DNA from: a methanogenic archaeon ISO4-H5
Lineage (GTDB): Archaea > Thermoplasmatota > Thermoplasmata > Methanomassiliicoccales > Methanomethylophilaceae
NCBI GenBank assembly: GCA_001560915.1
Contig: CP014214.1
Span: forward strand, 682,001 to 746,000
Length of the DNA: 64,000 nt
Direction of reading: 5' to 3'
Shown here: one piece after another, positions 1-64,000 of the stretch
How the letters are laid out: every line of letters begins with the position of its first letter
How positions within the stretch are numbered: the first letter of the stretch is position 1
Made by a program: the position numbers and the translations under genes
The notes under the pieces: model-generated
Told to the model about the DNA's origin: nothing
Seen by the model: only the letters and a program-made list of their open reading frames with translations
Database searches by the model: none

Positions 1-555
1 TCTGTCTGTTCCCAGCTCCACGTAGTCGATCTGCCACATGTCGTTGGCATGTGGCATCTCGAAGGATTTGTAGACCTTCCCGATGCGCATCGTGACATTC
101 TCGAATCCCGCTTCCCGGAGCACCGCATGTACTGTGGGATGGGATGCATTGACACCCGAGATCTTGCCGATCTTGGCGGCACCCAGTTTCATGTAGGCTT
201 GCTTCGTTTCGATCACAGCGTCCCTGATTTCATCGCGTTTCGGAGTGTACTGTCCTTTTGCCGGCCCCGGGCGTTTCGGGGCCAGCATTTTCGTGTAGCC
301 CTCGATCTTGGTGTATTTGGTGTAGGGCACTCCGAATCTGTGGTAATGCTTTGCCTTCAGGAAACGGTTGCGAAGGGAACGGATGTGCGTGTGGGAATAT
401 CCGAATTTCTTTCCGATATCCCTCAGCGAGGAGCGTTCCTTATCGGAACGCCCATTTTCAAAGCAGAACCTCTCCAAAACGAGGGCTCTTTTCCGCTCGG
501 TCAAGGCTATCTTTTTTAACCTTTGTTTCTCATGATGACTTAGGGTTTTTTGCAT
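1..555 (-). CDS. IS transposase (N-terminal 185 codons; rest outside the window)
   Basis: Same protein as the complete transposase at 15351-16352, starting at the ATG at 555-553 and running off the window start. The visible part covers the basic N-terminus, the helix-turn-helix around residues 42-66 and the first catalytic Asp (D177 in the motif WQIDYVE). Residues 178-185 reach the window edge. It is presumably intact, because no stop or frameshift appears and the visible sequence matches copy 2. Confidence 0.9.
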   Translation of the reverse strand, partial: MQKTLSHHEKQRLKKIALTERKRALVLERFCFENGRSDKERSSLRDIGKKFGYSHTHIRSLRNRFLKAKHYHRFGVPYTKYTKIEGYTKMLAPKRPGPAKGQYTPKRDEIRDAVIETKQAYMKLGAAKIGKISGVNASHPTVHAVLREAGFENVTMRIGKVYKSFEMPHANDMWQIDYVELGTDR

Positions 556-602
556 GTTTCGACAACCTGGAAAAAACCCTAACTTTTGATAAGTCTTTGC
601 AG

Positions 603-665
603 GAGCGAACAGACACTCGTTCGTTCGCCGACTTCGTCAGCTCACTCACTCGTGTCTGTTCGCTC
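603..665 (-). repeat. Subterminal 63-nt hairpin of IS copy 1
   Basis: Copy of the hairpin described at 15241-15303. It has a 14-bp perfect outer stem, an inner stem built of 2-bp steps separated by paired GA dinucleotides, and a GAA triloop. It lies between the IS tip and the transposase start. Confidence 0.85.
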
Positions 666-704
666 AGATTCATTCTGCTGTAAACTTATCTTGTTTCTAA
701 AACA

Positions 705-2757
705 TACCGTCACTCTCCCCGACGTGTCCAAGTACTACGGACACATGCCGGAGTCCTGGTTCTGGGTCAAGGGCGAAGCTAAGTCTGACACCTTCACCGA
801 GAACCCCACGCTCACCAGTGATATCATCTCCGCTTACGCCGACGGTCTCAACATCGTCATCGGCGTCAACTGGGCTCTCAAGACCTACACCCTCAACGTC
901 CGCGGAGACACATCCTATGCAGAGATTACGGACGCCAAGCTCGGCGACACCGTGACCCTGTGGACCCACACTTATGTGCCTCAGTACAAGGCATTCTCCG
1001 GATGGGGAATCGGCGAGTCCACCTACAAGGAGGGTGATGTGACGTTCGACAGCGTCATGGCCGAAGCCGGCGACGCCAACTCCGGTGTTGTGTCATTTAC
1101 CATGGTCTACATCGACATCCAGTACCACATCAGGTACGATCCGCAGGGAGGTGTCGGAAGCATCGAGGACCTCAACCTGTATGTCATCGGTGACGAGTTC
1201 CATGTCGCAGTTCCCGACAGCTCCGTCTTCTACAAGTACGGATACTCCTTCGTGGGATGGAAGTTCAACAAGGACGACGACGTCATCTACGAGGACACCG
1301 GAACCTTCAAGGAGGAACTGGCTAGGAACGCTGACACCAGCACCAGCACCGTGACCTTCTATGCCGTATGGGCACAGAAGTCCTACAGGATCAGCTACGA
1401 ACTCGAGGGAGGAAGGTACGGACCCTCCGCACCCTCCTACGTCCGCTACGGAGACGATGTCCCGATCGATAACCCCACCCGTGTCGGATACACCTTCGAG
1501 GGATGGACCGCAACCGGACTGGGAACCGGTGCTCTGTACAAGTCCAAGTCCGACAACATGATGCACTGGAACGGAACCCTCGTCGAGGCCACCGTGTTCA
1601 GGGACCTTACCGAGAGTTCCTCTCCCGTCATCCTGACCGCACACTGGGCTGTGGCTTCCTATAACACCCAGTATCTCCCCAACGGAGGTACCTGGACCAG
1701 CATCAGCAGCAGCCAGTACCAGATCAGGATCGGAGACACCATCGAGCTTCCCACCGTAAGGGATGCCACTAAGACCGGTTACTCCTTCGCAGGATGGGGA
1801 ATCGATACCGCCAATGTCATCCCTGCGGGAACGAAGCTGACCGAGGCAATGGTCGGTGACTCGTCCACCTTCACCCTGTACGCCATCTGGACCCCTGTGA
1901 TCTACCAGCTGCAGTACAGGTACATCACCGATTCGCAGTACAGTACCATCAACGTCGACTATGGTACGAGCGCATACGTTCCGATCCTCGAGAGGGCCGG
2001 TTACACGTTCCGTGGATGGACCATCAACGGTGCCGGAATGGAAGCCGAGTACAGCACGGACAAGACCGAGTGGTACAAGATCGGATCCTCCATGGTGAAC
2101 GGAACCTACTTCAGGAACATGTCCACCGAGGCGGGTGCGGTCATCACCATGAACGCGGAGTGGACTCCCATCGAGTACAGGGTCGCATACAACTGCAACG
2201 GCGGTACCGGTATCGCGCCCACCGACTCCAACGTGTACACCGTGGGAACCAAGCTCGAGATGAAGGAGTACAGCTACCTCAACGGTACCAACGGAAGCAA
2301 GACCATCATCGGATGGTCGCTGGAGATCAATGGTTCCGCTGTCAATGTCAGCGAGTTTACCCAGGGTCTCTGTAATGCCGCGGATGCAACCAACACCGTC
2401 AACTTCTACGGTGTGTGGATCAGCGACATGTGCACCGTGATAGTGGACCTCGAGGGAGGTTCTCCCAACTTCATCCCTGCCGGATGGATCCAGAACGCCG
2501 AAGGCAAGTACGAGAAGATGGTCAACCCCAACACCAACACCAAGGATGCACTCGAGGACTGGTCCACCGTCACCATCTCCAAGGGCGGATACAGCTTCTC
2601 CGGCTGGGAGTACAACGATTCCATCGTCCTATCCACCGTGACCGCTTATCCTGTCTTTGACAAGATCCAGACCACCGCACTGTACGGATTCCTTGCGATC
2701 ATCGCAGCCTTCCCCATAATCGCGGTTGTGATCTTCGTCCTCAACAGACCGCGCTGA
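705..2757 (+). CDS. InlB-repeat surface protein, C-terminal fragment separated from its start by an IS
   Basis: About 684 codons of a secreted surface protein whose N-terminus lies left of the window, beyond IS copy 1. The frame is open through the IS junction (codon boundary at 706), so no native start is visible. It contains about seven repeats of the Listeria-Bacteroides (InlB B-repeat, Flg_new) type. Each unit has a YxxxY..GG pattern, a G(Y/F)xFxGW core (for example at 1249-1260, 1495-1506, 1786-1797, 2008-2019 and 2590-2607) and ends in LxAxW or FYxVW. The last about 25 residues form one hydrophobic helix followed by NRPR, a C-terminal membrane anchor with a basic cytoplasmic tail. Two hairpins follow the stop. 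The family is associated with surface attachment; the ligand is unknown. The fragment has no signal peptide and is probably not exported as it stands. Confidence 0.8.
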
Positions 2758-2768
2758 AAACCATTCAA

Positions 2769-2820
2769 ACGGGCTCCGAAAGGAGCCCGTAAACCCTAAA
2801 CGGAGAGGTTACCCCTCTCC
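2769..2820 (+). terminator. Tandem hairpin terminator after the InlB-repeat gene
   Basis: Two hairpins follow the stop at 2757: a 9-bp stem ACGGGCTCC with a GAAA tetraloop (2769-2790), and a 7-bp stem GGAGAGG/CCTCTCC (2802-2820) followed by a T-rich stretch. Confidence 0.75.
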
Positions 2821-2930
2821 TTTACCTTTCATCTATTACAGATTTTAACAGGATTATCAGCCAATTATGCATAGGGAGCAGTAAGAATCGTCGTTTCTGA
2901 AGACAATTCAGTCGTTGGGTTCAAGATTCG

Positions 2931-2940
2931 CTTTTTATAT
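2931..2940 (+). promoter_or_regulatory. TATA box of the signal peptidase gene
   Basis: CTTTTTATAT is centred about 36 bp upstream of the ATG at 2973, which predicts a very short leader. No clear Shine-Dalgarno precedes the ATG. Confidence 0.5.
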
Positions 2941-2972
2941 CTCGACATAATTTCCGCATCTAGAGGAATAAT

Positions 2973-3518
2973 ATGGCATTCAGCGAGAAGTTTCTCACCA
3001 AGAAGAACGCCGTCACCATAGCAGCGGTGGCAATCATCGCATTGTCCATATTCTTCGTTTTCTTCAACCTGAACGGGAACTCGGCCGACTTCAGCAACAG
3101 GGATATCAGGCTGATCATCACCGACTCCATGGACGGGGAACCGCAGGATTACGAGATCCGCACCATCCCCAAGGATTCCCTGGTCATGGTCGAAATTCTC
3201 TCCGATTCCGAGAAGGAGAATCTGAAGGTCGGCGACGTCGTACAGTTCCGTTACGGGAACGTTTACAACCATCACCGTGTCATAGCTAACGATGTCGAAA
3301 GCAGGACCATAACAACGCAAGGAGACAACACGGACGCTCCGGATTCCCCCATGTCCTACGATAAGGTCCGCGGGAAAGTGGTCGGAGTCAACCATGTTCT
3401 GGGAGAACTCGTCACATTCGTCAAGGCCTATGTCCTGGTGATTCTGATCTTCTTCGTTGCGGTGTATGTCGCAATCAGGCTCGTCGAGGAGATCAGGAAA
3501 GAGAAAGGGGCTTCCTGA
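2973..3518 (+). CDS. Signal peptidase I, archaeal S26B type
   Basis: 181 aa. Predicted membrane-bound serine protease that removes signal peptides from Sec-exported proteins, with the active site on the outer face. An N-terminal membrane helix spans about residues 13-32. The catalytic Ser lies in ITDSMDG (S52), the His of S26B enzymes in YNHHRVI (H101), and the conserved Asp box in GDNTDAPD (D118-D124). The pattern (Ser, His, GDN..D) is that of Sec11-like archaeal enzymes rather than the Ser/Lys bacterial type. A second hydrophobic helix (about 148-170) and a basic tail follow. It sits between two genes for very large exported proteins, so a role in processing them is plausible but inferred. 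ATG 2973 was chosen because the TATA box lies just upstream. Confidence 0.88.
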   Translation: MAFSEKFLTKKNAVTIAAVAIIALSIFFVFFNLNGNSADFSNRDIRLIITDSMDGEPQDYEIRTIPKDSLVMVEILSDSEKENLKVGDVVQFRYGNVYNHHRVIANDVESRTITTQGDNTDAPDSPMSYDKVRGKVVGVNHVLGELVTFVKAYVLVILIFFVAVYVAIRLVEEIRKEKGAS

Positions 3519-3729
3519 GTACTGCTGCGTTCGGTTTCTAACGACCATCCTGAGCCTAGGCCCATATAGGCGAGATATACACGCACTCCTGCTTTGTATG
3601 GACTCTTTGTTCCGGGGAGGCTCATTTGAAACTAGGTGCCTCTAGGCCGTGTTCTGCAATCATTTTTTCCAGAGTGCAGAGATGTTTGGTACCTTCATTT
3701 ATATCCTTATTTCCGAGTTTTATTTCGGT

Positions 3730-3798
3730 ATTTCTGCGGTACTTTAGCGGTAATTTCTGCGGTACTTTAGTGCTAAATCTTGCGGTATATTAGTGCAA
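3730..3798 (+). repeat. Three tandem 23-bp repeats with core TGCGGTA
   Basis: The units are 3730-3752, 3753-3775 and 3776-3798. Units 1 and 2 are identical over their first 18 bases (ATTTCTGCGGTACTTTAG); unit 3 diverges but keeps TGCGGTA and TATTAG. They lie between convergent genes, not upstream of one, so a promoter role is not obvious. Confidence 0.7.
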
Positions 3799-3975
3799 TT
3801 TTTAACTATTGTTTAGTTTTGTTTTTTGCCCAGAACAAATCTATCCTGAAAGAATAGAGGCGGGCTCAGGCTGAATTGCCTCAAGTACCAACAGCAATCG
3901 ACTGTATCGATTCCTGTGGCCTCTCTCGGCATGTTAGCATCGGGATGCTTAGAAGAATGAATCTAAGAAAAGATA

Positions 3976-4008
3976 GACACCGCCCCGCCGGTAAGGCGGG
4001 ACAGTGTC
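3976..4008 (-). terminator. Hairpin downstream of the giant surface-protein gene
   Basis: The 6-bp stem CCCGCC/GGCGGG (3984-3989 with 3995-4000) has a GGTAA loop and an outer GACAC/GTGTC pairing (3976-3980 with 4004-4008). It lies 12 bp beyond the stop of the minus-strand gene. Confidence 0.6.
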
Positions 4009-4020
4009 CCTGTAATGGGT

Positions 4021-7000
4021 TTAGTACCTCTGGACCTTGCTTCCGACCCTGTTCAGGGACAGGAGGATCATACACAGTAGGATGACCAGGAGTATGAACG
4101 GACCCAGGATGAAGAAGTCGTGGGTTCTCTGCTGAACCGGCAGGATGGAGATCTGCTTGACCAGCGGAGCACTGTCAGGACTCAGCATGTATCCGTCGGG
4201 GAGGTTGACCGTGACGATGTAGTCTCCCTTCTCGATGAACTGCACAGGGTTGCCGTCCAGGTCGGTGACGGTGACATCGCATACGATGTCGTTACCGTTC
4301 TCGTCCTGGAGAACGACCTTGATGTCCTGCACGTTTCCGTTGTAGTAGTACTTCTTGTCCTCCCAGATGACCTTGGCCATGTGGCTGTACACCGAGAGCT
4401 TTCCGTCGTGGACGGTAATCTCGTAGCTGGCATCCTCGGGCTCGTTCAGGCAGTAGATGCGGTATACTCCGCAGATTCCGTCCTGGGCGTAGTCCGTGGC
4501 GAATTCGAACACAGCGGTGAGGTCTGCGACGGTATCGTCTCCCAGCAGGCCCTGGGCGGAGACAGTGAATTCCGGCAGGGGTGCCGCGGGATCGATGTGC
4601 TTGTCCTCGATGTAAACATCGAGGGCTACCTTGGTGATGCTGAAGGGCACCTCGGCGTTGAAGGTCGCGTGGTTGACCTTGGTCGCCTTGATGTAGACGA
4701 TTCCGGACTCAGCTGCTGACTTGACCTGAGGCACCTCGGAGCTCCAGTTCTCCAGATCGTAGCTGTACACCACATCCGCACCGTCGTAATCGTTGATGGT
4801 CACGACAGGGTGGTAATGTCCGTCATATGCGCCCTGGTAGGCCGTGTAGGTGAGGTTGATGGGTGCCAGGATAATCTTGTACTGAAGAGTCCTGTCCACG
4901 TTTCCTTGGGTGTCGGACCAGATGTAGTGTTCGGTATCCTTGAGGACAAGGGTTGCAGTGTAGGTTCCGACTTCGGTGGCCTTTCCTCCGACGACGGTGT
5001 AGTAGGTTCCGTCCTCGTAGGCGGTCAGTTCCTCTCCCGTGTAGTACAGGACACCGTAGCTTCCGGGTGCCGGAGGCAGGGTGACGTACACGGGGTTGAT
5101 AGTGTAACGCGCGGTTCCGTTGAAGGTCATCTCGTAGTTGCTGGCCTTGAAGGCTCCGTTGTCTCCTATGGCGAGGGTTCCGATTCCCACGTCGTTGTTA
5201 CCCATGTTGCTGCTCAGGGGGACCAGGGATCCGGAGAACCTGGGGGACTCTCCGGTGACTGCGCCAGTAAAGCTGTAGGTGAACTCGGGATCGGCCTCTC
5301 CGTAGGACTTGGCAACCTGGTTGGCCACGACGCTGAGGGTCCTCTTGCCGATGGTGAACTCATAGGTCAGGTCGTCCGTGGTTCCGGTGGACTCCCAGGC
5401 GGTGTTGACCTTGTTCCTGAGGGATACGGTCACCGTGTAGGTACCTGCGTTGATCTGGCTCTCACCGCTGACGGTGTACATGTTGCTGGGAGCAATCGTG
5501 TAGGTCTGGATGGTTCCGTTGTACACGAATACAGTGGTATCCGCCTTGGGTGCTGGGATGTATCCGGGAAGGATGGTCATGGTGGTGACGGCGGAGGAGT
5601 CCACCTCGTAGTTGGTGAGGGAACCGCTGCTCATGCTGATGGTCCTGACGCTGACCGCGTAGGTACCTGCGTTGACAGGGTTGCTCGGGCTGTACCTGAG
5701 GTTGATGGTCATCGCATCACCGGGAGCCAGGCCGTAGGCAGTGGCCTTGGGCTCCTTGGGCTGTCCGTCGTACATGAAGGTGCTGGTCTCGATGGTAATC
5801 GTCACGGGGGCCGCGGTAACCTTGAGGGTTCCCTCGGTCTTGTTCACGATGTAGTTCTCGGTGACATCGTTGCTGTCTGCATCGCGCACAAGGAAGCTGA
5901 TGGTGTTGGTGACTTCTCCCACATTGGTGATGGTTCCGCTGGCAGAACCGCTGGTGGTCTGTCCCGCGGCAGTGCTGCCAGAGATGGTGAGTGCGGGAGC
6001 AGTCAGCGGAGTACCGTCGTAGGTCTTGGTTCCGCTGGCGGAGGAGACGCTCAGGCTGAGCTTCTCGATCTCGACAGTCACGCTCTCGTTGACGGTGTCG
6101 TATCCGACCGCGGTAATCCTGTACTTGACAGGATAGCTGCCGGCCTTGACATATTCGGGACAGTCGGTGCTGTAGGTGGTTCCTCCGTCGGTGGAATACT
6201 CCACGACGGAACCCGCGGTGCTTACGGAGATCTCCACGGCCTTGTGGGCGACACCGTCGTAGGGTGCGTTGTACACCGTTGCGGTGTAATCAATGTCGTA
6301 GGTCCTGATGGTCAGCACAGCATGCATGTCCTCGATGGCGTTGTAGTTGCCGGTAAGGAGCTTGAAGTGTGCGGTAGCATTGTAGACTCCGATCTCGGTT
6401 CCCTTGTTGGCGGTGTACTGGACCTCGAAGTCGGCAGGGAGCGGGTGAAGGGCATCCACAGCAATCTCGATCTTGTGCTCCGCGCCGTCGTAGCGCACTT
6501 CATCGCCGGCAAAGGTGATGTAGCGGGTATCGTAGGTCGCCTTCTCGACGGTCAGCTTGCCGGGTGCGTAGGTGATGCTGTAGTTGGCGGTAACGTCGTT
6601 CTCGGAGGAATCGCGGATGACAATGGTGCAGGTGTTGTTCGAACTTCCTGCATCGGTCTGGGTTCCGGTGAAGGTCGCCGTGATTGCATGTCCGGTGACG
6701 AGACTGCCTGCGCTGACTGTACCGGTGTTGAGGGTCAGCGGGGTGCCGTCGTAGACCTTGGAGGCAGCGCTGGAGGCGTAGGTGATAGCCCTCTTGGTGA
6801 CCTCGGCAGTTGCATGGCCGTTATAGTCATTGCAGTGTTCGGCGGTGATCTTGTACCAGAACTCCTGGGTTCCCACATCGGTGATGGTGGGGCAGGTAGT
6901 GCTCCAGCTGACATTGTCGGTCGAGTACTGGATGACGGCACCGGCGGGACTGGTCACCGTGATGCTGATGACATTGTGGGCAGCACCGTCGTAAACAGCC

Positions 7001-10000
7001 TTGTAGACCTTGTTCTCAGCGATATCCATGTCGATTTCCACGATGTGGAGGGTTGCCTGCATGGGGTCTATGGCCTGATAGTTGCCGTTGACGGTGAAGG
7101 TGGCCGTTGCATTGTAATCGCCGATCTCGGTTCCCTTGTTACCGGTGTAGGCCACGGTGATTCCGGCGGGCAGGGCACTGTAGCCTTCATCGAATACGAT
7201 TACCAGTTCATGCTCCGCGCCGTCGTACTTCACGGTGGTCTCGGGGAAGGTCATGTGGTTGAAGATGGCCTTGTCAACCGTGAGGGTTCCGGGCAGGTAT
7301 GTGATGTTATAGTTAGCGGTCACATCTGCATCGGAAGAGTCCCTGATGGTCACGGTGAAGGTGTTGGCGGAGGTTCCGGCATTGGTCTGGGAACCGGTGA
7401 CCGACTTCACGAAGCTGTGTCCGGAGATCAGGCTGCCGACGGTAAGGGTAACGGTCTCGTCGGTGAGTGCGGTGCCGTCATAGGCCTTTGCGGCGGGTGT
7501 TCCGGAGGTGAAGGTCAGAGCGACCTTCCTGACCTCGTAGGTGGCAGTAGCATTGACAGTCTCGTAACCGAGAGCGGCAATCCTGTAATAGACAGTACCG
7601 CTGCCTGCATCCGTGACCGTCGGACACACCGTTGTATAGGAAACACCGTCGAGCGAGTAGGTGATATCTGCGCTCACAGGCTCGGTTAGAGAGATATCCA
7701 CCATGGGGTGCGATGCACCGTCGTAGTCTCCGACGTATCCCGTGGGGGTGTACTTCATGTCCTTCACGTAAATCTTGAGGGTAGCTGACTTGGACGGGAT
7801 CTGGTTGTAGTTGTTACCGACGTTGAAGGAGACGGTAACAGGGTGCTCTCCTACATCCGTGAAGGTGTTGCTGGGTGTGTATACAACTCCAATCTCCGCG
7901 GGGATAGGTTCGCTGGCCGTGATCTCGATCGACTGGGGTGCAGCGTTATACTGGACATCCTTGTTGATGAAGTTGATGGTTCCGTTGTAGGTCGCCTTAG
8001 CGATAGTGATAGATACCTCACCATTGGTAATCGCGGTGTAGTTATCGGTCGCATCAGTCTTGTAGTACACAGTGTAAGTGCCTGCATTCTTGGCGGTGGG
8101 GACGGTCTCGGTGTACGTGCCATCCTTGTCAAGGCTGTACTTCACGGTCACTTCGCTGGGTGCGGTGACATCGGTCAGCAGGGTCTGCTCCGATCCGTTG
8201 TAGGTAAGGGTAGGCACAACCGGTGTGAGACTGGGTGTGGCCTTGGCGATTGTGACTTCCACATTGCCCTCGGCGGCTTCATGGTTCGAATCGCTGGCGA
8301 TCTTCCAGTACACCTTGTATGTTCCTGCGTCAGTCCTCTCGGGAATCGTTGCGGAGTAGGTTCCTTCTGGATTGTCCACGCTGAAGGTGATCTCTCCTCC
8401 GACCTTGTCGGAAACGGTCACGAGAGGAGCAGCGGCACCGTTGTAGGTGCGGTTGTTCTTCTCGATGGTTGCAGAGGCAGGGGCCTTAGTGATCTTGTAG
8501 GTCACGGTAACGGAATCCTCATCGGTTCCCTTCCAGCTGTTGTTGGCAGGGTTTCTGAGGGTGAAGGTCACGCTGTAGTCTCCGGCGTCGGTCTTGGCCT
8601 CGCTGGTCCAGGTGTAGTAGGTGTCATCCAGATCTTCGGTTGGGTCGTACGGGTTGCCGTCGTACACGTGGTTCTCGAGCACGGGTATGTCGATCTTTGT
8701 GTCGCGGACCACTACCGAGATATCTCCTTCGAGAGTGGTGTGGTTATCTGCAGTGACCCTGTACTTGTAGGTACCGGACTCGGTGGAATTGGTGACCTGG
8801 ATCATATCTGCCCAGCTGCTGCCGTCCTTGCTGAATTGCCAGACAGGGGTCTGATTGTCAACGGCCTTGGCGACGTAGTTGCTGGCAATGTTGTGTGCCT
8901 CACCGTCGTAATCTCCGCTGTAGGGCAGCAGGGACTCGATGACGATGGTGGCAGGACGGATGGTCAGCTTTCCGTAGTTAACGGTGATAACGTAGTTGGA
9001 TGCGAGAGTAGATCCCGACATCTCGTATTCGAACTCATTATTAATCGTTGTGGCAGTGGTAAGCGTGGGGAATCCGGTACAGATTACGCCCTCGGCGTTA
9101 ACGAATCCATCTGTATCGACAGAGTCGTTCTTCAAGGTAAGCTTGCCATCTTCACCATAGGTGATTTCCGCACTGCGCGATGTGATTGTCGCAGCCTTCG
9201 GCGTGATCTTAGCCGTGCAGGAGATCGTGGGCAGTATGTAGTTTCCTGTAGCTCCATTTGCCGTGTAGGTGATGTTGATGGTGTAATACTCATCTGTGGT
9301 GGAAACATCCTTGCTGGGGAATGCTGCACTGATGTTGCTGAGAGTGATCTCATCCGATCCCTCGAGTCCGGAGATGACAGGGGTGCCGGTGAGGGTAACC
9401 TGGGTGGTACCGTCATACACCTTGTCACTGATACTCAGTCCGGTGATGGAGAGTTCCTTCTTGTTTACGGTGAGCAATCCCTTCTCAATGGTGATGATGT
9501 AGTTGGAAGATGAAGCACCGGTGACGGTGATGTCATAGGTACCGGCGTTTCCGTACTGCTCGTAAGAGCAGGTGAACACGAGAGTGCCCAGATCTTCAAG
9601 CTTGTCGCTTCCCTTCAGTCCGGTGGCCGTTGCGGTGAACTCGGGGACCGCCTGACCGTAGGTAATGGACTTACTGTCGGCCTTGACGGTGAGGGGCACA
9701 GCGGTTATGGTCGAGTTGACGCTTCCCGCGATGCCGACCTTGGCATCCTTCACATAATAGTAGTATGTGTGGTTGCCGACATCCTTGATCATGGGGCACT
9801 CGGTGGTACCCTTGGTGCTGTAGTTGCTGCCGTCGAGTGCTTCGGTGGTGGAGTAGTAGATGGTCGCTCCGGCACCTTCCACGGTGGGCTTTTGGCCTTC
9901 TCCATTGTATTCGCCGGAGTAAGGTACCACGTGGAGCCATACGGCGAAGAGTTCGACCGCGTCTCCGTCGGAGGAAACGTTGGTCACGGTCTCCTTGTCG

Positions 10001-13000
10001 CTGAAGGCCACTCCTCCGCCGGTAGTCTTGGACCAGCCCATGAAGATGTAGGTCTCGGATCCGGTTCCAGCCCTGGTGAAGGTGTTCGCGGGCAGTGTGA
10101 CAGGAGTACCGTAGTAGATGTGGATCTTCTCCATAGTTCCTGTTCCGCCGTTGGCATTGAAGGTTACGTCATAGTCCTTGGGGACGATTCCGCTGTAGAG
10201 AGTGTAGGCATCTTCGACCCTATCGGTCTCCTGGACCTGCTTGATGCTGCAGGATTCATCGTACCACCAGCCTCCGAACTTGTAGGCGGATTCCTCGCTG
10301 CCGACCAGATATCCGTTGGAGTCATAGACCGACGGCAGGGTTCCGAACTCGGTTCCGTGCAGACGGCTGATGGTGGTGACTGGCTCGTCACCGATCTTGT
10401 AGGTGAATCCGTCGCGGGGGTTCAGGGTAACGACCCAGATCTTGTCCTTCAGCGCTCCGGAGATCACGATTCCGCTGTGGATGTCTGCGGGTACCGTGAC
10501 GGAGGTGGTGTCGAGATCCATGGCCGTGCTGTTGTAGGTAGCATGGAGTTTGCCGTCCACTTCCTTGCCCTTGGGCACGTCGAAGGTGAATGTCTTCTCG
10601 GCCTGGGTGTACTCGGGGAGGTTCTCGAGGCTGCCGCCGGTGACGGTGGAGGTCACGGTCACAGCGTATACAGTTGCGGAAACGGCATCCTCGGCGATGA
10701 GGATGGTGTCGAGGATGTACTGCTTTCCGTCGGTTCCCTGGAGGGAGATGTTGAAGCTTCCGAGCTTGGAAGAGAGCATGTACACTCCGTAGGTTCCTCC
10801 GGCATCTGTGCCGGTGGATTCCAGGGAGAACTTGGCATAGGTGTTGTTGCCGTCGTAGAGCCACAGGTTCTCGGTCAGGCCCGACACGTTGGTACCTCCG
10901 TCGAGGTACAGGTGGACTGTGACCTGGCTGAGGGGCCTGAGCTGGGCGTAGATGGCACAGCTTCCGATGACCGACAGTGTGGTTTCGGAAGCAGTATTAT
11001 CAGCAAGAGTACCCTGTCCGCTGAGCACCCACTTGCTGAACTGGTAGGCGGTTCCTCCGTCGTACTCGATGGTGATCTCATCGCCGTAGAATGCTTCGAA
11101 CTCGGTGGTGTAGGTCTGTTCATCGTACGTGGCGGTGATGCTGCCTCCGATGGGGGCCACGATGGTGATGGTGTACTTGATCTGTTCCCAGACTGCGTAC
11201 AGCGTCAGCTTTCCGTCCTTGATGTACGTCTTGGCGATATCGCTGCTCATGTCGAAGGGCAGTTCGGAACCGATGTCGATCATGTCCGCTCCTCCTTTAG
11301 TGAAGGCCCAGCCGATGATGCGGTAACCGGTGCAGGTTGCGTTGTTACCTACGATTGTGTAGACATCGTGTTCGTCCGGGTACAGGAGGTAATCTACGGG
11401 GGACTCGATGTGTGCGGAATCAGCGTAGGGTGAAGGGGGAGCATTCAGATCCAGGTGGACAGCTATGGCCTCGTGGGTGAACTCAGCCTCCAGATAATAG
11501 GAGTCTTCGTCGATCATATAGACGGAAGTGGGAGGACGGCAGACTGTGTCGTTGTACACTCCCAGGGTGCTGGTTCCGGGCAGCTGCCAGCGGACGAACA
11601 TGATGTCCGACCTGTCTTCCAGCACCTTCGTCATGAGTGCAGTGGCACTGTCGATTCCGGTGCCGTAGGGACTTCCGTACACGGCGGTGATGGTAAACAG
11701 GTTCTCCCCATCCTTGAGATCATACTCTACTCCGCCAAGGGTGTACTTGAAGGAGACAGTGTACTCCTTACCTTCCCAGATCGCATACAGGGTCTCGTCC
11801 TTGGTGACGACATCGGCGGTGTGGCCTTCGGTGTTGCCTGCGAAGTACCACTCGTCGATGGTGTCAGGGCTCTTGGACCAGCAGACGAACGTGTATCCGT
11901 CCCATGCAGGGTCCTTGGGGGCATAGATGGCCGTTCCGCCCTCGATTATGTTGACGTACATGGTGGAACCCATTCCGTTCTGATAGTCGAAGTAGACACT
12001 GTACATGTACCTGGCATGCAGGGTCATGTCGGTCAGCAGAGGCGTGTTGAAGTTGAACTGGTTGATGTAGTTGGGGTCGGTGTACCATCCTACGAAGTTG
12101 TCCAGGGTGTTGGGACAGTCCGCTTCGGTAATGGTGGAACTGTACTCGAACGAGTACGGTGCCCTATCGATTCCGATGTTCTCATCAATGAATTTGATGT
12201 GGACCGGAGGATGTTTCTTGATGTCGACATGGACGTTGAATGTGTCCGCCACATCACCGTTGGGTTTCACAAGCTGGAAAGTGAAATTCGCATAAAGTCC
12301 GGGGGTATCGGAGACGAAATCGGTGACCGATACCTGAAGGGTTGCGATGAAAGCACCGGTCAGGGACTGGATGGTCCTGGGCTCGCCGGTGTATCCTCCG
12401 GTAACGTTGATGGAGTTCAGAGGATAGTTCCAACCGGTGGTTCCTCCGCTGTTCTTTGCGGCGGATACGAAGAGGGGGGTCTCCACGTTGGTGGTTGCGG
12501 ATACAAGGCGTATGCTGTAGTCGCTCAGGGTTGCGGGGATGAGGATATCTGCGCTGCCCTTTCCTCCGATGGTCTGGATGAGTGCACTGCTGTCCTCGAT
12601 GTCGGTGGTGGAACCCTGGATATAGATGTCCACACGTACCTCGATCCTGTTCTGCACGATGTAATCGGTCTTCTTGTCCCCATGTGCATCCAGATATTCG
12701 ACGGGCACGACCTCCTGCAGGTAGATCATTCCGTAACCGACATACTTGTTGCTGTCTTCGTTTATTCCGTAGACGTTGATCTCCAGCTGGGGCTGCTCCT
12801 GCCTGTTGTCCATGTCGTAGACATCGAATTCGGAATCGAATGAGGCCGGCAGGAACATTCCGTCACCGCCTGCCAGGGTCAGGGCCTTGGCGGGGACCAG
12901 GTTCTTGGTTCCGAGGAGGATGGAGTACTTCCCTGCTTCAGGAGTCTTGGAGTCGACGATGGTGTATCCGGACTCGGAGGTGAAGAATCCTCCGGAGTAC

Positions 13001-15201
13001 CTGATGGAGGTGTTCTTGTCCAGAGTGGGGACGTTGATGTAGTGGCTCTCGCTGACATGGGTCTTTCCGCTCTCGTAGATAAGGGTGGAAGAGGTGACGG
13101 TCTGCAGAGAACCGGTGATGAACCAGCACATACAGTTCGCGAAATCTGCGGTGTATGCGACAGTGTAGGTACCGTCGTGCTCGACCACGAATCCTCCGGG
13201 AGATCCCTTGGCACCCAGGGTGAGGGCACCGTAGTAGTTCTCGACGGTCCTGATGGAAAGGAGGGTGTATCCGTTGACGTTTCCGTAGGTCTCTCCCTGC
13301 CTGACCTCGAACATCGTACCGTTGCAGATGTACAGACGGTTGATGGGTGCGGAAGGCTTGGTCAGACCGCCGGAAGCGTTCAGACTGTTGTACTCGCCGA
13401 TCTCGGACATGGGTGCGTACAGGTAGATGGTGTTACCATCTGCGTCGCTTCCCTTGAGGTTGAGTTCGTCGATGCCGTAGAAGGCATACTTGGTGTTGTC
13501 ACCGGAACCGTTGACCTTTCCGTTGAATTTCAGGTTGGATGCGACCAGGGTCACTGTCTGTGTACGTTGCACGGACTCCATGGGTTCGGCAAGGTTGAGC
13601 TTCTCGATGAGGACCGAAGTCTCTCCGGCGGTAAGACAGGAGTTACCTGCCGCGGAGAAGGTACCGGTGAAGGTGAAGGTGTTCTCTCCGTTGATGTATA
13701 CCTGAGAACCTCCGTATACCATGGTGTCGACGAATGCGGGCTCTCCGGGAGTCAGTTCTCCGACGTCACCTCCTCCGTACACGGAGTTTCCGATGGTAAT
13801 GGTGCGTCCGATAGACTTGGTACCGCTGAAATCAGAATATCCGACGTATACGTAGGTGGTACCGGTGGTCTTACCCTTGTAACCTCCTCCGTACACGGAA
13901 CCTCCGACGGTTCCTGCGGAGACCGCCACATATGCGGACGAGCTCGATTCGGTTGAAACGCCGACCTTTGCCTCGTCAGATGCGTCGTCTCCTCTGGAAC
14001 TTCCTCCGTAGATCGAACCGCCGATGTTACCCTTCTTGACAAGAAGGTATCTCTTGCCCCTGACGGAGATGTGGGTCTCGGTTCCGAGACCTCCGGCGAA
14101 GACGTTTCCTCTGACGGTACCGCCGTTAACAGTGGCGGACGCATTGCCGACGGTGATTCCGTATGCACATCCTCCGTACATTGATCCGTTGATGGTTCCG
14201 TTGTTGAGGGTAGCGCTGGAATTCAGGAGGACGGAGTTGTGGTCCACTTTTCCGAGACCTCCTCCGTAGAGGTCGCCCATGACAGTACCGTTGTTGACGG
14301 TTGCGGAGGAGTCCTTGACGGTGATTCCGAATGCGCATCCTCCGTAGACAGTACCGCTGACGGTACCGTTGTTCATCACCACGGAGGTCGTTCCCTTGAC
14401 TGAATCGTGATCGACGGTTCCGAGACCTCCTCCGAAGACGTTACCTGCGACAGTACCGTTGTTCAGGATTGTCTGGGAGTTGCCTGCGGTGATACCGAAA
14501 GCGGCACCTCCGTAAACATCGCCGGCGACCGAGGACTCGTTGCTGATGGTGACACTCGAGTTTCCTCTGACAGAGTTGATATCAGTGGTACCGAGACCTC
14601 CCCCGTATATGTCGGTCAGCACAGAACCTCCGTTCATGGTGACCGTGGCGTCGTCAACGATACCGAGTGCGGAACCTCCGTAAACGGAGCCCTTGACGGT
14701 ACCGCTGGCCATGGTGACGGTGGAATCGCCGTTCACAGAGGTGTGGTTGGGCTCACCGAGACCTGCACCGTAGACGGATCCCGAGATCTCAGGAGTGCCG
14801 CTGATGGAGACTCTGGAACTATTGTTGACGATACCGTATGCGGAACCTCCGTAGATGTTCTCTCCGACCTTACCGCCGGTGATCGAAACGGACGAATCGT
14901 AGTTGACGGATTGCTTGTCGATCTTTCCGAGACCTCCTCCGTAGACGTGGGTGGCGATCTCTCCGCCGGTAACGGATACGGAAGAGCTGCCGTCGACCTT
15001 ACTGAATGCTCCTCCTCCGTAGACGGATCCTTCGATGGTTCCGCTCTCAACGGTAACGCTTCCGTTCTGCGAGGTCTTCGCATACTCCTGATACTTGGTG
15101 AGCGATCCTGCGGAAGTGTCGTATATGATGCTTCCTCCCTCGCTGCTGTGGTTGTACCACTCGAGGAATGTCCATCCGCCGTTGATGGTGGATTTGGAAA
15201 G
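4021..15201 (-). CDS. Giant surface protein, C-terminal fragment (split by IS copy 2)
   Basis: Open frame of about 3,726 codons from the IS edge at 15201 to the stop at 4021. The first usable start-like codon inside it is a GTG at 14736, but this is the continuation of the gene beginning at 18775. Order from the IS: about 500 residues of short repeats with the signature (S/N)VYGGG..G, spaced roughly 25-35 residues and suggesting a parallel beta-helix. A beta-rich spacer follows, then InlB-type repeats (FxGW..LxAxW). Next come MBG/YDG-like beta-sandwich repeats (motifs KVYDGTxLT, VTANYxITY, GTLTVxKA) alternating with PYDGxxHxxVxIxV repeats over about 1,700 residues. It ends in a single hydrophobic helix and a basic tail (NRVGSKVQRY), a C-terminal membrane anchor. 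Without the signal peptide on the other fragment it is unlikely to be exported. Confidence 0.85.
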   Translation of the reverse strand, partial: LSKSTINGGWTFLEWYNHSSEGGSIIYDTSAGSLTKYQEYAKTSQNGSVTVESGTIEGSVYGGGAFSKVDGSSSVSVTGGEIATHVYGGGLGKIDKQSVNYDSSVSITGGKVGENIYGGSAYGIVNNSSRVSISGTPEISGSVYGAGLGEPNHTSVNGDSTVTMASGTVKGSVYGGSALGIVDDATVTMNGGSVLTDIYGGGLGTTDINSVRGNSSVTISNESSVAGDVYGGAAFGITAGNSQTILNNGTVAGNVFGGGLGTVDHDSVKGTTSVVMNNGTVSGTVYGGCAFGITVKDSSATVNNGTVMGDLYGGGLGKVDHNSVLLNSSATLNNGTINGSMYGGCAYGITVGNASATVNGGTVRGNVFAGGLGTETHISVRGKRYLLVKKGNIGGSIYGGSSRGDDASDEAKVGVSTESSSSAYVAVSAGTVGGSVYGGGYKGKTTGTTYVYVGYSDFSGTKSIGRTITIGNSVYGGGDVGELTPGEPAFVDTMVYGGSQVYINGENTFTFTGTFSAAGNSCLTAGETSVLIEKLNLAEPMESVQRTQTVTLVASNLKFNGKVNGSGDNTKYAFYGIDELNLKGSDADGNTIYLYAPMSEIGEYNSLNASGGLTKPSAPINRLYICNGTMFEVRQGETYGNVNGYTLLSIRTVENYYGALTLGAKGSPGGFVVEHDGTYTVAYTADFANCMCWFITGSLQTVTSSTLIYESGKTHVSESHYINVPTLDKNTSIRYSGGFFTSESGYTIVDSKTPEAGKYSILLGTKNLVPAKALTLAGGDGMFLPASFDSEFDVYDMDNRQEQPQLEINVYGINEDSNKYVGYGMIYLQEVVPVEYLDAHGDKKTDYIVQNRIEVRVDIYIQGSTTDIEDSSALIQTIGGKGSADILIPATLSDYSIRLVSATTNVETPLFVSAAKNSGGTTGWNYPLNSINVTGGYTGEPRTIQSLTGAFIATLQVSVTDFVSDTPGLYANFTFQLVKPNGDVADTFNVHVDIKKHPPVHIKFIDENIGIDRAPYSFEYSSTITEADCPNTLDNFVGWYTDPNYINQFNFNTPLLTDMTLHARYMYSVYFDYQNGMGSTMYVNIIEGGTAIYAPKDPAWDGYTFVCWSKSPDTIDEWYFAGNTEGHTADVVTKDETLYAIWEGKEYTVSFKYTLGGVEYDLKDGENLFTITAVYGSPYGTGIDSATALMTKVLEDRSDIMFVRWQLPGTSTLGVYNDTVCRPPTSVYMIDEDSYYLEAEFTHEAIAVHLDLNAPPSPYADSAHIESPVDYLLYPDEHDVYTIVGNNATCTGYRIIGWAFTKGGADMIDIGSELPFDMSSDIAKTYIKDGKLTLYAVWEQIKYTITIVAPIGGSITATYDEQTYTTEFEAFYGDEITIEYDGGTAYQFSKWVLSGQGTLADNTASETTLSVIGSCAIYAQLRPLSQVTVHLYLDGGTNVSGLTENLWLYDGNNTYAKFSLESTGTDAGGTYGVYMLSSKLGSFNISLQGTDGKQYILDTILIAEDAVSATVYAVTVTSTVTGGSLENLPEYTQAEKTFTFDVPKGKEVDGKLHATYNSTAMDLDTTSVTVPADIHSGIVISGALKDKIWVVTLNPRDGFTYKIGDEPVTTISRLHGTEFGTLPSVYDSNGYLVGSEESAYKFGGWWYDESCSIKQVQETDRVEDAYTLYSGIVPKDYDVTFNANGGTGTMEKIHIYYGTPVTLPANTFTRAGTGSETYIFMGWSKTTGGGVAFSDKETVTNVSSDGDAVELFAVWLHVVPYSGEYNGEGQKPTVEGAGATIYYSTTEALDGSNYSTKGTTECPMIKDVGNHTYYYYVKDAKVGIAGSVNSTITAVPLTVKADSKSITYGQAVPEFTATATGLKGSDKLEDLGTLVFTCSYEQYGNAGTYDITVTGASSSNYIITIEKGLLTVNKKELSITGLSISDKVYDGTTQVTLTGTPVISGLEGSDEITLSNISAAFPSKDVSTTDEYYTINITYTANGATGNYILPTISCTAKITPKAATITSRSAEITYGEDGKLTLKNDSVDTDGFVNAEGVICTGFPTLTTATTINNEFEYEMSGSTLASNYVITVNYGKLTIRPATIVIESLLPYSGDYDGEAHNIASNYVAKAVDNQTPVWQFSKDGSSWADMIQVTNSTESGTYKYRVTADNHTTLEGDISVVVRDTKIDIPVLENHVYDGNPYDPTEDLDDTYYTWTSEAKTDAGDYSVTFTLRNPANNSWKGTDEDSVTVTYKITKAPASATIEKNNRTYNGAAAPLVTVSDKVGGEITFSVDNPEGTYSATIPERTDAGTYKVYWKIASDSNHEAAEGNVEVTIAKATPSLTPVVPTLTYNGSEQTLLTDVTAPSEVTVKYSLDKDGTYTETVPTAKNAGTYTVYYKTDATDNYTAITNGEVSITIAKATYNGTINFINKDVQYNAAPQSIEITASEPIPAEIGVVYTPSNTFTDVGEHPVTVSFNVGNNYNQIPSKSATLKIYVKDMKYTPTGYVGDYDGASHPMVDISLTEPVSADITYSLDGVSYTTVCPTVTDAGSGTVYYRIAALGYETVNATATYEVRKVALTFTSGTPAAKAYDGTALTDETVTLTVGSLISGHSFVKSVTGSQTNAGTSANTFTVTIRDSSDADVTANYNITYLPGTLTVDKAIFNHMTFPETTVKYDGAEHELVIVFDEGYSALPAGITVAYTGNKGTEIGDYNATATFTVNGNYQAIDPMQATLHIVEIDMDIAENKVYKAVYDGAAHNVISITVTSPAGAVIQYSTDNVSWSTTCPTITDVGTQEFWYKITAEHCNDYNGHATAEVTKRAITYASSAASKVYDGTPLTLNTGTVSAGSLVTGHAITATFTGTQTDAGSSNNTCTIVIRDSSENDVTANYSITYAPGKLTVEKATYDTRYITFAGDEVRYDGAEHKIEIAVDALHPLPADFEVQYTANKGTEIGVYNATAHFKLLTGNYNAIEDMHAVLTIRTYDIDYTATVYNAPYDGVAHKAVEISVSTAGSVVEYSTDGGTTYSTDCPEYVKAGSYPVKYRITAVGYDTVNESVTVEIEKLSLSVSSASGTKTYDGTPLTAPALTISGSTAAGQTTSGSASGTITNVGEVTNTISFLVRDADSNDVTENYIVNKTEGTLKVTAAPVTITIETSTFMYDGQPKEPKATAYGLAPGDAMTINLRYSPSNPVNAGTYAVSVRTISMSSGSLTNYEVDSSAVTTMTILPGYIPAPKADTTVFVYNGTIQTYTIAPSNMYTVSGESQINAGTYTVTVSLRNKVNTAWESTGTTDDLTYEFTIGKRTLSVVANQVAKSYGEADPEFTYSFTGAVTGESPRFSGSLVPLSSNMGNNDVGIGTLAIGDNGAFKASNYEMTFNGTARYTINPVYVTLPPAPGSYGVLYYTGEELTAYEDGTYYTVVGGKATEVGTYTATLVLKDTEHYIWSDTQGNVDRTLQYKIILAPINLTYTAYQGAYDGHYHPVVTINDYDGADVVYSYDLENWSSEVPQVKSAAESGIVYIKATKVNHATFNAEVPFSITKVALDVYIEDKHIDPAAPLPEFTVSAQGLLGDDTVADLTAVFEFATDYAQDGICGVYRIYCLNEPEDASYEITVHDGKLSVYSHMAKVIWEDKKYYYNGNVQDIKVVLQDENGNDIVCDVTVTDLDGNPVQFIEKGDYIVTVNLPDGYMLSPDSAPLVKQISILPVQQRTHDFFILGPFILLVILLCMILLSLNRVGSKVQRY
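15186..15201 (+). repeat. 16-bp target-site duplication, left copy
   Basis: TGGTGGATTTGGAAAG directly precedes the IS tip TGTTTTAGAAA and is repeated exactly at 16585-16600. Confidence 0.95.
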
Positions 15202-15240
15202 TGTTTTAGAAACAAGATAAGTTTACAGCAGAATGAATCT

Positions 15241-15303
15241 GAGCGAACAGACACGAGTGAGTGAGCTGACGAAGTCGGCGAACGAACGAGTGTCTGTTCG
15301 CTC
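15241..15303 (+). repeat. Subterminal hairpin with tandem GA mismatches, transposase side
   Basis: 63 nt. A 14-bp perfect outer stem (GAGCGAACAGACAC with its complement) encloses an inner stem. There GT/AC, GT/AC and GC/GC steps alternate with facing GA dinucleotides that would form tandem sheared G-A pairs. A T-G wobble and a GAC/GTC stem then close a GAA triloop. C-GAA-G loops are known to be exceptionally stable in DNA. It lies 48 bp upstream of the transposase ATG, on the coding strand. Confidence 0.85.
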
Positions 15304-15350
15304 CTGCAAAGACTTATCAAAAGTTAGGGTTTTTTCCAGGTTGTCGAAAC

Positions 15351-16352
15351 ATGCAAAAAACCCTAAGTCATCATGAGAAACAAAGGTTAAAAAAGATAGC
15401 CTTGACCGAGCGGAAAAGAGCCCTCGTTTTGGAGAGGTTCTGCTTTGAAAATGGGCGTTCCGATAAGGAACGCTCCTCGCTGAGGGATATCGGAAAGAAA
15501 TTCGGATATTCCCACACGCACATCCGTTCCCTTCGCAACCGTTTCCTGAAGGCAAAGCATTACCACAGATTCGGAGTGCCCTACACCAAATACACCAAGA
15601 TCGAGGGCTACACGAAAATGCTGGCCCCGAAACGCCCGGGGCCGGCAAAAGGACAGTACACTCCGAAACGCGATGAAATCAGGGACGCTGTGATCGAAAC
15701 GAAGCAAGCCTACATGAAACTGGGTGCCGCCAAGATCGGCAAGATCTCGGGTGTCAATGCATCCCATCCCACAGTACATGCGGTGCTCCGGGAAGCGGGA
15801 TTCGAGAATGTCACGATGCGCATCGGGAAGGTCTACAAATCCTTCGAGATGCCACATGCCAACGACATGTGGCAGATCGACTACGTGGAGCTGGGAACAG
15901 ACAGAACTACAGGCAGAAAGGTAGAGTTCCTGTCGGTCATAGACGACAAGTCACGCAGGATGCTGTCTCATACCGTCGACGTGTATGCGACGACGGATAA
16001 CGTTCTCAGGATACTGGAAGAATGCATAGAGGAATACGGTACACCCAGAGCCATACTTTCGGATCATGGTACCCAATGGGCTGCCAATAACGGAGGGGAT
16101 ACGAGATTCGACGAGTGGTGCGAATCCAAAGGTATCCGTCATGTTATGGGTGGCGTACGCAAACCGACGACCCAAGGCAAGGTGGAACGCTGGCACGGGT
16201 CGATTCGCCGCGAGGCGAATCTTCCCGGAGAAGCAACCCTGGAGGAATATGACGCACTCATGAGCCAGTATATCGAATTCTACAACGAAACACGCCCGCA
16301 TTGGGCATTGGATCTGAAGACTCCTTCTTCCGTATTCTGTGAAGACAGATAG
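15351..16352 (+). CDS. DDE transposase with integrase core (IS481/IS1202-like)
   Basis: 333 aa. Catalyses cutting and joining of the element ends. A basic N-terminus is followed by a helix-turn-helix at about residues 42-66 (RDIGKKFGYSHTHIRSLRNR) and a linker. The RNase-H-fold integrase core starts near 165. The catalytic triad is D177 (WQIDYVE), D238 (ILSDHGTQW) and E279 (GKVERWHGS), with 40 residues between the last two. The C-terminal motif YNETRPHWALDLKTP is typical of this group. The ATG at 15351 lies just past the subterminal hairpin. The gene is intact and matches the partial copies at both window edges, so it is probably active or recently active. It opposes the interrupted host gene. 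Confidence 0.93.
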   Translation: MQKTLSHHEKQRLKKIALTERKRALVLERFCFENGRSDKERSSLRDIGKKFGYSHTHIRSLRNRFLKAKHYHRFGVPYTKYTKIEGYTKMLAPKRPGPAKGQYTPKRDEIRDAVIETKQAYMKLGAAKIGKISGVNASHPTVHAVLREAGFENVTMRIGKVYKSFEMPHANDMWQIDYVELGTDRTTGRKVEFLSVIDDKSRRMLSHTVDVYATTDNVLRILEECIEEYGTPRAILSDHGTQWAANNGGDTRFDEWCESKGIRHVMGGVRKPTTQGKVERWHGSIRREANLPGEATLEEYDALMSQYIEFYNETRPHWALDLKTPSSVFCEDR

Positions 16353-16460
16353 CTGCAGTGTGCGATTTTGATTGCACAGTGAAGCCCTGCATCGGTTTCT
16401 GTCAGCGTGAGCTATGGAGATTTTTCGCCGGATACAGTTCGAAAGAGTAGGCGCGCGCGT

Positions 16461-16520
16461 AGAAAGACCGTGTTTACTCACTCGCGACTCCGTCAGCTCG
16501 TTCGTAAACACGGTCTTTCT
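16461..16520 (-). repeat. Subterminal hairpin with tandem GA mismatches, distal side
   Basis: 60 nt. The perfect 17-bp outer stem is AGAAAGACCGTGTTTAC with its complement. Read on the minus strand, the inner part again has AC/GT and GC/GC steps between facing GA dinucleotides. A GAC/GTC stem closes a GGA triloop and one T is bulged. Its GA-bearing strand is opposite to that of the other end, so the two hairpins form an inverted pair about 1.2 kb apart. Confidence 0.8.
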
Positions 16521-16576
16521 ATGATTCTGTTTTATATTTCCAACTAAATCACTTCTTCTGGAAACAAATCCTCTTT

Positions 16577-18775
16577 CTAAAACATGGTGGATTTGGAAAG
16601 CACAAGGTTCTTGGTGTAGTAGTCGGTGACGACAGTCTTTCCGTCGACGGAGACGAAGGTTCCGTCGATGGTGGTTCCGTCCACGCCGATTCCCTTTCCG
16701 GATCCGTAGACGCTTCCGTCGATTACTGCATTACCGTTGATCGTCACGGAAGTGGTTCCGAACACCTGGGCGACGTTCATCGTGTTCTCATTGTTGGTGA
16801 ACTGGGTTCCGTAGTAGCGGGTGAGTTTGGGGACTGATTCTCCTCCTGCGTAGACGTTACCGTGGATGTGTCCTCCGGAGATGTTCACGGAGACGTCACC
16901 GTAGATGACGGACTGTCCGGTGGAGTTGGTGTAACCGTTTCCGCTGGGGTCCTTTCCGCTGGTGGTGCGTAGCATCTTGTCGACACCGCCTCTTCCTCCT
17001 CCGAACACATCGAAGAGGACATCTCCGCCGGAGATGTTCACGGAGACATTGAGGTCGTTTCCGGAGGAACCGACGGTTCCTCTGTAACCTCCTCCGTAGA
17101 CGAATCCGATGGTACCTCCGCGGATGTCGACCTCGATGGTCTTACCCTGAGACATGTTGGATGCGGTGGGGTTGGTCCAGGTGTCGTATCCTGCTCCGAA
17201 GAGCATGGAGATCCTGGGGTTGTCGACGACCATCATCTTGGTACCCTTGGCACTGGTGTTGGCACTTCCTGTACCATCAGTGACCAGACCGCAGGCTGCG
17301 TGCCTGACTTCCGCATTTCCGGAGATCTCGACATAGGTGAAGGCACACTTACTGGTTCCAGCTCTGCCTCCTCCCTGGACATCCCATACGGAGGAGTTTC
17401 CGCTGACGAAGACATGAGTGGCTCCGTTGACGTTGTTGACAGAACATCCGCCCTGGAAGTTGGCACCCTCTTTGGTGGTAACAGGTTGATCGTATCCTGT
17501 GATTCCTGCGGCCCAGCTGTCTCCGAGAGTATACAGCCCGATGGCGTAGACGAAGGTTCCTCCCTGGTACTGGTCAATCTGGGTGTTGTACGTGGTGGAT
17601 CCGTAGATTGGGTTACTGCCACTGTCGGTGGCGTTTCCTCCTCCGACTGTGTCGAGGACGGTGGCCTTCTTGATGACGAGGTAGGTGGAGAGAGGGGTGG
17701 AGGAATCACCCATAGCGAGCCTTCCTCCCGCGAACATGCTGTAGTAGGTACCGCTGTGTACGATGACGAACGAACCCATGTTGAATTTCATTCCATTGAG
17801 TTCGTCATCCTTGGATACTACTGCTTTGTTTGCATATGCGGTTCCCGTGGTGGTACCGTTTCCTCCTCCATACAGCTGCGGAGCCGCTAAAGCGTTGGTT
17901 CCGTAGTTGTTCTGGATATTGGCACCGAGAATCATCTTATGAGCGTTAGCATAGAGACCCACGTTATCTGCGTAACCGTGGTTGGTTTTTGCTGCTATGC
18001 TTGTCATGATCACATTGTCAATTACCACATTGCCCTGTGCGACTGCGTTACCGTTGGTGTTGTTAGGGCCTGAAAGACGGAATGTACTGAGGGTTCCGGT
18101 TCCGTCATAAATACCGAGGGAACGGTACGAACCCGTGCTCAGTTTCGCATACCCACTATTGGAACCGAAGTTGAGTGTTCCGGAGATGGCGTACTGGGTA
18201 GTGTACATACGGTCTGCTAATTCCGTGCCACCTAATGCAACAGGGGTAGGCTGCGTGTTGGCGATGGCTGTAGCATATTCTTGGTACTGGCTTCCCACGC
18301 GGAAGATATCCGGAAATGCCCAGTATGCCCAGAGTTTGGTCACCGTATCAGGGATGACATCTCCCGGTGCGATGAGATCGTCGGCCGAGGTGGGAGTTTC
18401 TTCTTTAGTGGACCATCCCGCGAAAACCATATTGACGGTCATGGTGCCGACATTTCCACCGTAGTTATGGGATTCCCTTGGGGCAATCCAATTGGTGGTA
18501 AGCGCGTCGGCGGTGTTCTTCCAATATAGCGGGTTGTATTCGGTGGCGACGATACCTTTGTAGGGAATCGTGATTGCCTCTCCCGTGGCTCCGTTCGGGT
18601 AGTAGGTGACCGATTGGGTCTCTGCCGAGGACTCGGAGGAGTTCAGGAGGAAAACTCCGGAAAGGACCATCATCGAGACCACGGCGATTGCCAATGCCAT
18701 GGTCGTCTTTCCGGTTTTTCCGAACGCACCTTTAGCTGTATGTGTGTTGTGGTTATGCACGGTAATCGCATCCAA
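16577..18775 (-). CDS. Giant surface protein, N-terminal fragment (split by IS copy 2)
   Basis: 732 codons, of which the last few (from 16584 down to the TAG at 16577) are supplied by the IS tip. The ATG at 18775 follows a TATA box. Residues 1-24 are polar, 25-46 hydrophobic (LAIAVVSMMVLSGVFLL), then SSESSAE: a signal peptide or N-terminal anchor. Two InlB-like stretches follow (FAGWS, LWAYW). From about residue 180 the protein is repetitive, Gly/Asn/Thr rich, with units such as YGGGNG, GGGRAG, VYGGGYRG and VYAGGES that continue into the other fragment. It resembles the beta-helix passengers of large adhesins. As it stands it encodes an exported protein lacking the C-terminal anchor. The reconstructed gene has 4,452 codons including the stop. 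Confidence 0.87.
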   Translation of the reverse strand: MDAITVHNHNTHTAKGAFGKTGKTTMALAIAVVSMMVLSGVFLLNSSESSAETQSVTYYPNGATGEAITIPYKGIVATEYNPLYWKNTADALTTNWIAPRESHNYGGNVGTMTVNMVFAGWSTKEETPTSADDLIAPGDVIPDTVTKLWAYWAFPDIFRVGSQYQEYATAIANTQPTPVALGGTELADRMYTTQYAISGTLNFGSNSGYAKLSTGSYRSLGIYDGTGTLSTFRLSGPNNTNGNAVAQGNVVIDNVIMTSIAAKTNHGYADNVGLYANAHKMILGANIQNNYGTNALAAPQLYGGGNGTTTGTAYANKAVVSKDDELNGMKFNMGSFVIVHSGTYYSMFAGGRLAMGDSSTPLSTYLVIKKATVLDTVGGGNATDSGSNPIYGSTTYNTQIDQYQGGTFVYAIGLYTLGDSWAAGITGYDQPVTTKEGANFQGGCSVNNVNGATHVFVSGNSSVWDVQGGGRAGTSKCAFTYVEISGNAEVRHAACGLVTDGTGSANTSAKGTKMMVVDNPRISMLFGAGYDTWTNPTASNMSQGKTIEVDIRGGTIGFVYGGGYRGTVGSSGNDLNVSVNISGGDVLFDVFGGGRGGVDKMLRTTSGKDPSGNGYTNSTGQSVIYGDVSVNISGGHIHGNVYAGGESVPKLTRYYGTQFTNNENTMNVAQVFGTTSVTINGNAVIDGSVYGSGKGIGVDGTTIDGTFVSVDGKTVVTDYYTKNLVLSKSTMF
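16585..16600 (+). repeat. 16-bp target-site duplication, right copy
   Basis: TGGTGGATTTGGAAAG follows the right IS tip and is identical to 15186-15201. Confidence 0.95.
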
Positions 18776-18797
18776 ATAACTTTAAAACGCGCAGTAT

Positions 18798-18808
18798 CTT
18801 TATAAAAG
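18798..18808 (-). promoter_or_regulatory. TATA box of the giant surface-protein gene
   Basis: On the minus strand CTTTTATAAAG lies about 27 bp upstream of the ATG at 18775, which fits a leaderless transcript. Confidence 0.65.
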
Positions 18809-19003
18809 TTATTTAGACAATCTGGGGACAAGCCCTCTAAATAGGGGTATTATAGGGAAAAAATGAAGGTTTTTTGTATTATCCCAGAACACGGGTTTCA
18901 GCCAATGTTAACGATTTTACAGAAGGCATATCGAGCCGATATCCAGCGGGAAGTCACGATAGTTAACAATTGAGCTGATCCCGGGCACCTGCCCGAAGGG
19001 AAA

Positions 19004-19019
19004 GGGGAGATACCTCCCC
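19004..19019 (-). terminator. argH terminator hairpin
   Basis: GGGGAG/CTCCCC stem with a 4-base loop; read on the minus strand it is followed by TTTT, 10 bp after the argH stop. Confidence 0.7.
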
Positions 19020-19028
19020 CTTGGGGTT

Positions 19029-20477
19029 TCACTGGTTGAGAAGAACGTCCCAGCAGTTCTGGAAGAGCATGTCCTTCTGCCTGACCGCGGTCTCCCTGTC
19101 GAACAGGTCCTGCAGCGACAGTGCCAGCTGTACATCTGTGGATGCGGGGGAAGTGCCTCCGTAGGAGTCCCTTCTCTCGACGCAGGCCTTCACGGAGATG
19201 GCGCCGAACACATCCTCTTCGATGAGCGGGGAGTACCCTTTGAACTGCTCGAGGGTCAGGTCGTCGAGGCTGAGGCGGTTTGCTTCGCAGAAGCGGACAG
19301 CCTCTCCGACGATACCGTGGGCCTCCCTGAAGGGGACTCCTTTGGTGACCAGGTAGTCGGCGAGGTCGGTGGCGTTGATGAATCCCTTCTTGGTGGCTTC
19401 CAGCATATTGCTGTCGTTGATCTTCATGGTGGCGACGACCTTGGCCATGATGTTGGCGCAGTCCCTGACTGTTTCAAGGGAGTCCATCACGGGCTTCTTG
19501 TCTTCCTGCAAATCTCTGTTGTAGGCCAGAGGCAGGCTCTTGGTGGTGACCAGCATGGTCATGAGGGCGCCGATGACGCTTCCGGTCTTTCCCCTTGTGA
19601 GCTCGCAGATGTCGGGGTTCTTCTTCTGCGGCATGATGGAGGATCCGGTGGAGTAGCGGTCGTCCATGGTAACAAAACCGAACTCCTGCGAGTTCCACAG
19701 GACCAGTTCCTCGCAGAGGGAGGAGAGGCTGATGGCCACCATGGATGCATCGAAGGCAAGTTCGGTGACATAGTCCCTGGAACCGACGGTGTCCATGGAG
19801 TTCTCGGTGGGATCCTTGAATCCGAGGAGGTCGGCGGTCATCTTTCTGTCGATGGGATAGGTAGTGCCGGCGAGGGCCGCGGAGCCCAGGGGACACTTGT
19901 TCATCCTCTCGACGGCGTCCATGAAACGGTCGGCGTCGCGGCCCAGTCTGAACGCATGTGCCAGCATGTGCTGTGCGAGGGTGACGGGCTGGGCGTGCTG
20001 CATGTGGGTGAAGCCGGGCAGGACGGTCTCGCGGTGATCCTTGGCGACATCCTGCAGGGAGGCGATGAGCCTGTCGACCGCATCCACGGTGTTGAGTGCT
20101 GCATCCCTGAGATACATCTTGAAGTCGGTGGCCACCTGGTCGTTCCTGCTCCTGCCGGTGTGCAGTTTGCCTCCGGCGGGACCGATGATATCGGTGAGTT
20201 TCACCTCGATGTTGGTGTGGATGTCCTCCAGAGAGTAGTCCATCTCGAAGTTTCCGCCTTTGAGGGAAGCCGCCAGCTTACGGAGCCCTCCGGTGATGGC
20301 GTCAGCATCCTCCTCGGGGATGATCTTGCGGGCTTTCAGCATGCGTACGTGGGCGAGGGAGCCCATGATGTCATAGAATGCCATCCTGCCGTCGACGTCG
20401 AGGGAGGAGGTGAACTTGAGGGTACCCTCGTCCATGCCGCCCTCGAACCTTCCTGACCAAAGCGCCTTTCCGGACAT
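19029..20477 (-). CDS. argH: Argininosuccinate lyase
   Basis: 482 aa. Splits argininosuccinate into arginine and fumarate, the last step of arginine synthesis, in the cytoplasm. The N-terminus KALWSGRFEGG is the usual ArgH start. SRNDQVATD (near residue 110) and the fumarase/aspartase signature GSSIMPQKKNPD (near 280) are present, as is the HTHMQHAQP-type loop (here FTHMQHAQPVT) that carries an active-site His. Length is normal. The ATG at 20477 was chosen over the in-frame GTG 9 bp upstream because it begins at the conserved N-terminus. It starts 5 bp after the argG stop, so the two form an argGH operon. Confidence 0.95.
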   Translation of the reverse strand: MSGKALWSGRFEGGMDEGTLKFTSSLDVDGRMAFYDIMGSLAHVRMLKARKIIPEEDADAITGGLRKLAASLKGGNFEMDYSLEDIHTNIEVKLTDIIGPAGGKLHTGRSRNDQVATDFKMYLRDAALNTVDAVDRLIASLQDVAKDHRETVLPGFTHMQHAQPVTLAQHMLAHAFRLGRDADRFMDAVERMNKCPLGSAALAGTTYPIDRKMTADLLGFKDPTENSMDTVGSRDYVTELAFDASMVAISLSSLCEELVLWNSQEFGFVTMDDRYSTGSSIMPQKKNPDICELTRGKTGSVIGALMTMLVTTKSLPLAYNRDLQEDKKPVMDSLETVRDCANIMAKVVATMKINDSNMLEATKKGFINATDLADYLVTKGVPFREAHGIVGEAVRFCEANRLSLDDLTLEQFKGYSPLIEEDVFGAISVKACVERRDSYGGTSPASTDVQLALSLQDLFDRETAVRQKDMLFQNCWDVLLNQ

Positions 20478-20482
20478 CAGTA

Positions 20483-21730
20483 TCACTGTTTCTTACCCTG
20501 GTGGGCCCTGGCTGCGGTCTGGTCAGGCAGTCCCCAGACGTAGATGAATCCCATGGCGGCCTTGTGATCGAAGGTGTCCACGGTGTCCTTGGAGTAGGTG
20601 GCGAGTCCCACGTCGTAGAGCGAGGTGGGGGACTTCCTTCCGACGACGGTGACGCTGCCCTTGAAGAGCTTCATGCGTACGGTACCGGTTACGTACTCCT
20701 GGGTCTTGTCGATGAAGGCGTTGAGGGGTTCCCTGAGTCCGCCGAACCACTGTCCGTCGTAGACCATCCTGGTGAACTTCTGCTCGATGCCCCTCTTGAA
20801 GTCGAGGACCTCCCTCTGGAGGGTCATGGCCTCGATTGCCTTGTGGGCGGTGATGATGGTGACGGCTGCGGGGCACTCGTAGGTCTCGCGGCTCTTGATT
20901 CCGACCAGCCTGTCCTCGACGTGGTCGATCCTTCCGACACCGTTCTCGCCTGCGATCTTGTTCAGCTTGTTGATGAGCTCGACGCCGTCCATCTTCTTTC
21001 CGTCGAGAGCCACGGGGATTCCCTTCTCGAACTCGATCTCCACGAAGGTGGGGGTGTTGGGAGCTTTCTCGGGGTCGACGGTGTGCACCCAGACTCCTGC
21101 CGGAGGCTCGTCCCAGGCGTTCTCGAGGGCACCGCACTCGCAGGATGCGCCCCAGAGGTTCTCGTCCCTGGAGAAGGGGCTGCTCTTCTTGGCCTTGATC
21201 TCGATTCCGTGTTCTGCCGCGTAATCGATCTCGTCGTCCCTGGTGGCGATCCACTCCCTCTGGGGAGCGATGATCTTGAGGTCGGGGTCCTGTGCTTTGA
21301 TACCTGCGTCGAAACGGACCTGGTCGTTTCCCTTTCCGGTGCATCCGTGGGCGATGTACTTGGCACCCTCCTCGTGAGCGATCTTCACCAGGGTCTTGGC
21401 CATGAGGGGCCTGGCGATGGCGGTGGAGAGGGGGTAGATGTCCTGGTACATTCCGTTGGCCTTGACGAGGGGCCATACGTACTCCTCGACGAACTCCTTC
21501 CTCACGTCGAAGAAGTCGGCGCGGATGGCGCCGTTCCTGTAGGCGCGGGCGACGATCTCCTCGCCGTCGGTCTCGGGCTGTCCCACATCGACGGAGATAG
21601 CGACGACATCGACGTCGTAGTTCTCCTGGAGCCAGTGGATGTCCACAGAGGTGTCGAGTCCTCCGGAGTAAGCGAGAACGACTTTGTCGCGCTTTCCGTC
21701 GGTTTTTGCGGATGCAGTTTTGTTTGCCAT
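20483..21730 (-). CDS. argG: Argininosuccinate synthase
   Basis: 415 aa. Joins citrulline and aspartate with ATP to give argininosuccinate. The N-type ATP pyrophosphatase loop is at VVLAYSGGLDTSVDI (about residues 16-30). IAHGCTGKGNDQVRF, a hallmark of the family, lies near 120. The segment around the SPFSRDENLW motif and the late YECPA(A)V motif match known synthases. The upstream in-frame extension to 21802 is not credible, because the ATG at 21730 is preceded by a TATA box at the correct leaderless distance, set within a palindrome (21750-21764). First gene of argGH and divergent from argC. Confidence 0.95.
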   Translation of the reverse strand: MANKTASAKTDGKRDKVVLAYSGGLDTSVDIHWLQENYDVDVVAISVDVGQPETDGEEIVARAYRNGAIRADFFDVRKEFVEEYVWPLVKANGMYQDIYPLSTAIARPLMAKTLVKIAHEEGAKYIAHGCTGKGNDQVRFDAGIKAQDPDLKIIAPQREWIATRDDEIDYAAEHGIEIKAKKSSPFSRDENLWGASCECGALENAWDEPPAGVWVHTVDPEKAPNTPTFVEIEFEKGIPVALDGKKMDGVELINKLNKIAGENGVGRIDHVEDRLVGIKSRETYECPAAVTIITAHKAIEAMTLQREVLDFKRGIEQKFTRMVYDGQWFGGLREPLNAFIDKTQEYVTGTVRMKLFKGSVTVVGRKSPTSLYDVGLATYSKDTVDTFDHKAAMGFIYVWGLPDQTAARAHQGKKQ

Positions 21731-21749
21731 GAGCAACCCCAGTAGAACC

Positions 21750-21764
21750 ACAGTTATAAACTGT
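21750..21764 (-). promoter_or_regulatory. Palindrome overlapping the argG TATA box
   Basis: ACAGTTATAAACTGT is a 6-3-6 inverted repeat (ACAGTT/AACTGT) whose centre contains the TATA box, about 27 bp from the argG ATG. Binding here would block TBP, so it is a candidate repressor operator. Confidence 0.5.
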
Positions 21765-22056
21765 CGCGTGGGCGGCGGGCGCGCGCAAGCTGGCCCGCAC
21801 ATTAGGAAAAGGTAATGGCAGGAGTGTGGTTTTCATTCCGTTTCAGATGGAAGAATTGTATGTGCCAGATTCACGAATTCTTTATGAAATCTGAATTCCC
21901 GTGAGTGGTGAAACTGTGAACGATCATGGGAAATCCGGGGCCAAGGTATACATGCTTCCCCCGTCCGGACTCTTCGGGCAATCTCCCCGCCCAGCGGTGA
22001 TGTCTGTGAGCGGTTCAACCGTTCCCAGACAGTCATCTTAGTCAGTGTTGTAACTA

Positions 22057-22077
22057 TTCCGACAGAACCTGTCTGAA
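22057..22077 (+). promoter_or_regulatory. Palindrome upstream of the argC promoter
   Basis: TTCCGACAG and CTGTCTGAA are separated by 3 bp, giving a 9-3-9 inverted repeat with one mismatched pair, about 14 bp upstream of the TATA box. A further half-site CAGACAG occurs at 22026-22032. The argG palindrome shares the ACAG...CTGT halves. Confidence 0.5.
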
Positions 22078-22090
22078 ATAAGACAATACC

Positions 22091-22100
22091 CTTTTATCCC
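22091..22100 (+). promoter_or_regulatory. TATA box of the argCJBD operon
   Basis: CTTTTATCCC lies about 45 bp upstream of the argC GTG, which allows a leader of about 20 nt. AGAGGTAA at 22129-22136 could serve as the ribosome binding site. Confidence 0.5.
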
Positions 22101-22141
22101 TGATGTAAGTCAGGCTTTCCTATACAAAAGAGGTAATCAAA

Positions 22142-23161
22142 GTGACTTACAGAGTAGGCATCATAGGAGGAACAGGCTATACAGGCAGTGAACTCTCCCG
22201 CCTGCTGGTCAGGCATCCCGATGTGGAACTGGCGGCACTCACGTCCCGTTCGAACGCGGGAGTGAAGGTCTCCAAGGTCAACACCTTCCTCAAGGGATAC
22301 ACCGACATCGAGTTCACCGAGAAGATCTCCGACACCAAGGACCTGGACTTCGTAATGGTCGCCACCCCCCGCGGAGTAGCCATGGACGAGGTCCCGGCAC
22401 TCATGGAGCAGGGCATCAAATGCATCGATCTCTCCGGGGACTACCGCCTGAAGGATCCCGCCGAGTACGAGAAATGGTACGGGAAGGCACACAGCGACAC
22501 CAAGTATCTCAAGGATGCGGTGTTCGGTCTCCCAGAGCTCTTCCGCGACAAGATCAAGGGAGCGGACCTGGTGGCCAACCCCGGCTGCTATGCGACCTCC
22601 GCCATCCTGGCGATAGCCCCGCTGATGAAGTCCGGTCTGGTATACCCAGACGTCTTTGTCGACGGAAAGAGCGGTACCTCCGGAGCGGGTATGAAGCCTT
22701 CCGAGCGCCTGCACCACCCCACCTGCGGGGAGTCCGTGATCCCCTACAGCATCACGACCCACCGCCACCAGCCGGAGATTGACATGGCCGTCGACATGTT
22801 CGCCGGAGGGAAGACCGACGTGATGTTCGTCCCCCACCTGGTGCCCATCGTCCGCGGAATCATCTCCTCCTGCTACTTCCGCTTGAAAAAAGAGGCGACG
22901 CAGGAGCAGGTCGACGAGATTTACGAGAAACAGTACGGAGCAGAACGCTTCGTGGACTATGTCCCGGAGCCTTCAATCCGCGCCGTGGTGGGATCGAACC
23001 ACGCACAGGTCGGATCGAAGGTGTTCGGGGACCGTGCCGTGGCCTTCGGAGTCCTTGACAACCTCACCAAGGGCGCCGCGGGACAGGCCGTACAGAATAT
23101 GAACCTGATGCTGGGACTTGACGAGGCCGCGGGCCTCGACTTCCCCGGATTGGGAGTGTGA
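22142..23161 (+). CDS. argC: N-acetyl-gamma-glutamyl-phosphate reductase
   Basis: 339 aa. NADPH-dependent reduction of N-acetylglutamyl phosphate to the semialdehyde, third step of ornithine synthesis. The Rossmann motif GIIGGTGYTGSELSRLL is at the N-terminus. The catalytic Cys lies in VANPGCYATSAIL (about residue 146), and KSGTSGAGM and the HRHQPEI segment follow. The GTG start at 22142 is supported by AGAGGT about 6 bp upstream and by the fit of the N-terminus to the family. It leads the argCJBD cluster; its stop lies 5 bp before the argJ ATG. Confidence 0.95.
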   Translation: MTYRVGIIGGTGYTGSELSRLLVRHPDVELAALTSRSNAGVKVSKVNTFLKGYTDIEFTEKISDTKDLDFVMVATPRGVAMDEVPALMEQGIKCIDLSGDYRLKDPAEYEKWYGKAHSDTKYLKDAVFGLPELFRDKIKGADLVANPGCYATSAILAIAPLMKSGLVYPDVFVDGKSGTSGAGMKPSERLHHPTCGESVIPYSITTHRHQPEIDMAVDMFAGGKTDVMFVPHLVPIVRGIISSCYFRLKKEATQEQVDEIYEKQYGAERFVDYVPEPSIRAVVGSNHAQVGSKVFGDRAVAFGVLDNLTKGAAGQAVQNMNLMLGLDEAAGLDFPGLGV

Positions 23162-23166
23162 CAATC

Positions 23167-24393
23167 ATGGTAGAGATAATAGAGGGAGGAATAACCACTC
23201 CCCAGGGATTCAAAGCGGCCGGAGTTCACTCCGGAGTCAAATACCGCTCGCTAGATATGGGATTGCTTTACTCGCAGGTCCCCGCCACCGCCTTCTGCGC
23301 CTTCACCTCCAACAACGTGAAGGCCGCACCTGTGCAGCTTATGATGAATGACGCCTCGGAGAAGCTCTCCGCCGTCATCATCAACAGCGGTAACGCCAAC
23401 GCCCTCACAGGGCGCAGGGGATACGAGGATGCGCAGACCATGCAGAAACTGGTCGCCGCAGAGCTCAACGTGGAGCCTTCGCAGGTCGGAGTCATGTCCA
23501 CCGGACTCATCGGACGCTTCATGGACATGCCCAAGATCACCTTCGGAATCAGCAAGGCGGTCAAGGCACTGAATGTCGGACGCGACGCTGACAATCTGAT
23601 TTGCGAGGCAATCATGACCACCGACACTATCAAGAAGGAATGCGCCGTGCGCGTCCGCCTCGAGGACGGTACCCTTGTCAACGTCTCCATGATTTCCAAG
23701 GGAAGCGGAATGATCTCCCCCCACATGAAGGCCCTGCACGGAACCACCCTCTCGCTGATCACCACCGACGCGGTGCTCACCCCCGCGTTCTACAAGCACT
23801 TCCAGGAGATCCTGGATGATTCCATGAACATGGTCTCCGTGGACGGCGACCAGTCCACCAACGACACCTGCATCATGATGGCCAACGGACTTGCCGGGGG
23901 CAAACCCGCCGACGAGGACCCCAACTTCCTGGATGCCATGCGCATCCTGACCACCAAGATCGCACGCACCATCGCCATGGACGGAGAAGGAGCCACCAAG
24001 CTCATCACCGTCGAGGTCAAGGGTGCTGAGACCAAGGAAGACGCCAAGAAGGTCATCAAGACCATCATCAACTCCCCGCTGGTGAAGTCGGCCATCTTCG
24101 GTTCCGACCCCAACTACGGACGTGTCATGATGGCTGTCGGCAACAGCGGCGCCAAGTTCAGTCTCAACGACGTGCACCTCACCATCAAGGGAGGCGACAT
24201 GATGGTCGACATCCTCGACTCCGGAGCACCCGTCTTCCAGGACGAGACTTCCGTAGAGGCTGTCCGCATGACCATGGACAACAAGGAGGTCATCCTTCAG
24301 CTCGACCTCGGAGTAGGTAACGCATCCGCCACCGGATGGGGATGCGACCTCACCTACGATTATGTCCGCATCAACGCGGAGTATGCGACCTGA
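23167..24393 (+). CDS. argJ: Glutamate N-acetyltransferase / amino-acid acetyltransferase (ArgJ)
   Basis: 408 aa. Moves the acetyl group from N-acetylornithine to glutamate, so acetyl is recycled, and may also use acetyl-CoA. ArgJ cleaves itself before a Thr nucleophile. Here GEGATKLITVEV matches that site, with T in ATK starting the beta chain near residue 278. INSGNANALTGRRG and GSDPNYGRVMMAVGNSG are further family signatures. The ATG at 23167 is preferred to a GTG at 23158 that overlaps the argC stop, because GGGAG lies about 10 bp upstream. Presence of argJ means a separate argE-type deacetylase is not needed. Confidence 0.93.
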   Translation: MVEIIEGGITTPQGFKAAGVHSGVKYRSLDMGLLYSQVPATAFCAFTSNNVKAAPVQLMMNDASEKLSAVIINSGNANALTGRRGYEDAQTMQKLVAAELNVEPSQVGVMSTGLIGRFMDMPKITFGISKAVKALNVGRDADNLICEAIMTTDTIKKECAVRVRLEDGTLVNVSMISKGSGMISPHMKALHGTTLSLITTDAVLTPAFYKHFQEILDDSMNMVSVDGDQSTNDTCIMMANGLAGGKPADEDPNFLDAMRILTTKIARTIAMDGEGATKLITVEVKGAETKEDAKKVIKTIINSPLVKSAIFGSDPNYGRVMMAVGNSGAKFSLNDVHLTIKGGDMMVDILDSGAPVFQDETSVEAVRMTMDNKEVILQLDLGVGNASATGWGCDLTYDYVRINAEYAT

Positions 24394-24401
24394 GTGGTAG
24401 G

Positions 24402-25232
24402 ATGCGCGACATATATCTCCTCAAATTCGGAGGCAACGCTCTCGACGGTGCCGAGGGTTTGAGACGTCTGGCACATGAGGTCGCAGACCTCGTGGAGAAA
24501 GGGATCTCCATCGTCATGGTGCACGGCGGAGGACCTGCCATCAGCGCCGAGATGGAGAGGCTCGGCATGAAACCCGTCAAGGTCGCGGGCGTAAGAGTAA
24601 CCGACGAGGCAGGTCTCGAAGTGGCCGAGAAGGTGCTCAGGCAGATCAACGGGGAAGTAGTATCCGCCCTCGAAGAAGCAGGAGTGAAAGCAATCGGACT
24701 ACCCGGTTACTTCTGCACCGAGTGCGAGCGCAAGAAACCCTACACCGCCGTCGAGGATGGCAAGGAGATAACGGTGGATTTGGGTCTTGTCGGAGAGGTA
24801 GTCTCCGTGGATGAACAGACAATCTTCGACCTGGTGGACGAGAAGGTTGTTCCCGTGGTGTATCCCATCGGCGGCATGGCCGTAGACGACAAGGTGCAGC
24901 ACCTCAACGTCAACGCAGACACCATGGCAGCCGGAATCGCGGCCGGAATCAAATGCAGGGAGATGATCGCCATCACCGACGTCCCCGGAATCCTCCGGGA
25001 CGTGCACGACCCCTCCTCCAAGATAGACAAGGTCACCTTCGCGGACCTGGACGCCCTGATTGCCGACGGAACGGTGTCGGGCGGAATGGTCCCCAAGGTG
25101 GAAGCCTGCCGCAAGGCAGTGAATGCCGGGGCCAGGATCGTTCGCATGGTGAACGGACGCGACCCCGAGAACATAATCACAGACATAATCATCAACGGTG
25201 CCCCCAAGGGTACCCTCATAGTAAAAGAGTGA
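24402..25232 (+). CDS. argB: Acetylglutamate kinase
   Basis: 276 aa. Phosphorylates N-acetylglutamate with ATP, usually the feedback-controlled step. The amino-acid-kinase fold shows LLKFGGNAL at the N-terminus and MVHGGGPAIS near residue 45. NVNADTMAAGIAAGIKC lies near 170, and ITDVPGIL and GGMVPKVEACRKAV follow toward the end. It lacks the long N-terminal helix of arginine-sensitive hexameric kinases, so arginine inhibition by that route is unlikely (inference). The ATG at 24402 begins exactly at the conserved start, 8 bp after argJ. Confidence 0.94.
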   Translation: MRDIYLLKFGGNALDGAEGLRRLAHEVADLVEKGISIVMVHGGGPAISAEMERLGMKPVKVAGVRVTDEAGLEVAEKVLRQINGEVVSALEEAGVKAIGLPGYFCTECERKKPYTAVEDGKEITVDLGLVGEVVSVDEQTIFDLVDEKVVPVVYPIGGMAVDDKVQHLNVNADTMAAGIAAGIKCREMIAITDVPGILRDVHDPSSKIDKVTFADLDALIADGTVSGGMVPKVEACRKAVNAGARIVRMVNGRDPENIITDIIINGAPKGTLIVKE

Positions 25233-25237
25233 ATAAC

Positions 25238-26416
25238 ATGGATTTCCAAACAGTAAAGGAGCTCGGCTCCAAATATCTCTTCCAGAACTACGGACGCATG
25301 GACATCGCGTTCGAACGCGGAGAGGGGTGCTACCTCTACGATACCAAAGGCCGCGAATATCTCGACTGCGCGGCAGGTATCGCGGTTAACTCCCTCGGAC
25401 ACTCCCACCCCGAGTGGGTCAAGGCCATGCGCGACCAGGTTTCCCACCTAGTCCACGTATCGAACCTGTACTACATCGAGGAACAGGTCATGCTGGCACA
25501 GCGCATGAATACCATCACGCCGGACAGCATCACCCGCTCGCTGTTCGTCAACAGCGGGGCAGAAGCCAATGAGGCAGCGCTCAAGACCGCTGTCCGCTAC
25601 ACCAAGCGCGGAAAGATCCTTTCCGCCCTGAACGGATTCCACGGACGCACCTCCGCATCGCTGGGAGCAACCGGACAGACCAAGTACCAGGCCAGTTTCG
25701 AGCCTCTCATCAGCGATGCCTACCGCTACTACACCTACAACGATCTGGAGTCTGTAAAGAAGCTGATGGACCGCGACACCGCCGCTCTCATGGTCGAAGG
25801 AATCCAGGGAGAGGGAGGGGTCATATGTGCCACTCCCGAGTTCCTGCACGGTATCCGCGACCTCTGCGACGACAACGGAACCCTGATGATCGTCGACGAG
25901 GTTCAGACTGGTATGGGACGTACCGGCAAATGGTGGTGCATGGACCACTACGGCATTGTGCCAGACATCATAACTTCCGCCAAGGGACTCGCAGCGGGAA
26001 TGCCCATCGGAGCCATCATGACCACCGATGAGATCGCCTCCGTCATGACTCCCGGAACTCACGGTTCTACTTTCGGAGGAAACCCCCTGGTCTGCGCATC
26101 CGGATGCTCCGTCATCGACATCATCAACCGCCAGCGCCTCCTCGAGAACGTCGAGACCGTCGGCAAGGCATGGATGTCCGATCTGAAAGCGCTGAAATGC
26201 TCCAAGATCAAGGAGGTCCGCGGACTCGGATTCCTCATCGGAGTCGAGATGGATTCGGAAGCCACCGCAGCCGCCGTGAAGAAGTACATGTTCGACCACA
26301 ACATCCTGGTCAATGTCGCACACGGCAAGACCCTGCGTCTGATGCCTCCGCTGATCTTCACCATGGATCAGAAAGACAAGTTCATGAACGTCTTCAAAGA
26401 AGCACTCAAACAGTAA
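25238..26416 (+). CDS. argD: Acetylornithine aminotransferase
   Basis: 392 aa. PLP-dependent transfer of an amino group from glutamate to N-acetylglutamate semialdehyde. The class III signature spans IVDEVQTGMGRTGKWW..., with the PLP-binding Lys in SAKGLAAGMP (about residue 248). SGAEANEAALKTA and NGFHGRT are the cofactor phosphate and substrate loops. It starts 5 bp after argB and ends the operon. A strong terminator follows. No carbamoyltransferase (argF) lies in the window. Confidence 0.94.
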   Translation: MDFQTVKELGSKYLFQNYGRMDIAFERGEGCYLYDTKGREYLDCAAGIAVNSLGHSHPEWVKAMRDQVSHLVHVSNLYYIEEQVMLAQRMNTITPDSITRSLFVNSGAEANEAALKTAVRYTKRGKILSALNGFHGRTSASLGATGQTKYQASFEPLISDAYRYYTYNDLESVKKLMDRDTAALMVEGIQGEGGVICATPEFLHGIRDLCDDNGTLMIVDEVQTGMGRTGKWWCMDHYGIVPDIITSAKGLAAGMPIGAIMTTDEIASVMTPGTHGSTFGGNPLVCASGCSVIDIINRQRLLENVETVGKAWMSDLKALKCSKIKEVRGLGFLIGVEMDSEATAAAVKKYMFDHNILVNVAHGKTLRLMPPLIFTMDQKDKFMNVFKEALKQ

Positions 26417-26426
26417 AACAATTTAT

Positions 26427-26449
26427 GGGCTGCCCCATCGGGCAGGCCC
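26427..26449 (+). terminator. Terminator of argCJBD
   Basis: GGGCTGCCC with GGGCAGGCCC around a short loop, followed by a run of seven T. Confidence 0.85.
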
Positions 26450-26536
26450 AGTTTTTTTCATACCCTATTGAAATTCGAGGACATCTGCCACTAGCTAGGT
26501 TTGTATTTAATTACATTGAGATTTAGCTCCGATTTC

Positions 26537-26543
26537 GTATCTA
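26537..26543 (+). repeat. 7-bp direct repeat flanking the TnpB element, left
   Basis: GTATCTA, repeated at 28031-28037 immediately outside the other inverted repeat. Confidence 0.7.
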
Positions 26544-26568
26544 GGTTCTATAACGAAGTGTGTGGAAA
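26544..26568 (+). repeat. Left terminal inverted repeat of the TnpB element
   Basis: 25 bp, matching 23 of 25 with the reverse complement of 28006-28030; the mismatches are at positions 15 and 17. Confidence 0.8.
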
Positions 26569-26686
26569 TCGAGTGGTTGATTAAGTTGTCTTTTGGTCAA
26601 TCAAATTTCAGTTTCGGTCACTTTCGGTACTTTCGGCGACCTCCCCCTGTGAACTTTATATACCACGAAACAACGTATCTAGAACG

Positions 26687-28000
26687 ATGCCGTATCGTAC
26701 CGTGAAGATCCAACTCTTCCCTAAACCCGAACAGGAGAAGAAGCTCTTACTGACCCTGCATGCCTGCAGGGCCACCTACAACGATCTCAACGGGTACTGC
26801 AGAGACTGCATCGACAGGTACAGTGAATGGCGCGAGAGTATGGGCGTTGAGGAAAGTGAAGATGCATCACTATACGAAACGGATACCAACCCCCGTCCGA
26901 GATTCCCGTCGGAGTTCGAATTGACCACATTGGCAGGCGAGTTCAGGGAGATCAATCTCTGGAGGAGAGAGGCATACAGCGCAGCTGTGTGGGAGGTCGG
27001 ACACAGGATACACAGGGCATACCAGCGTTGGTTCGATTCTCTGGTCGATGATCCTTCCGCAGGAAAACCCAGATTCAGAACTGACGGGAGATACGACTCG
27101 TTCACATATACAGAGTACAATCAATATCGCCTGGATACCCAAGGATTATTCAAGGGAAAGAAGCCCCGTATGTTCCTCGGAGGCGTAGGCTGGGTCAGAT
27201 CCTCTGACAACGGTATCATCAAGAGAGTTCCCACTGATTGCATGAAACAGGCCGTCATCTCCAGGAAGAAGATGGGTAAGAGCAACAAATGGTACATCAC
27301 GATTTTCTGCGAATGTCTCGAGATACCCGACAATCGTACCTGGTACATGGATGCAGAAACTCCCGATCCCGTAGGACTGGATCTCGGAGCAAGGAGAGTG
27401 GCCACACTCACCGACGGTACGGTGGTGGAGAACCACCGTACCATGAGGAAGAATGAGAAGAAACTTGCCAGAATCCAACGCAAGATATCGAAGACGGAGA
27501 AGGGTTCGGAGGAACGCAGGAAATATCTGGGTCATATGAATCATCTCCTGAAGAGGATTGGAGACAGCAAGAATGATCTTCTGCAGAAAGCAACCAGATC
27601 GATTGTTCAGAATCGCACGAAAATCTTCGTGGAGGATCTTTCTGTAAAGAAACTGATTGAATTACAGGACAACAAAGAATCAAGGAAACTGTTCCGCGAT
27701 GCGAGCGCGGGGACGTTCATGAGACTGCTCAGATACAAGGGGGAGGAAACCGGGTCTGAGATAGTCGCAGTGAATCCCGCCTACACGAGCAGGATCTGCA
27801 CCAAATGCGGAAAACTGAACAAACCGTTCAGCGAAGAGACCTTCCGTTGCAGATTCTGCGGTTTCACTAAACACCGTGACGACAACGCATGCGTGAACGT
27901 ACTTAGACGCGGGATGGGGTTCGACATCCTCGGCAAGTCATCAATTGCCGGAATTACCGAGGCGGAAGCCGAAGTGCGAAAAAATGTGACGGGTGTGTGA
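26687..28000 (+). CDS. tnpB: TnpB-family RNA-guided nuclease
   Basis: 437 aa. TnpB proteins are nucleases guided by an omega RNA made from the element's right end; they favour retention of the element rather than catalyse transposition. The N-terminal OrfB helix-turn-helix starts at YRTVKIQLFPKPEQEKKL. The RuvC triad is visible: D in VGLDLGARR (about residue 229), E in FVEDLSVKK (about 312) and D in KHRDDNACVNVLRRG (about 404). The zinc finger between the last two is CTKCG...CRFCG. All key residues are present, so it is probably functional. The ATG at 26687 lies about 25 bp after the TATA box CTTTATATA (26654-26662). An omega RNA would be expected across the 3' end and 28001-28030. Confidence 0.93.
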   Translation: MPYRTVKIQLFPKPEQEKKLLLTLHACRATYNDLNGYCRDCIDRYSEWRESMGVEESEDASLYETDTNPRPRFPSEFELTTLAGEFREINLWRREAYSAAVWEVGHRIHRAYQRWFDSLVDDPSAGKPRFRTDGRYDSFTYTEYNQYRLDTQGLFKGKKPRMFLGGVGWVRSSDNGIIKRVPTDCMKQAVISRKKMGKSNKWYITIFCECLEIPDNRTWYMDAETPDPVGLDLGARRVATLTDGTVVENHRTMRKNEKKLARIQRKISKTEKGSEERRKYLGHMNHLLKRIGDSKNDLLQKATRSIVQNRTKIFVEDLSVKKLIELQDNKESRKLFRDASAGTFMRLLRYKGEETGSEIVAVNPAYTSRICTKCGKLNKPFSEETFRCRFCGFTKHRDDNACVNVLRRGMGFDILGKSSIAGITEAEAEVRKNVTGV

Positions 28001-28005
28001 ATTCG

Positions 28006-28030
28006 TTTCCACATAATTCGTTATAGAACC
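28006..28030 (-). repeat. Right terminal inverted repeat of the TnpB element
   Basis: Partner of 26544-26568. It begins 5 bp after the tnpB stop, so it would also form part of the omega-RNA region. Confidence 0.8.
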
Positions 28031-28037
28031 GTATCTA
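28031..28037 (+). repeat. 7-bp direct repeat flanking the TnpB element, right
   Basis: GTATCTA, identical to 26537-26543. Confidence 0.7.
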
Positions 28038-28162
28038 CTTCTCAACATAACTATGCAGGACCTCGCCCTTCTTCAGGAGTATCGTGGAACCGGACCTGAT
28101 GTAAGTCGTCTGCAATCGGACCTAAAATGTTTTTTAACTGAAATCTGCATGGGGGTGCTAAA

Positions 28163-28239
28163 GCCACTTTGGTTTAGCCCGGTATAATAGCTGACTTGTA
28201 ATCAGCGGGTCGGGGGTTCAAATCCCTCAAGTGGCTCCA
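28163..28239 (+). tRNA. tRNA-Thr (anticodon TGT)
   Basis: The 7-bp acceptor GCCACTT/AAGTGGC encloses a D arm with GGTTTAG. The anticodon stem GCTGA/TCAGC has loop CTTGTAA (anticodon TGT), and the T arm is GGGGGTTCAAATCCCT-like. Discriminator T and an encoded CCA (28237-28239) complete it. Confidence 0.95.
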
Positions 28240-28317
28240 TCTCTCATTATATTAAATTGAGCACGCATTGCTCGACTCCACGTGAAGAAATCGGACTGCT
28301 GGCACATCCTCGTGATG

Positions 28318-29646
28318 TCAGTCCATCTCAATCTTCTTGACCACGCTGACGTATGCGGGCCTGATGATCTTGTTGGATGAGATGATCTCTTCCATGTGGT
28401 GTGCGCACCATCCGACGGTCCTGGCGACGGCGAACATCGGCGTATAGAGGTCCTTGGGAATGCCGAGGAGTTCGTAGATGAATCCGCTGTAGAGGTCGAC
28501 ATTGGCACAGATAGCTCCGGCGGTATGCTTCTTCCTGATGATGTCGGGTGCGAGGAGTTCGATGTTGCGGTACATCTGGTAATCCGCGCTCCTTCCGTTG
28601 GCCTCAGCCAGTTTCTCGGCCAGGGTGCGGAGCACTTCAGCACGGGGATCCGACTCGGTGTAGACAGCATGACCCATTCCGTAGACGAGTCCCTTCTTGT
28701 CGAAGACCTCTTTGTTGACAATCTTCTCAAGATATGCTGCGAGTTTGTCTGGGTCATTGGGATGTTTCACATGGGCGCGGATGTCGTCGGCCATGTAGGA
28801 CACCTTGAGGTTGGCGCCTCCGTGCTTGGGGCCTTTGAGCGACATGAGCGCCGCCACGATGACTGCATAGGTATCAGAACCTGCAGATGAAACGACCCTG
28901 GCGGTGAAGGTGGAGTTGTTCCCTCCTCCGTGTTCCAGGTGGAGCACCAGGAGCCTGTCGAGAACCAAAGCCTCGAGCTCCGTGTACCCTTTCCCGGGAC
29001 GGAGCATGCGAAGTATGTTCTCCGCTACTGTGAGATCCGCTTTCGGTTTCACGATGTGCAGGTTGCCGCCCATGTCGAAGTGGTTGTAGGCCTGATACCC
29101 GTATACGGCGAACAGGGGCATTGTGGCGATGAGCTTCATGCAGTTCCTGAGTGCTTTGGCGGGCGACATGTCCGTGATGTGGTGGTCGTACATGGCCATG
29201 TTCATCACGCAGCGGGACATGGTGTTCATGAGGTCGCTGCCGTTTTCGCGAAGGATGACGTCCTTGACGAAGTTCGCAGGCAGGGACATCTGTTTGTTGA
29301 GATATCTGCTGAAGGTGGCAAGTTCCTCCTCCGAGGGTATCTCGTTGAAAAGAAGGAGATAAGCACATTTCTCGAAGAGGCCTTTCTCATTCCCTTGAGC
29401 GGAGATGAGATCCTCCACCGAATATCCGCGGTAGATCAGCTTTCCCCTGCAAGGGATCACCTTCCCGTCCACCGTCTCGAATCCGGTCACACGTGAGATG
29501 TTGGTGAGTCCCGCCACTACTCCTTTTCCGTCACGGTCCCTAAGACCCATCTTGACATCGTACTTGTCGTAGAGCGAACGGTCGAACTCCCCATTGCTGC
29601 AGCATTTGGCTGCTTTGTCGAGGATATACTGGTCGTACTCGTGCAT
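28318..29646 (-). CDS. Citrate synthase
   Basis: 442 aa. Condenses acetyl-CoA with oxaloacetate, which in a methanogen-type metabolism would feed 2-oxoglutarate and glutamate (inference). The substrate His lies in HLEHGGGNNSTFTARVV and the catalytic His in GMGHAVYTESDPRA. The late Asp lies in ANVDLYSGFIYELLG. IYRGYSVEDL near residue 70 is the usual small-domain motif. Length suits the long citrate synthases of anaerobes with an N-terminal extension. The ATG at 29646 was chosen over upstream in-frame codons. A monocistronic unit, head-to-tail with no close partner. Confidence 0.92.
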   Translation of the reverse strand: MHEYDQYILDKAAKCCSNGEFDRSLYDKYDVKMGLRDRDGKGVVAGLTNISRVTGFETVDGKVIPCRGKLIYRGYSVEDLISAQGNEKGLFEKCAYLLLFNEIPSEEELATFSRYLNKQMSLPANFVKDVILRENGSDLMNTMSRCVMNMAMYDHHITDMSPAKALRNCMKLIATMPLFAVYGYQAYNHFDMGGNLHIVKPKADLTVAENILRMLRPGKGYTELEALVLDRLLVLHLEHGGGNNSTFTARVVSSAGSDTYAVIVAALMSLKGPKHGGANLKVSYMADDIRAHVKHPNDPDKLAAYLEKIVNKEVFDKKGLVYGMGHAVYTESDPRAEVLRTLAEKLAEANGRSADYQMYRNIELLAPDIIRKKHTAGAICANVDLYSGFIYELLGIPKDLYTPMFAVARTVGWCAHHMEEIISSNKIIRPAYVSVVKKIEMD

Positions 29647-29776
29647 AGTATTCGTCTCCCAGGTCAAAGACCCTAACGAAGAAAAAATGCAATAACCGTA
29701 TAAAAATCCCATACCGAAATTGTTCTTTTCCGTCGGAGAGATATTCGGATGATTTCTTGCTCAACAGCGTTATGTT

Positions 29777-30733
29777 TCAGATATCCGCCCGAATTTTGTG
29801 GAATCCGAGGGTAGAGAAATCCCCCGCTGCATAGGAGATGAGTTCCGTGAGGTGCAGGACCGGGATGCCGCCTTCGTAGGCGTCATAACGCTTCTGACAG
29901 TTGGGGCAGGCGACCACGATGATGTCTGCACCTTTGCATTCGGTCTCGCGCTCATCCATCATCGGAAGGGTCTTGTTACCGCAGCATCCGTCGGTCTTGT
30001 TGACGATTTCACACCCCATGCGGGTGAGGATCTCCTTCATCTGCTTGCGATATCTTTCACCGGTACAGCCCGGTTCCATGGCAACCTTCAGAGGCTTGCT
30101 GAGAGCAGGGAGTTTATCGATGTGTTCGTAGATGAACGGGATTATGTTGTCAATCTCCGTGCCGGTGCGGGACATCTCCTCCGCGCATCCTCCGCAGAGC
30201 GAGATCAGACGGGAGCCTTTGGCCGAGGCCGACATCCTGCTGAGATAAGGCCTCCTCCCGAGTTCCCCGAGTTCGCTGAAACTTGCAGGGCGCAGGCAGC
30301 AGGTCCAGTTCTCCAGTTCGGAGCTGGTCAGTCCGAATATCGAGCAGGTTTTCCTGACCGCATATTTCAGGTAAGGAAGTCTTCCCTGCACCACGCATCC
30401 GGGGAGCACCTTCACATCGTTTCCGTCCCATGCTGGGTCTATGGGATCCTGCATGCGGGGGAGGATGACTCCGTCGGAGAAGAAGAGGTCCGGAGGATGC
30501 TTGTCCATGACGAGGGCACGGAGGTCCCTCATCACTCTGTATGGATCGGTACGCCTGCATACAGCTGAGCAGTTACCGCACTCGAGACAGAGGGTGACGT
30601 CACCCTCGCCGGAGACCATGATCTCCTTGGGATCCACTCCGCCGTGTTTGAGAGAAGGGCACACCGCGGTGCATTTTCCGCAGTTTATGCATTTCCTGCG
30701 GAGCATCTCGATCTCTGTCTCGAGGTCAACCAT
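29777..30733 (-). CDS. HdrD-like Fe-S protein (HdrC-HdrB fusion architecture)
   Basis: 318 aa. Two ferredoxin-type 4Fe-4S motifs at the N-terminus, CINCGKCTAVCP and CLECGNCSAVC (residues about 15-60), precede two CCG domains. Both CCG domains are complete: C...CC...CGGC (LPGC, WTCCLRP, SLCGGC) and C...CC...CPNC (MEPGC, DGCCGN, ACPNC). In heterodisulfide reductase these hold the noncubane cluster that splits CoM-S-S-CoB; GlpC-type and other redox subunits share the fold, so the substrate here is uncertain. It is shorter than classical HdrD and stands without other hdr genes. The ATG at 30733 starts 2 bp after the stop of the alpha/beta hydrolase, so the two are co-transcribed. Confidence 0.85.
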   Translation of the reverse strand: MVDLETEIEMLRRKCINCGKCTAVCPSLKHGGVDPKEIMVSGEGDVTLCLECGNCSAVCRRTDPYRVMRDLRALVMDKHPPDLFFSDGVILPRMQDPIDPAWDGNDVKVLPGCVVQGRLPYLKYAVRKTCSIFGLTSSELENWTCCLRPASFSELGELGRRPYLSRMSASAKGSRLISLCGGCAEEMSRTGTEIDNIIPFIYEHIDKLPALSKPLKVAMEPGCTGERYRKQMKEILTRMGCEIVNKTDGCCGNKTLPMMDERETECKGADIIVVACPNCQKRYDAYEGGIPVLHLTELISYAAGDFSTLGFHKIRADI

Positions 30734-30735
30734 GA

Positions 30736-31539
30736 TCAGTCCATCCCGTTGTCGGTATTTGACTTCACTGCGAACACGAACTCCCTGAAGGCAGGGATGT
30801 AAGATTCCGGACGGAGGATGTGGCCTTCTTCCGGTACACGGATCCTCCTGCAGCCGGGGATTTTGTCTGCCAGGTCGTCCCCGCATACAGGTTCTGTCAT
30901 GATGTCCTCCAAACCGTGCACGGAGAGGGTGGGTACGGTTATTCTGCCGGCATCCAAAGAGGGGTTGTAATCCTCAACGGCGCTCATTTGATCGTACATA
31001 CCGTTCGCCGGACCCGGATCGGGGCAGTTTATGCATCTGCCCGCTTTTTCGGCCGAGTCGAAATAACCGCTCGTCCTGAGGAGCACGTTCATCATCCTGC
31101 CGACCATTTCAGCCGAAATTTCCCCGTTGCGGTAGGATTCCGCCAGGGCGTTGAGGATGTATGCCGATCTTGCGGGCCTCCTCAGGTATGATGAGACCAG
31201 AGTCAGGCTGATGATACGTTCGGAGTACCTGGCGGCCAGGTTCAGCGAGATATGCGAGCCCATGGACCATCCGAGGAGATGCGTTTTCCGCAGTCCCAGA
31301 CAGTCCATCAATGCAACGATATCGTCAGCCATATCTTCTATAGAGAATCCGCCGGAGTATTCGGTGATCCCCGCTCCGCGGTTGTCTACGGTTATGACAT
31401 CGAAGGAATCTGTCAGCAGGGGGACGGTCTTGTTCCAGAATGCCGTGCTGCCGGCGAGCCCTGTGACCAGGATGATCGGTTCGCCCTGACCGGCACGCTC
31501 GTAATGCATTCTAATACCGTTAACCTCTGCGAAAGGCAT
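30736..31539 (-). CDS. Alpha/beta hydrolase-fold protein
   Basis: 267 aa. Cytoplasmic hydrolase of the alpha/beta family with unknown substrate. The oxyanion region is LVTGLAGS, followed by VDNRGAG. The nucleophile elbow is LGWSMGSHIS (Ser near residue 95), the acid lies in VHGLEDIMTE (Asp near 214), and the His in PEEGHILRPES (near 239). The catalytic triad is therefore complete. RCINCPDP in the lid region is unusual. First gene of a two-gene operon with the HdrD-like protein. Divergent from the ferredoxin-type gene across a 77-bp gap. Confidence 0.88.
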   Translation of the reverse strand: MPFAEVNGIRMHYERAGQGEPIILVTGLAGSTAFWNKTVPLLTDSFDVITVDNRGAGITEYSGGFSIEDMADDIVALMDCLGLRKTHLLGWSMGSHISLNLAARYSERIISLTLVSSYLRRPARSAYILNALAESYRNGEISAEMVGRMMNVLLRTSGYFDSAEKAGRCINCPDPGPANGMYDQMSAVEDYNPSLDAGRITVPTLSVHGLEDIMTEPVCGDDLADKIPGCRRIRVPEEGHILRPESYIPAFREFVFAVKSNTDNGMD

Positions 31540-31616
31540 AACGTCTCATTTGAGTCGTCGGATATAGCATCATCGGAGGAATCACCGTTTTATCCCATGA
31601 ATTATTGTGTCATATC

Positions 31617-32450
31617 ATGGGTATTGTATCCGGCATCAGCGTGTTCCTGGTCAACAGGGTTTTCAACACCAGGTACAGGCTGGCCCGCATGACCCGTAAG
31701 CATCCCCGTTTCGGGAGGGTCGTCAAACGTATCGCCTTCGACGGCGACGACATGTCCGTGGTCCCCAAGGCAGGTACCGCCCATATCAAAGTCGATCTCA
31801 ATATCGAGATAGAAAATGCCGGCGAGAGGAATGTGGTCCCCACGGATCTGATCAAAAAGGTACTGATGCGTTCGGAGAAGATATTCATCATGAACTTCTG
31901 CCTCTGCAGGCAGTCCAACAAATGCAAGGACTTTCCCGTTTCCAGCGGATGTATCTTCATCGGGAAGGGGACCGATAGGATCTCACCCAAGTACGGGAGG
32001 TTCGTGACCCCCGAAGAAGCCTGCGATTATATCGACGAATGCGACCGTCTGGGTCTTGTACACATCATCGGCCGCAACAAGCTCGACAGCATCTGGTTGC
32101 ACACGGGCAAACACACCAATCTGATGACCATCTGCAACTGCTGCCCCTGCTGCTGTCTTTGGAACATGGTCAGGGATATCGACGGCGGGATCGCCTCGAC
32201 CTATCGCCGCATGGCCGGGGTGGATGTTTCCGTGGATCGGGACAAATGCATAGGCTGCGGTATATGCATGGAGAGGTGCTTCGTCAAGGCCATCGCCATC
32301 ACCGACGGAAAATGCGTCCTGGATGATGTCAAGTGCAGGGCATGCGGAAGGTGCTCGGAGGAATGCCCGGTCAAGGCAATCACACTCACCTATGACCCTA
32401 CCGTCATCGATTCCGAAGCTGACAGGATCTACAATCTTGTCAACCAGTAA
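31617..32450 (+). CDS. 4Fe-4S ferredoxin-type protein with an extra Cys-rich domain
   Basis: 277 aa. The C-terminal about 60 residues hold two classical cluster motifs, CIGCGICMERC and CRACGRCSEEC(P). An uncharacterised region precedes them with CLCRQSNKC...SSGC (near residues 98-114) and CNCCPCCCLWN (near 177-187), which could bind further metal. The extreme N-terminus is moderately hydrophobic. The ATG at 31617 is used because the TATA-like TTTTATCC at about 31590 fits a leaderless start; an in-frame GTG 12 bp upstream is less likely. Probably an electron carrier or reductase subunit; partner unknown. Confidence 0.8.
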   Translation: MGIVSGISVFLVNRVFNTRYRLARMTRKHPRFGRVVKRIAFDGDDMSVVPKAGTAHIKVDLNIEIENAGERNVVPTDLIKKVLMRSEKIFIMNFCLCRQSNKCKDFPVSSGCIFIGKGTDRISPKYGRFVTPEEACDYIDECDRLGLVHIIGRNKLDSIWLHTGKHTNLMTICNCCPCCCLWNMVRDIDGGIASTYRRMAGVDVSVDRDKCIGCGICMERCFVKAIAITDGKCVLDDVKCRACGRCSEECPVKAITLTYDPTVIDSEADRIYNLVNQ

Positions 32451-32489
32451 ACCGAATCCCTTATAGACTATCCCTATTTTCACACACTC

Positions 32490-33026
32490 ATGCCAAAGGG
32501 ACACGTCGTGAAAAGCAGGGAATACTCCCGCAATTCGCGTTTCAACGAGATCCTCATAGCAGTGATGTACATCCTCTTCGGAGCCATCACAGCTATCTGC
32601 GGTCAGGCCATGCTGAACATCATCGTCGAAGCGGTCGGTATCCTCTTCATCGTGGTGGGAGTCATCAGTTTCACACTCGTCAAGAACATAGAATCCAGTC
32701 TGCTGTTCTTCATCCTCGGTATCGTTTTCCTGATACTGGGTCTGTACGGATTGGCGGCTGACATCATCAGGATTATATTCGGGGCCATCATCGTGCTCGC
32801 CGGAATCGTCATCCTGCTGGGAACCCAGCCCTCGTTCATGGGTTACGAGCTTCCCAAGACCGGTTCCATCGTTAGCATCGCTCTCGGTGCCGTGCTCATT
32901 GTTGTCGGAATCATCGCTGCCATCAACTGGGGCGACAGTTTCAGCATCTTCATCCGCATTATCGGTATCATCATACTCGCGGTGGGTGTCATCGACCTGA
33001 TGAAGGCCGCCGGCATCAAAATGTGA
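32490..33026 (+). CDS. DUF308 / HdeD-like membrane protein
   Basis: 178 aa with about six short hydrophobic helices (from residue 17 to the end), separated by one- to five-residue turns. The two-helix units fit the DUF308 repeat also found in HdeD. The N-terminus is basic (KGHVVKSREYSRNSR), presumably cytoplasmic. A TATA box CTTATAGA at 32460-32467 places the transcript start at the ATG. The function of the family in archaea is not established. It ends in a bidirectional terminator. Confidence 0.75.
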   Translation: MPKGHVVKSREYSRNSRFNEILIAVMYILFGAITAICGQAMLNIIVEAVGILFIVVGVISFTLVKNIESSLLFFILGIVFLILGLYGLAADIIRIIFGAIIVLAGIVILLGTQPSFMGYELPKTGSIVSIALGAVLIVVGIIAAINWGDSFSIFIRIIGIIILAVGVIDLMKAAGIKM

Positions 33027-33045
33027 GAATCGTAAAACGTTTTCC

Positions 33046-33065
33046 GGGAGGGGTTTTCCCCTCCC
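33046..33065. terminator. Bidirectional terminator hairpin
   Basis: GGGAGGGG and CCCCTCCC around a TTTT loop, between the convergent DUF308 gene and the transglutaminase gene. Confidence 0.8.
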
Positions 33066-33077
33066 TTGGTTTTGTAC

Positions 33078-35063
33078 TCATCCGAATCTGTAAGACAGAG
33101 CCATTCCTATTACGGCGAACAGGAGGATGGCAATGAGGATCCAGTTCTCCTGGATCAGTTTCATTATGTCAGGGGTCACCTGGGGGATCTGGATGGCGTA
33201 GGTGGAGAAGTGGTTGGTGGTGAAGGTCAGCTTGCCGTCGGCGTAAGTGCTGGGCACCTCGGTGATCTTGTCGCCGTCCACATAATACAGCATGATGTTG
33301 GATTCATCCTGTCCGCTGCGGGGGGTGAAGTCTACCGAGACCGTGGCCTTACCGGTCTCGAACACGGAGTTGTTGGATCCGAAGGTGATGCTGTAGACCA
33401 CGGCGTTCTTCAGTGCGCTCTGCACGGAAGAACGGAGGATGGCGAATGACTTCTCTTCGAGGGTGAGGGTCTGGTCGCCGGTGAGGGCCTGCTTGGCAGT
33501 GTCATCGAAGACGACCTTTCCGTTCAGCAGGTTGATGGTCAGGGGCTTGGTCCCTGCCTTTGCGGCGGCGAGTTCGGTGTTTCCGACTGTGACATTCGTC
33601 GAGGTGGTGTTGAACGTGACGGCACCGGAGATGTTGGTAACGCTCTTGGTTGCCTTGATGTTCATATCGCCTGTGACCTTGTCGTGGGTTTCCCACTCGA
33701 TGACCAGATAGTTTGCAGGTAGTACGGGATCAGTAATCGTATCATCGTAGTGACCGATTACAGTCTCACCAATCTGGGTCTTTCCGTCCGTATCGAAGAA
33801 TTTGATTTCATAGTCTCTGAGCGTGGAGTTATACAGCGCCTTGTATACAGCATGTCCCGTAGCGGTGGTGATTGTCGCAGGGTTGGTTCCGTCGCTGCTC
33901 CAGCAATTGAAGGAATAGGTATACCTTACGTCCGGTTCACGGGTCGGATTGGTGGCAGGAAGGACGATAGTCGCATCCGCTTCGTATACGGTCCTGGAGA
34001 AGATGCTGTCATCCCAGTTCAGGAATTTGATCTCGAAGTGGCTGTCATAATAGGTGGAATCGAAAGCGGTGGCATTCAATGCGGGGACTGGAAGAAGACC
34101 GTGTTCTTTGGTGTCTATCACGTGATCCGTTGCGATGGTCTTTTCATCAAAACCGGTGTTGGTGGAGCCGACCAGGAAGTAGGTGTATACCCTCGTAGTC
34201 TGATCATCCCAGGTACAGTCGACGAGATACCATTTCTCATCATCCATCTGGACGTAGTTCCACATGTGGCGTTCCTCAGGATCATCTGTGGTACCTGTTA
34301 CGATTATGCAGGGTATGTCGTACTTGTCACAGAGGATTTTGAAAGCCTTGGCATAACCTTCGCAGACGACAATATGGTCTCCTATAAGGGCAGTTGCGGC
34401 GTTACGGAGGTGCATCCCCTCCGGTATGGGCCTTTCGGTAGTGTAGGACAATGTATCGCAGACGTAATCGTGAATGGATTTTACCGTGAGGTAAGGATTA
34501 GATGTTGATGTGGGCTTGTAGCCATCAACGAAATCCTTCAGTTCATTGACCTTAGTGTTGATTGCTCCCAAGGTGTTTCCGTAGCTATCCACGACACCGT
34601 AGCAGGTGAATTTGATTTTCCCCTGAGTGATTTTTCCATCGACATGCAGGGCATCGACATAGTTGAAGTCCCAGTAGGTTCCGTAATAGTAGTTGCCAAC
34701 CTTCTCCCAGGGCAGCACGTTCATCATCTTGTCCATGGCTGTTTTATAGGTGGCCAATGCTGACTCTTGGGTCATCCCTATGATGCTGCTGTGGAATGGC
34801 ATTGTACAGCTGATTGCCAGTCCGGCGGGACGTTCTGGATTATCGTTAATGAATACCTCTTGTGGAGTGAAATTGTCGATGATGTCTTTCTCGAGCGGCG
34901 TGAGTTGATCATAATAGTATGTCTTTCCGTCCGCCATCGCGGCATCCGTTTCGTCGCTTTCCAGAACGAAATACGTTACGGATGCCAATGCCAGTATGGC
35001 CGCGAGGGCCAGAATCAATCTGACAAGGTTGGAACGTTTATGTTCAAGGACCCTGCTGTTCAT
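33078..35063 (-). CDS. Membrane-anchored transglutaminase-like surface protein
   Basis: 661 aa. Residues 14-33 form a signal anchor. A transglutaminase-like cysteine-protease-fold domain occupies about 190-310 with C234 (VVCEGYAKAF), H266 (EERHMWNYV) and D282 (WYLVDCTWDD), a complete Cys-His-Asp triad. Such domains usually act as peptidases or cross-linking enzymes on cell-surface polymers. Beta-rich repeats follow, including InlB-like segments (SFNCWSSDGT). A last hydrophobic helix at about 637-658 provides a second anchor. The catalytic domain should lie outside the cell. The ATG at 35063 begins MNSRVLEHKR, a basic cytoplasmic stub. Confidence 0.85.
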   Translation of the reverse strand: MNSRVLEHKRSNLVRLILALAAILALASVTYFVLESDETDAAMADGKTYYYDQLTPLEKDIIDNFTPQEVFINDNPERPAGLAISCTMPFHSSIIGMTQESALATYKTAMDKMMNVLPWEKVGNYYYGTYWDFNYVDALHVDGKITQGKIKFTCYGVVDSYGNTLGAINTKVNELKDFVDGYKPTSTSNPYLTVKSIHDYVCDTLSYTTERPIPEGMHLRNAATALIGDHIVVCEGYAKAFKILCDKYDIPCIIVTGTTDDPEERHMWNYVQMDDEKWYLVDCTWDDQTTRVYTYFLVGSTNTGFDEKTIATDHVIDTKEHGLLPVPALNATAFDSTYYDSHFEIKFLNWDDSIFSRTVYEADATIVLPATNPTREPDVRYTYSFNCWSSDGTNPATITTATGHAVYKALYNSTLRDYEIKFFDTDGKTQIGETVIGHYDDTITDPVLPANYLVIEWETHDKVTGDMNIKATKSVTNISGAVTFNTTSTNVTVGNTELAAAKAGTKPLTINLLNGKVVFDDTAKQALTGDQTLTLEEKSFAILRSSVQSALKNAVVYSITFGSNNSVFETGKATVSVDFTPRSGQDESNIMLYYVDGDKITEVPSTYADGKLTFTTNHFSTYAIQIPQVTPDIMKLIQENWILIAILLFAVIGMALSYRFG

Positions 35064-35249
35064 ACATACGCGTACGCGTTATTGGTTTAAAATATTGGAG
35101 GAGGACAAGAACAATCCTTAGCAGTCTTTTTTCCGTTGATTTCCAATACTTCCCCGGCGAGAGATTATAAACCAAAGGGAGCAGTTCCTACTGTGCCAGA
35201 TATCCGATAAATGCTGATAGATAATCCGCATCTAAAGCTTCTAAATCCA

Positions 35250-35257
35250 TTTATACT
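35250..35257 (+). promoter_or_regulatory. TATA box of a small gene
   Basis: TTTATACT, about 25 bp upstream of the ATG at 35278; leaderless arrangement. Confidence 0.5.
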
Positions 35258-35277
35258 ACGTTGGATATATCTTCCAT

Positions 35278-35514
35278 ATGGTTCAGTTCCAATACTGGTT
35301 CAGGGACGGGAGGAGCGGTATCGTCTGCGCCGATAATCCTCAGCAGGTCCTTGACGGCGTTTTCGGCGAATATACCGCCCGCCTGAGGAACGACACCCAT
35401 GTGGATCATATCCATTGGAAGAAGCATTTTCATTACTACGTCGAGGACTGGCACTCAGGAAAGGTCCTGGGGGAGTTCCGCGGCACCCGCGATTTGAACC
35501 ACCGCGGACACTGA
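35278..35514 (+). CDS. Small His- and aromatic-rich protein of unknown function
   Basis: 78 aa, soluble, rich in His, Trp, Tyr and Phe (for example HVDHIHWKKHFHYYVEDWH), with a central helix-forming part NPQQVLDGVFGEYTARL. The pattern FQYWFRDGRSG... ending in GEFRGTRDL looks like a compact alpha/beta fold. Support for it being a gene is the TATA box at the leaderless distance and the absence of any better frame. No family recognised. Confidence 0.55.
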   Translation: MVQFQYWFRDGRSGIVCADNPQQVLDGVFGEYTARLRNDTHVDHIHWKKHFHYYVEDWHSGKVLGEFRGTRDLNHRGH

Positions 35515-35616
35515 TTCTTCGGACTAGTGCAATCTCCAGCCTCTTTCAGAGGGATATCTTTTTAATATGGGAGGTAATCGCGCTCGTATTCAATCTCCAT
35601 ACAGGGTGATTTAAGA

Positions 35617-36300
35617 ATGGCAGACGCAAAGAAAGTTATCCGCCTTAACTACAAGGCATACATGGCAGACGCAGACAGGCTTTACGACACCACCTACGAG
35701 CAGGACGCAAAGGATGCCGGAATCTACAACGAGAAAGTCAAATACCAGCCCATGGCCTACATCGTAGGATCCAAGAAGCTGTTCCCCGCCCTCGACAAGG
35801 CAATCTCTGAGGCAAAAGTCGGCGAGGAGTTCACCGTCGAGATCCCCGCAGAGGAGGGAGCCGGAGCAAGGAACCCCAAGCTCGTCGAGACCCACTCCAT
35901 CAAAGAGTTCTACAGGCAGGAGATCAACCCCTACCCCGGACTCACCGTCTCTCTCGGAAACAAGACCGGTGTCGTCCTCTCCGTCGGAGCAGGCCGTGTA
36001 AAGGTCGACTTCAACAACGCTCTCGCCGGTCACGACCTCAAATACGTCATGACCATCGCCGAGGAGATCACCGACGACGCAGAGAAGGCAAAGGCCATCA
36101 TCGAGGCCGACTTCGCAGCCGCCGACGACTTCAAGTTCGAGTTCCCCGGAGACAAGGTCGTTGTGACCCTCCCCGAGATCACCAAGTTCCACCAGGAGTG
36201 GCCCGTCGCAAGGTTCAGGGTCGTCTCCGACCTCCGCGAGACCTTCGGTGTCGACACCGTCGAGTTCGTCGAGATCTGGTCCGCAGCCAAGAAGGAGTGA
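35617..36300 (+). CDS. FKBP-type peptidyl-prolyl isomerase, archaeal long form
   Basis: 227 aa. Speeds Xaa-Pro isomerisation and probably acts as a chaperone in the cytoplasm. The FKBP core shows VIRLNYKAYM, YQPMAYIVGSKKLFPALDKAISEAKVGEEF and VDFNNALAGHDLKYVMTI, with an insert-in-flap arrangement as in archaeal and SlyD-like enzymes. The C-terminal about 75 residues are an additional domain typical of the long archaeal form. No signal peptide. GGTGATTTAAGA just before the ATG supplies a ribosome binding site. Codon use is strongly biased, suggesting high expression. A perfect hairpin follows. Confidence 0.88.
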   Translation: MADAKKVIRLNYKAYMADADRLYDTTYEQDAKDAGIYNEKVKYQPMAYIVGSKKLFPALDKAISEAKVGEEFTVEIPAEEGAGARNPKLVETHSIKEFYRQEINPYPGLTVSLGNKTGVVLSVGAGRVKVDFNNALAGHDLKYVMTIAEEITDDAEKAKAIIEADFAAADDFKFEFPGDKVVVTLPEITKFHQEWPVARFRVVSDLRETFGVDTVEFVEIWSAAKKE

Positions 36301-36310
36301 ACAATACTAA

Positions 36311-36336
36311 ATAGCAGGAGTCGAATCTCCTGCTAT
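36311..36336 (+). terminator. Terminator after the FKBP gene
   Basis: Perfect 10-bp stem ATAGCAGGAG/CTCCTGCTAT with a 6-base loop. Confidence 0.75.
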
Positions 36337-36371
36337 CCAGTTCACTGGACGAAACACTTTAGAGGAAAACT

Positions 36372-36449
36372 GGGCGGGTATTCTAGCACGGATAAGGAGA
36401 CAGCCTCCTAAGCTGTATGTCTAGGGTTCGAATCCCTACCCGCCCGCCA
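36372..36449 (+). tRNA. tRNA-Arg (anticodon CCT)
   Basis: Acceptor GGGCGGG/CCCGCCC; anticodon stem ACAGC/GCTGT with loop CTCCTAA (anticodon CCT, reads AGG); T arm TAGGG-TTCGAAT-CCCTA; discriminator G and encoded CCA (36447-36449). AGG is a common Arg codon in this window. Confidence 0.95.
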
Positions 36450-36690
36450 CCTTTGTATTTTTTTGACCTTACTGTATCGGTTTAGTCCGTGTTGATAACC
36501 GAACACGGTCCGTTCCGCCCGGGTTTCCGGTCTGGTTACACATATGTGTCTTTACAATCGTTAATAAGTATGACTAAGGTATGTTCAATCAAGGTTTTCG
36601 GAAAAACCTGGCTGATTCCGTCATATTTACGAATATGCTTAATCATCGTAAGTAGAAGTGTTTATATTATGTATCCAACATAATTTTATT

Positions 36691-37128
36691 ATGCACTCTA
36701 CCGTGATCGTTCCGCCCGAAGTTGCCCCGGGAACTATTTTATCCTGTTCACGCTGCGGGCACAAATGGGCGATCAGAAAGAGAGGGGCCCTTCCCAAGAA
36801 CTGTCCCAAGTGCAGATCCATCCTGTGGCTGAAGAAGTACTACAACTACAACTGTCTCAAGTGCGGCCACACCTGGGGAACTGCCAACGATTCCCCTCAG
36901 AGATGTCCCAAGTGCCATACCAGCAAGTGGAACACCCCCGCCACGGAGAAGACCACCCGCAGCGAACCCGTCAAGAGCAAGCTCCCTCAGGAGACCAAGG
37001 ACAAGATCAAGGCGGTCTACATCTCCGGCAAGGGATGCCTCGAGATCGCCCGCGACCTGGGCCTCGCCTTCAGCGACGTCATGGACGTCATGATGGAGTC
37101 TCAGCCGACCGATCCGATCAGGATATAA
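36691..37128 (+). CDS. Double zinc-ribbon protein with C-terminal helix-turn-helix-like tail
   Basis: 145 aa. Two CxxC...CxxC ribbons: CSRCG..CPKC (residues about 19-40) and CLKCG..CPKC (about 51-72). A linker rich in Thr, Lys and Glu follows. The C-terminal about 45 residues (TKDKIKAVYISGKGCLEIARDLGLAFSDVMDVM) look like a helix-turn-helix. A DNA- or RNA-binding regulator is the likely role. The ATG at 36691 was preferred over the one at 36658 because a TATA box (36661-36669) lies about 25 bp upstream and would sit inside the longer version. No family name recognised. Confidence 0.75.
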   Translation: MHSTVIVPPEVAPGTILSCSRCGHKWAIRKRGALPKNCPKCRSILWLKKYYNYNCLKCGHTWGTANDSPQRCPKCHTSKWNTPATEKTTRSEPVKSKLPQETKDKIKAVYISGKGCLEIARDLGLAFSDVMDVMMESQPTDPIRI

Positions 37129-37151
37129 GCCTGCGGCACCTAACTTCCCTC

Positions 37152-37685
37152 ATGCGCAGGGCACTGGTCATCATAGACTATCAGAACGATTTCGTCACCG
37201 GCTCGTTGGGCAGCGACGACGCCAAGGTGTTGGAATCAGTTTTGCATGGTCACGTATCAGACTCTTTGGCCCGCGGAGAGGATGTCTATTTCACCATGGA
37301 CACGCACGATACCGGTTATGCTTTCACCGATGAGGGCAGGCATATCCCTGTCGCTCACTGCCTGAAAGGCACCGAAGGGTGGGAGATCTACGGTTCCCTC
37401 CGGGGGTTCTCGGAGAGATGCACAGTTCTCGAGAAAGGAACCTTCGGAAGCACCGAGCTTGCAGAGATCATCCGTGATAAGGGCTATGATGAAGTCGAGG
37501 TGTGCGGAGTCGCCACCAACATATGTGTGCTCGCCAATGCGGTGCTCATCAAGGCCTATGCACCGGAATGCAGAGTGATCGTGGACCGCCGCCATGTGGC
37601 GTCTTATGACCGTTCCCTGGGAGAATCCGCATTGAAAGTGATGGCATCCATGTGCATAGATGTGACCGGAGATGAGAACCAATGA
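37152..37685 (+). CDS. Isochorismatase-family cysteine hydrolase
   Basis: 177 aa. Fold shared by nicotinamidase, isochorismatase and related amidases. The Asp of the triad is in LVIIDYQNDF (D10 or nearby), the Lys in VLEKGTFGST (about residue 96), and the nucleophilic Cys in VEVCGVATNICVLANA (about 126). TMDTHD and HCLKGTEGW resemble the metal-site region of nicotinamidases, so NAD salvage is possible but not shown. The start ATGCGCAGGGCACTG fits the family N-terminus. Its stop overlaps the next start (ATGA), so the two are translationally coupled. Confidence 0.85.
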   Translation: MRRALVIIDYQNDFVTGSLGSDDAKVLESVLHGHVSDSLARGEDVYFTMDTHDTGYAFTDEGRHIPVAHCLKGTEGWEIYGSLRGFSERCTVLEKGTFGSTELAEIIRDKGYDEVEVCGVATNICVLANAVLIKAYAPECRVIVDRRHVASYDRSLGESALKVMASMCIDVTGDENQ

Positions 37686-37936
37686 CCGATGAGAACTACG
37701 GGAAATGCGATGTTTGCAGGTACTGCTCGCACAAAGGTGAGAACTGGGAATGCGGTCTTCACGGCAAGTCGGTCGCACCCAAGGATTCATGCGGCGCATA
37801 CCGTCCCGGATGCTGCGAGAACTGCAGCCACTGCACCGTGACCGACGGGAACGGAACCTGCGACAGGACCGGGGAGGAAGTCTTCGTGCTCGGCGTCTGC
37901 GATTTCTACGATCCCAGCGGAAGACGCACTCAGTAA
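37682..37936 (+). CDS. Small Cys-rich metal-binding-like protein
   Basis: 84 aa with 11 Cys. CDVCRYCSHKGENWECGLHGKS and CCENCSHCTVTDGNGTC look like two knuckle-type metal sites. There is no hydrophobic segment. It overlaps the hydrolase stop by 4 bp and runs 7 bp into the convergent gene at 37930. Function unknown; a zinc or iron-sulfur accessory protein is possible. Confidence 0.7.
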   Translation: MTDENYGKCDVCRYCSHKGENWECGLHGKSVAPKDSCGAYRPGCCENCSHCTVTDGNGTCDRTGEEVFVLGVCDFYDPSGRRTQ

Positions 37937-38844
37937 GTGGCAGTGCGTTCCTTCCTTCTGTCGAAGGCGTTCTTAACGCTCATCTTGGCGCCGCTGCTGC
38001 CTGCTACGGCGTTCTTGGCTGATTCCGGAACTCCGAGGTAGACGATGTTGTCGGTGACCTCCTTCATACAGGTCATGGACTTGCGGACCTCTGCGTAGGC
38101 ATCCTGCAGGGACTTCATCACGCTGTTCATGAGCTCCGTTATGGAGTACAGATTCTTGAGCATGTAATCGTCCCTGTTGACGAATCTGGGACATGCTTTG
38201 AGGAAGGGGTTGTAAGTACCGTCGCGGTAGTCGTCCTCGAGGTCGTCGACGGCATCCATGACATAGACCGCAGCGGTGAGCGAGGTGTAGAGGTCCCTCA
38301 GTGCGGGGGAATCCGCATCGCCCGCGATATCCGACAGCGGTTCGGTCAGGGCCTTCCCGAAGGTGATCCCCATCAGAACGGGGTCGGTGCAGCCCTGTGT
38401 CTCGAGTTCGCGGAGCTTCTCGAATCCCTCTCCCACGATACGGTCGTAATCGGGGAATTCCGACTCCGCTTTCGATATCGCCCTCGAAAGTGCCAGATCG
38501 ATGAATCTCGTCTTCATCGAAGGCTTGTCGACCTTGTCATCGTAGAGCTCCCATTTGGTCAGCAGGATGGTGTATGCGGCCATTCTGCGGAAGACCTCCT
38601 GATCGGTGTAGGGTTTGCGGAAAACGCACCTCCACGACTTGGGGGTGCGGTCGAACGAATCATCCCCGCCCATGACGGAATTCAGGATGATCGTGTTGAA
38701 GCACATGTCGTAGTTCACGGCAGCCGCTGATACCAGGCCGAACTGCGCCTTGAGCTGGTGGCAGGTCTCGCAGTAGTACCTCTGGTAATCAGCGAGGTTC
38801 TTGGCCGTCAGCCTCTGGTAGAGCGGGACCGTGTAGCCGAACAT
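37930..38844 (-). CDS. DUF5685-like protein
   Basis: 304 aa, mostly helical. The N-terminus FGYTVPLYQRLTAKNLADYQRYYCETCHQLKAQFGLVSA has a CxxC pair, and a later Cys lies in WRCVFRKPY. An Asp-rich stretch VMDAVDDLEDDYRDG near residue 195-210 resembles the metal-binding Asp motif of isoprenoid-synthase-fold enzymes. The assignment to DUF5685 is from memory of its N-terminal motif. Function unknown. A TATA box on the minus strand lies near 38870. It is divergent from the candidate RiPP precursor gene across 155 bp, which may or may not link the functions. Confidence 0.65.
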   Translation of the reverse strand: MFGYTVPLYQRLTAKNLADYQRYYCETCHQLKAQFGLVSAAAVNYDMCFNTIILNSVMGGDDSFDRTPKSWRCVFRKPYTDQEVFRRMAAYTILLTKWELYDDKVDKPSMKTRFIDLALSRAISKAESEFPDYDRIVGEGFEKLRELETQGCTDPVLMGITFGKALTEPLSDIAGDADSPALRDLYTSLTAAVYVMDAVDDLEDDYRDGTYNPFLKACPRFVNRDDYMLKNLYSITELMNSVMKSLQDAYAEVRKSMTCMKEVTDNIVYLGVPESAKNAVAGSSGAKMSVKNAFDRRKERTATY

Positions 38845-38940
38845 GATATGCTCTCCAATGGGCTGGCACCATATATACTGTCGCCAACGGGGGATTCTGG
38901 CATTTTCCCTTATTAGATAATCGCGGGCGAACCGACGACA

Positions 38941-38994
38941 ATTATATAGGGGGAAAACCTACCGATGCCATTAAGCCAGTATTGGCAGGGTGAG
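38941..38994 (+). promoter_or_regulatory. Promoter and ribosome binding site of the Cys-rich peptide gene
   Basis: TATA box ATTATATAG at 38941-38949. GGGTGAG at 38988-38994 lies 5 bp before the ATG and is a strong ribosome binding site, unlike many genes here that look leaderless. Confidence 0.65.
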
Positions 38995-38999
38995 TAAAG

Positions 39000-39314
39000 A
39001 TGTCACACTCCGTTGAAGATTTAATCGCATCCTACATGAGTCAGTCCCCCGTCGCTTTCGCAGCGATGGCAATCGTAACCGGCGAAGAAGAGCACGCCGT
39101 CGACAGGAACGCCGCTAAAATGGCCGATGACGAGAACGAGCACGGAGCCGTCAACGGAGATCCCGCCTGCGACTACTGCTGCTGTACCGACAGGGGTACC
39201 TGCGCCACTCCCGCACAGCACATTGCCTGCTGGGGAGGACTCGTCGTTACCTGTATCTGCTGCTGCTACTGCACCAACGGATTCGGCGGACTCTACACCT
39301 ACTGGCCCCTTTGA
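39000..39314 (+). CDS. Cys-rich precursor-like peptide (candidate RiPP precursor)
   Basis: 104 aa. Residues 1-56 are Cys-free, acidic and partly helical (VEDLIASYMSQSPVAFAAMAIV, then EEE and DDENE), like a leader. Residues 57-104 hold 11 Cys (57, 60-62, 68, 77, 85, 87-89, 91). They occur in dense groups CDYCCC and CICCCYC, and the tail GGLYTYWPL is Gly- and aromatic-rich. No signal peptide is obvious. It is followed 21 bp later by a radical SAM/SPASM enzyme, the arrangement expected for thioether-type peptides (sactipeptides, ranthipeptides). No known precursor family recognised. A metal-binding or membrane peptide is the alternative. Confidence 0.75.
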   Translation: MSHSVEDLIASYMSQSPVAFAAMAIVTGEEEHAVDRNAAKMADDENEHGAVNGDPACDYCCCTDRGTCATPAQHIACWGGLVVTCICCCYCTNGFGGLYTYWPL

Positions 39315-39335
39315 ACGGAAAGACCGGTTCTAACC

Positions 39336-40478
39336 ATGAGCCGCTTTCTGTCCGTGGTCATCAAACCCACCCTTGCCTGCAATATGGCTTGCAGGCATTG
39401 CTACCACTCCGCCGAGGAGCTTTCTTCTTCGGCGAGGATATCTTTTGAAAGACTCGAGCATCTCTTCTCCGTTGTATCCAGGGAATACGATTCCGTATGG
39501 TTCGTATGGCATGGGGGAGAACCTCTCTCGCTTCCGTTCTCTTTCTTCAAGAAGGCCATCGAACTGCAGGACAAATACTTGGGACCGAACCGCTGCGGAA
39601 ACACCATCCAGACCAACGGCATGGCCCTTGACCGTAAGATGTTGAACTTCTGCAAGGAGCATCAGATCAACATCGGGGTATCCCATGAGGGACCTTACGA
39701 CGGTGTGCTCCGCAACCATGGTGCCGAGATCGAATCGAGTCTCCGTAAGATGGTCGACAAGGAACGCGTGTTCTCTGTCAATTCCACCATCTGTAGGGAG
39801 ACCCAGGACAAGCAGGTCGAGATCTATCGCCACTTCAGGGATATGGGTTCCTCTGTCAGTCTCGTGCCCGTGCTCCCCATCGGATGCACCGCATGTCACA
39901 AGGAGCTGGTGCCCGAACCTGAGGCGTATATCAAATCGAGTATCGAGGCCTTTGATGAGTGGTTTAACGACCCTGAGACAAGGGTGCCTCTTGCCCCTCA
40001 TTTCCTTTATGTCCTGGCGGCAGCCGGTAATCCGCAGATGACCGACTGTGCCCACAGCTCCTGTCTCACCAAGTGGCTGTGCATGTACCCCAACGGCGAT
40101 CTCTACCCCTGTGCGAAGCCCTGTCCCAGCAATATGAAGCTCGGGAACATCGATGACGTGAAGTCAATATCTGATCTTTTCAGGACTCCCGGATTCGTCA
40201 ACATCCTGCAGGGTACAGTGGTCCGCAGGCAGAAGTGCCAGTCATGCGAAATCTACGATTACTGTCAGGGCGGATGCAGCATCGATGCCTACTACGAGAG
40301 CGGTATCGAGAACAACGGCGGCGATTCGTGCAGAATCTACCGCGAGGTCTTCACCCACGTGAAGAAATGCGTGGATGAGGTAATCAGCGAAAAGAAAGAC
40401 CTCTCCAACTACAACGCATTCGTCAGGGATGCGATCCTGGGCAGGCTCGTCAATCCTGCCCTGAATCCGCTTCAGTGA
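39336..40478 (+). CDS. Radical SAM/SPASM-domain enzyme, putative peptide maturase
   Basis: 380 aa. The radical SAM cluster motif is C15xxxC19xxC22 in PTLACNMACRHCYHS, followed by WHGGEPLSLPFSFF and QTNGMALD as in anSME-like enzymes. The C-terminal SPASM region carries many Cys (CLTKWLCMYPNGDLYPCAKPC ... CQSCEIYDYCQGGC ... C). That is enough for two auxiliary 4Fe-4S clusters, including the CxxCxxxxxC(x3)C pattern. Such enzymes modify peptides or proteins; anaerobic sulfatase maturases are the closest described relatives I can recall, but no sulfatase is nearby. Its partner is most likely the Cys-rich peptide just upstream. Ends flush with convergent ridA (0-bp gap). Confidence 0.88.
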   Translation: MSRFLSVVIKPTLACNMACRHCYHSAEELSSSARISFERLEHLFSVVSREYDSVWFVWHGGEPLSLPFSFFKKAIELQDKYLGPNRCGNTIQTNGMALDRKMLNFCKEHQINIGVSHEGPYDGVLRNHGAEIESSLRKMVDKERVFSVNSTICRETQDKQVEIYRHFRDMGSSVSLVPVLPIGCTACHKELVPEPEAYIKSSIEAFDEWFNDPETRVPLAPHFLYVLAAAGNPQMTDCAHSSCLTKWLCMYPNGDLYPCAKPCPSNMKLGNIDDVKSISDLFRTPGFVNILQGTVVRRQKCQSCEIYDYCQGGCSIDAYYESGIENNGGDSCRIYREVFTHVKKCVDEVISEKKDLSNYNAFVRDAILGRLVNPALNPLQ

Positions 40479-40868
40479 TCAGTTCTTTACGCCGATGGCG
40501 CTTATCATGATGCCGACATCCTTCGGGAGGGCGGCGGCAGCGATGCAGGCCCTGGCGGGGAAAGGTTCCTCGAAGCATTCCGCATAGATCCTGTTGACCT
40601 TGGGGAAGTCTTCGATGTCCTTCAGATACACCGTAACGGATACGATTCCGTTCTTCTCCACGCCTGCGGCCCTGAGGACCGCGAACACATTCTCGATGGC
40701 CTGGCGGGTCTGATCCTCAATGTTCTCGGGAACGGAACCGTCGGCAGGGTTGACAGGGATCTCTCCGGCGGTGAACACCAGGTTCCCTGCGATGATGCCC
40801 TGGGAATAGGGTCCGACTGCCATGGGTGCTTCTTCCGTATTGACTGATGTGATTTCCATTGTTATCAT
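40479..40868 (-). CDS. ridA: RidA-family imine/enamine deaminase
   Basis: 129 aa. Hydrolyses reactive 2-aminoacrylate and related imines released by PLP enzymes, protecting those enzymes. [25 protein letters not shown] is the family N-terminal signature. The carboxylate-binding Arg lies in [15 protein letters not shown], and the normal length suggests activity. Its start overlaps the metA stop by 4 bp (ATGA); a second ATG 9 bp later is possible. Its place after cysK and metA fits disposal of 2-aminoacrylate from Ser/Cys chemistry. Confidence 0.92.
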
Positions 40869-41785
40869 TCTCCGAGGGTCGAAATGTCATAGGGGGTGTT
40901 CTGATACACGTAGTAGTTCAGCCAGTTGCTGAAGATGAGGTTGGCGGTGCTCCTCCAGGTCATGATGGGGTCCAGGGACGGATCATCGTTGGGGAAGTAA
41001 TGGTCTGGCACATGGGGATTCATGCCCTTGTCCATGTCACGGTAGTACTCGTAGGACAGGGTGTTCACGTCGTATTCCATGTGGCCGGTGATGAACACTT
41101 GCCCGCTCCTCTCGCTGATGATGATACCCGGTCCTGCCTCAGCGGATTCCGCGATTATGTGCAGATGGGGGTTCATGAGGATATCCTCCGCCCTGACTTC
41201 GCTGTGGCGGGAATGGGGGAATTTGAAGACATCGTCCATACCGCGGAGCAGAGGTTCGTCGCTGACCAGCGAGCGGTGTTCGAAGATTCCGGATTTCTTG
41301 GAATCGAGAGGGTATTTCTTGATGCCGTAGTGGTAGTAGAGTCCTGCCTGAGCGCCCCAGCAGATGTGCATGGTGGTGGTCACGTGGGTCTTGGACCATT
41401 TCATGATCTCGCACAGTTCCTCCCAGTAGTCCACTTCCTCGAAAGAGATGTCCTCTACGGGGGCACCGGTGATAATCATGCCGTCCCAGTTCCTGTTCTT
41501 CACTTCGTCGAAGAGGTTGTAGAACTGGTCGAGGTACTCCTGCGACACGGTCTTGGAGGTGTGCGTCTTCATTTGAATGAGTTTCACATTGACCTGAAGG
41601 GGAGTGTTACTGAGCAGCCTCATGAGCTGGATCTCGGTCTCGACCTTGGTGGGCATCAGGTTCACCAGGAGGATGTCGAGGGGACGGATGTCCTGGTGGG
41701 TGGAACGCTCCTCACCCATCACGAAGATGTTCTCCTTCTCGAGCTGCGAGATGGCGGGAAGATCGTTCGGAACGTTTATCGGCAT
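40865..41785 (-). CDS. metA: Homoserine O-acyltransferase MetA, predicted acetyl-type
   Basis: 306 aa. Activates homoserine at its hydroxyl for methionine synthesis. The catalytic Cys is C142 (HICWGAQAG), with H235 and E237 in GHMEYD. Residue 111 is Glu (ITGAPVE), which in the Bacillus MetA family gives acetyl-CoA specificity, whereas Gly there gives succinyl-CoA. I therefore predict O-acetylhomoserine as product, although databases often name the family succinyltransferase. It lies 19 bp after cysK and overlaps ridA. Confidence 0.94.
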
Positions 41786-41804
41786 TGTATCGACTCCTCA
41801 GGAA

Positions 41805-42707
41805 TCATTCGTAGATTCCCATGCTGACGTATTTGTCTCCCCCGTCGGGGATGATGGCGACCACCTTGCTGCCGGGATGGGCGGCGGCGATCTCGATTGC
41901 CTTCGCTATGTTGCATCCTGCCGATATACCGACGAAAAGACCTTCCTCGCGGGCTGCCCTCTTCGCCATAGCGATAGCATCGTCTCCCTTGACGGTGTCG
42001 AATTCCACCAGATCCTTGAGGAGATTGCCGGGGACGAAGTTGGCTCCGATTCCCTGGATCTTGTGGGGTCCTGCTGAACCTGCGGTGACGAGTGCTGATT
42101 CGGCGGGTTCCACCGCGATGACCTTGGCGGATGAGCCAGCATCCTTGAAAGCGAGAGCGATTCCGGATACGGTCCCTCCGGTCCCGAATCCTGCTACGAC
42201 ATAATCCACATCGGGGAGGTCGGCAAGGATCTCCCTGCCGGTTCCGGTCCTGTGGGCGACGATGTTAGCGGGGTTGTCGAACTGACCCGCGATGATGGAG
42301 TTGGGGGTGTTGCGGCAGATCTCTTCGGCCTTATCGACGCTGCCTTTCATGCCCTCGGCACCGGGTGTGAGGATGATCTCCGCTCCGTAGGCCTTCATGT
42401 AGGCCTGCCTCTCCTTCGACATGGTGTCGGGCATGACCAGGATGCACTTGTAACCGCGGACCGCAGCTATCATGGCTATGGCGATGCCGGTGTTGCCGGA
42501 AGTGGGCTCAATGATGGTTCCTCCGGCGGACAGCTTGCCGGTCGCCTCGGCATCGTTGATGATGGCGAGTGCGGGGCGGTCCTTGATGGAGCCTCCGGGA
42601 TTCTTGCTGTCCAGTTTTACGAAAACCTCGGATCCTGCAGGAGACAGTTTCCTGAGCTTCACCAGAGGGGTGTTGCCGATTACCTCTGTAATGTCATTAT
42701 ATATCAT
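41805..42707 (-). CDS. cysK: Cysteine synthase (O-acetylserine sulfhydrylase family)
   Basis: 300 aa. PLP enzyme that replaces the acetyl group of O-acetylserine with sulfide. The PLP Lys is in KNPGGSIKDRPA (about residue 42). The substrate loop is EPTSGNTGIAIA and the phosphate-binding loop GFGTGGTVSGIA. Length and motifs match CysK rather than the cystathionine beta-synthase form with CBS domains. First gene of a minus-strand operon cysK-metA-ridA. Being next to a predicted acetyl-type MetA, it might also accept O-acetylhomoserine; this is inference. Confidence 0.92.
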   Translation of the reverse strand: MIYNDITEVIGNTPLVKLRKLSPAGSEVFVKLDSKNPGGSIKDRPALAIINDAEATGKLSAGGTIIEPTSGNTGIAIAMIAAVRGYKCILVMPDTMSKERQAYMKAYGAEIILTPGAEGMKGSVDKAEEICRNTPNSIIAGQFDNPANIVAHRTGTGREILADLPDVDYVVAGFGTGGTVSGIALAFKDAGSSAKVIAVEPAESALVTAGSAGPHKIQGIGANFVPGNLLKDLVEFDTVKGDDAIAMAKRAAREEGLFVGISAGCNIAKAIEIAAAHPGSKVVAIIPDGGDKYVSMGIYE

Positions 42708-42869
42708 TATCCGATGAATTATTCATAAGTATATAAAAGATTTTATGCTCTGGGTAATCAAATATTCTGATTAGACATTTTTTATGCCACAGGGGGAGTT
42801 ATGCTGTCGAAATAATTAGGCCCGCTTAACAAGAAATACCCTAAATCCGAGTAATGATTATCGTGTTCT

Positions 42870-43901
42870 ATGGCGAAGGAAGAGCTTACGCCCATGCAGC
42901 GGAACTTCAATTTCCAGAAGGTTATCACCGCAGTGGGAGCTCTCCTGATGCTGGCGAAGTTCCTCGCCTACTTCATGACCCACTCCGTTTCCATTCTCAC
43001 GGATGCTCTTGAGAGCATCGTGAACGTGGCCGCGGGAGCTATCGGTCTTTTCGCTCTGTACACCTCTATGAAACCTGCCGACCGCGACCACCCTTACGGT
43101 CACGGAAAGGTGGAATTGATTTCTTCATCCATCGAAGGCACCATGATTGTAGCGGCAGGCGTGATGATCATCCTGCAATCCGTCGAGAGGTTCGTCACAG
43201 GGGATTTCGAGATACGTTCGCTTGATATAGGATTGGCCATAGTCGCATTGGCCGCGGTGGTCAATTTCGCTATGGGGTTCACAGCCATCCGCATGGGAAA
43301 AGCTTCGCGTTCGGTCGCTCTCGAAGCGAGCGGGAGACATCTGTGCAGTGACACGTATTCCTCCGTAGGAATCCTTCTGGGTCTAGGGATCATCTATGTC
43401 CTCGGATTCATGAACATCGATGCCAATTGGATTGATCCAACCATGGCATTGCTGTTCGGTCTGATCATCATCTACACCGGTGCGAAAGTGGTGTACAAGT
43501 CCTTCCACGGGATTATGGACCGTGAGGACATCGATGCCATCAGGCAGGTCACCAGGTGTCTCAACCATATCCGTACCGACGACCTCATCGACGTCCATCA
43601 TGTGAGGGTCGTACTGTACGGGGCTGCGATGCACATCGACGCCCACATGGTGGTTCCCGGCAGCCTAACCGTCGACGAGGCGGACAGGATCGTCAACCAC
43701 TTCCGTGACGAGACCACCGAGATGATGGGCGGTAATGTCGACATCACCTTCATGGCCGAACCCTGCAGGAAGCAGTTCTGCGCTAACTGCCGCAGGGCGG
43801 AATGTGCTAACAGGGTAGCGGACTTCGCCGAGGACAAGCGGTTCGGCACCGACGCGGTTACCAACGCTGACCCTACCGTCGGTGATGAAACAAAGGAATG
43901 A
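42870..43901 (+). CDS. Cation diffusion facilitator transporter with Cys-rich tail
   Basis: 343 aa. Exports divalent metal ions (Zn, Mn, Fe, Co or Ni) from the cytoplasm. Six membrane helices are visible between residues about 18 and 210. Site residues include SILTDALES in helix 2 and HPYGHGKVE at its end, then HLCSDTYSS in helix 5. A ferredoxin-like cytoplasmic domain follows with HHVRV and HIDAHMVV. The C-terminal tail adds CRKQFCANCRRAEC, an extra Cys cluster not typical of the family, possibly a metal sensor. Metal identity cannot be read from the sequence. Confidence 0.9.
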   Translation: MAKEELTPMQRNFNFQKVITAVGALLMLAKFLAYFMTHSVSILTDALESIVNVAAGAIGLFALYTSMKPADRDHPYGHGKVELISSSIEGTMIVAAGVMIILQSVERFVTGDFEIRSLDIGLAIVALAAVVNFAMGFTAIRMGKASRSVALEASGRHLCSDTYSSVGILLGLGIIYVLGFMNIDANWIDPTMALLFGLIIIYTGAKVVYKSFHGIMDREDIDAIRQVTRCLNHIRTDDLIDVHHVRVVLYGAAMHIDAHMVVPGSLTVDEADRIVNHFRDETTEMMGGNVDITFMAEPCRKQFCANCRRAECANRVADFAEDKRFGTDAVTNADPTVGDETKE

Positions 43902-44001
43902 CCCAGATATCAATATCCAGTTGAGAAAACAGCCCTTTTTTCAGTTTTTGAAAGTATCTCTGACGGATACCGTTTTATCTGTGGCTGGGGATTCAGAGTT
44001 C

Positions 44002-44604
44002 ATGTTAGGCTTCGGCAAGAGGGACGTCCCCGAGAACGTCCGCAAGGCAGGGCTCTCCAAATGGTACGACAACCTTTCCGAGAAGGATCAGGTCAAACTC
44101 AAGAGATATGCGGACAAGGCCGACCCCTCCTCCGCCTCAGCCTTCGTCATGAGCGTTATTTACCAGGCCATCGAGGACCACAACTACAGGTTCGTGGCAT
44201 CCGTCTACGATTCACTCGAAGGAGTCAAGCTCAGCGAGATCGAGCGCTTCGATATCAACGACGCGGCCATCCTCGGATTCTACAACGCCGAAGAATACGA
44301 CCGCTGCCTCGAGCTGTGCGACATCGGTCTCGACATGCTGAGGAAGAAGGAGATCTTCGACCACGTGATGGCCAAAGGCACTCCCGACATTCCCATTCCC
44401 AACGACATCAACTGCCGCAACTACAAGCTCAACATCGTGGTCGGAATCCACTTCGATTACGACGAAGGGGACAAACTACTGCTTCAGTTCCAGGACATGG
44501 GCCTCATCACCGCCGAGGATGTGGAATACCGCAGGAACGGAATCAAGACCTTCAGGCTCCAGAGGACCTTCGACAATATCTTCAACGTCAAAGAGAAGGA
44601 ATGA
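44002..44604 (+). CDS. Unknown soluble protein
   Basis: 200 aa, charged and mainly helical, with no signal peptide or membrane helix. The first half (VRKAGLSKWYDNLSEKDQVKLKRYADKADPSSASAFVMSVIYQAIEDHNY) suggests helical repeats. The second half has a two-helix unit ending in LLLQFQDMGLITAEDVEYRRNG, which may be a small winged-helix-like end. The longer frame from 43882 is not used, because TTTTATCT at 43973-43980 is a TATA box about 25 bp before this ATG. No family recognised. Its 3' end overlaps the convergent gene by 17 bp. Confidence 0.7.
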   Translation: MLGFGKRDVPENVRKAGLSKWYDNLSEKDQVKLKRYADKADPSSASAFVMSVIYQAIEDHNYRFVASVYDSLEGVKLSEIERFDINDAAILGFYNAEEYDRCLELCDIGLDMLRKKEIFDHVMAKGTPDIPIPNDINCRNYKLNIVVGIHFDYDEGDKLLLQFQDMGLITAEDVEYRRNGIKTFRLQRTFDNIFNVKEKE

Positions 44605-44944
44605 ACTCCTTCCACCCTATCTGGGGGACAACGTCGATGGCTGGTTCCTCATAGGGGTGTACTTCTCTTATCTTCTGCAGGACCGAGGATATGTCCTCCT
44701 TCCTGCAAACGAATTTTATGCGCAGTTCCTCGGCGACGGTTATCTCGCCCCTGGATCCGTTATATGGATTGGCGGATTCCATGGTCTTCCAGGTGCCTTT
44801 GACGGGATAATAATAGAAACAGCGGCGGTAGCCGGGATAAACGGGTTCCATGACGGAATCGATGGCATCCATAAGCTGATCGGCGAACTCCGGCGGTATG
44901 TTCACTGCAACGCCGTAGATATCACAGTCTCTGCTCGAGGACAA
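44588..44944 (-). CDS. NIF3/YqfO C-terminal-domain-like (PII-like fold) small protein
   Basis: 118 aa from a TTG start at 44944 preceded by GGAGGCAGGGAAGA. The body CDIYGVAVNIPPEFADQLMDAID..., the middle GTWKTMESANPY and the closing VHPYEEPAIDV match the small domain inserted in NIF3/YqfO proteins and related CutA-like folds. Free-standing copies occur in prokaryotes; their function is not settled. A longer frame to 45013 overlaps the PHP gene by 92 bp and has no better start. With the TTG start it overlaps the PHP stop by 23 bp and is probably co-transcribed with it. Confidence 0.65.
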   Translation of the reverse strand: MSSSRDCDIYGVAVNIPPEFADQLMDAIDSVMEPVYPGYRRCFYYYPVKGTWKTMESANPYNGSRGEITVAEELRIKFVCRKEDISSVLQKIREVHPYEEPAIDVVPQIGWKEFIPSL

Positions 44945-45953
44945 TCTTCCCTGCCTCCAGATCGTTCTTGACTTCCTCAGCGGATTCGGCAATGGCTTTT
45001 CCGTTGCGTGCATCGATTTCGGCTATGAGCTTCTGGATTTTGGCAATCCTCTCATCGATGTGCTTCATGGCCTTCTTGGCATGGTTTTTGAGGTATGCGG
45101 TGCTTAGAAGGGTCGCAAGCATGCTGGTCAGCGGGAACAGGTAGATGAATCCCATGGCGATCCCGGTGGCGTTCTTCAGGTCGGTGTTGCTGAGGATCTT
45201 CTCCACCAGGGCGTTGTCGGGAACGGGTTCCAATTTCCTGCGGAGTGCCTTGTACATGAGTTTTTGACCTCCCCAGACGACTTCCATACTCCACTGCACC
45301 TGTCCGAGGACGGGGGCGGGGACGCCTTTGGCCAAGGTCTTCCTGTGCAGTATTGCCTTCCTGAAATCCTCTTCGGAGTTTCCGGGGAATTCCGTCCAGT
45401 TGTAGCCTGCTGTGTAAAGCGAGTGGGCATCGGATCCGGAAAATTCGGCCCATCTACCGGGATAGAGGTCCATGATTCTTTTGGAGAACATATTGGAATA
45501 CGGATCCGGGTGTCCGCCGTTGATGGTCTCGAATCCCTCCAGAGGGAGTTCGAAGATCTTCTCCTGCATACCGTCCACATGGACGCTGAACGGATGGGGT
45601 GCGATACAGAGGCCGCCCTGCTCGTGGATGATGTCGCAGGTCTCCTCCGGTGAAAGGAACTTCTTGGGTTTCTCTGTGAGCCAGAGACCGATGACCTCGC
45701 CCTGGTCGGTCATCACTTCATCGCCGACGATGACGTCAATGTCATCGAATTGTTTGGCGTATTTCTGGGCGATGAATCCGCCTGCCACTTCGTTGTGGTC
45801 GGTGACGCAGAGGACGCTGAGGCCTTCCCTTCTTGCGCGGTCAACCTGGCCTTCGGGGCTGAGTACGGATTCGGGAAAACGAAGGGGACCCAGTCTGTTG
45901 AAGCCGCTGTAGTCCGTATGGGTATGGGTATCGGCTTTTCCCATCTCTTCCAT
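44922..45953 (-). CDS. PHP-domain metal-dependent hydrolase with membrane-like tail
   Basis: 343 aa. The N-terminal PHP fold shows ADTHTHTDYSG, VTDHNEVAGG, a Glu in VGDEVMTDQGEVIGL, IAPHPFSVH and SGSDAHS in order, so all metal ligands are present. Such proteins are phosphoesterases on nucleotides or phospho-sugars. About residues 265-300 form a hydrophobic stretch (GIAMGFIYLFPLTSMLATLLSTAYL), then a charged coiled coil (IDERIAKIQKLIAEID). This suggests a membrane-associated catalytic domain. Substrate unknown. Followed by the NIF3-like gene. Confidence 0.8.
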   Translation of the reverse strand: MEEMGKADTHTHTDYSGFNRLGPLRFPESVLSPEGQVDRARREGLSVLCVTDHNEVAGGFIAQKYAKQFDDIDVIVGDEVMTDQGEVIGLWLTEKPKKFLSPEETCDIIHEQGGLCIAPHPFSVHVDGMQEKIFELPLEGFETINGGHPDPYSNMFSKRIMDLYPGRWAEFSGSDAHSLYTAGYNWTEFPGNSEEDFRKAILHRKTLAKGVPAPVLGQVQWSMEVVWGGQKLMYKALRRKLEPVPDNALVEKILSNTDLKNATGIAMGFIYLFPLTSMLATLLSTAYLKNHAKKAMKHIDERIAKIQKLIAEIDARNGKAIAESAEEVKNDLEAGKIVLEQRL

Positions 45954-46057
45954 AGACTTGGATTGTCCTTCTTGTATTAATATCGTACAGTCTTTTTTTA
46001 GGAGACTCTAAAAATTCGAGGCCATTCTATTTAAATCCAGAGGGGGTTTTTGATACC

Positions 46058-46219
46058 ATGGCGAGGTTTATGTGCGTCTGCGGATGGATCTACGACGAGG
46101 CCAAGGGACTCCCCAGCAGGGGAATCGCTCCCGGAACCAAGTGGGAGGACCTTCCCGACGATTTCAGCTGCCCCGACTGCGGGACACCTAAGTCCGGTTT
46201 CTACAAGATGGCCGACTGA
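46058..46219 (+). CDS. Rubredoxin with atypical CxC first motif
   Basis: 53 aa. Small one-iron electron carrier. The second motif CPDCG and the core [21 protein letters not shown] are typical. The first motif reads [11 protein letters not shown], with one residue between the cysteines instead of the usual two. The rest of the alignment is the normal length, so a single codon seems to be missing. The gene has a TATA-like TATTTAAAT about 25 bp upstream (46028-46036) and is not otherwise damaged. It may still bind iron with altered geometry. Electron partner unknown. Convergent with the RLI gene. Confidence 0.88.
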
Positions 46220-46233
46220 GAAAACGATAAAAA

Positions 46234-46267
46234 CCGAAGACCCAGACATTAAAATCCGGGTCTTCGG
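46234..46267. terminator. Bidirectional terminator between rubredoxin and RLI
   Basis: CCGAAGACCC (46234-46243) pairs with GGGTCTTCGG (46258-46267). Confidence 0.8.
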
Positions 46268-46275
46268 GGACCTTT

Positions 46276-48084
46276 TCAGTCCTTGTTGATTTTCGATTTG
46301 TTCACGTCGAGGTCCTCAGGGTAGTAGTATTCCCCGTTGGCCTTCTGAGTGCGGTCCAGGTTCGAATCCTCTTTGTTGATCCTGGGTCTGTGGGTATCGG
46401 CGTCGCGCCTGAAGGTGATGCCGACGGTGCTGAGGAACTTGTTCATTCCCTCACGCATCTTGAAAGGACCTTCTGCGATACCGTGGTGTCCGGGTTCTCC
46501 TCCGAACACCATGATCGAATCGGCGACCATGTCGATGAAGTAGATGTCGTGGTCGACGATCATGGCGGAACGTCCGGTCTTGTCCATCATGGCGGAGATG
46601 CACTTGGCGGCCTCCATCCTCTGGTTGGAGTCGAGGTATGCCGAAGGCTCGTCGAACAGGTAGATGTCCGCTTCCTCGGCAAGACATCCCGCGATGGCGA
46701 CCCTCTGGAGTTCTCCTCCGGACAGGGTGGCCATCTTCTTCTCGAACAGGAACTTGATGGCAAGGGGGCCGAGGACCTGCGTCTCGAAGATGCTGGAGGT
46801 CACGGTCTCGAAGTTCTTGGCATACAGATAGTCCTGAACGGTGCCCTCGTAGTCGTGGGAGATGTACTGGGGCTTGTAGGCGACCTTCATGACTCCGTTG
46901 ACGGAACCCTTGTCGGGTTTGATCTCGCCGGCGAGCATCTTGACGAAGGTGGTCTTACCGGTAGCGTTGGGTCCGACGATACCGACGGATTCACCGATCT
47001 TCACGGATCCGCTGTTGACATCCAGTTTGAACTCCCCGAAGTCCTTGGAGACCTCGTCGAAATCGATGAGTTCGGGGGTGTTCCATTCGCCGGAGGGGGC
47101 CATGAGGTCGAACTCGATGGGCCTCTCCCTGAACCTGATGTTCTCCTCGGGGAGGTAACCGTTCAGGTAGGCGTTGATGGCGACCCTGACCTGCCTGGCC
47201 AGGGTGAACACTCCGTAGGCACCCTCGGAACCGTAGACGAGATTCACATTGTCCGCCAGGTAGTCGAGGATGGCGAGGTCGTGCTCGATGACAATGACAT
47301 ATTTGTCCTCGCCAGCCAGTTTTTTGATGATGCGTGCCATCTTGACACGCTGGTAGATATCGAGGTATGAGGAAGGCTCGTCGAAGAAGTAGATGTCAGC
47401 GTTCTTCATGCAGGTGGCGGCCATGGCGACCCTCTGAAGCTCTCCTCCGGAGAGTTTGGAGATGTCCCTGTCGATGACCTGCTCGAGGTCGAAGGTCTTG
47501 GCAGCCTCTTCCACAGACATTCTGTCGGTGTTCTTGGAGAGGAGGTCCCTGACCACGCCGGTGGTGGATTTGGGGAGGAGATCGACATACTGCGGCTTGT
47601 ATGCGACCTTGATCTTACCGTCGTAGACGGCCTTCATGTACTCGTGCATCTCGGTACCCTTGAAGTAAGCGAGGATCTGCTCGGTATCAGGGGGGTTGTC
47701 GTACTTTCCGAGGTTGGGTTTCACGAGTCCGGAGAGGATGTTGATGGCGGTGGTCTTTCCGATTCCGTTGGGTCCGAGGATACCGGTGATCATTCCCTTC
47801 TTGGGGGTGGGGAGCCTGTACAGACGGAAGGTGTTCTCGCCGTACTGGTGGACCATCTCCTCCTTGAGCTCATCAGCGAGACCGACGATCTTGATGGCGG
47901 AGAAGGTACATTTGTTGATACAGATTCCGCATCCCTGGCACAGTGTCTCCGAGATGATGGGTTTGCCTCTCTCGCCGAAGGTGATGACCTCCACTCCCGT
48001 CCTCATAAGGGGACAGAACTTCGCACATTCCTTGTTGCATTTCCTGTTCTGACAGCGGTCAGACAGCACAGCCGCGATCCTCAT
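46276..48084 (-). CDS. Ribosome-recycling ATPase ABCE1 / RLI
   Basis: 602 aa. Splits ribosomes after termination, in the cytoplasm. The N-terminal Fe-S domain has CQNRKCNKECAKFCP and CQGCGICINKC. Two ABC ATPase domains follow. Walker A1 is GPNGIGKTT and signature 1 is LSGGELQRVAMA, with DEPSSYLD; Walker A2 is GPNATGKTT and signature 2 is LSGGELQRVAIA, with DEPSAYLD. The hinge segment lies between and after. Full length for an archaeal protein. The conserved single-copy nature supports an archaeal chromosome rather than a plasmid. Confidence 0.96.
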   Translation of the reverse strand: MRIAAVLSDRCQNRKCNKECAKFCPLMRTGVEVITFGERGKPIISETLCQGCGICINKCTFSAIKIVGLADELKEEMVHQYGENTFRLYRLPTPKKGMITGILGPNGIGKTTAINILSGLVKPNLGKYDNPPDTEQILAYFKGTEMHEYMKAVYDGKIKVAYKPQYVDLLPKSTTGVVRDLLSKNTDRMSVEEAAKTFDLEQVIDRDISKLSGGELQRVAMAATCMKNADIYFFDEPSSYLDIYQRVKMARIIKKLAGEDKYVIVIEHDLAILDYLADNVNLVYGSEGAYGVFTLARQVRVAINAYLNGYLPEENIRFRERPIEFDLMAPSGEWNTPELIDFDEVSKDFGEFKLDVNSGSVKIGESVGIVGPNATGKTTFVKMLAGEIKPDKGSVNGVMKVAYKPQYISHDYEGTVQDYLYAKNFETVTSSIFETQVLGPLAIKFLFEKKMATLSGGELQRVAIAGCLAEEADIYLFDEPSAYLDSNQRMEAAKCISAMMDKTGRSAMIVDHDIYFIDMVADSIMVFGGEPGHHGIAEGPFKMREGMNKFLSTVGITFRRDADTHRPRINKEDSNLDRTQKANGEYYYPEDLDVNKSKINKD

Positions 48085-48150
48085 AATAACCGCCCGACCA
48101 TCGCTCTCTTTTAATTATAATTATCGCAGGCGCAAGAAAAGAAGGTGTTT

Positions 48151-48170
48151 GCCGGCCCTGGAGGGCCGGC
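48151..48170 (-). terminator. Hairpin after the surface protease gene
   Basis: GCCGGCCC and GGGCCGGC around a TGGA loop, immediately beyond the minus-strand stop at 48174. Confidence 0.6.
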
Positions 48171-48173
48171 CGT

Positions 48174-50657
48174 TCAGGCGAGAACGGTGAACGCCTTGAT
48201 GCTGAAGTTGTCGAAGACGTCACCGGGGAACCTCGCGGCGATTGCGTTGTGCATACCATCCTCAGAAAGATCCTTCCATCCATCGCCGTAGTTGATGAAG
48301 CTCTCTCCCTCTCCGATGTATGCCATTCCGTAGACGTTGGAGGTGCTGTCGGGGGCGGAGGCCTTCGCCTCTCCGGGTGCGGTGTTGATGTTGTACGCGT
48401 AGAAGGTCTGACCGTCGTTATCGATCCTCTCGGTGGTCACTATTGCGAACCTCTTTCCCGCTTCCAAGGGGATATCCTTGTCCAGCAGGACGGTGTGGTA
48501 GCCAGCGAACTGGAAGAACATGTCGTGGTCATAGACCAGGGTTCCCGCACCGGGGGCGGTGTTATCTCCGAGGAGGTAGATCTTGATGTTCATCTCGGAG
48601 CTGTAGGCAGAGGATCTTACGGAAACCGCCTTCAGGATCTCGTTCGAGGCAGCACTGAACACGTTCGCACAGCTGGCCTCCTGTTCGTATCCTCCGACAT
48701 AGGTGCCGGCGTAAGCGGGCATGTTGTCGTGCCTGTAGGTCTGGAATCCGTTCTCGTCTCCGAATCCGGTGAGGAAGGAAAGGCTCTCCACGCCCCTCAT
48801 GGTCTGGTCGTAGTAGGAGATCCAGAAGTAACCTGTCGCCTTTCCTTCGGAGTTCTTGATTCCGTAGGTGCTCTTAGCGTAGCCGACTCCGTCCTTGGTG
48901 TAACTGTCGGTTTCCGAGCCCCAGCTGTTCTTGCATAACCAGGCCCCGTTACCGGGAGCACGGGTATTAAAAATGGTTGCTGGCACATCATCATTCCATC
49001 CCACCAATTGCACAAGGTGGTTGGTCCCGAGCAGGGCGTTGGCGTATTGGCCGGCGGTCTCAGGGTTATAGAAGTTCTCATCGCCTACGGGCGTATGGTA
49101 GGCGACGGAGATACCGTGTCCCGCATAAAGCTCCTTCTTCAGGGCTCCGATTCCGATCTGGTTCAGCCCGACATAGCGGTCGTTCTCCACCACGAAGGTC
49201 AGAGGCAGTTCGTTACCGTCCTTGAGGAGATAGCCCTCGTTCTGGAAGCGGTCGATGTTGTCGACGCTCGCCCAAGTGGTATCGGGGAACGGATAGTTGC
49301 ATTCGGTGAAGGTCTTGATGTCAGTCTGTACCTTGTAGGTAAGGTAGGAATCCTCGGTGAACTGGTCGATGGTGAATCCTGCGGGGAAGTTTACCCTCTG
49401 CTTGGCCCACTCGAAGAACTCCTCCTTGGTCACACCGGAGGTGCCTGCTTCGCATGCACTGAGGAACTCCCCCACAGTCATACCGTTGTTGGCCTTGGCG
49501 AATTCCCCGTTGATGTACTTCTTAGCGGTATCGGCATCGTTCTTGAACACATCGAGGATCGTCTTGCCGCTGGCGCCTTGATACGGCATCTTCGATTCGT
49601 TGACAGGTCCGAATCCTGCAGAGAACAGGGAGCTGAACATCATGGCGCTTCCTCCCTCCTGATACACGGCGTTGGGATTGACAGCTTCCTTCACATTGCC
49701 TAGACCTTCAATCCCGCCGGGGACGAGCACGGGATGGCTTGCGAACCAGGCCAGGTGCTTCTCCGAGAAGTCTACCTTGTTCTGGGCGAAGGTGGTGTTC
49801 AGGGCCGTGAGGACAGCAGTCTCGGCGGCACCGATGCCGGAGAACGACCAGCAGGTGCCCCAGGGGCTCTGGTCCTTCACATTGGTAACGATTCCTCTGT
49901 CAACCTGGCTGAATGCCTTCGGGAGACCGACGGAGGGATCGTTGTTGCCTTTGTACCCGTAGTAAGTGAAATCGATTCCGAACTTATCGGAGGGAGTGAC
50001 CTGGATGACTGGCTTGTCATCTTTGAAGGTCACCGATATGTTCCCCGTGATACCTGTGAAATCCATGAGGAACGTGACGGGCCTGTTCTCGAATGTAGCG
50101 TCCAGGGCCACGCGGTGATAGGTGTTGTCGATGAACACATCAGTTTCCCACTCGTAGCCGGAACCGGTGAACACGATGGTCCCGGACTCGGGGATTGCTT
50201 TGTAGATCTCGGTTAGGGGGGAGAGGACGGCCTTCCCGTCGTAGGTGTCGGACATCTTGAACATGCTGAAGTCCATGATGTCGCCGGAAAGGGCACTCAG
50301 ACTGGCGGACCACCTGCAGTAGAGGTCCTTGACACCATCCAGGCTGTCTCCTGCATAATATCTCTTGCCGGAGCCGTCCGCGTTTTCCGTGTAGTACAAG
50401 ACGGCCTTCAGCTGGTTGGGCAGGGAGGTATCAGGATATTCGTGGTAGAACAGCGTGTCCTGGGTGACCCTGTTGCTGTACACTACGGTCGTATCCGCAC
50501 CTGAGGCGGTCTTTCCGCCGTTGCCGTGATAGGTGACGTCGTAAGGGTCCATACCCGGATCGTTCACGGCGTGGAATACTATCGCTGCCGAAGACACAGC
50601 TGCGACCAGTACCACCACGGCGATTACGAAGTACTGAATGCCTTTTTCCGAGCTCAT
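48174..50657 (-). CDS. Membrane-anchored papain-family (C1A) protease with lectin-like C-terminal part
   Basis: 827 aa. Hydrophobic residues 8-30 form an N-terminal anchor with the rest outside. Residues 40-240 are beta-rich, with an InlB-like start (YDVTYHGNGGKT). The C1A domain begins near 245: oxyanion Gln 263 and nucleophile C269 in VKDQSPWGTCWSFS, the His in GTNHLVQLVGWND, and the Asn in LCKNSWGSE. All three catalytic positions are present. The final about 170 residues (YAGTYVGGYEQEASCANVFSAASNEILKAVSV...) match the lectin-like domain that follows C1A in other archaeal and bacterial surface proteases. It could process cell-surface or host proteins (inference). Confidence 0.88.
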   Translation of the reverse strand: MSSEKGIQYFVIAVVVLVAAVSSAAIVFHAVNDPGMDPYDVTYHGNGGKTASGADTTVVYSNRVTQDTLFYHEYPDTSLPNQLKAVLYYTENADGSGKRYYAGDSLDGVKDLYCRWSASLSALSGDIMDFSMFKMSDTYDGKAVLSPLTEIYKAIPESGTIVFTGSGYEWETDVFIDNTYHRVALDATFENRPVTFLMDFTGITGNISVTFKDDKPVIQVTPSDKFGIDFTYYGYKGNNDPSVGLPKAFSQVDRGIVTNVKDQSPWGTCWSFSGIGAAETAVLTALNTTFAQNKVDFSEKHLAWFASHPVLVPGGIEGLGNVKEAVNPNAVYQEGGSAMMFSSLFSAGFGPVNESKMPYQGASGKTILDVFKNDADTAKKYINGEFAKANNGMTVGEFLSACEAGTSGVTKEEFFEWAKQRVNFPAGFTIDQFTEDSYLTYKVQTDIKTFTECNYPFPDTTWASVDNIDRFQNEGYLLKDGNELPLTFVVENDRYVGLNQIGIGALKKELYAGHGISVAYHTPVGDENFYNPETAGQYANALLGTNHLVQLVGWNDDVPATIFNTRAPGNGAWLCKNSWGSETDSYTKDGVGYAKSTYGIKNSEGKATGYFWISYYDQTMRGVESLSFLTGFGDENGFQTYRHDNMPAYAGTYVGGYEQEASCANVFSAASNEILKAVSVRSSAYSSEMNIKIYLLGDNTAPGAGTLVYDHDMFFQFAGYHTVLLDKDIPLEAGKRFAIVTTERIDNDGQTFYAYNINTAPGEAKASAPDSTSNVYGMAYIGEGESFINYGDGWKDLSEDGMHNAIAARFPGDVFDNFSIKAFTVLA

Positions 50658-50762
50658 GTGAATCTTTTGTGAAAGGGTGTTAAACCGTTTTTAAAGTTGT
50701 GCAGATTTTATGTGGACAAATCCCCGAAACCGTATGAAAGGAATCCCGTCTCATAGGCAAGC

Positions 50763-50770
50763 AGTATATA
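50763..50770 (+). promoter_or_regulatory. TATA box of the MATE transporter gene
   Basis: AGTATATA about 26 bp before the ATG at 50793; leaderless arrangement. This favours 50793 over an in-frame TTG at 50781. Confidence 0.6.
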
Positions 50771-50792
50771 GAGCTGGGACTTGGGAGCCTCT

Positions 50793-52178
50793 ATGAGTTC
50801 CGTTTCCGGAGTGAAGATGCTCATGAGCGATCCCAGGATCGCCATACCTGCCATGGCGGCACCGTTAGCCGTGGCCATCCTCATCCAGAACGTGAACAGC
50901 ATGGCGGATATTCTGTGGGTGTCCTGGCTCGGTGGCAGCGCGGTGGGAGGTCTGGGTCTTGCCTACCCTGTGTATGCGAGCATCTGCGGCGTGGGTAACG
51001 GACTGGCCATCGGTGTGTCCGCGGCCATCGCCAGGCATGTCGGCGTGAAGGAGCGGGAGAATGCTTCGAAGGCGGCGGGACAGTCGTTGTTCCTGAGCAT
51101 CGTATTCTCGGTGCTGATCTTCGCTCTATGTCTGCCTACCATGGGTCCGTTGATGGATTGTTTCGGAGACCCATCAGCATCGGATGCGGCCATCGCCTAC
51201 ATCATGCCCATGATCCTACTCGGATTCTTCATCATCGGGGGGTCTGTGATGTCGGGCATCCTCAGGGGAGAGGGAGCGGCCCGTGCCTCCATGGTCATCC
51301 AGGTAGCGGGTGCCGCTACCAACATCATACTCGATCCGATTTTCATCTACGGTCTGCACATGGGCGTGGCCGGAGCAGGTTGGGCAACGGTTATCGCGGG
51401 ATTGGTATCTCTGGTGCTGGGCCTTATGTGCTACAGGAGAGGAAGCGGAATGTACGTCACGCTCCGTGTGAGGGACATGGCGCCCAACATGAGGTTCACT
51501 AAGGAGATCTTGGTCGTAGGTCTTCCCCAGGCCGCAGAGTATGTGGTGATGTCGGTCATCAACATCCCCATGAACTTCATCATCGTCGGTGTAGCCGGAG
51601 CTGACACCGTCGGTGTGTACACCTCCGCATGGAGGGTCGCATATGTGGCATTGGTTCCGGCGCAGGCCTACAGCGGAGCGGTGGTTTCCGTCTGTTCGGC
51701 GGAATACTCCTCCCGCCACCCGGAGATGATCAAAGCAGCATACCGTTTCGGTGTTAGGAGGTCGGTCATCCATACAGCTTATCTCTCGATCGTGCTGGCC
51801 CTGCTTGCATACCCTCTAGCGATGGTCTTCACGGCTGCCGACGACCTGCAGTATCTGAGGAACAACATGGTGCTGCTGTTCATCGTCATGGCCTGCATGC
51901 TTCCGGCAATGTCCCAGGTGTTCGTGGGCTCGGGATTCCTGCAGTCTCTGAAGCACTCTCAGATAGCTTTGTACTCCTCACTCGCAAGGAACATCGTAAT
52001 GGTATCCGGATACTTCGCCATGGCAGTGATTTTCGCATGTTCGGAAGCTATCTGGGTCATTATGGGGCTGATCGAGATCTGGGGCGGTATCCTGATGGGC
52101 TGGCTGGCATGGAAGTTCATCCTGCGGTTCGAGAGATCCTGTTCTTCCGGAGAATACGGCGGCAGTCCGTTCGAATGA
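50793..52178 (+). CDS. MATE-family multidrug/metabolite efflux transporter
   Basis: 461 aa with 12 predicted membrane helices in two homologous halves. The N-terminal motif PAMAAPLAVAILIQNVNSMADILWVSWLGGSAVGGLGLAYP and the second-half counterpart GLPQAAEYVVMSVINIPMNFIIVGVAGADTVGVYTSAWRV are characteristic. GILRGEGAARASMVIQVAGAATNIILDPIFIYGL lies in the first half. It exports organic cations or secondary metabolites by cation exchange; the substrate is unknown. Whether it serves the RiPP candidate 10 kb away cannot be told from position. Confidence 0.92.
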   Translation: MSSVSGVKMLMSDPRIAIPAMAAPLAVAILIQNVNSMADILWVSWLGGSAVGGLGLAYPVYASICGVGNGLAIGVSAAIARHVGVKERENASKAAGQSLFLSIVFSVLIFALCLPTMGPLMDCFGDPSASDAAIAYIMPMILLGFFIIGGSVMSGILRGEGAARASMVIQVAGAATNIILDPIFIYGLHMGVAGAGWATVIAGLVSLVLGLMCYRRGSGMYVTLRVRDMAPNMRFTKEILVVGLPQAAEYVVMSVINIPMNFIIVGVAGADTVGVYTSAWRVAYVALVPAQAYSGAVVSVCSAEYSSRHPEMIKAAYRFGVRRSVIHTAYLSIVLALLAYPLAMVFTAADDLQYLRNNMVLLFIVMACMLPAMSQVFVGSGFLQSLKHSQIALYSSLARNIVMVSGYFAMAVIFACSEAIWVIMGLIEIWGGILMGWLAWKFILRFERSCSSGEYGGSPFE

Positions 52179-52445
52179 TTCTCTCTCTTATTCCGCGTCG
52201 GATTTTCTGTATTTACGATAATGTATCCATCTCCGACAAACGTTTATAAACAAGGATAAGCCCCGTTTAAATCTTATTTAAAGTTATCCTGAATTTTGGG
52301 TTTTCAGCAAAACTGATTTTTTATCATTCTGGGACGTATGGTAAAAAAGCTCTGTTTTAACACTCAATCAGTTGTGTCTAATGTAGATAAAATGTAGACG
52401 CTTTTATATTATTAACAGGCTTGAAAATAATAATAAGATGGTACT
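52179..52445 (+). other. AT-rich 267-bp region upstream of the second giant gene
   Basis: No gene seen. TTTTATATT at 52401-52409 is a TATA box about 40 bp before the ATG at 52446. The stretch from 52240 to 52400 is much more AT-rich than the coding flanks. Confidence 0.55.
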
Positions 52446-55400
52446 ATGGACAACAAAGTTCTGATTGCAATCATTGCGGTCGTCGCCGTTGTGGCGGCCG
52501 CCTGCGGTGCCGTAGTGCTGCTGAACCACGGAGACAACGGAGGGAAAAACACCGATTCCTCCATCCTCAACGTGGACAGCCCCGGCACCATCGAAGGCGG
52601 AACCTATCAATCCGTCATCATCGGCCCGTCCGTCGGAGACGGGACCGTCATCATGAAAAGCGTGAAGATCCTCGGCGATCTCATCATCCGCGGAGGCGGA
52701 AGCCACTCGGTGGAACTCGACTCCTGCGAGGTCGGCGGAACCACCACTGTGGAGAAGGATGGCGGAGAAGCACCGCGTATCTATGCCAACAACACGCAGA
52801 TGTCCTCGGTCAACGCCAAGTCGGACACCATCTTCGAGAGTACGGGAACGGGAAGCTTCGAGAGCGTCAACGCGGAGGGAACGGCGAAGGTCACCGTACA
52901 GGGATCGGAGACAAAGGTCGACAGCATCAGCATGTCGGCGGGAACCAGCCTCACCGTTAACGCCGGAAGCGTCAACGACGTCACCATGGGTGACGGAACC
53001 ACCATGAACGTCGCCGACGGAAGCGTCTCCAACGTCAATGTGGGTAAGGACTGCAGCGTCACCATGCAGATTGGTACCAACGGAAGCGTCGACACTCTGA
53101 CCGTTGCCGACAACGTGTCCGTCACCACCTCCGGCGAACAGACCGAGGCCAAGCTCGATGAGGCTACCATCAAGATGGATAGCAACGCAGACGGAGCGGC
53201 TGTCACCATCAACGGTACGGAAAAGCATGTACACACCTACCAGCTCGTCAGCGTTGACTGGGCACACATGGACAAGCAGGCCATGACTGTGACCGGTCAG
53301 ATAGACTGCATCTCCTGTGAGGATTCGCAGGAAGGTCACAGTTACGAGGAGACCCTTCAGGTCTCCGCAGAGCGTGTCGAGCCCACTTGTACCGAGGATG
53401 GTTCTGTCACCTACTCCGTGAAGTGGGGAACGACGACCATGGTGAAGGATCCGTCCGAGGTCCTGCCCGCACTCGGCCACGATTACAGAGCGGAGTTCGT
53501 CTGGACCGAAGGCAAGGAGAGCTATTGGAACGTCACGTACACAATCGAGTGCGAGAACGAGCGGAACGCCGACGGATCTCCCGCGGTCAAGTCTACCGGC
53601 AACGCAACAGTCACTCCCGTTACTGCACCCGCGACCTCCTGTACCGAGTCCGTGACCACCACCTACACCGCGACCGTCACCTTCGACGGCCAGACCTTCA
53701 CCGACACCAAGGAGGTCACCATGCAGTCCATCGGCCACAGCTGGTCCGCGGTATACAACTGGAGCGTCGACGGCAAGACCTGTTCCGTCGATCTGACTTG
53801 CGGTAACGACAGCGGCCACAATACGACCCTGGCCGCCGCGGTTAACTCTAGCGTTAAGACCCCGGCCACCTGTACTGCGGCCGGTACCACCACCTACACC
53901 GCCACCCTGGAGCATGACGGAATGAGGTTCATCGACACCAAGGACGTAGAGGATATTCCTGCGCTCGGTCACGAATACAACGTGGAGTTCACCTGGGCCG
54001 ACGATAATTCTTCCGCATCCTATGTCGCGACCTGTGCCCATGACAGGGCCCACGTAGAGCAGGGATCGGTCGATTCGCAGACTGTCTCCTCTACTCCCGC
54101 CACCTGTATCGCTGACGGAAGCACGGTCTACTCCGTATCGGTGACCCTCTCCGACGGTGTCCACTCCGACCAGAAGACCGTCGTGCACCCCAAGGGCCAC
54201 CATTACCACGTCGAATCGGTAGATGTGGAACATTTCGTTGAGGATCAGGCTACCGGCACCGTCACCGTTCCTGCGACCCTCGTCTGTTCCGTATGCGGCG
54301 AGGAGACCGAGGGCCACTCGGTCACTGGAACCTTCGAAGCGAGGGAGAACGGACAATTCGTTCAGCCCGACTGCGGACAGGGTACGCCGGGACAGATGCC
54401 GATGATAATCGTCTACGAGAGCGTGGAGTATCCCTACACCCACATCATCCCTGCCGAGCACTACTATATCGTCGATCCGACCGTTGGAGTCGGCAACGAC
54501 CGCGATCACCCCCACATCACTATCGTCTGCATGGCCTGCCAGGACACCAAGGTGATTGAGGATGCGGTTGCGCACATCAGCGACCGCGTGGAGCCCACCT
54601 GCATCCAGCACGGAACCTACAAGTACTATGCCGAGGGCACATATGACGGAAAGACCTACCGCACCCTTGAGGAGACCCTGCTGTTTGATCCTCTCGGACA
54701 CGACTACCAGTTCAACTGGGAGTGGGGTCCCAATAACCTGACTGCGACGCTCATCATCACCTGCGCCCGCGACGGATGCGACTTCCATGCGGACTGCCGT
54801 GCAGAGGTCCACGTCGTTAGTGATGCCACCTGTACCGAGGCAGGAGATTCCGTCTTCACGGCCACCGCCAACTTCCTCAACAATGAGAAGACGGACACCA
54901 AGAGCGTGAGCGGAGCACCTCTCGGACACGACTACCACGTCACCGACGTTGATTGGGATACCTTCGACAAGAATGCCATGACCGTCACCGCCACTAAGGT
55001 ATGTTCCAGATGTCACGACGGCGACCCGGGCCACAGCGTTACCGAGAGCGTTGCTGTGTACGTTGTGATCACCGATCCCACCTGTACCCTCGAAGGAAAC
55101 AGGCATTACTATGTCGAGTCCCCGGAGGAGAACGGATACAATGAGTCCATCCCTGCACTCGGACACAACTGTGAGTACACCTTCGAGTGGAGTCAGGATT
55201 TCGCCTCCGCCATCATGCACGAAGTGTGCACGAGGGACGGCTGCGATTACCACAAGGACTACCAGGCCTCGGTGAATCCCGTGACCACGCCCTCCACCTG
55301 TTCGGTGGCGGGACAGACCGTCTACACGGCGACCTGCACCCCCGATCATGGGCCCCAGCAGACTGACACCAAGACCGTCAACCTGCCCCTGGCCGAGCAC

Positions 55401-58400
55401 ACCTATACCATCACCGAGATCCATTGGAACACCACCCTCAACACAGAAGCCATGACCGTCGAGGTCGTGAAGACCTGCAGCGTCTGTGACGAGTCTGCCG
55501 AAGGACACACCGCCACCGAGACCGTGGCGGTCCTGGTCGAGACCACTCCCGCCACCTGTACTGAGGCAGGAAGCAACCACTTCTACGTGGGTGGAACCGA
55601 GCTCGAAGGATACGATGTGGCTATCCCCGCAACGGGTCACCACCTGACCCACCACGCCGGACAGGCCGCCACCTGTACTGAGGCCGGATGGCAGGAGTTC
55701 GACACCTGCGATGTATGCGGCCACTCCACATTCGACGAAATCCCTGCGCTCGGACACGACCTGGTCCACCACGACGCCAAGGCCCCCGCCATGGGCGAAG
55801 TGGGATGGGATGCGTATGACACCTGCAACAGGTGCGATTACACCACCTACGTGGAGATCCCGGCGTTACACGGCTACACCATCACCGTCTACGGCGGAGT
55901 CGTCGCCGAGAAGGGCCAGCCGGCAACTCTCAGTCAGATCACCGTACCCGAGAACACCGTCGTCACCGTGACCTACAACGGAAGCGATTTCGGATACTGG
56001 TCCGACAGTTACGATGATTACATCCCCGGAGAATCCTTCGACATCCTCGTCGCCTGCGACCTCTATGTCACCGCGCACGACGTTAACGACCGCGAATACG
56101 GCGCTTGGGCAGTCGAGTCCGAACCCACCTGCACGGAGGACGGCCTCATGTGCCGTACCTCCGGCGAGTTCCGCGAGTACAGGGTGATCCCGGCCCTTGG
56201 TCACATCAGCGATGGAGTCCTTGTGGTCGATACCCCCGCCACCTGCACTACCGCCGGAGCCGGCCACACCACCTGCGAGAGATGCCACGGCGAGATCGAT
56301 GAGGTCATCGAGGCCACCGGACACCACCATGTGTTCACCACCGAGGTATTAGCAGACGGACCCATAGTCGGTAAGCTGAAGGGCGTTTGCTCCGAATGCG
56401 GACACACCGTACTGAAGGATTACATCGTCCCTGTCTATCCCACCGGCGATATGGTCGTGACCTTCGATTGGGATAACGCCCGCCATGACGTGAACGCAAC
56501 TCTCAGGGATGAGGTCCACACCATGTGGAAGTTCACCGATGCGCAGGGTGTCGAGAGGCAGGCCTACCTGTACCAGATTGTGAGGGACATCCATCACAAC
56601 GGATACATCTCCGGTGTGGATGTGACCACCTGGGTCTTCTGGGCCGATTACGGTGCGCACAGCCCCGTATACATCGCACGCCACAACGATACTACTCCGG
56701 TCTACGGAGGAGCTAACAACAGTGCAAGTTGGGCGGTTGCGGGATATGTGGACAACATGACCGAGTTTGCCTATTTCATTGACCACCTCTCTGCAGAGGT
56801 AATGATCGGAGGAGAGGAGTTCCATCTGACCCTCGGAATGGACAACGGAGCACATGCCTCTGCCCTGTTCGACCTCTACGATAAGTGGGCTGACAGAGTC
56901 AACGAGGGAATGGCCGGTCTCTACAGCATCGACCACGCGACCTATCTCGGATGGGACTGTACTGTCTACTACAACGATGATGAGTCGTTCTACGTCAATT
57001 CTGACAACTGTTGTGTGAGATGGACCACCAGCAACATGATCAACGGAATTGAGCGCGGAGACATCGTAAGGGTGGTCTCCGTAGACACGGAGTTCACCAA
57101 GCCGTTCACTCAGGGCTACTGGAATTCCAGCAACTTCCCGCTGTTCTCCTCGTACTACTTCAACAGCATGCCTACTCTGGAGAACTCCACCTATTTCTGC
57201 TTGAAGTTGATCAACGGAAACTACAACTCCGCAGATTTCACCCAGGGCAGCTACAGGCTCAACTTCTTCAACGGAGACAGCAGGAACCTCATAATGTGGA
57301 TAACGCCCAACCTCGGATCCCACGAGCAGCTTGACAGGATCGAGGTCCTCAGCCTCGACGGTGTGTGGATGACCGTACCCTCGGTCCTCAGCGACGGACA
57401 CTACGTGTTCGACATTCAGGACAAGTCCATCGTCGGCCTCTACAGGTACATGATGGAGAACAACCCCGGCAGGTTCGTACTGCCCAACGATCCCGCCTTC
57501 AACGGAGTGTACCTCAGGTGCGTAACCAGCAAGGTGCCCTACGACAGTACCGTGACCGTGATCGATGGAACGTTCAGGAACGAAGCCTATGAGTATGTCT
57601 CAGAGGGACCTGTCTACGGCGGAGAGGACGTCTACCTGCGGTATGAAGACAGGGAGGACAAGGAGTTCGCCGGCATCAACGTGAAGGTCGGTGACGGCGA
57701 GCCCCAGTTCTACGAATATTGCACGAGCTACGAGGTACCCGCGGGAAGTTCCGTGACCATCCAGATTGTCTATAAGGACCGGGAAGGCCAGAAGGTGCAG
57801 ATCGACTTCACCTGTACCGCGGGCGGTTCCATCGATGGAAGGTCTGGGCTGTATTATGTCGGCGACTATGCCGAATGCAATGCATTCCCCGGTTACGGTT
57901 ACATATTCGTCGGATGGTTCGATGTCACCGGAGGGTTAGAGCCTGCCGAAGATAACCAGTGCGGATGGTATTCCTATTTCGGGGCGAGCGTACGGGCCGC
58001 CGCTGCCTACAAGGCGGTCTTCAAGCCCATCGACGCTGCGCTTCTGGCGGAGGATTACACCATCGTCCTGGCCACCGGCGGATTCATCCACTGGGCGGAC
58101 ACCCCTGTGTATCTGTCAGCACTGTACGGCAGCACCGAGTATTCTGAGAACAGGATCAACACGCACGCAGACCCCAACCTCGAACCGGTCCACAGGTGGG
58201 ACATGTTCTCCAACCTGGAGTTGGTGGAAGGCGAACTTGTCAACGGTGACAAGATCGGACCCCAGTTCCCCATCGAACCCGATGAGGAATTCGATGTGAA
58301 GTACAGCGGGGACTACACCACAGTCAAGGCGGTATTCGAGAGCGAGGTTGAATACTACGAAGTCACGTTATACGACCGCGGCGAAGTGTTCCAGCGTCTC

Positions 58401-59900
58401 GATATCGCTAACGATGTGCCATATTATGCACCGTATGCGCCGGAGGAGCGCGAGGGATACAACTTCATCGGATGGAACACCGCAGAGGACGGTTCCGACG
58501 TTGCCTACGAGGCAGGCGATACCGTAGAGCTCGACGGCGATCTCGTCCTGTACGCCCAGTGGGAGGCCAAGACCTTCCGCACACGCGTCAACGTCGACGG
58601 ACTGTCGTATCGGTTCTACAACACCACCAGTGCGTATGTCCTCGTGACCTACGGGCAGACAGCTACTATCCCCGCGAACCTCGCAACCCTCTACGGTGCG
58701 ACGCTCACCGGCTGGTACTACATGCAGGACGAGCAGAAGGTCGCCGTTGCTTCTGACGGCACGGGAATGATCCCCTACGGCATCTCCGACATCTATGCGG
58801 TGTTCGAGTACAAGCAGTACACCTTTACCTTCGACAAGGGTGCGGAGGATGCCACCGGTACGATGCAGAACGTAACGTTCACCATAGCTGACCTCGAGGA
58901 CGAGATCTCCTACTTCAGCTATGTCTTCGACCGTAACAGCATCACGTTCCAGAGGCCCGCATACTATCTGTCCAAGTGGACGTTTAACGATACCGGCATG
59001 GGTACGTCGTATTCCTCGGTAAAGATCACCTCCTCCATCCTGCAGCTCGCGGATGCTAACGAGAACACAATCAACCTCACCGCAGTTTGGCTGTCCAAGG
59101 ACTACTACGTGAAGTACAGCAAGGGCGACATCGGAAACGGTACGTTCCTCGGAACGCTCTCCTCCAGTTCATTCATGGTGAAGGCAGATGCCCCTCTGAC
59201 GCTTAACAACGGAAACGCGTTCTCCTGCAGCGGTCTGACCTTCATCGGATGGAACACCGCCATCGACGGTTTCGGCAGGCAGTACGCTCCGGGAGAGTCC
59301 GTAGGTCTTGAGTTCATCCTTGCCAACTACTCGGAGGGTGTGACGAACATTACACTGTATGCACTGTGGGCCAAGCCGAATTACGGCATAACCTTCCATG
59401 GTCCCGAGGGAGCGGAATACAGTACCGCCAGTGACTACTATGTGTACAACACGCCGAACACACTGCCTCTGCTGTCCGCCATGGGAGCTGGATTCTCCGT
59501 CGACGGATACACGTTCCTCTACTGGACCGAGGATCCGCAGGGACTCTTTGGCGAACACTATACCGACGGTGCGACCGTCTCGGCACTGACCAGAACGGGA
59601 TCCCTCGATCTCTACGGAGTATGGGCACCCAATACCTATACCGTGGTGTTCGATGCGAACGGCGGAGAGGGTTCGATGGAGAATCAGACCTTCCAGGTGA
59701 ACGTACTGCAGGCCCTGACGGCCAATGCATACAGCAGGGAGGGATTCCACTTCGAACACTGGTGCAACGTGGACTACAACCAGGGCGCATACTTCGAAGA
59801 TGGGGAGGAGGTCAGGAACCTTTGCGAATACGGCGAGCTGACCGACCACAAGCTCTCTTCGACCGTCACCCTCTATGCGAGCTGGTACGAGAACGAGTAA
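52446..59900 (+). CDS. Giant repeat-containing surface protein (2,484 aa)
   Basis: Residues 5-28 form an N-terminal hydrophobic anchor (IAIIAVVAVVAAACGAVVLL). About 40-250 is a Gly/Ser/Val-rich beta-solenoid-like part. About 260-1220 contains roughly a dozen divergent repeats of 70-90 aa built on TCTEAGxxxYxA, DTKxV, PALGHxY and CxxC(x4)GHS, with paired Cys and many His. About 1280-1860 is a non-repetitive region with no recognised family. From about 1960 to the end there are InlB-type repeats (GYNFIGWNTAEDGS...LYAQW, and four or five more), ending in LYASWYENE with no C-terminal anchor. Strong codon bias leaves long antisense open frames. Likely an adhesin or binding protein; ligand unknown. 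CxxC and His in the repeats could bind metal. Confidence 0.88.
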   Translation: MDNKVLIAIIAVVAVVAAACGAVVLLNHGDNGGKNTDSSILNVDSPGTIEGGTYQSVIIGPSVGDGTVIMKSVKILGDLIIRGGGSHSVELDSCEVGGTTTVEKDGGEAPRIYANNTQMSSVNAKSDTIFESTGTGSFESVNAEGTAKVTVQGSETKVDSISMSAGTSLTVNAGSVNDVTMGDGTTMNVADGSVSNVNVGKDCSVTMQIGTNGSVDTLTVADNVSVTTSGEQTEAKLDEATIKMDSNADGAAVTINGTEKHVHTYQLVSVDWAHMDKQAMTVTGQIDCISCEDSQEGHSYEETLQVSAERVEPTCTEDGSVTYSVKWGTTTMVKDPSEVLPALGHDYRAEFVWTEGKESYWNVTYTIECENERNADGSPAVKSTGNATVTPVTAPATSCTESVTTTYTATVTFDGQTFTDTKEVTMQSIGHSWSAVYNWSVDGKTCSVDLTCGNDSGHNTTLAAAVNSSVKTPATCTAAGTTTYTATLEHDGMRFIDTKDVEDIPALGHEYNVEFTWADDNSSASYVATCAHDRAHVEQGSVDSQTVSSTPATCIADGSTVYSVSVTLSDGVHSDQKTVVHPKGHHYHVESVDVEHFVEDQATGTVTVPATLVCSVCGEETEGHSVTGTFEARENGQFVQPDCGQGTPGQMPMIIVYESVEYPYTHIIPAEHYYIVDPTVGVGNDRDHPHITIVCMACQDTKVIEDAVAHISDRVEPTCIQHGTYKYYAEGTYDGKTYRTLEETLLFDPLGHDYQFNWEWGPNNLTATLIITCARDGCDFHADCRAEVHVVSDATCTEAGDSVFTATANFLNNEKTDTKSVSGAPLGHDYHVTDVDWDTFDKNAMTVTATKVCSRCHDGDPGHSVTESVAVYVVITDPTCTLEGNRHYYVESPEENGYNESIPALGHNCEYTFEWSQDFASAIMHEVCTRDGCDYHKDYQASVNPVTTPSTCSVAGQTVYTATCTPDHGPQQTDTKTVNLPLAEHTYTITEIHWNTTLNTEAMTVEVVKTCSVCDESAEGHTATETVAVLVETTPATCTEAGSNHFYVGGTELEGYDVAIPATGHHLTHHAGQAATCTEAGWQEFDTCDVCGHSTFDEIPALGHDLVHHDAKAPAMGEVGWDAYDTCNRCDYTTYVEIPALHGYTITVYGGVVAEKGQPATLSQITVPENTVVTVTYNGSDFGYWSDSYDDYIPGESFDILVACDLYVTAHDVNDREYGAWAVESEPTCTEDGLMCRTSGEFREYRVIPALGHISDGVLVVDTPATCTTAGAGHTTCERCHGEIDEVIEATGHHHVFTTEVLADGPIVGKLKGVCSECGHTVLKDYIVPVYPTGDMVVTFDWDNARHDVNATLRDEVHTMWKFTDAQGVERQAYLYQIVRDIHHNGYISGVDVTTWVFWADYGAHSPVYIARHNDTTPVYGGANNSASWAVAGYVDNMTEFAYFIDHLSAEVMIGGEEFHLTLGMDNGAHASALFDLYDKWADRVNEGMAGLYSIDHATYLGWDCTVYYNDDESFYVNSDNCCVRWTTSNMINGIERGDIVRVVSVDTEFTKPFTQGYWNSSNFPLFSSYYFNSMPTLENSTYFCLKLINGNYNSADFTQGSYRLNFFNGDSRNLIMWITPNLGSHEQLDRIEVLSLDGVWMTVPSVLSDGHYVFDIQDKSIVGLYRYMMENNPGRFVLPNDPAFNGVYLRCVTSKVPYDSTVTVIDGTFRNEAYEYVSEGPVYGGEDVYLRYEDREDKEFAGINVKVGDGEPQFYEYCTSYEVPAGSSVTIQIVYKDREGQKVQIDFTCTAGGSIDGRSGLYYVGDYAECNAFPGYGYIFVGWFDVTGGLEPAEDNQCGWYSYFGASVRAAAAYKAVFKPIDAALLAEDYTIVLATGGFIHWADTPVYLSALYGSTEYSENRINTHADPNLEPVHRWDMFSNLELVEGELVNGDKIGPQFPIEPDEEFDVKYSGDYTTVKAVFESEVEYYEVTLYDRGEVFQRLDIANDVPYYAPYAPEEREGYNFIGWNTAEDGSDVAYEAGDTVELDGDLVLYAQWEAKTFRTRVNVDGLSYRFYNTTSAYVLVTYGQTATIPANLATLYGATLTGWYYMQDEQKVAVASDGTGMIPYGISDIYAVFEYKQYTFTFDKGAEDATGTMQNVTFTIADLEDEISYFSYVFDRNSITFQRPAYYLSKWTFNDTGMGTSYSSVKITSSILQLADANENTINLTAVWLSKDYYVKYSKGDIGNGTFLGTLSSSSFMVKADAPLTLNNGNAFSCSGLTFIGWNTAIDGFGRQYAPGESVGLEFILANYSEGVTNITLYALWAKPNYGITFHGPEGAEYSTASDYYVYNTPNTLPLLSAMGAGFSVDGYTFLYWTEDPQGLFGEHYTDGATVSALTRTGSLDLYGVWAPNTYTVVFDANGGEGSMENQTFQVNVLQALTANAYSREGFHFEHWCNVDYNQGAYFEDGEEVRNLCEYGELTDHKLSSTVTLYASWYENE

Positions 59901-59972
59901 ACCCCTTCATCAAACCCTTTCCCAAACCTCTTCCCCGACAGGGATTTTTAACCGTATCTCCATACATGGGCG

Positions 59973-61529
59973 ATGAAGCTCAGAGTGCGCGCCGCCGACC
60001 TCACGACCTACGAACCCATCGTCCTGCTCAATGCGGAGGACTGTCTCGTGATGGGCGTGGGCCCCACCGACCGTGTGCGCATCGAAGGCAGGAACCCGGC
60101 GGTGGCCACCGTGACCATCACCGACTTCCCGGACATCCGCGGATGCATCTCCATGCCCACGAACCTTCTGGAGAGATGCAGGGTCTCCAAGGGGGATTAC
60201 GTCGACGTCTCCTACAGTCCCCTGCCCGGTTCCATCCGCTCCGTGAGAAAGAAGATCAACGGCGGTAAACTGGCTGCCAACGAGATCGACTCCATCGTCT
60301 GGGACATATTCAGCGGGAACCTCTCAGAGAAGGAGATCCTCGCCTTCGTATCGGCCTTCAACGTCAACAACTCGGACATCGCGGAGGTGGCCTTCCTGAC
60401 CAGGTCCATGGCCTCCACCGGCCACACCGTCGACCTGGGGGTGAGGCCGGTCTTCGACTTCCACAGCCTCGGCGGCCTGCCCGGCAACAAGATAACACCT
60501 ATCGTGGTGTCCATCGTGGCATCCGAGGGTCTGACCATCCCCAAGATGTCCTCGCGCGCCGTCAGCAGCGCATGCGGAACGGCCGATTTCATCGACACGT
60601 TCTGCGACGTGGAGATGGATGCGGACGCCCTCGTGAAGGCGGTCAATGAGGCGGGAGGCGTGTTCGCCTGCGGAAACGAAGATTACGCTCCTGTAGGCAG
60701 GATGATCATCCGCGCCGAGCGCCCCATGGGCATCGACCCTCGCCCCACCATGATGGCATCCATCATGAGCAAGAAGGTCGCCATCGGGACCACCCACCTG
60801 CTGGTGGACATCCCCCTGGGCAGGACCACCAAGACCCCGGACCTGGCGTCCGCCAGGGACTTCGCCGAGGCCATCAGGAACCTCGGCACCATCCTGGGCA
60901 TACACATCGAATGCGCCATAACCCGCGCCGACCAGCCCCTGGGAAGGGCCATTGGACCCATCCTCGAGGCTAAGGAATGCATCGAGGTTCTCGAGGGCAG
61001 GGACGCCGATCCCGAGATCGTCGACAAGGCCTGTTCCATCGCGGGGATCATTCTCGAGATGGCCGGTGAGAAGGACGGCAGGGCCCGCGCGGAGGAGATC
61101 CTCCACTCCGGAAAAGCCCACGAGAAGTTCCTTCAGATCGTGAAGACCCAGAACGGTAATCCTGACCTCAAATCGACCGACCTGATCCCGGGCAGCTTCT
61201 GCAAGGACGTGCACGCCAAGAGGGACGGTTTCGTCGGCTACATAGACAACCACAGCCTGGTCGCCATCGCCAAGGCGACCGGCGCCCCCTTCGAGATCGA
61301 AGGCGGCATCGAGATGCTGCATAAGGTCGGCGATGCCGTGAAGGAGGGCGACGTCCTGTTCAAGATCTACGCCGGAAGCAAGCCGTTCCTCGAGCGCGCC
61401 ATAGAATCGGCGAGGTCGCGCCGCCCCATGGCGGTCGTCGCCGAACCGCCCGAGATCACGGAAGGGCCGATGGTCGTCGAGCGCATTCCCACCAAGGAGA
61501 TGCTGGACCTCATCCGTTTCAGGTCCTGA
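59973..61529 (+). CDS. AMP phosphorylase
   Basis: 518 aa. Converts AMP (or CMP/UMP) and phosphate to ribose 1,5-bisphosphate and a free base. In archaea the product goes via an isomerase to form III RuBisCO. The order is an N-terminal AMPpase-specific domain (about 1-90), a glycosyltransferase helical domain, and a phosphate-binding part with KMSSRAVSSACGTADFIDTFCDVEM. A C-terminal pyrimidine-phosphorylase-like domain follows (FVGYIDNHSLVAIAKATGAPFEIEGGIEMLHKVGDAVKEGDVLFKIYA). The N-terminal domain distinguishes it from thymidine phosphorylase. The other two pathway genes are not in the window. TTTTTAACC near 59946 is the probable TATA box. Confidence 0.93.
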   Translation: MKLRVRAADLTTYEPIVLLNAEDCLVMGVGPTDRVRIEGRNPAVATVTITDFPDIRGCISMPTNLLERCRVSKGDYVDVSYSPLPGSIRSVRKKINGGKLAANEIDSIVWDIFSGNLSEKEILAFVSAFNVNNSDIAEVAFLTRSMASTGHTVDLGVRPVFDFHSLGGLPGNKITPIVVSIVASEGLTIPKMSSRAVSSACGTADFIDTFCDVEMDADALVKAVNEAGGVFACGNEDYAPVGRMIIRAERPMGIDPRPTMMASIMSKKVAIGTTHLLVDIPLGRTTKTPDLASARDFAEAIRNLGTILGIHIECAITRADQPLGRAIGPILEAKECIEVLEGRDADPEIVDKACSIAGIILEMAGEKDGRARAEEILHSGKAHEKFLQIVKTQNGNPDLKSTDLIPGSFCKDVHAKRDGFVGYIDNHSLVAIAKATGAPFEIEGGIEMLHKVGDAVKEGDVLFKIYAGSKPFLERAIESARSRRPMAVVAEPPEITEGPMVVERIPTKEMLDLIRFRS

Positions 61530-61550
61530 GAATTTTCTGATAAAAGGTGA

Positions 61551-61566
61551 GGGGGCCGAAGCCCCC
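61551..61566. terminator. Bidirectional terminator between AMP phosphorylase and guaAb
   Basis: GGGGGC/GCCCCC stem with a CGAA loop, between convergent stops at 61529 and 61580. Confidence 0.75.
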
Positions 61567-61579
61567 TAAGGGATTTGGA

Positions 61580-62560
61580 TCACTCCCACTCGATGGTGGC
61601 GCAGGGCTTGGGAGAGAGATCGTAAAGGACGCGGTTCACTCCCTTTACCTCAGAAAGGATCCTCTGGGTAATCTTGTTCAGGAGGGGCCACGGTACTTCC
61701 TCGACGGTGGCGGTCATGGCATCCTTGGTGTTGACTGCCCTGATGATGACGGGCCAGTCCCACAGCCTCTTGCCGTCCTTGACGCCGGTGGATCTGTAGT
61801 CGGGGACGATGGTGAAGTACTGCCATACCTTGCCCTGGAGTCCGGCGTTGGCGAACTCCTCGCGGAGGATGGCGTCGGATTCCCTGACGGCCTCGAGCCT
61901 GTCGCGGGTGATGGCTCCGGTGCAGCGGACACCGAGTCCGGGTCCGGGGAAGGGCTGGCGGAAGACCATGCTGTCGGGCAGACCGAGCTGCTTTCCTACC
62001 ACACGTACTTCATCCTTGAACAGGAGCTTGACAGGCTCGACGAGTTCGAATCCGAACTTCTCGGGGAGACCGCCGACGTTGTGATGTGCTTTGACACCAT
62101 GGGATTCTAGGATGTCAGGGTAGATGGTACCCTGTCCGAGGAACTTGACTCCCTCGATCTTCTTGGCTTCCTCCTCGAAGACGTTGATGAACTCCGCTCC
62201 GATGATCTTCCTCTTCTGCTCAGGGTCGGAGACTCCTGCGAGCTTGTCGAGGAAACGGTCGGTGGCGTCAACGTAGACCAGGTTGGCCTTCATCTGGTTG
62301 CGGAACACGTCGATGACCTGCTCGGCCTCTCCTTTGCGGAGCAGACCGTGGTTGACATGAACGCAGGTGAGATTCTTGCCGATGGCTTTGATGAGAAGGG
62401 CGGCGACCACGGAGGAGTCGACTCCTCCCGACAGTGCAAGAAGGACTTTTCCGTCGCCGATCTGTTTCTGAAGGGCTTCTACCTGTTCCTTGATGAATGT
62501 GTCTGCGAGCTCGGGGGTGGTGATGCGAACCATTGATTCGGGGCGAACGTTGCTGTCCAT
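61580..62560 (-). CDS. GMP synthase ATP-pyrophosphatase subunit (archaeal GuaAb)
   Basis: 326 aa. Adenylates XMP and accepts ammonia to give GMP; the glutaminase subunit is a separate protein in archaea and is not in this window. The pyrophosphatase loop is LLALSGGVDSSVVAALL (about residue 42). VHVNHGLLRKGEAEQV, QPFPGPGLGVRCTGAIT and the closing LSPKPCATIEWE are the standard motifs. The absence of a fused glutaminase domain supports an archaeal origin. The ATG at 62560 has GAGGT about 10 bp upstream; a later ATG (62533) is possible. Confidence 0.93.
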   Translation of the reverse strand: MDSNVRPESMVRITTPELADTFIKEQVEALQKQIGDGKVLLALSGGVDSSVVAALLIKAIGKNLTCVHVNHGLLRKGEAEQVIDVFRNQMKANLVYVDATDRFLDKLAGVSDPEQKRKIIGAEFINVFEEEAKKIEGVKFLGQGTIYPDILESHGVKAHHNVGGLPEKFGFELVEPVKLLFKDEVRVVGKQLGLPDSMVFRQPFPGPGLGVRCTGAITRDRLEAVRESDAILREEFANAGLQGKVWQYFTIVPDYRSTGVKDGKRLWDWPVIIRAVNTKDAMTATVEEVPWPLLNKITQRILSEVKGVNRVLYDLSPKPCATIEWE

Positions 62561-62621
62561 GGGGATACCTCGTGTTATAGGGACTTGATGCAGGTAATCC
62601 TTTTTAGAACATTGGTTGGCG

Positions 62622-63305
62622 TCAGGAATGGTACGGGCATCTTTCCCCCAAGCACTGCCTGTTCTTGGGTGAATAACCGCAGTGTACCGGGGTCGATTCC
62701 ATGTTCACGCCGAGTTTCCTCTTGCAGAATTCCACCGCTGCGAGAATCGCGGTATATGAATCACGCTTGCAACAGCGGGGGCCTCCGTATTTGGATATTT
62801 CGGACAGTGCCAGAGAGGTCATTTCGTTCGAAAGCGACCAGGGTTCCCCGGCCAACGGAGTGGAGCCCGTGACGATGGATACGAACATCCCGGTGCTGAT
62901 TCCCGCCCCGCAGGCTCCCCAGAATCCGCAGGCACCTCCCGGGACGCTGCTTCCGCGGGAGATCATCTCCTTCAGGGATGCTTCGAGATCTATGTTCCCT
63001 CCGGAGTTGCGGTATGCTGTTAGAAGGGATGCACCCACGAGCACATGGTGTTCGGGACCGTGCATGTGACAGAACTTCTGGGACATCAGTTTGTTGAGTA
63101 TTTCTATCGGATTGCGGGAAGCTTCCGAAAGACAGATCCTGACCACGGTGTCCATGCCTTTGGTGTGGCACCCGTCGCAGATGTAGTGGCCCTTTCCGCA
63201 GCGTGCGCGGCTCATGAAAGTCTTCCCGCAAATGGCACAGGTCATCTCAGTCTCGGAATCGAGATACACCAGCTCGGAACCGCAGATCAGGCATCCGTTC
63301 TCCAT
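62622..63305 (-). CDS. DUF5714-like Cys-rich protein
   Basis: 227 aa. The N-terminus has two Cys pairs (CLICGSELVYLDSETEMTCAICG), then CGKGHYICDGCH, suggesting a zinc-binding head. The core GGACGFWGACGAGISTGMF and later CCKRDSY, HCGYSPKNRQCLGERCPYH carry many further Cys. The pattern agrees with DUF5714 proteins of methanogens as I remember them; function unknown. The ATG at 63305 with AAAGGGG about 9 bp upstream is the likely start. The frame opens earlier to a GTG at 63362, exactly at the IS edge, which is not a credible native start. IS copy 3 ends 57 bp upstream and may alter expression. Confidence 0.75.
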   Translation of the reverse strand: MENGCLICGSELVYLDSETEMTCAICGKTFMSRARCGKGHYICDGCHTKGMDTVVRICLSEASRNPIEILNKLMSQKFCHMHGPEHHVLVGASLLTAYRNSGGNIDLEASLKEMISRGSSVPGGACGFWGACGAGISTGMFVSIVTGSTPLAGEPWSLSNEMTSLALSEISKYGGPRCCKRDSYTAILAAVEFCKRKLGVNMESTPVHCGYSPKNRQCLGERCPYHS

Positions 63306-63362
63306 GCATGCGAATCCCCTTTGTGCTAAAAAATACTGGCTCTCTGTAACGCCTGCGCGCAC

Positions 63363-64000
63363 TGTTTTAGAAAGAGGATTTGTTTCCAGAAGAAGTGATT
63401 TAGTTGGAAATATAAAACAGAATCATAGAAAGACCGTGTTTACGAACGAGCTGACGGAGTCGCGAGTGAGTAAACACGGTCTTTCTACGCGCGCGCCTAC
63501 TCTTTCGAACTGTATCCGGCGAAAAATCTCCATAGCTCACGCTGACAGAAACCGATGCAGGGCTTCACTGTGCAATCAAAATCGCACACTGCAGCTATCT
63601 GTCTTCACAGAATACGGAAGAAGGAGTCTTCAGATCCAATGCCCAATGCGGGCGTGTTTCGTTGTAGAATTCGATATACTGGCTCATGAGTGCGTCATAT
63701 TCCTCCAGGGTTGCTTCTCCGGGAAGATTCGCCTCGCGGCGAATCGACCCGTGCCAGCGTTCCACCTTGCCTTGGGTCGTCGGTTTGCGTACGCCACCCA
63801 TAACATGACGGATACCTTTGGATTCGCACCACTCGTCGAATCTCGTATCCCCTCCGTTATTGGCAGCCCATTGGGTACCATGATCCGAAAGTATGGCTCT
63901 GGGTGTACCGTATTCCTCTATGCATTCTTCCAGTATCCTGAGAACGTTATCCGTCGTCGCATACACGTCGACGGTATGAGACAGCATCCTGCGTGACTTG
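63363..64000 (-). mobile_element. IS copy 3, right part cut by window end
   Basis: Starts with the tip TGTTTTAGAAA at 63363 and matches the distal 638 bp of copy 2 in reverse orientation (64000 corresponds to 15947). It includes the 60-nt subterminal hairpin at 63427-63486. The 16 bases just outside, TAACGCCTGCGCGCAC (63347-63362), are the predicted target duplication, whose partner lies beyond the window. Confidence 0.92.
63595..64000 (-). CDS. IS transposase (C-terminal 134 codons plus stop; start outside the window)
   Basis: Same protein as 15351-16352, from about residue 200 to the stop at 63595. It carries the second catalytic Asp (ILSDHGTQW) and the Glu (GKVERWHGS). No damage is visible. 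Confidence 0.9.
   Translation of the reverse strand, partial: KSRRMLSHTVDVYATTDNVLRILEECIEEYGTPRAILSDHGTQWAANNGGDTRFDEWCESKGIRHVMGGVRKPTTQGKVERWHGSIRREANLPGEATLEEYDALMSQYIEFYNETRPHWALDLKTPSSVFCEDR

Follow-up and report, generated by a model that had tools for sequence, protein, structure and literature searches.

The peptide gene and its neighbours

The window analysed here is a stretch of 64,000 nucleotides from the genome of the methanogenic archaeon ISO4-H5 (contig CP014214.1, positions 682,001 to 746,000), and all coordinates refer to it. On the forward strand it contains a gene for a 104 amino acid peptide (39000-39314), followed after a gap of 21 bp (39315-39335) by the ATG of a 380 amino acid radical SAM/SPASM enzyme (39336-40478; PF04055, E=4e-9; TIGR04085, 40.7 bits, cut-off 27). 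A DUF5685 gene (PF18937, E=2e-45) encoding a putative prenyltransferase of 304 amino acids lies on the reverse strand (37930-38844). The peptide-enzyme unit has a TATA-like element (ATTATATA, 38941-38948, forward strand) and a Shine-Dalgarno-like sequence (AGGGTGAG, 38987-38994, forward strand) that is kept in most of the genus-mates listed. A TATA-like sequence (TATATATG, 38871-38878, reverse strand) was read by eye approximately 28 nt before the start codon of DUF5685. Scans for sigma-70-type promoters and terminators gave results at chance level. An initial annotation of this DNA had described the peptide, the 21-bp gap, the motifs of the enzyme and both expression signals, and these hold in coordinates and composition.

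All 11 Cys residues of the peptide (positions 57, 60, 61, 62, 68, 77, 85, 87, 88, 89 and 91) fall within its last 48 residues, and residues 1-56 contain no Cys and carry 11 acidic and two basic residues. The leader motif Y12-x-x-Q15 (39033-39044, forward strand; context LxxxYxxQSPxAF) is a candidate recognition element, and both named residues are invariant in an alignment of 19 peptide sequences. Alignment and hydropathy place the Cys-string core, with its hydrophobic stretch and aromatic tail, at residues 57-104 (39168-39311, forward strand), where C57, C61, C62, C68, C88, Y90, W102 and P103 are invariant in the same alignment. A conserved core behind a variable leader had been expected; the eight invariant residues agree with the first part of this, but the leader keeps Y12 and Q15, and the variation lies between the leader motif and the core. 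Archaeal cores have 8-13 Cys each at varying spacing and, by hydropathy, carry a membrane-helix-like stretch. The aromatic tail itself (residues 90-104; 39267-39311, forward strand) has the archaeal consensus Y.T.GF.G.WTYWPF.

The peptide has no match in Pfam, and so no J domain, and no lipobox or signal peptide was seen in the archaeal system. None of the named precursor families matches it either, in line with the earlier remark that its Cys spacing fits no familiar one. The methanogen Cys-peptide family TIGR04165 (cut-off 60 bits) was ruled out, as it has no match at the locus, and the matches that it does have in the genome are at other places and score under the cut-off.

The radical SAM motif CxxxCxxC of the enzyme (C15, C19 and C22; 39378-39401, forward strand) is found in 67 of 70 orthologues, the other three mostly having gaps at the beginning of their aligned sequence. 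The SPASM or auxiliary cluster region (C238 to C332; 40047-40331, forward strand; TIGR04085 and orthologue alignment) contains the complete pattern of seven Cys, C249-x9-C259, C301xxC304x5C310x3C314 and C332. C238, C243, C259, C301, C304, C310, C314 and C332 are invariant in the 70 orthologues and C249 is kept in 60. The enzyme thus combines CxxxCxxC and a SPASM domain with a small peptide gene in conserved adjacency, as expected of a radical SAM/SPASM RiPP system, and it matches many peptide-maturase families. Judged by sequence scores, it belongs to no named radical SAM peptide family, as it stays below every curated equivalog cut-off in NCBIfam. The top scores are with DynA, a cyclophane-forming maturase, and with the anaerobic sulfatase maturases, and both cut-offs are missed; PapB (66 of 340 bits), the SCIFF maturase (60 of 425), CcpM (47 of 500) and TIGR04083 (114 bits against a cut-off of 300) also fall short. 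Alignment to 4k36 places A260 (40113-40115, forward strand) at the position of the Asp after the YPC motif, which we take to be catalytic in anaerobic sulfatase maturases. All 70 aligned orthologues have A, G or S here, and the enzyme is ruled out as an anaerobic sulfatase maturase.

Conservation of the pair

Searches of 147 genomes of the order with the window peptide gave matches in 71, of which the last three score marginally, and searches with the enzyme gave matches in 86, several of these being distant radical SAM proteins only. Upstream regions were read at 83 enzyme loci, of which 77 are true orthologues, including one (G043) where the peptide was identified by reading the sequence, and G112. 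A Cys-rich ORF lies directly upstream of the enzyme in all 77, across ten genera of one archaeal family, and this includes genera missed by the single-sequence peptide search. Pairwise identity of the enzyme among orthologues falls to about 26%, and in all five near pairs compared dN is lower than dS for the leader and the core of the peptide and for the enzyme. The adjacency at this divergence, together with the low dN, indicates that the pairing is not due to chance. A peptide profile search of 390 Thermoplasmatota genomes found it in 35 genomes, all of one family.

Two arrangements that the initial annotation named as contrary to its proposal were not encountered: no reasonably complete genome has the peptide but lacks the enzyme, and no sulfatase is among the recurrent neighbours of the enzyme. 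Its statement that there is no dedicated peptidase or exporter also stands, as none recurs in the approximately 15 kb around representative loci. Six distant radical SAM proteins (G055 C6, G067, G129, G131, G019 and G021; 22-29% identity) were treated as members of other families, and the stretches fetched around them, some of them short, contain no upstream Cys peptide and no DUF5685.

In one assembly (G043, L064) the reading frame of the peptide does not terminate ahead of the enzyme start and forms a longer ORF that overlaps it, through either a sequencing error or a real extension, and in two others (G036:C42 and G109:C2; L108 and L118) the enzyme gene is split over two frames by an assembly frameshift or by decay. 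One small genome (G030, contigs C9 and C14; L080 and L116) has two complete modules of peptide, enzyme and DUF5685. RidA-like, MetA-like acyltransferase and cysteine-synthase-like genes recur 3' of the pair (40479-42707 in the window, reverse strand) in genera g1, g6, g9, g14 and partly g8, and represent either sulfur amino-acid genes or mere synteny. Term searches of the ISO4-H5 genome paper (PMC5011839) and of a 243-genome survey of the order turned up no mention of radical SAM enzymes or bacteriocins.

DUF5685 is the third gene of the module

The unnamed peptide does have a dedicated radical SAM/SPASM enzyme, as first described, but the two are not the whole unit. DUF5685, which the initial annotation missed, is the one further gene common to all 28 neighbourhoods compared, from ten genera, and in nearly every one it is divergent from the pair. 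Its start usually precedes that of the enzyme by 365-850 bp; it lies 2-4 kb from the pair in two genomes of one genus and about 19 kb away in another genome (G100:C14), and its retention there despite the move supports functional linkage. Among the 390 Thermoplasmatota genomes, the 35 that have a DUF5685 match above cut-off are precisely those that have the peptide. Discordances between them in the search of the order are mostly incomplete assemblies, plus G015. Distances between enzymes and between DUF5685 proteins are correlated (0.92, uncorrected for the species tree). The peptide, the enzyme and DUF5685 are co-inherited and form a well supported three-gene module.

The exceptional G015 contig (G015:C12, L129) belongs to a Methanomassiliicoccales assembly with 5% contamination and carries a bacterial-type DUF5685 gene followed by a J-protein ending in ACIFCCHEGC; it is either a contaminant contig or a recent transfer. 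Thermotoga maritima, included as a control genome, has a DUF5685 gene above the cut-off. Beside DUF5685 in the window is an 84 amino acid Cys-rich ORF (37682-37936, forward strand) with paired CxxC-like, zinc-ribbon-like motifs; it matches no family and is not prominent among the recurrent neighbours.

An AF2 model of the window DUF5685 is all-helical (pLDDT 88.7) and that of a clostridial homologue is helical with a small hairpin (pLDDT 93.6). For each model all 50 PDB matches listed are prenyl-diphosphate synthases, terpene synthases, UbiA-type enzymes or prenyltransferases, mostly with probabilities near 1.00 but with TM-scores of about 0.3-0.6 and a best E-value of 0.0012; the first match of the clostridial model is the prenyltransferase MoeN5. 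The protein is therefore predicted to have an all-alpha isoprenoid-synthase fold.

Conserved motifs agree with this prediction. The first Asp-rich motif, D102-D103-x-x-D106 (38527-38541, reverse strand), is aligned by hhalign with the DDxxD of GGPP synthases, and the second, D197-x3-D201-x3-D205 (38230-38256, reverse strand), with their second motif. Both are in register with the same-order motifs of the synthases (P = 0.009 and 0.006), at an overall hhalign probability below 7%. D102 and D106 are invariant in 69 window and bacterial rows and in 67 archaeal rows, D197 and D201 are invariant and D205 is D or N, and both motifs are found in 149 of 151 DUF5685 sequences. C25-x-x-C28 (38761-38772, reverse strand) is invariant in the window and bacterial set and in the archaeal set, and a third Cys (C73) is invariant in the alignment of bacterial proteins and the window; the three could possibly form a metal site. 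The GKRxR and post-motif RR sequences, present in 12 of 12 aligned GGPP synthases, occur in only five and 13 of the 151 DUF5685 sequences, which points away from chain elongation and suggests a prenyl-transferring enzyme.

No relatives of DUF5685 beyond PF18937 were found in Pfam, PHROGs or PDB sequences. Sequence searches of solved structures with it returned either nothing or spurious helical designs, and the matches in the viral structure library were all weak and prenyltransferase-like. A phage or defence origin was rejected, with no PHROGs match for the peptide or DUF5685 and the PADLOC matches confined to weak ones between the radical SAM domain and viperin. In the open-licence literature searched, DUF5685 appears in one paper, as a domain name only, and neither the three-gene combination nor the association of DUF5685 with Cys strings turned up.

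Bacterial DUF5685 genes adjoin J-domain proteins

A DUF5685 profile scan of 84,980 species genomes found 204 relatives. The best 80 of these were examined and all are bacterial, mostly from Clostridia with a few from spirochaetes. Four loci were excluded because the sequence ends too early, and in the 76 testable loci the gene directly 3' of DUF5685 always encodes a J-domain protein, the J domain being confirmed with PF00226 on three of them. At least six Cys are found in the last 45 amino acids of 68 of the 76 J-proteins, compared with seven of 1480 other ORFs of at least 100 amino acids. DUF5685 is therefore associated with Cys strings in both archaea and bacteria, and its position beside both kinds of candidate substrate suggests a shared, undescribed Cys-string modification, perhaps with lipid.

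None of the 80 bacterial loci contains a radical SAM homologue. Only in archaea does an aromatic tail accompany the radical SAM enzyme, the last 15 residues having on average 5.9 aromatics in archaeal peptides against 1.0 in bacterial J-protein tails, and this contrast may reflect a single evolutionary event. Apart from single Cys residues, no alignment was obtained between profiles of the archaeal cores and of the bacterial tails, so the parallel between them is one of composition and position only.

Proposed function

We propose, with belief and doubt in equal parts, that the peptide is a Cys-string substrate which DUF5685 modifies, by S-prenylation as we infer, and which the archaeal radical SAM enzyme modifies additionally. 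In the peptide, Y12xxQ15 would form an N-terminal segment for recognition, joined by an acidic linker of variable sequence to the C-terminal Cys string with its hydrophobic stretch and aromatic tail, and Y12 and Q15 suggest that its leader is recognised by one or both enzymes, both of which probably act on it. DUF5685 most likely moves an isoprenoid group onto Cys thiols of the string, and the radical SAM/SPASM enzyme may in addition form either thioethers at Cys residues or a C-C crosslink within the aromatic tail. The modified peptide would be anchored at the membrane, and hydropathy and the lack of an exporter argue that the product stays there. In Clostridia and some other bacteria, DUF5685 without a radical SAM partner would modify a J-domain protein on its Cys-string tail. 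In eukaryotes, the Cys string of cysteine string protein (DNAJC5/CSPalpha) is lipidated by palmitoyltransferases for membrane anchoring, and the modified bacterial J-protein would act like this lipid-anchored protein. More tentatively, and leaning towards doubt, we suggest that DUF5685 could be the founder of a prokaryotic class of S-prenyltransferases, lipidating bacterial J-proteins and a doubly modified, membrane-bound methanogen peptide. Counting against S-prenylation are the moderate TM-scores of the fold matches (about 0.5, with E-values above 0.001), the divergent transcription of archaeal DUF5685 outside the operon of the pair and the invariant Trp of the archaeal peptides.

The initial annotation proposed thioether formation, and Cys thioethers in the peptide are possible, but nothing specific supports them, since neither of the enzyme's two top-scoring matches, to DynA and to the sulfatase maturase, clears its cut-off. 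A two-gene thioether RiPP of the ranthipeptide or sactipeptide type, in which the enzyme crosslinks Cys, the product is released and DUF5685 has some other role, would account for the Cys-rich peptide adjoining a SPASM enzyme at every orthologous locus, for the recognition-like leader and for the resemblance to peptide maturases. We consider it unlikely, as no peptidase or exporter is near the pair, no named maturase cut-off is reached, the core has been strongly conserved and not diversified, and DUF5685 has a genome distribution identical to that of the peptide. The bacterial DUF5685 loci, with their Cys-tailed J-proteins and no radical SAM enzyme, make a Cys-string modification, probably lipidation, better supported than a secreted RiPP. 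The Cys string could instead be a metal or Fe-S module that DUF5685 and the J-protein assemble and the radical SAM enzyme stabilises with a crosslink. J proteins such as HscB serve in Fe-S assembly, and the 8-13 Cys per core and the conserved Cys trio of DUF5685 would suit such a module; the diphosphate-type Asp motifs and fold of DUF5685 would then have no role, and the membrane-helix-like stretch and varying Cys spacing of the archaeal cores fit it badly, so that we give this reading little credence. Practically no weight attaches to the enzyme being an anaerobic sulfatase maturase with the peptide an unrelated neighbour. Matches to TIGR03942 (148 bits) and to anSME structures in the PDB are its basis, but that score is far below the cut-off of 349, no sulfatase recurs nearby and the peptide is at every orthologous locus.

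The other question is which residue DUF5685 would prenylate. ComQ and PalQ, which are trans-isoprenyl-synthase-like, prenylate adjacent peptides (PMC13290415, PMC10853753), and because both use Trp, the invariant Trp of the archaeal peptide remains a rival target to Cys. All characterised trans-IDS-like peptide prenyltransferases modify Trp and none Cys (PMC13290415), and W102 lies near the C-terminus, as does the Trp in PalQ substrates (PMC10853753). This reading, in which DUF5685 acts on Trp in the manner of ComQ and PalQ and not on Cys, nevertheless seems rather improbable. In 38 of 59 bacterial J-protein tails the final 35 residues are free of Trp, which leaves Cys, common to both kinds of substrate, as the shared nucleophile, and C25, C28 and the third Cys of DUF5685 could bind a thiol-activating metal.

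If S-prenylation of the Cys string is true, it would be the first function for DUF5685, and archaea and bacteria would share a Cys-string modification by a fold whose known peptide prenylation is so far confined to Trp. A conserved archaeal peptide would also be linked to the membrane biology of methane-producing gut archaea. The module offers a concrete two-enzyme system for reconstitution.

Comparison with known systems

The module comes nearest to radical SAM/SPASM RiPPs, to peptide prenyltransferases of the ComQ/PalQ type and, through the bacterial partner of DUF5685, to the cysteine string protein of eukaryotes. With CSPalpha the bacterial DUF5685 partner shares the combination of a J domain and a Cys string, but its tail lies at the extreme C-terminus and its partner has a predicted isoprenoid-synthase fold instead of being a DHHC acyltransferase. 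The archaeal peptide differs further in having no J domain, and no homology of the tails is claimed. DynA, PapB, the SCIFF maturase and TIGR04083 of methanogens have the same SPASM architecture and an adjacent small peptide; the window module is set apart from them by an enzyme below every cut-off, a DUF5685 partner and a peptide that matches no known precursor family. Archaeal Cys lipidation, with an archaeol thioether on the lipobox Cys, likewise places an isoprenoid lipid on Cys (cited in PMC13290415), but no lipobox or signal peptide was seen in the window system and its enzymes are different. In ComQ/ComX and PalQ/PalX an enzyme of isoprenoid-synthase fold with Asp-rich motifs is also encoded beside the peptide that it modifies (PMC13290415, PMC10853753), and the architecture of DUF5685 is compatible with a peptide prenyltransferase of this type. 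The comparison is by description and not by sequence. ComQ and PalQ act on Trp in quorum-sensing or NHLP-RiPP loci, whereas the module described here has a candidate Cys-string substrate and, in archaea, a radical SAM/SPASM enzyme.
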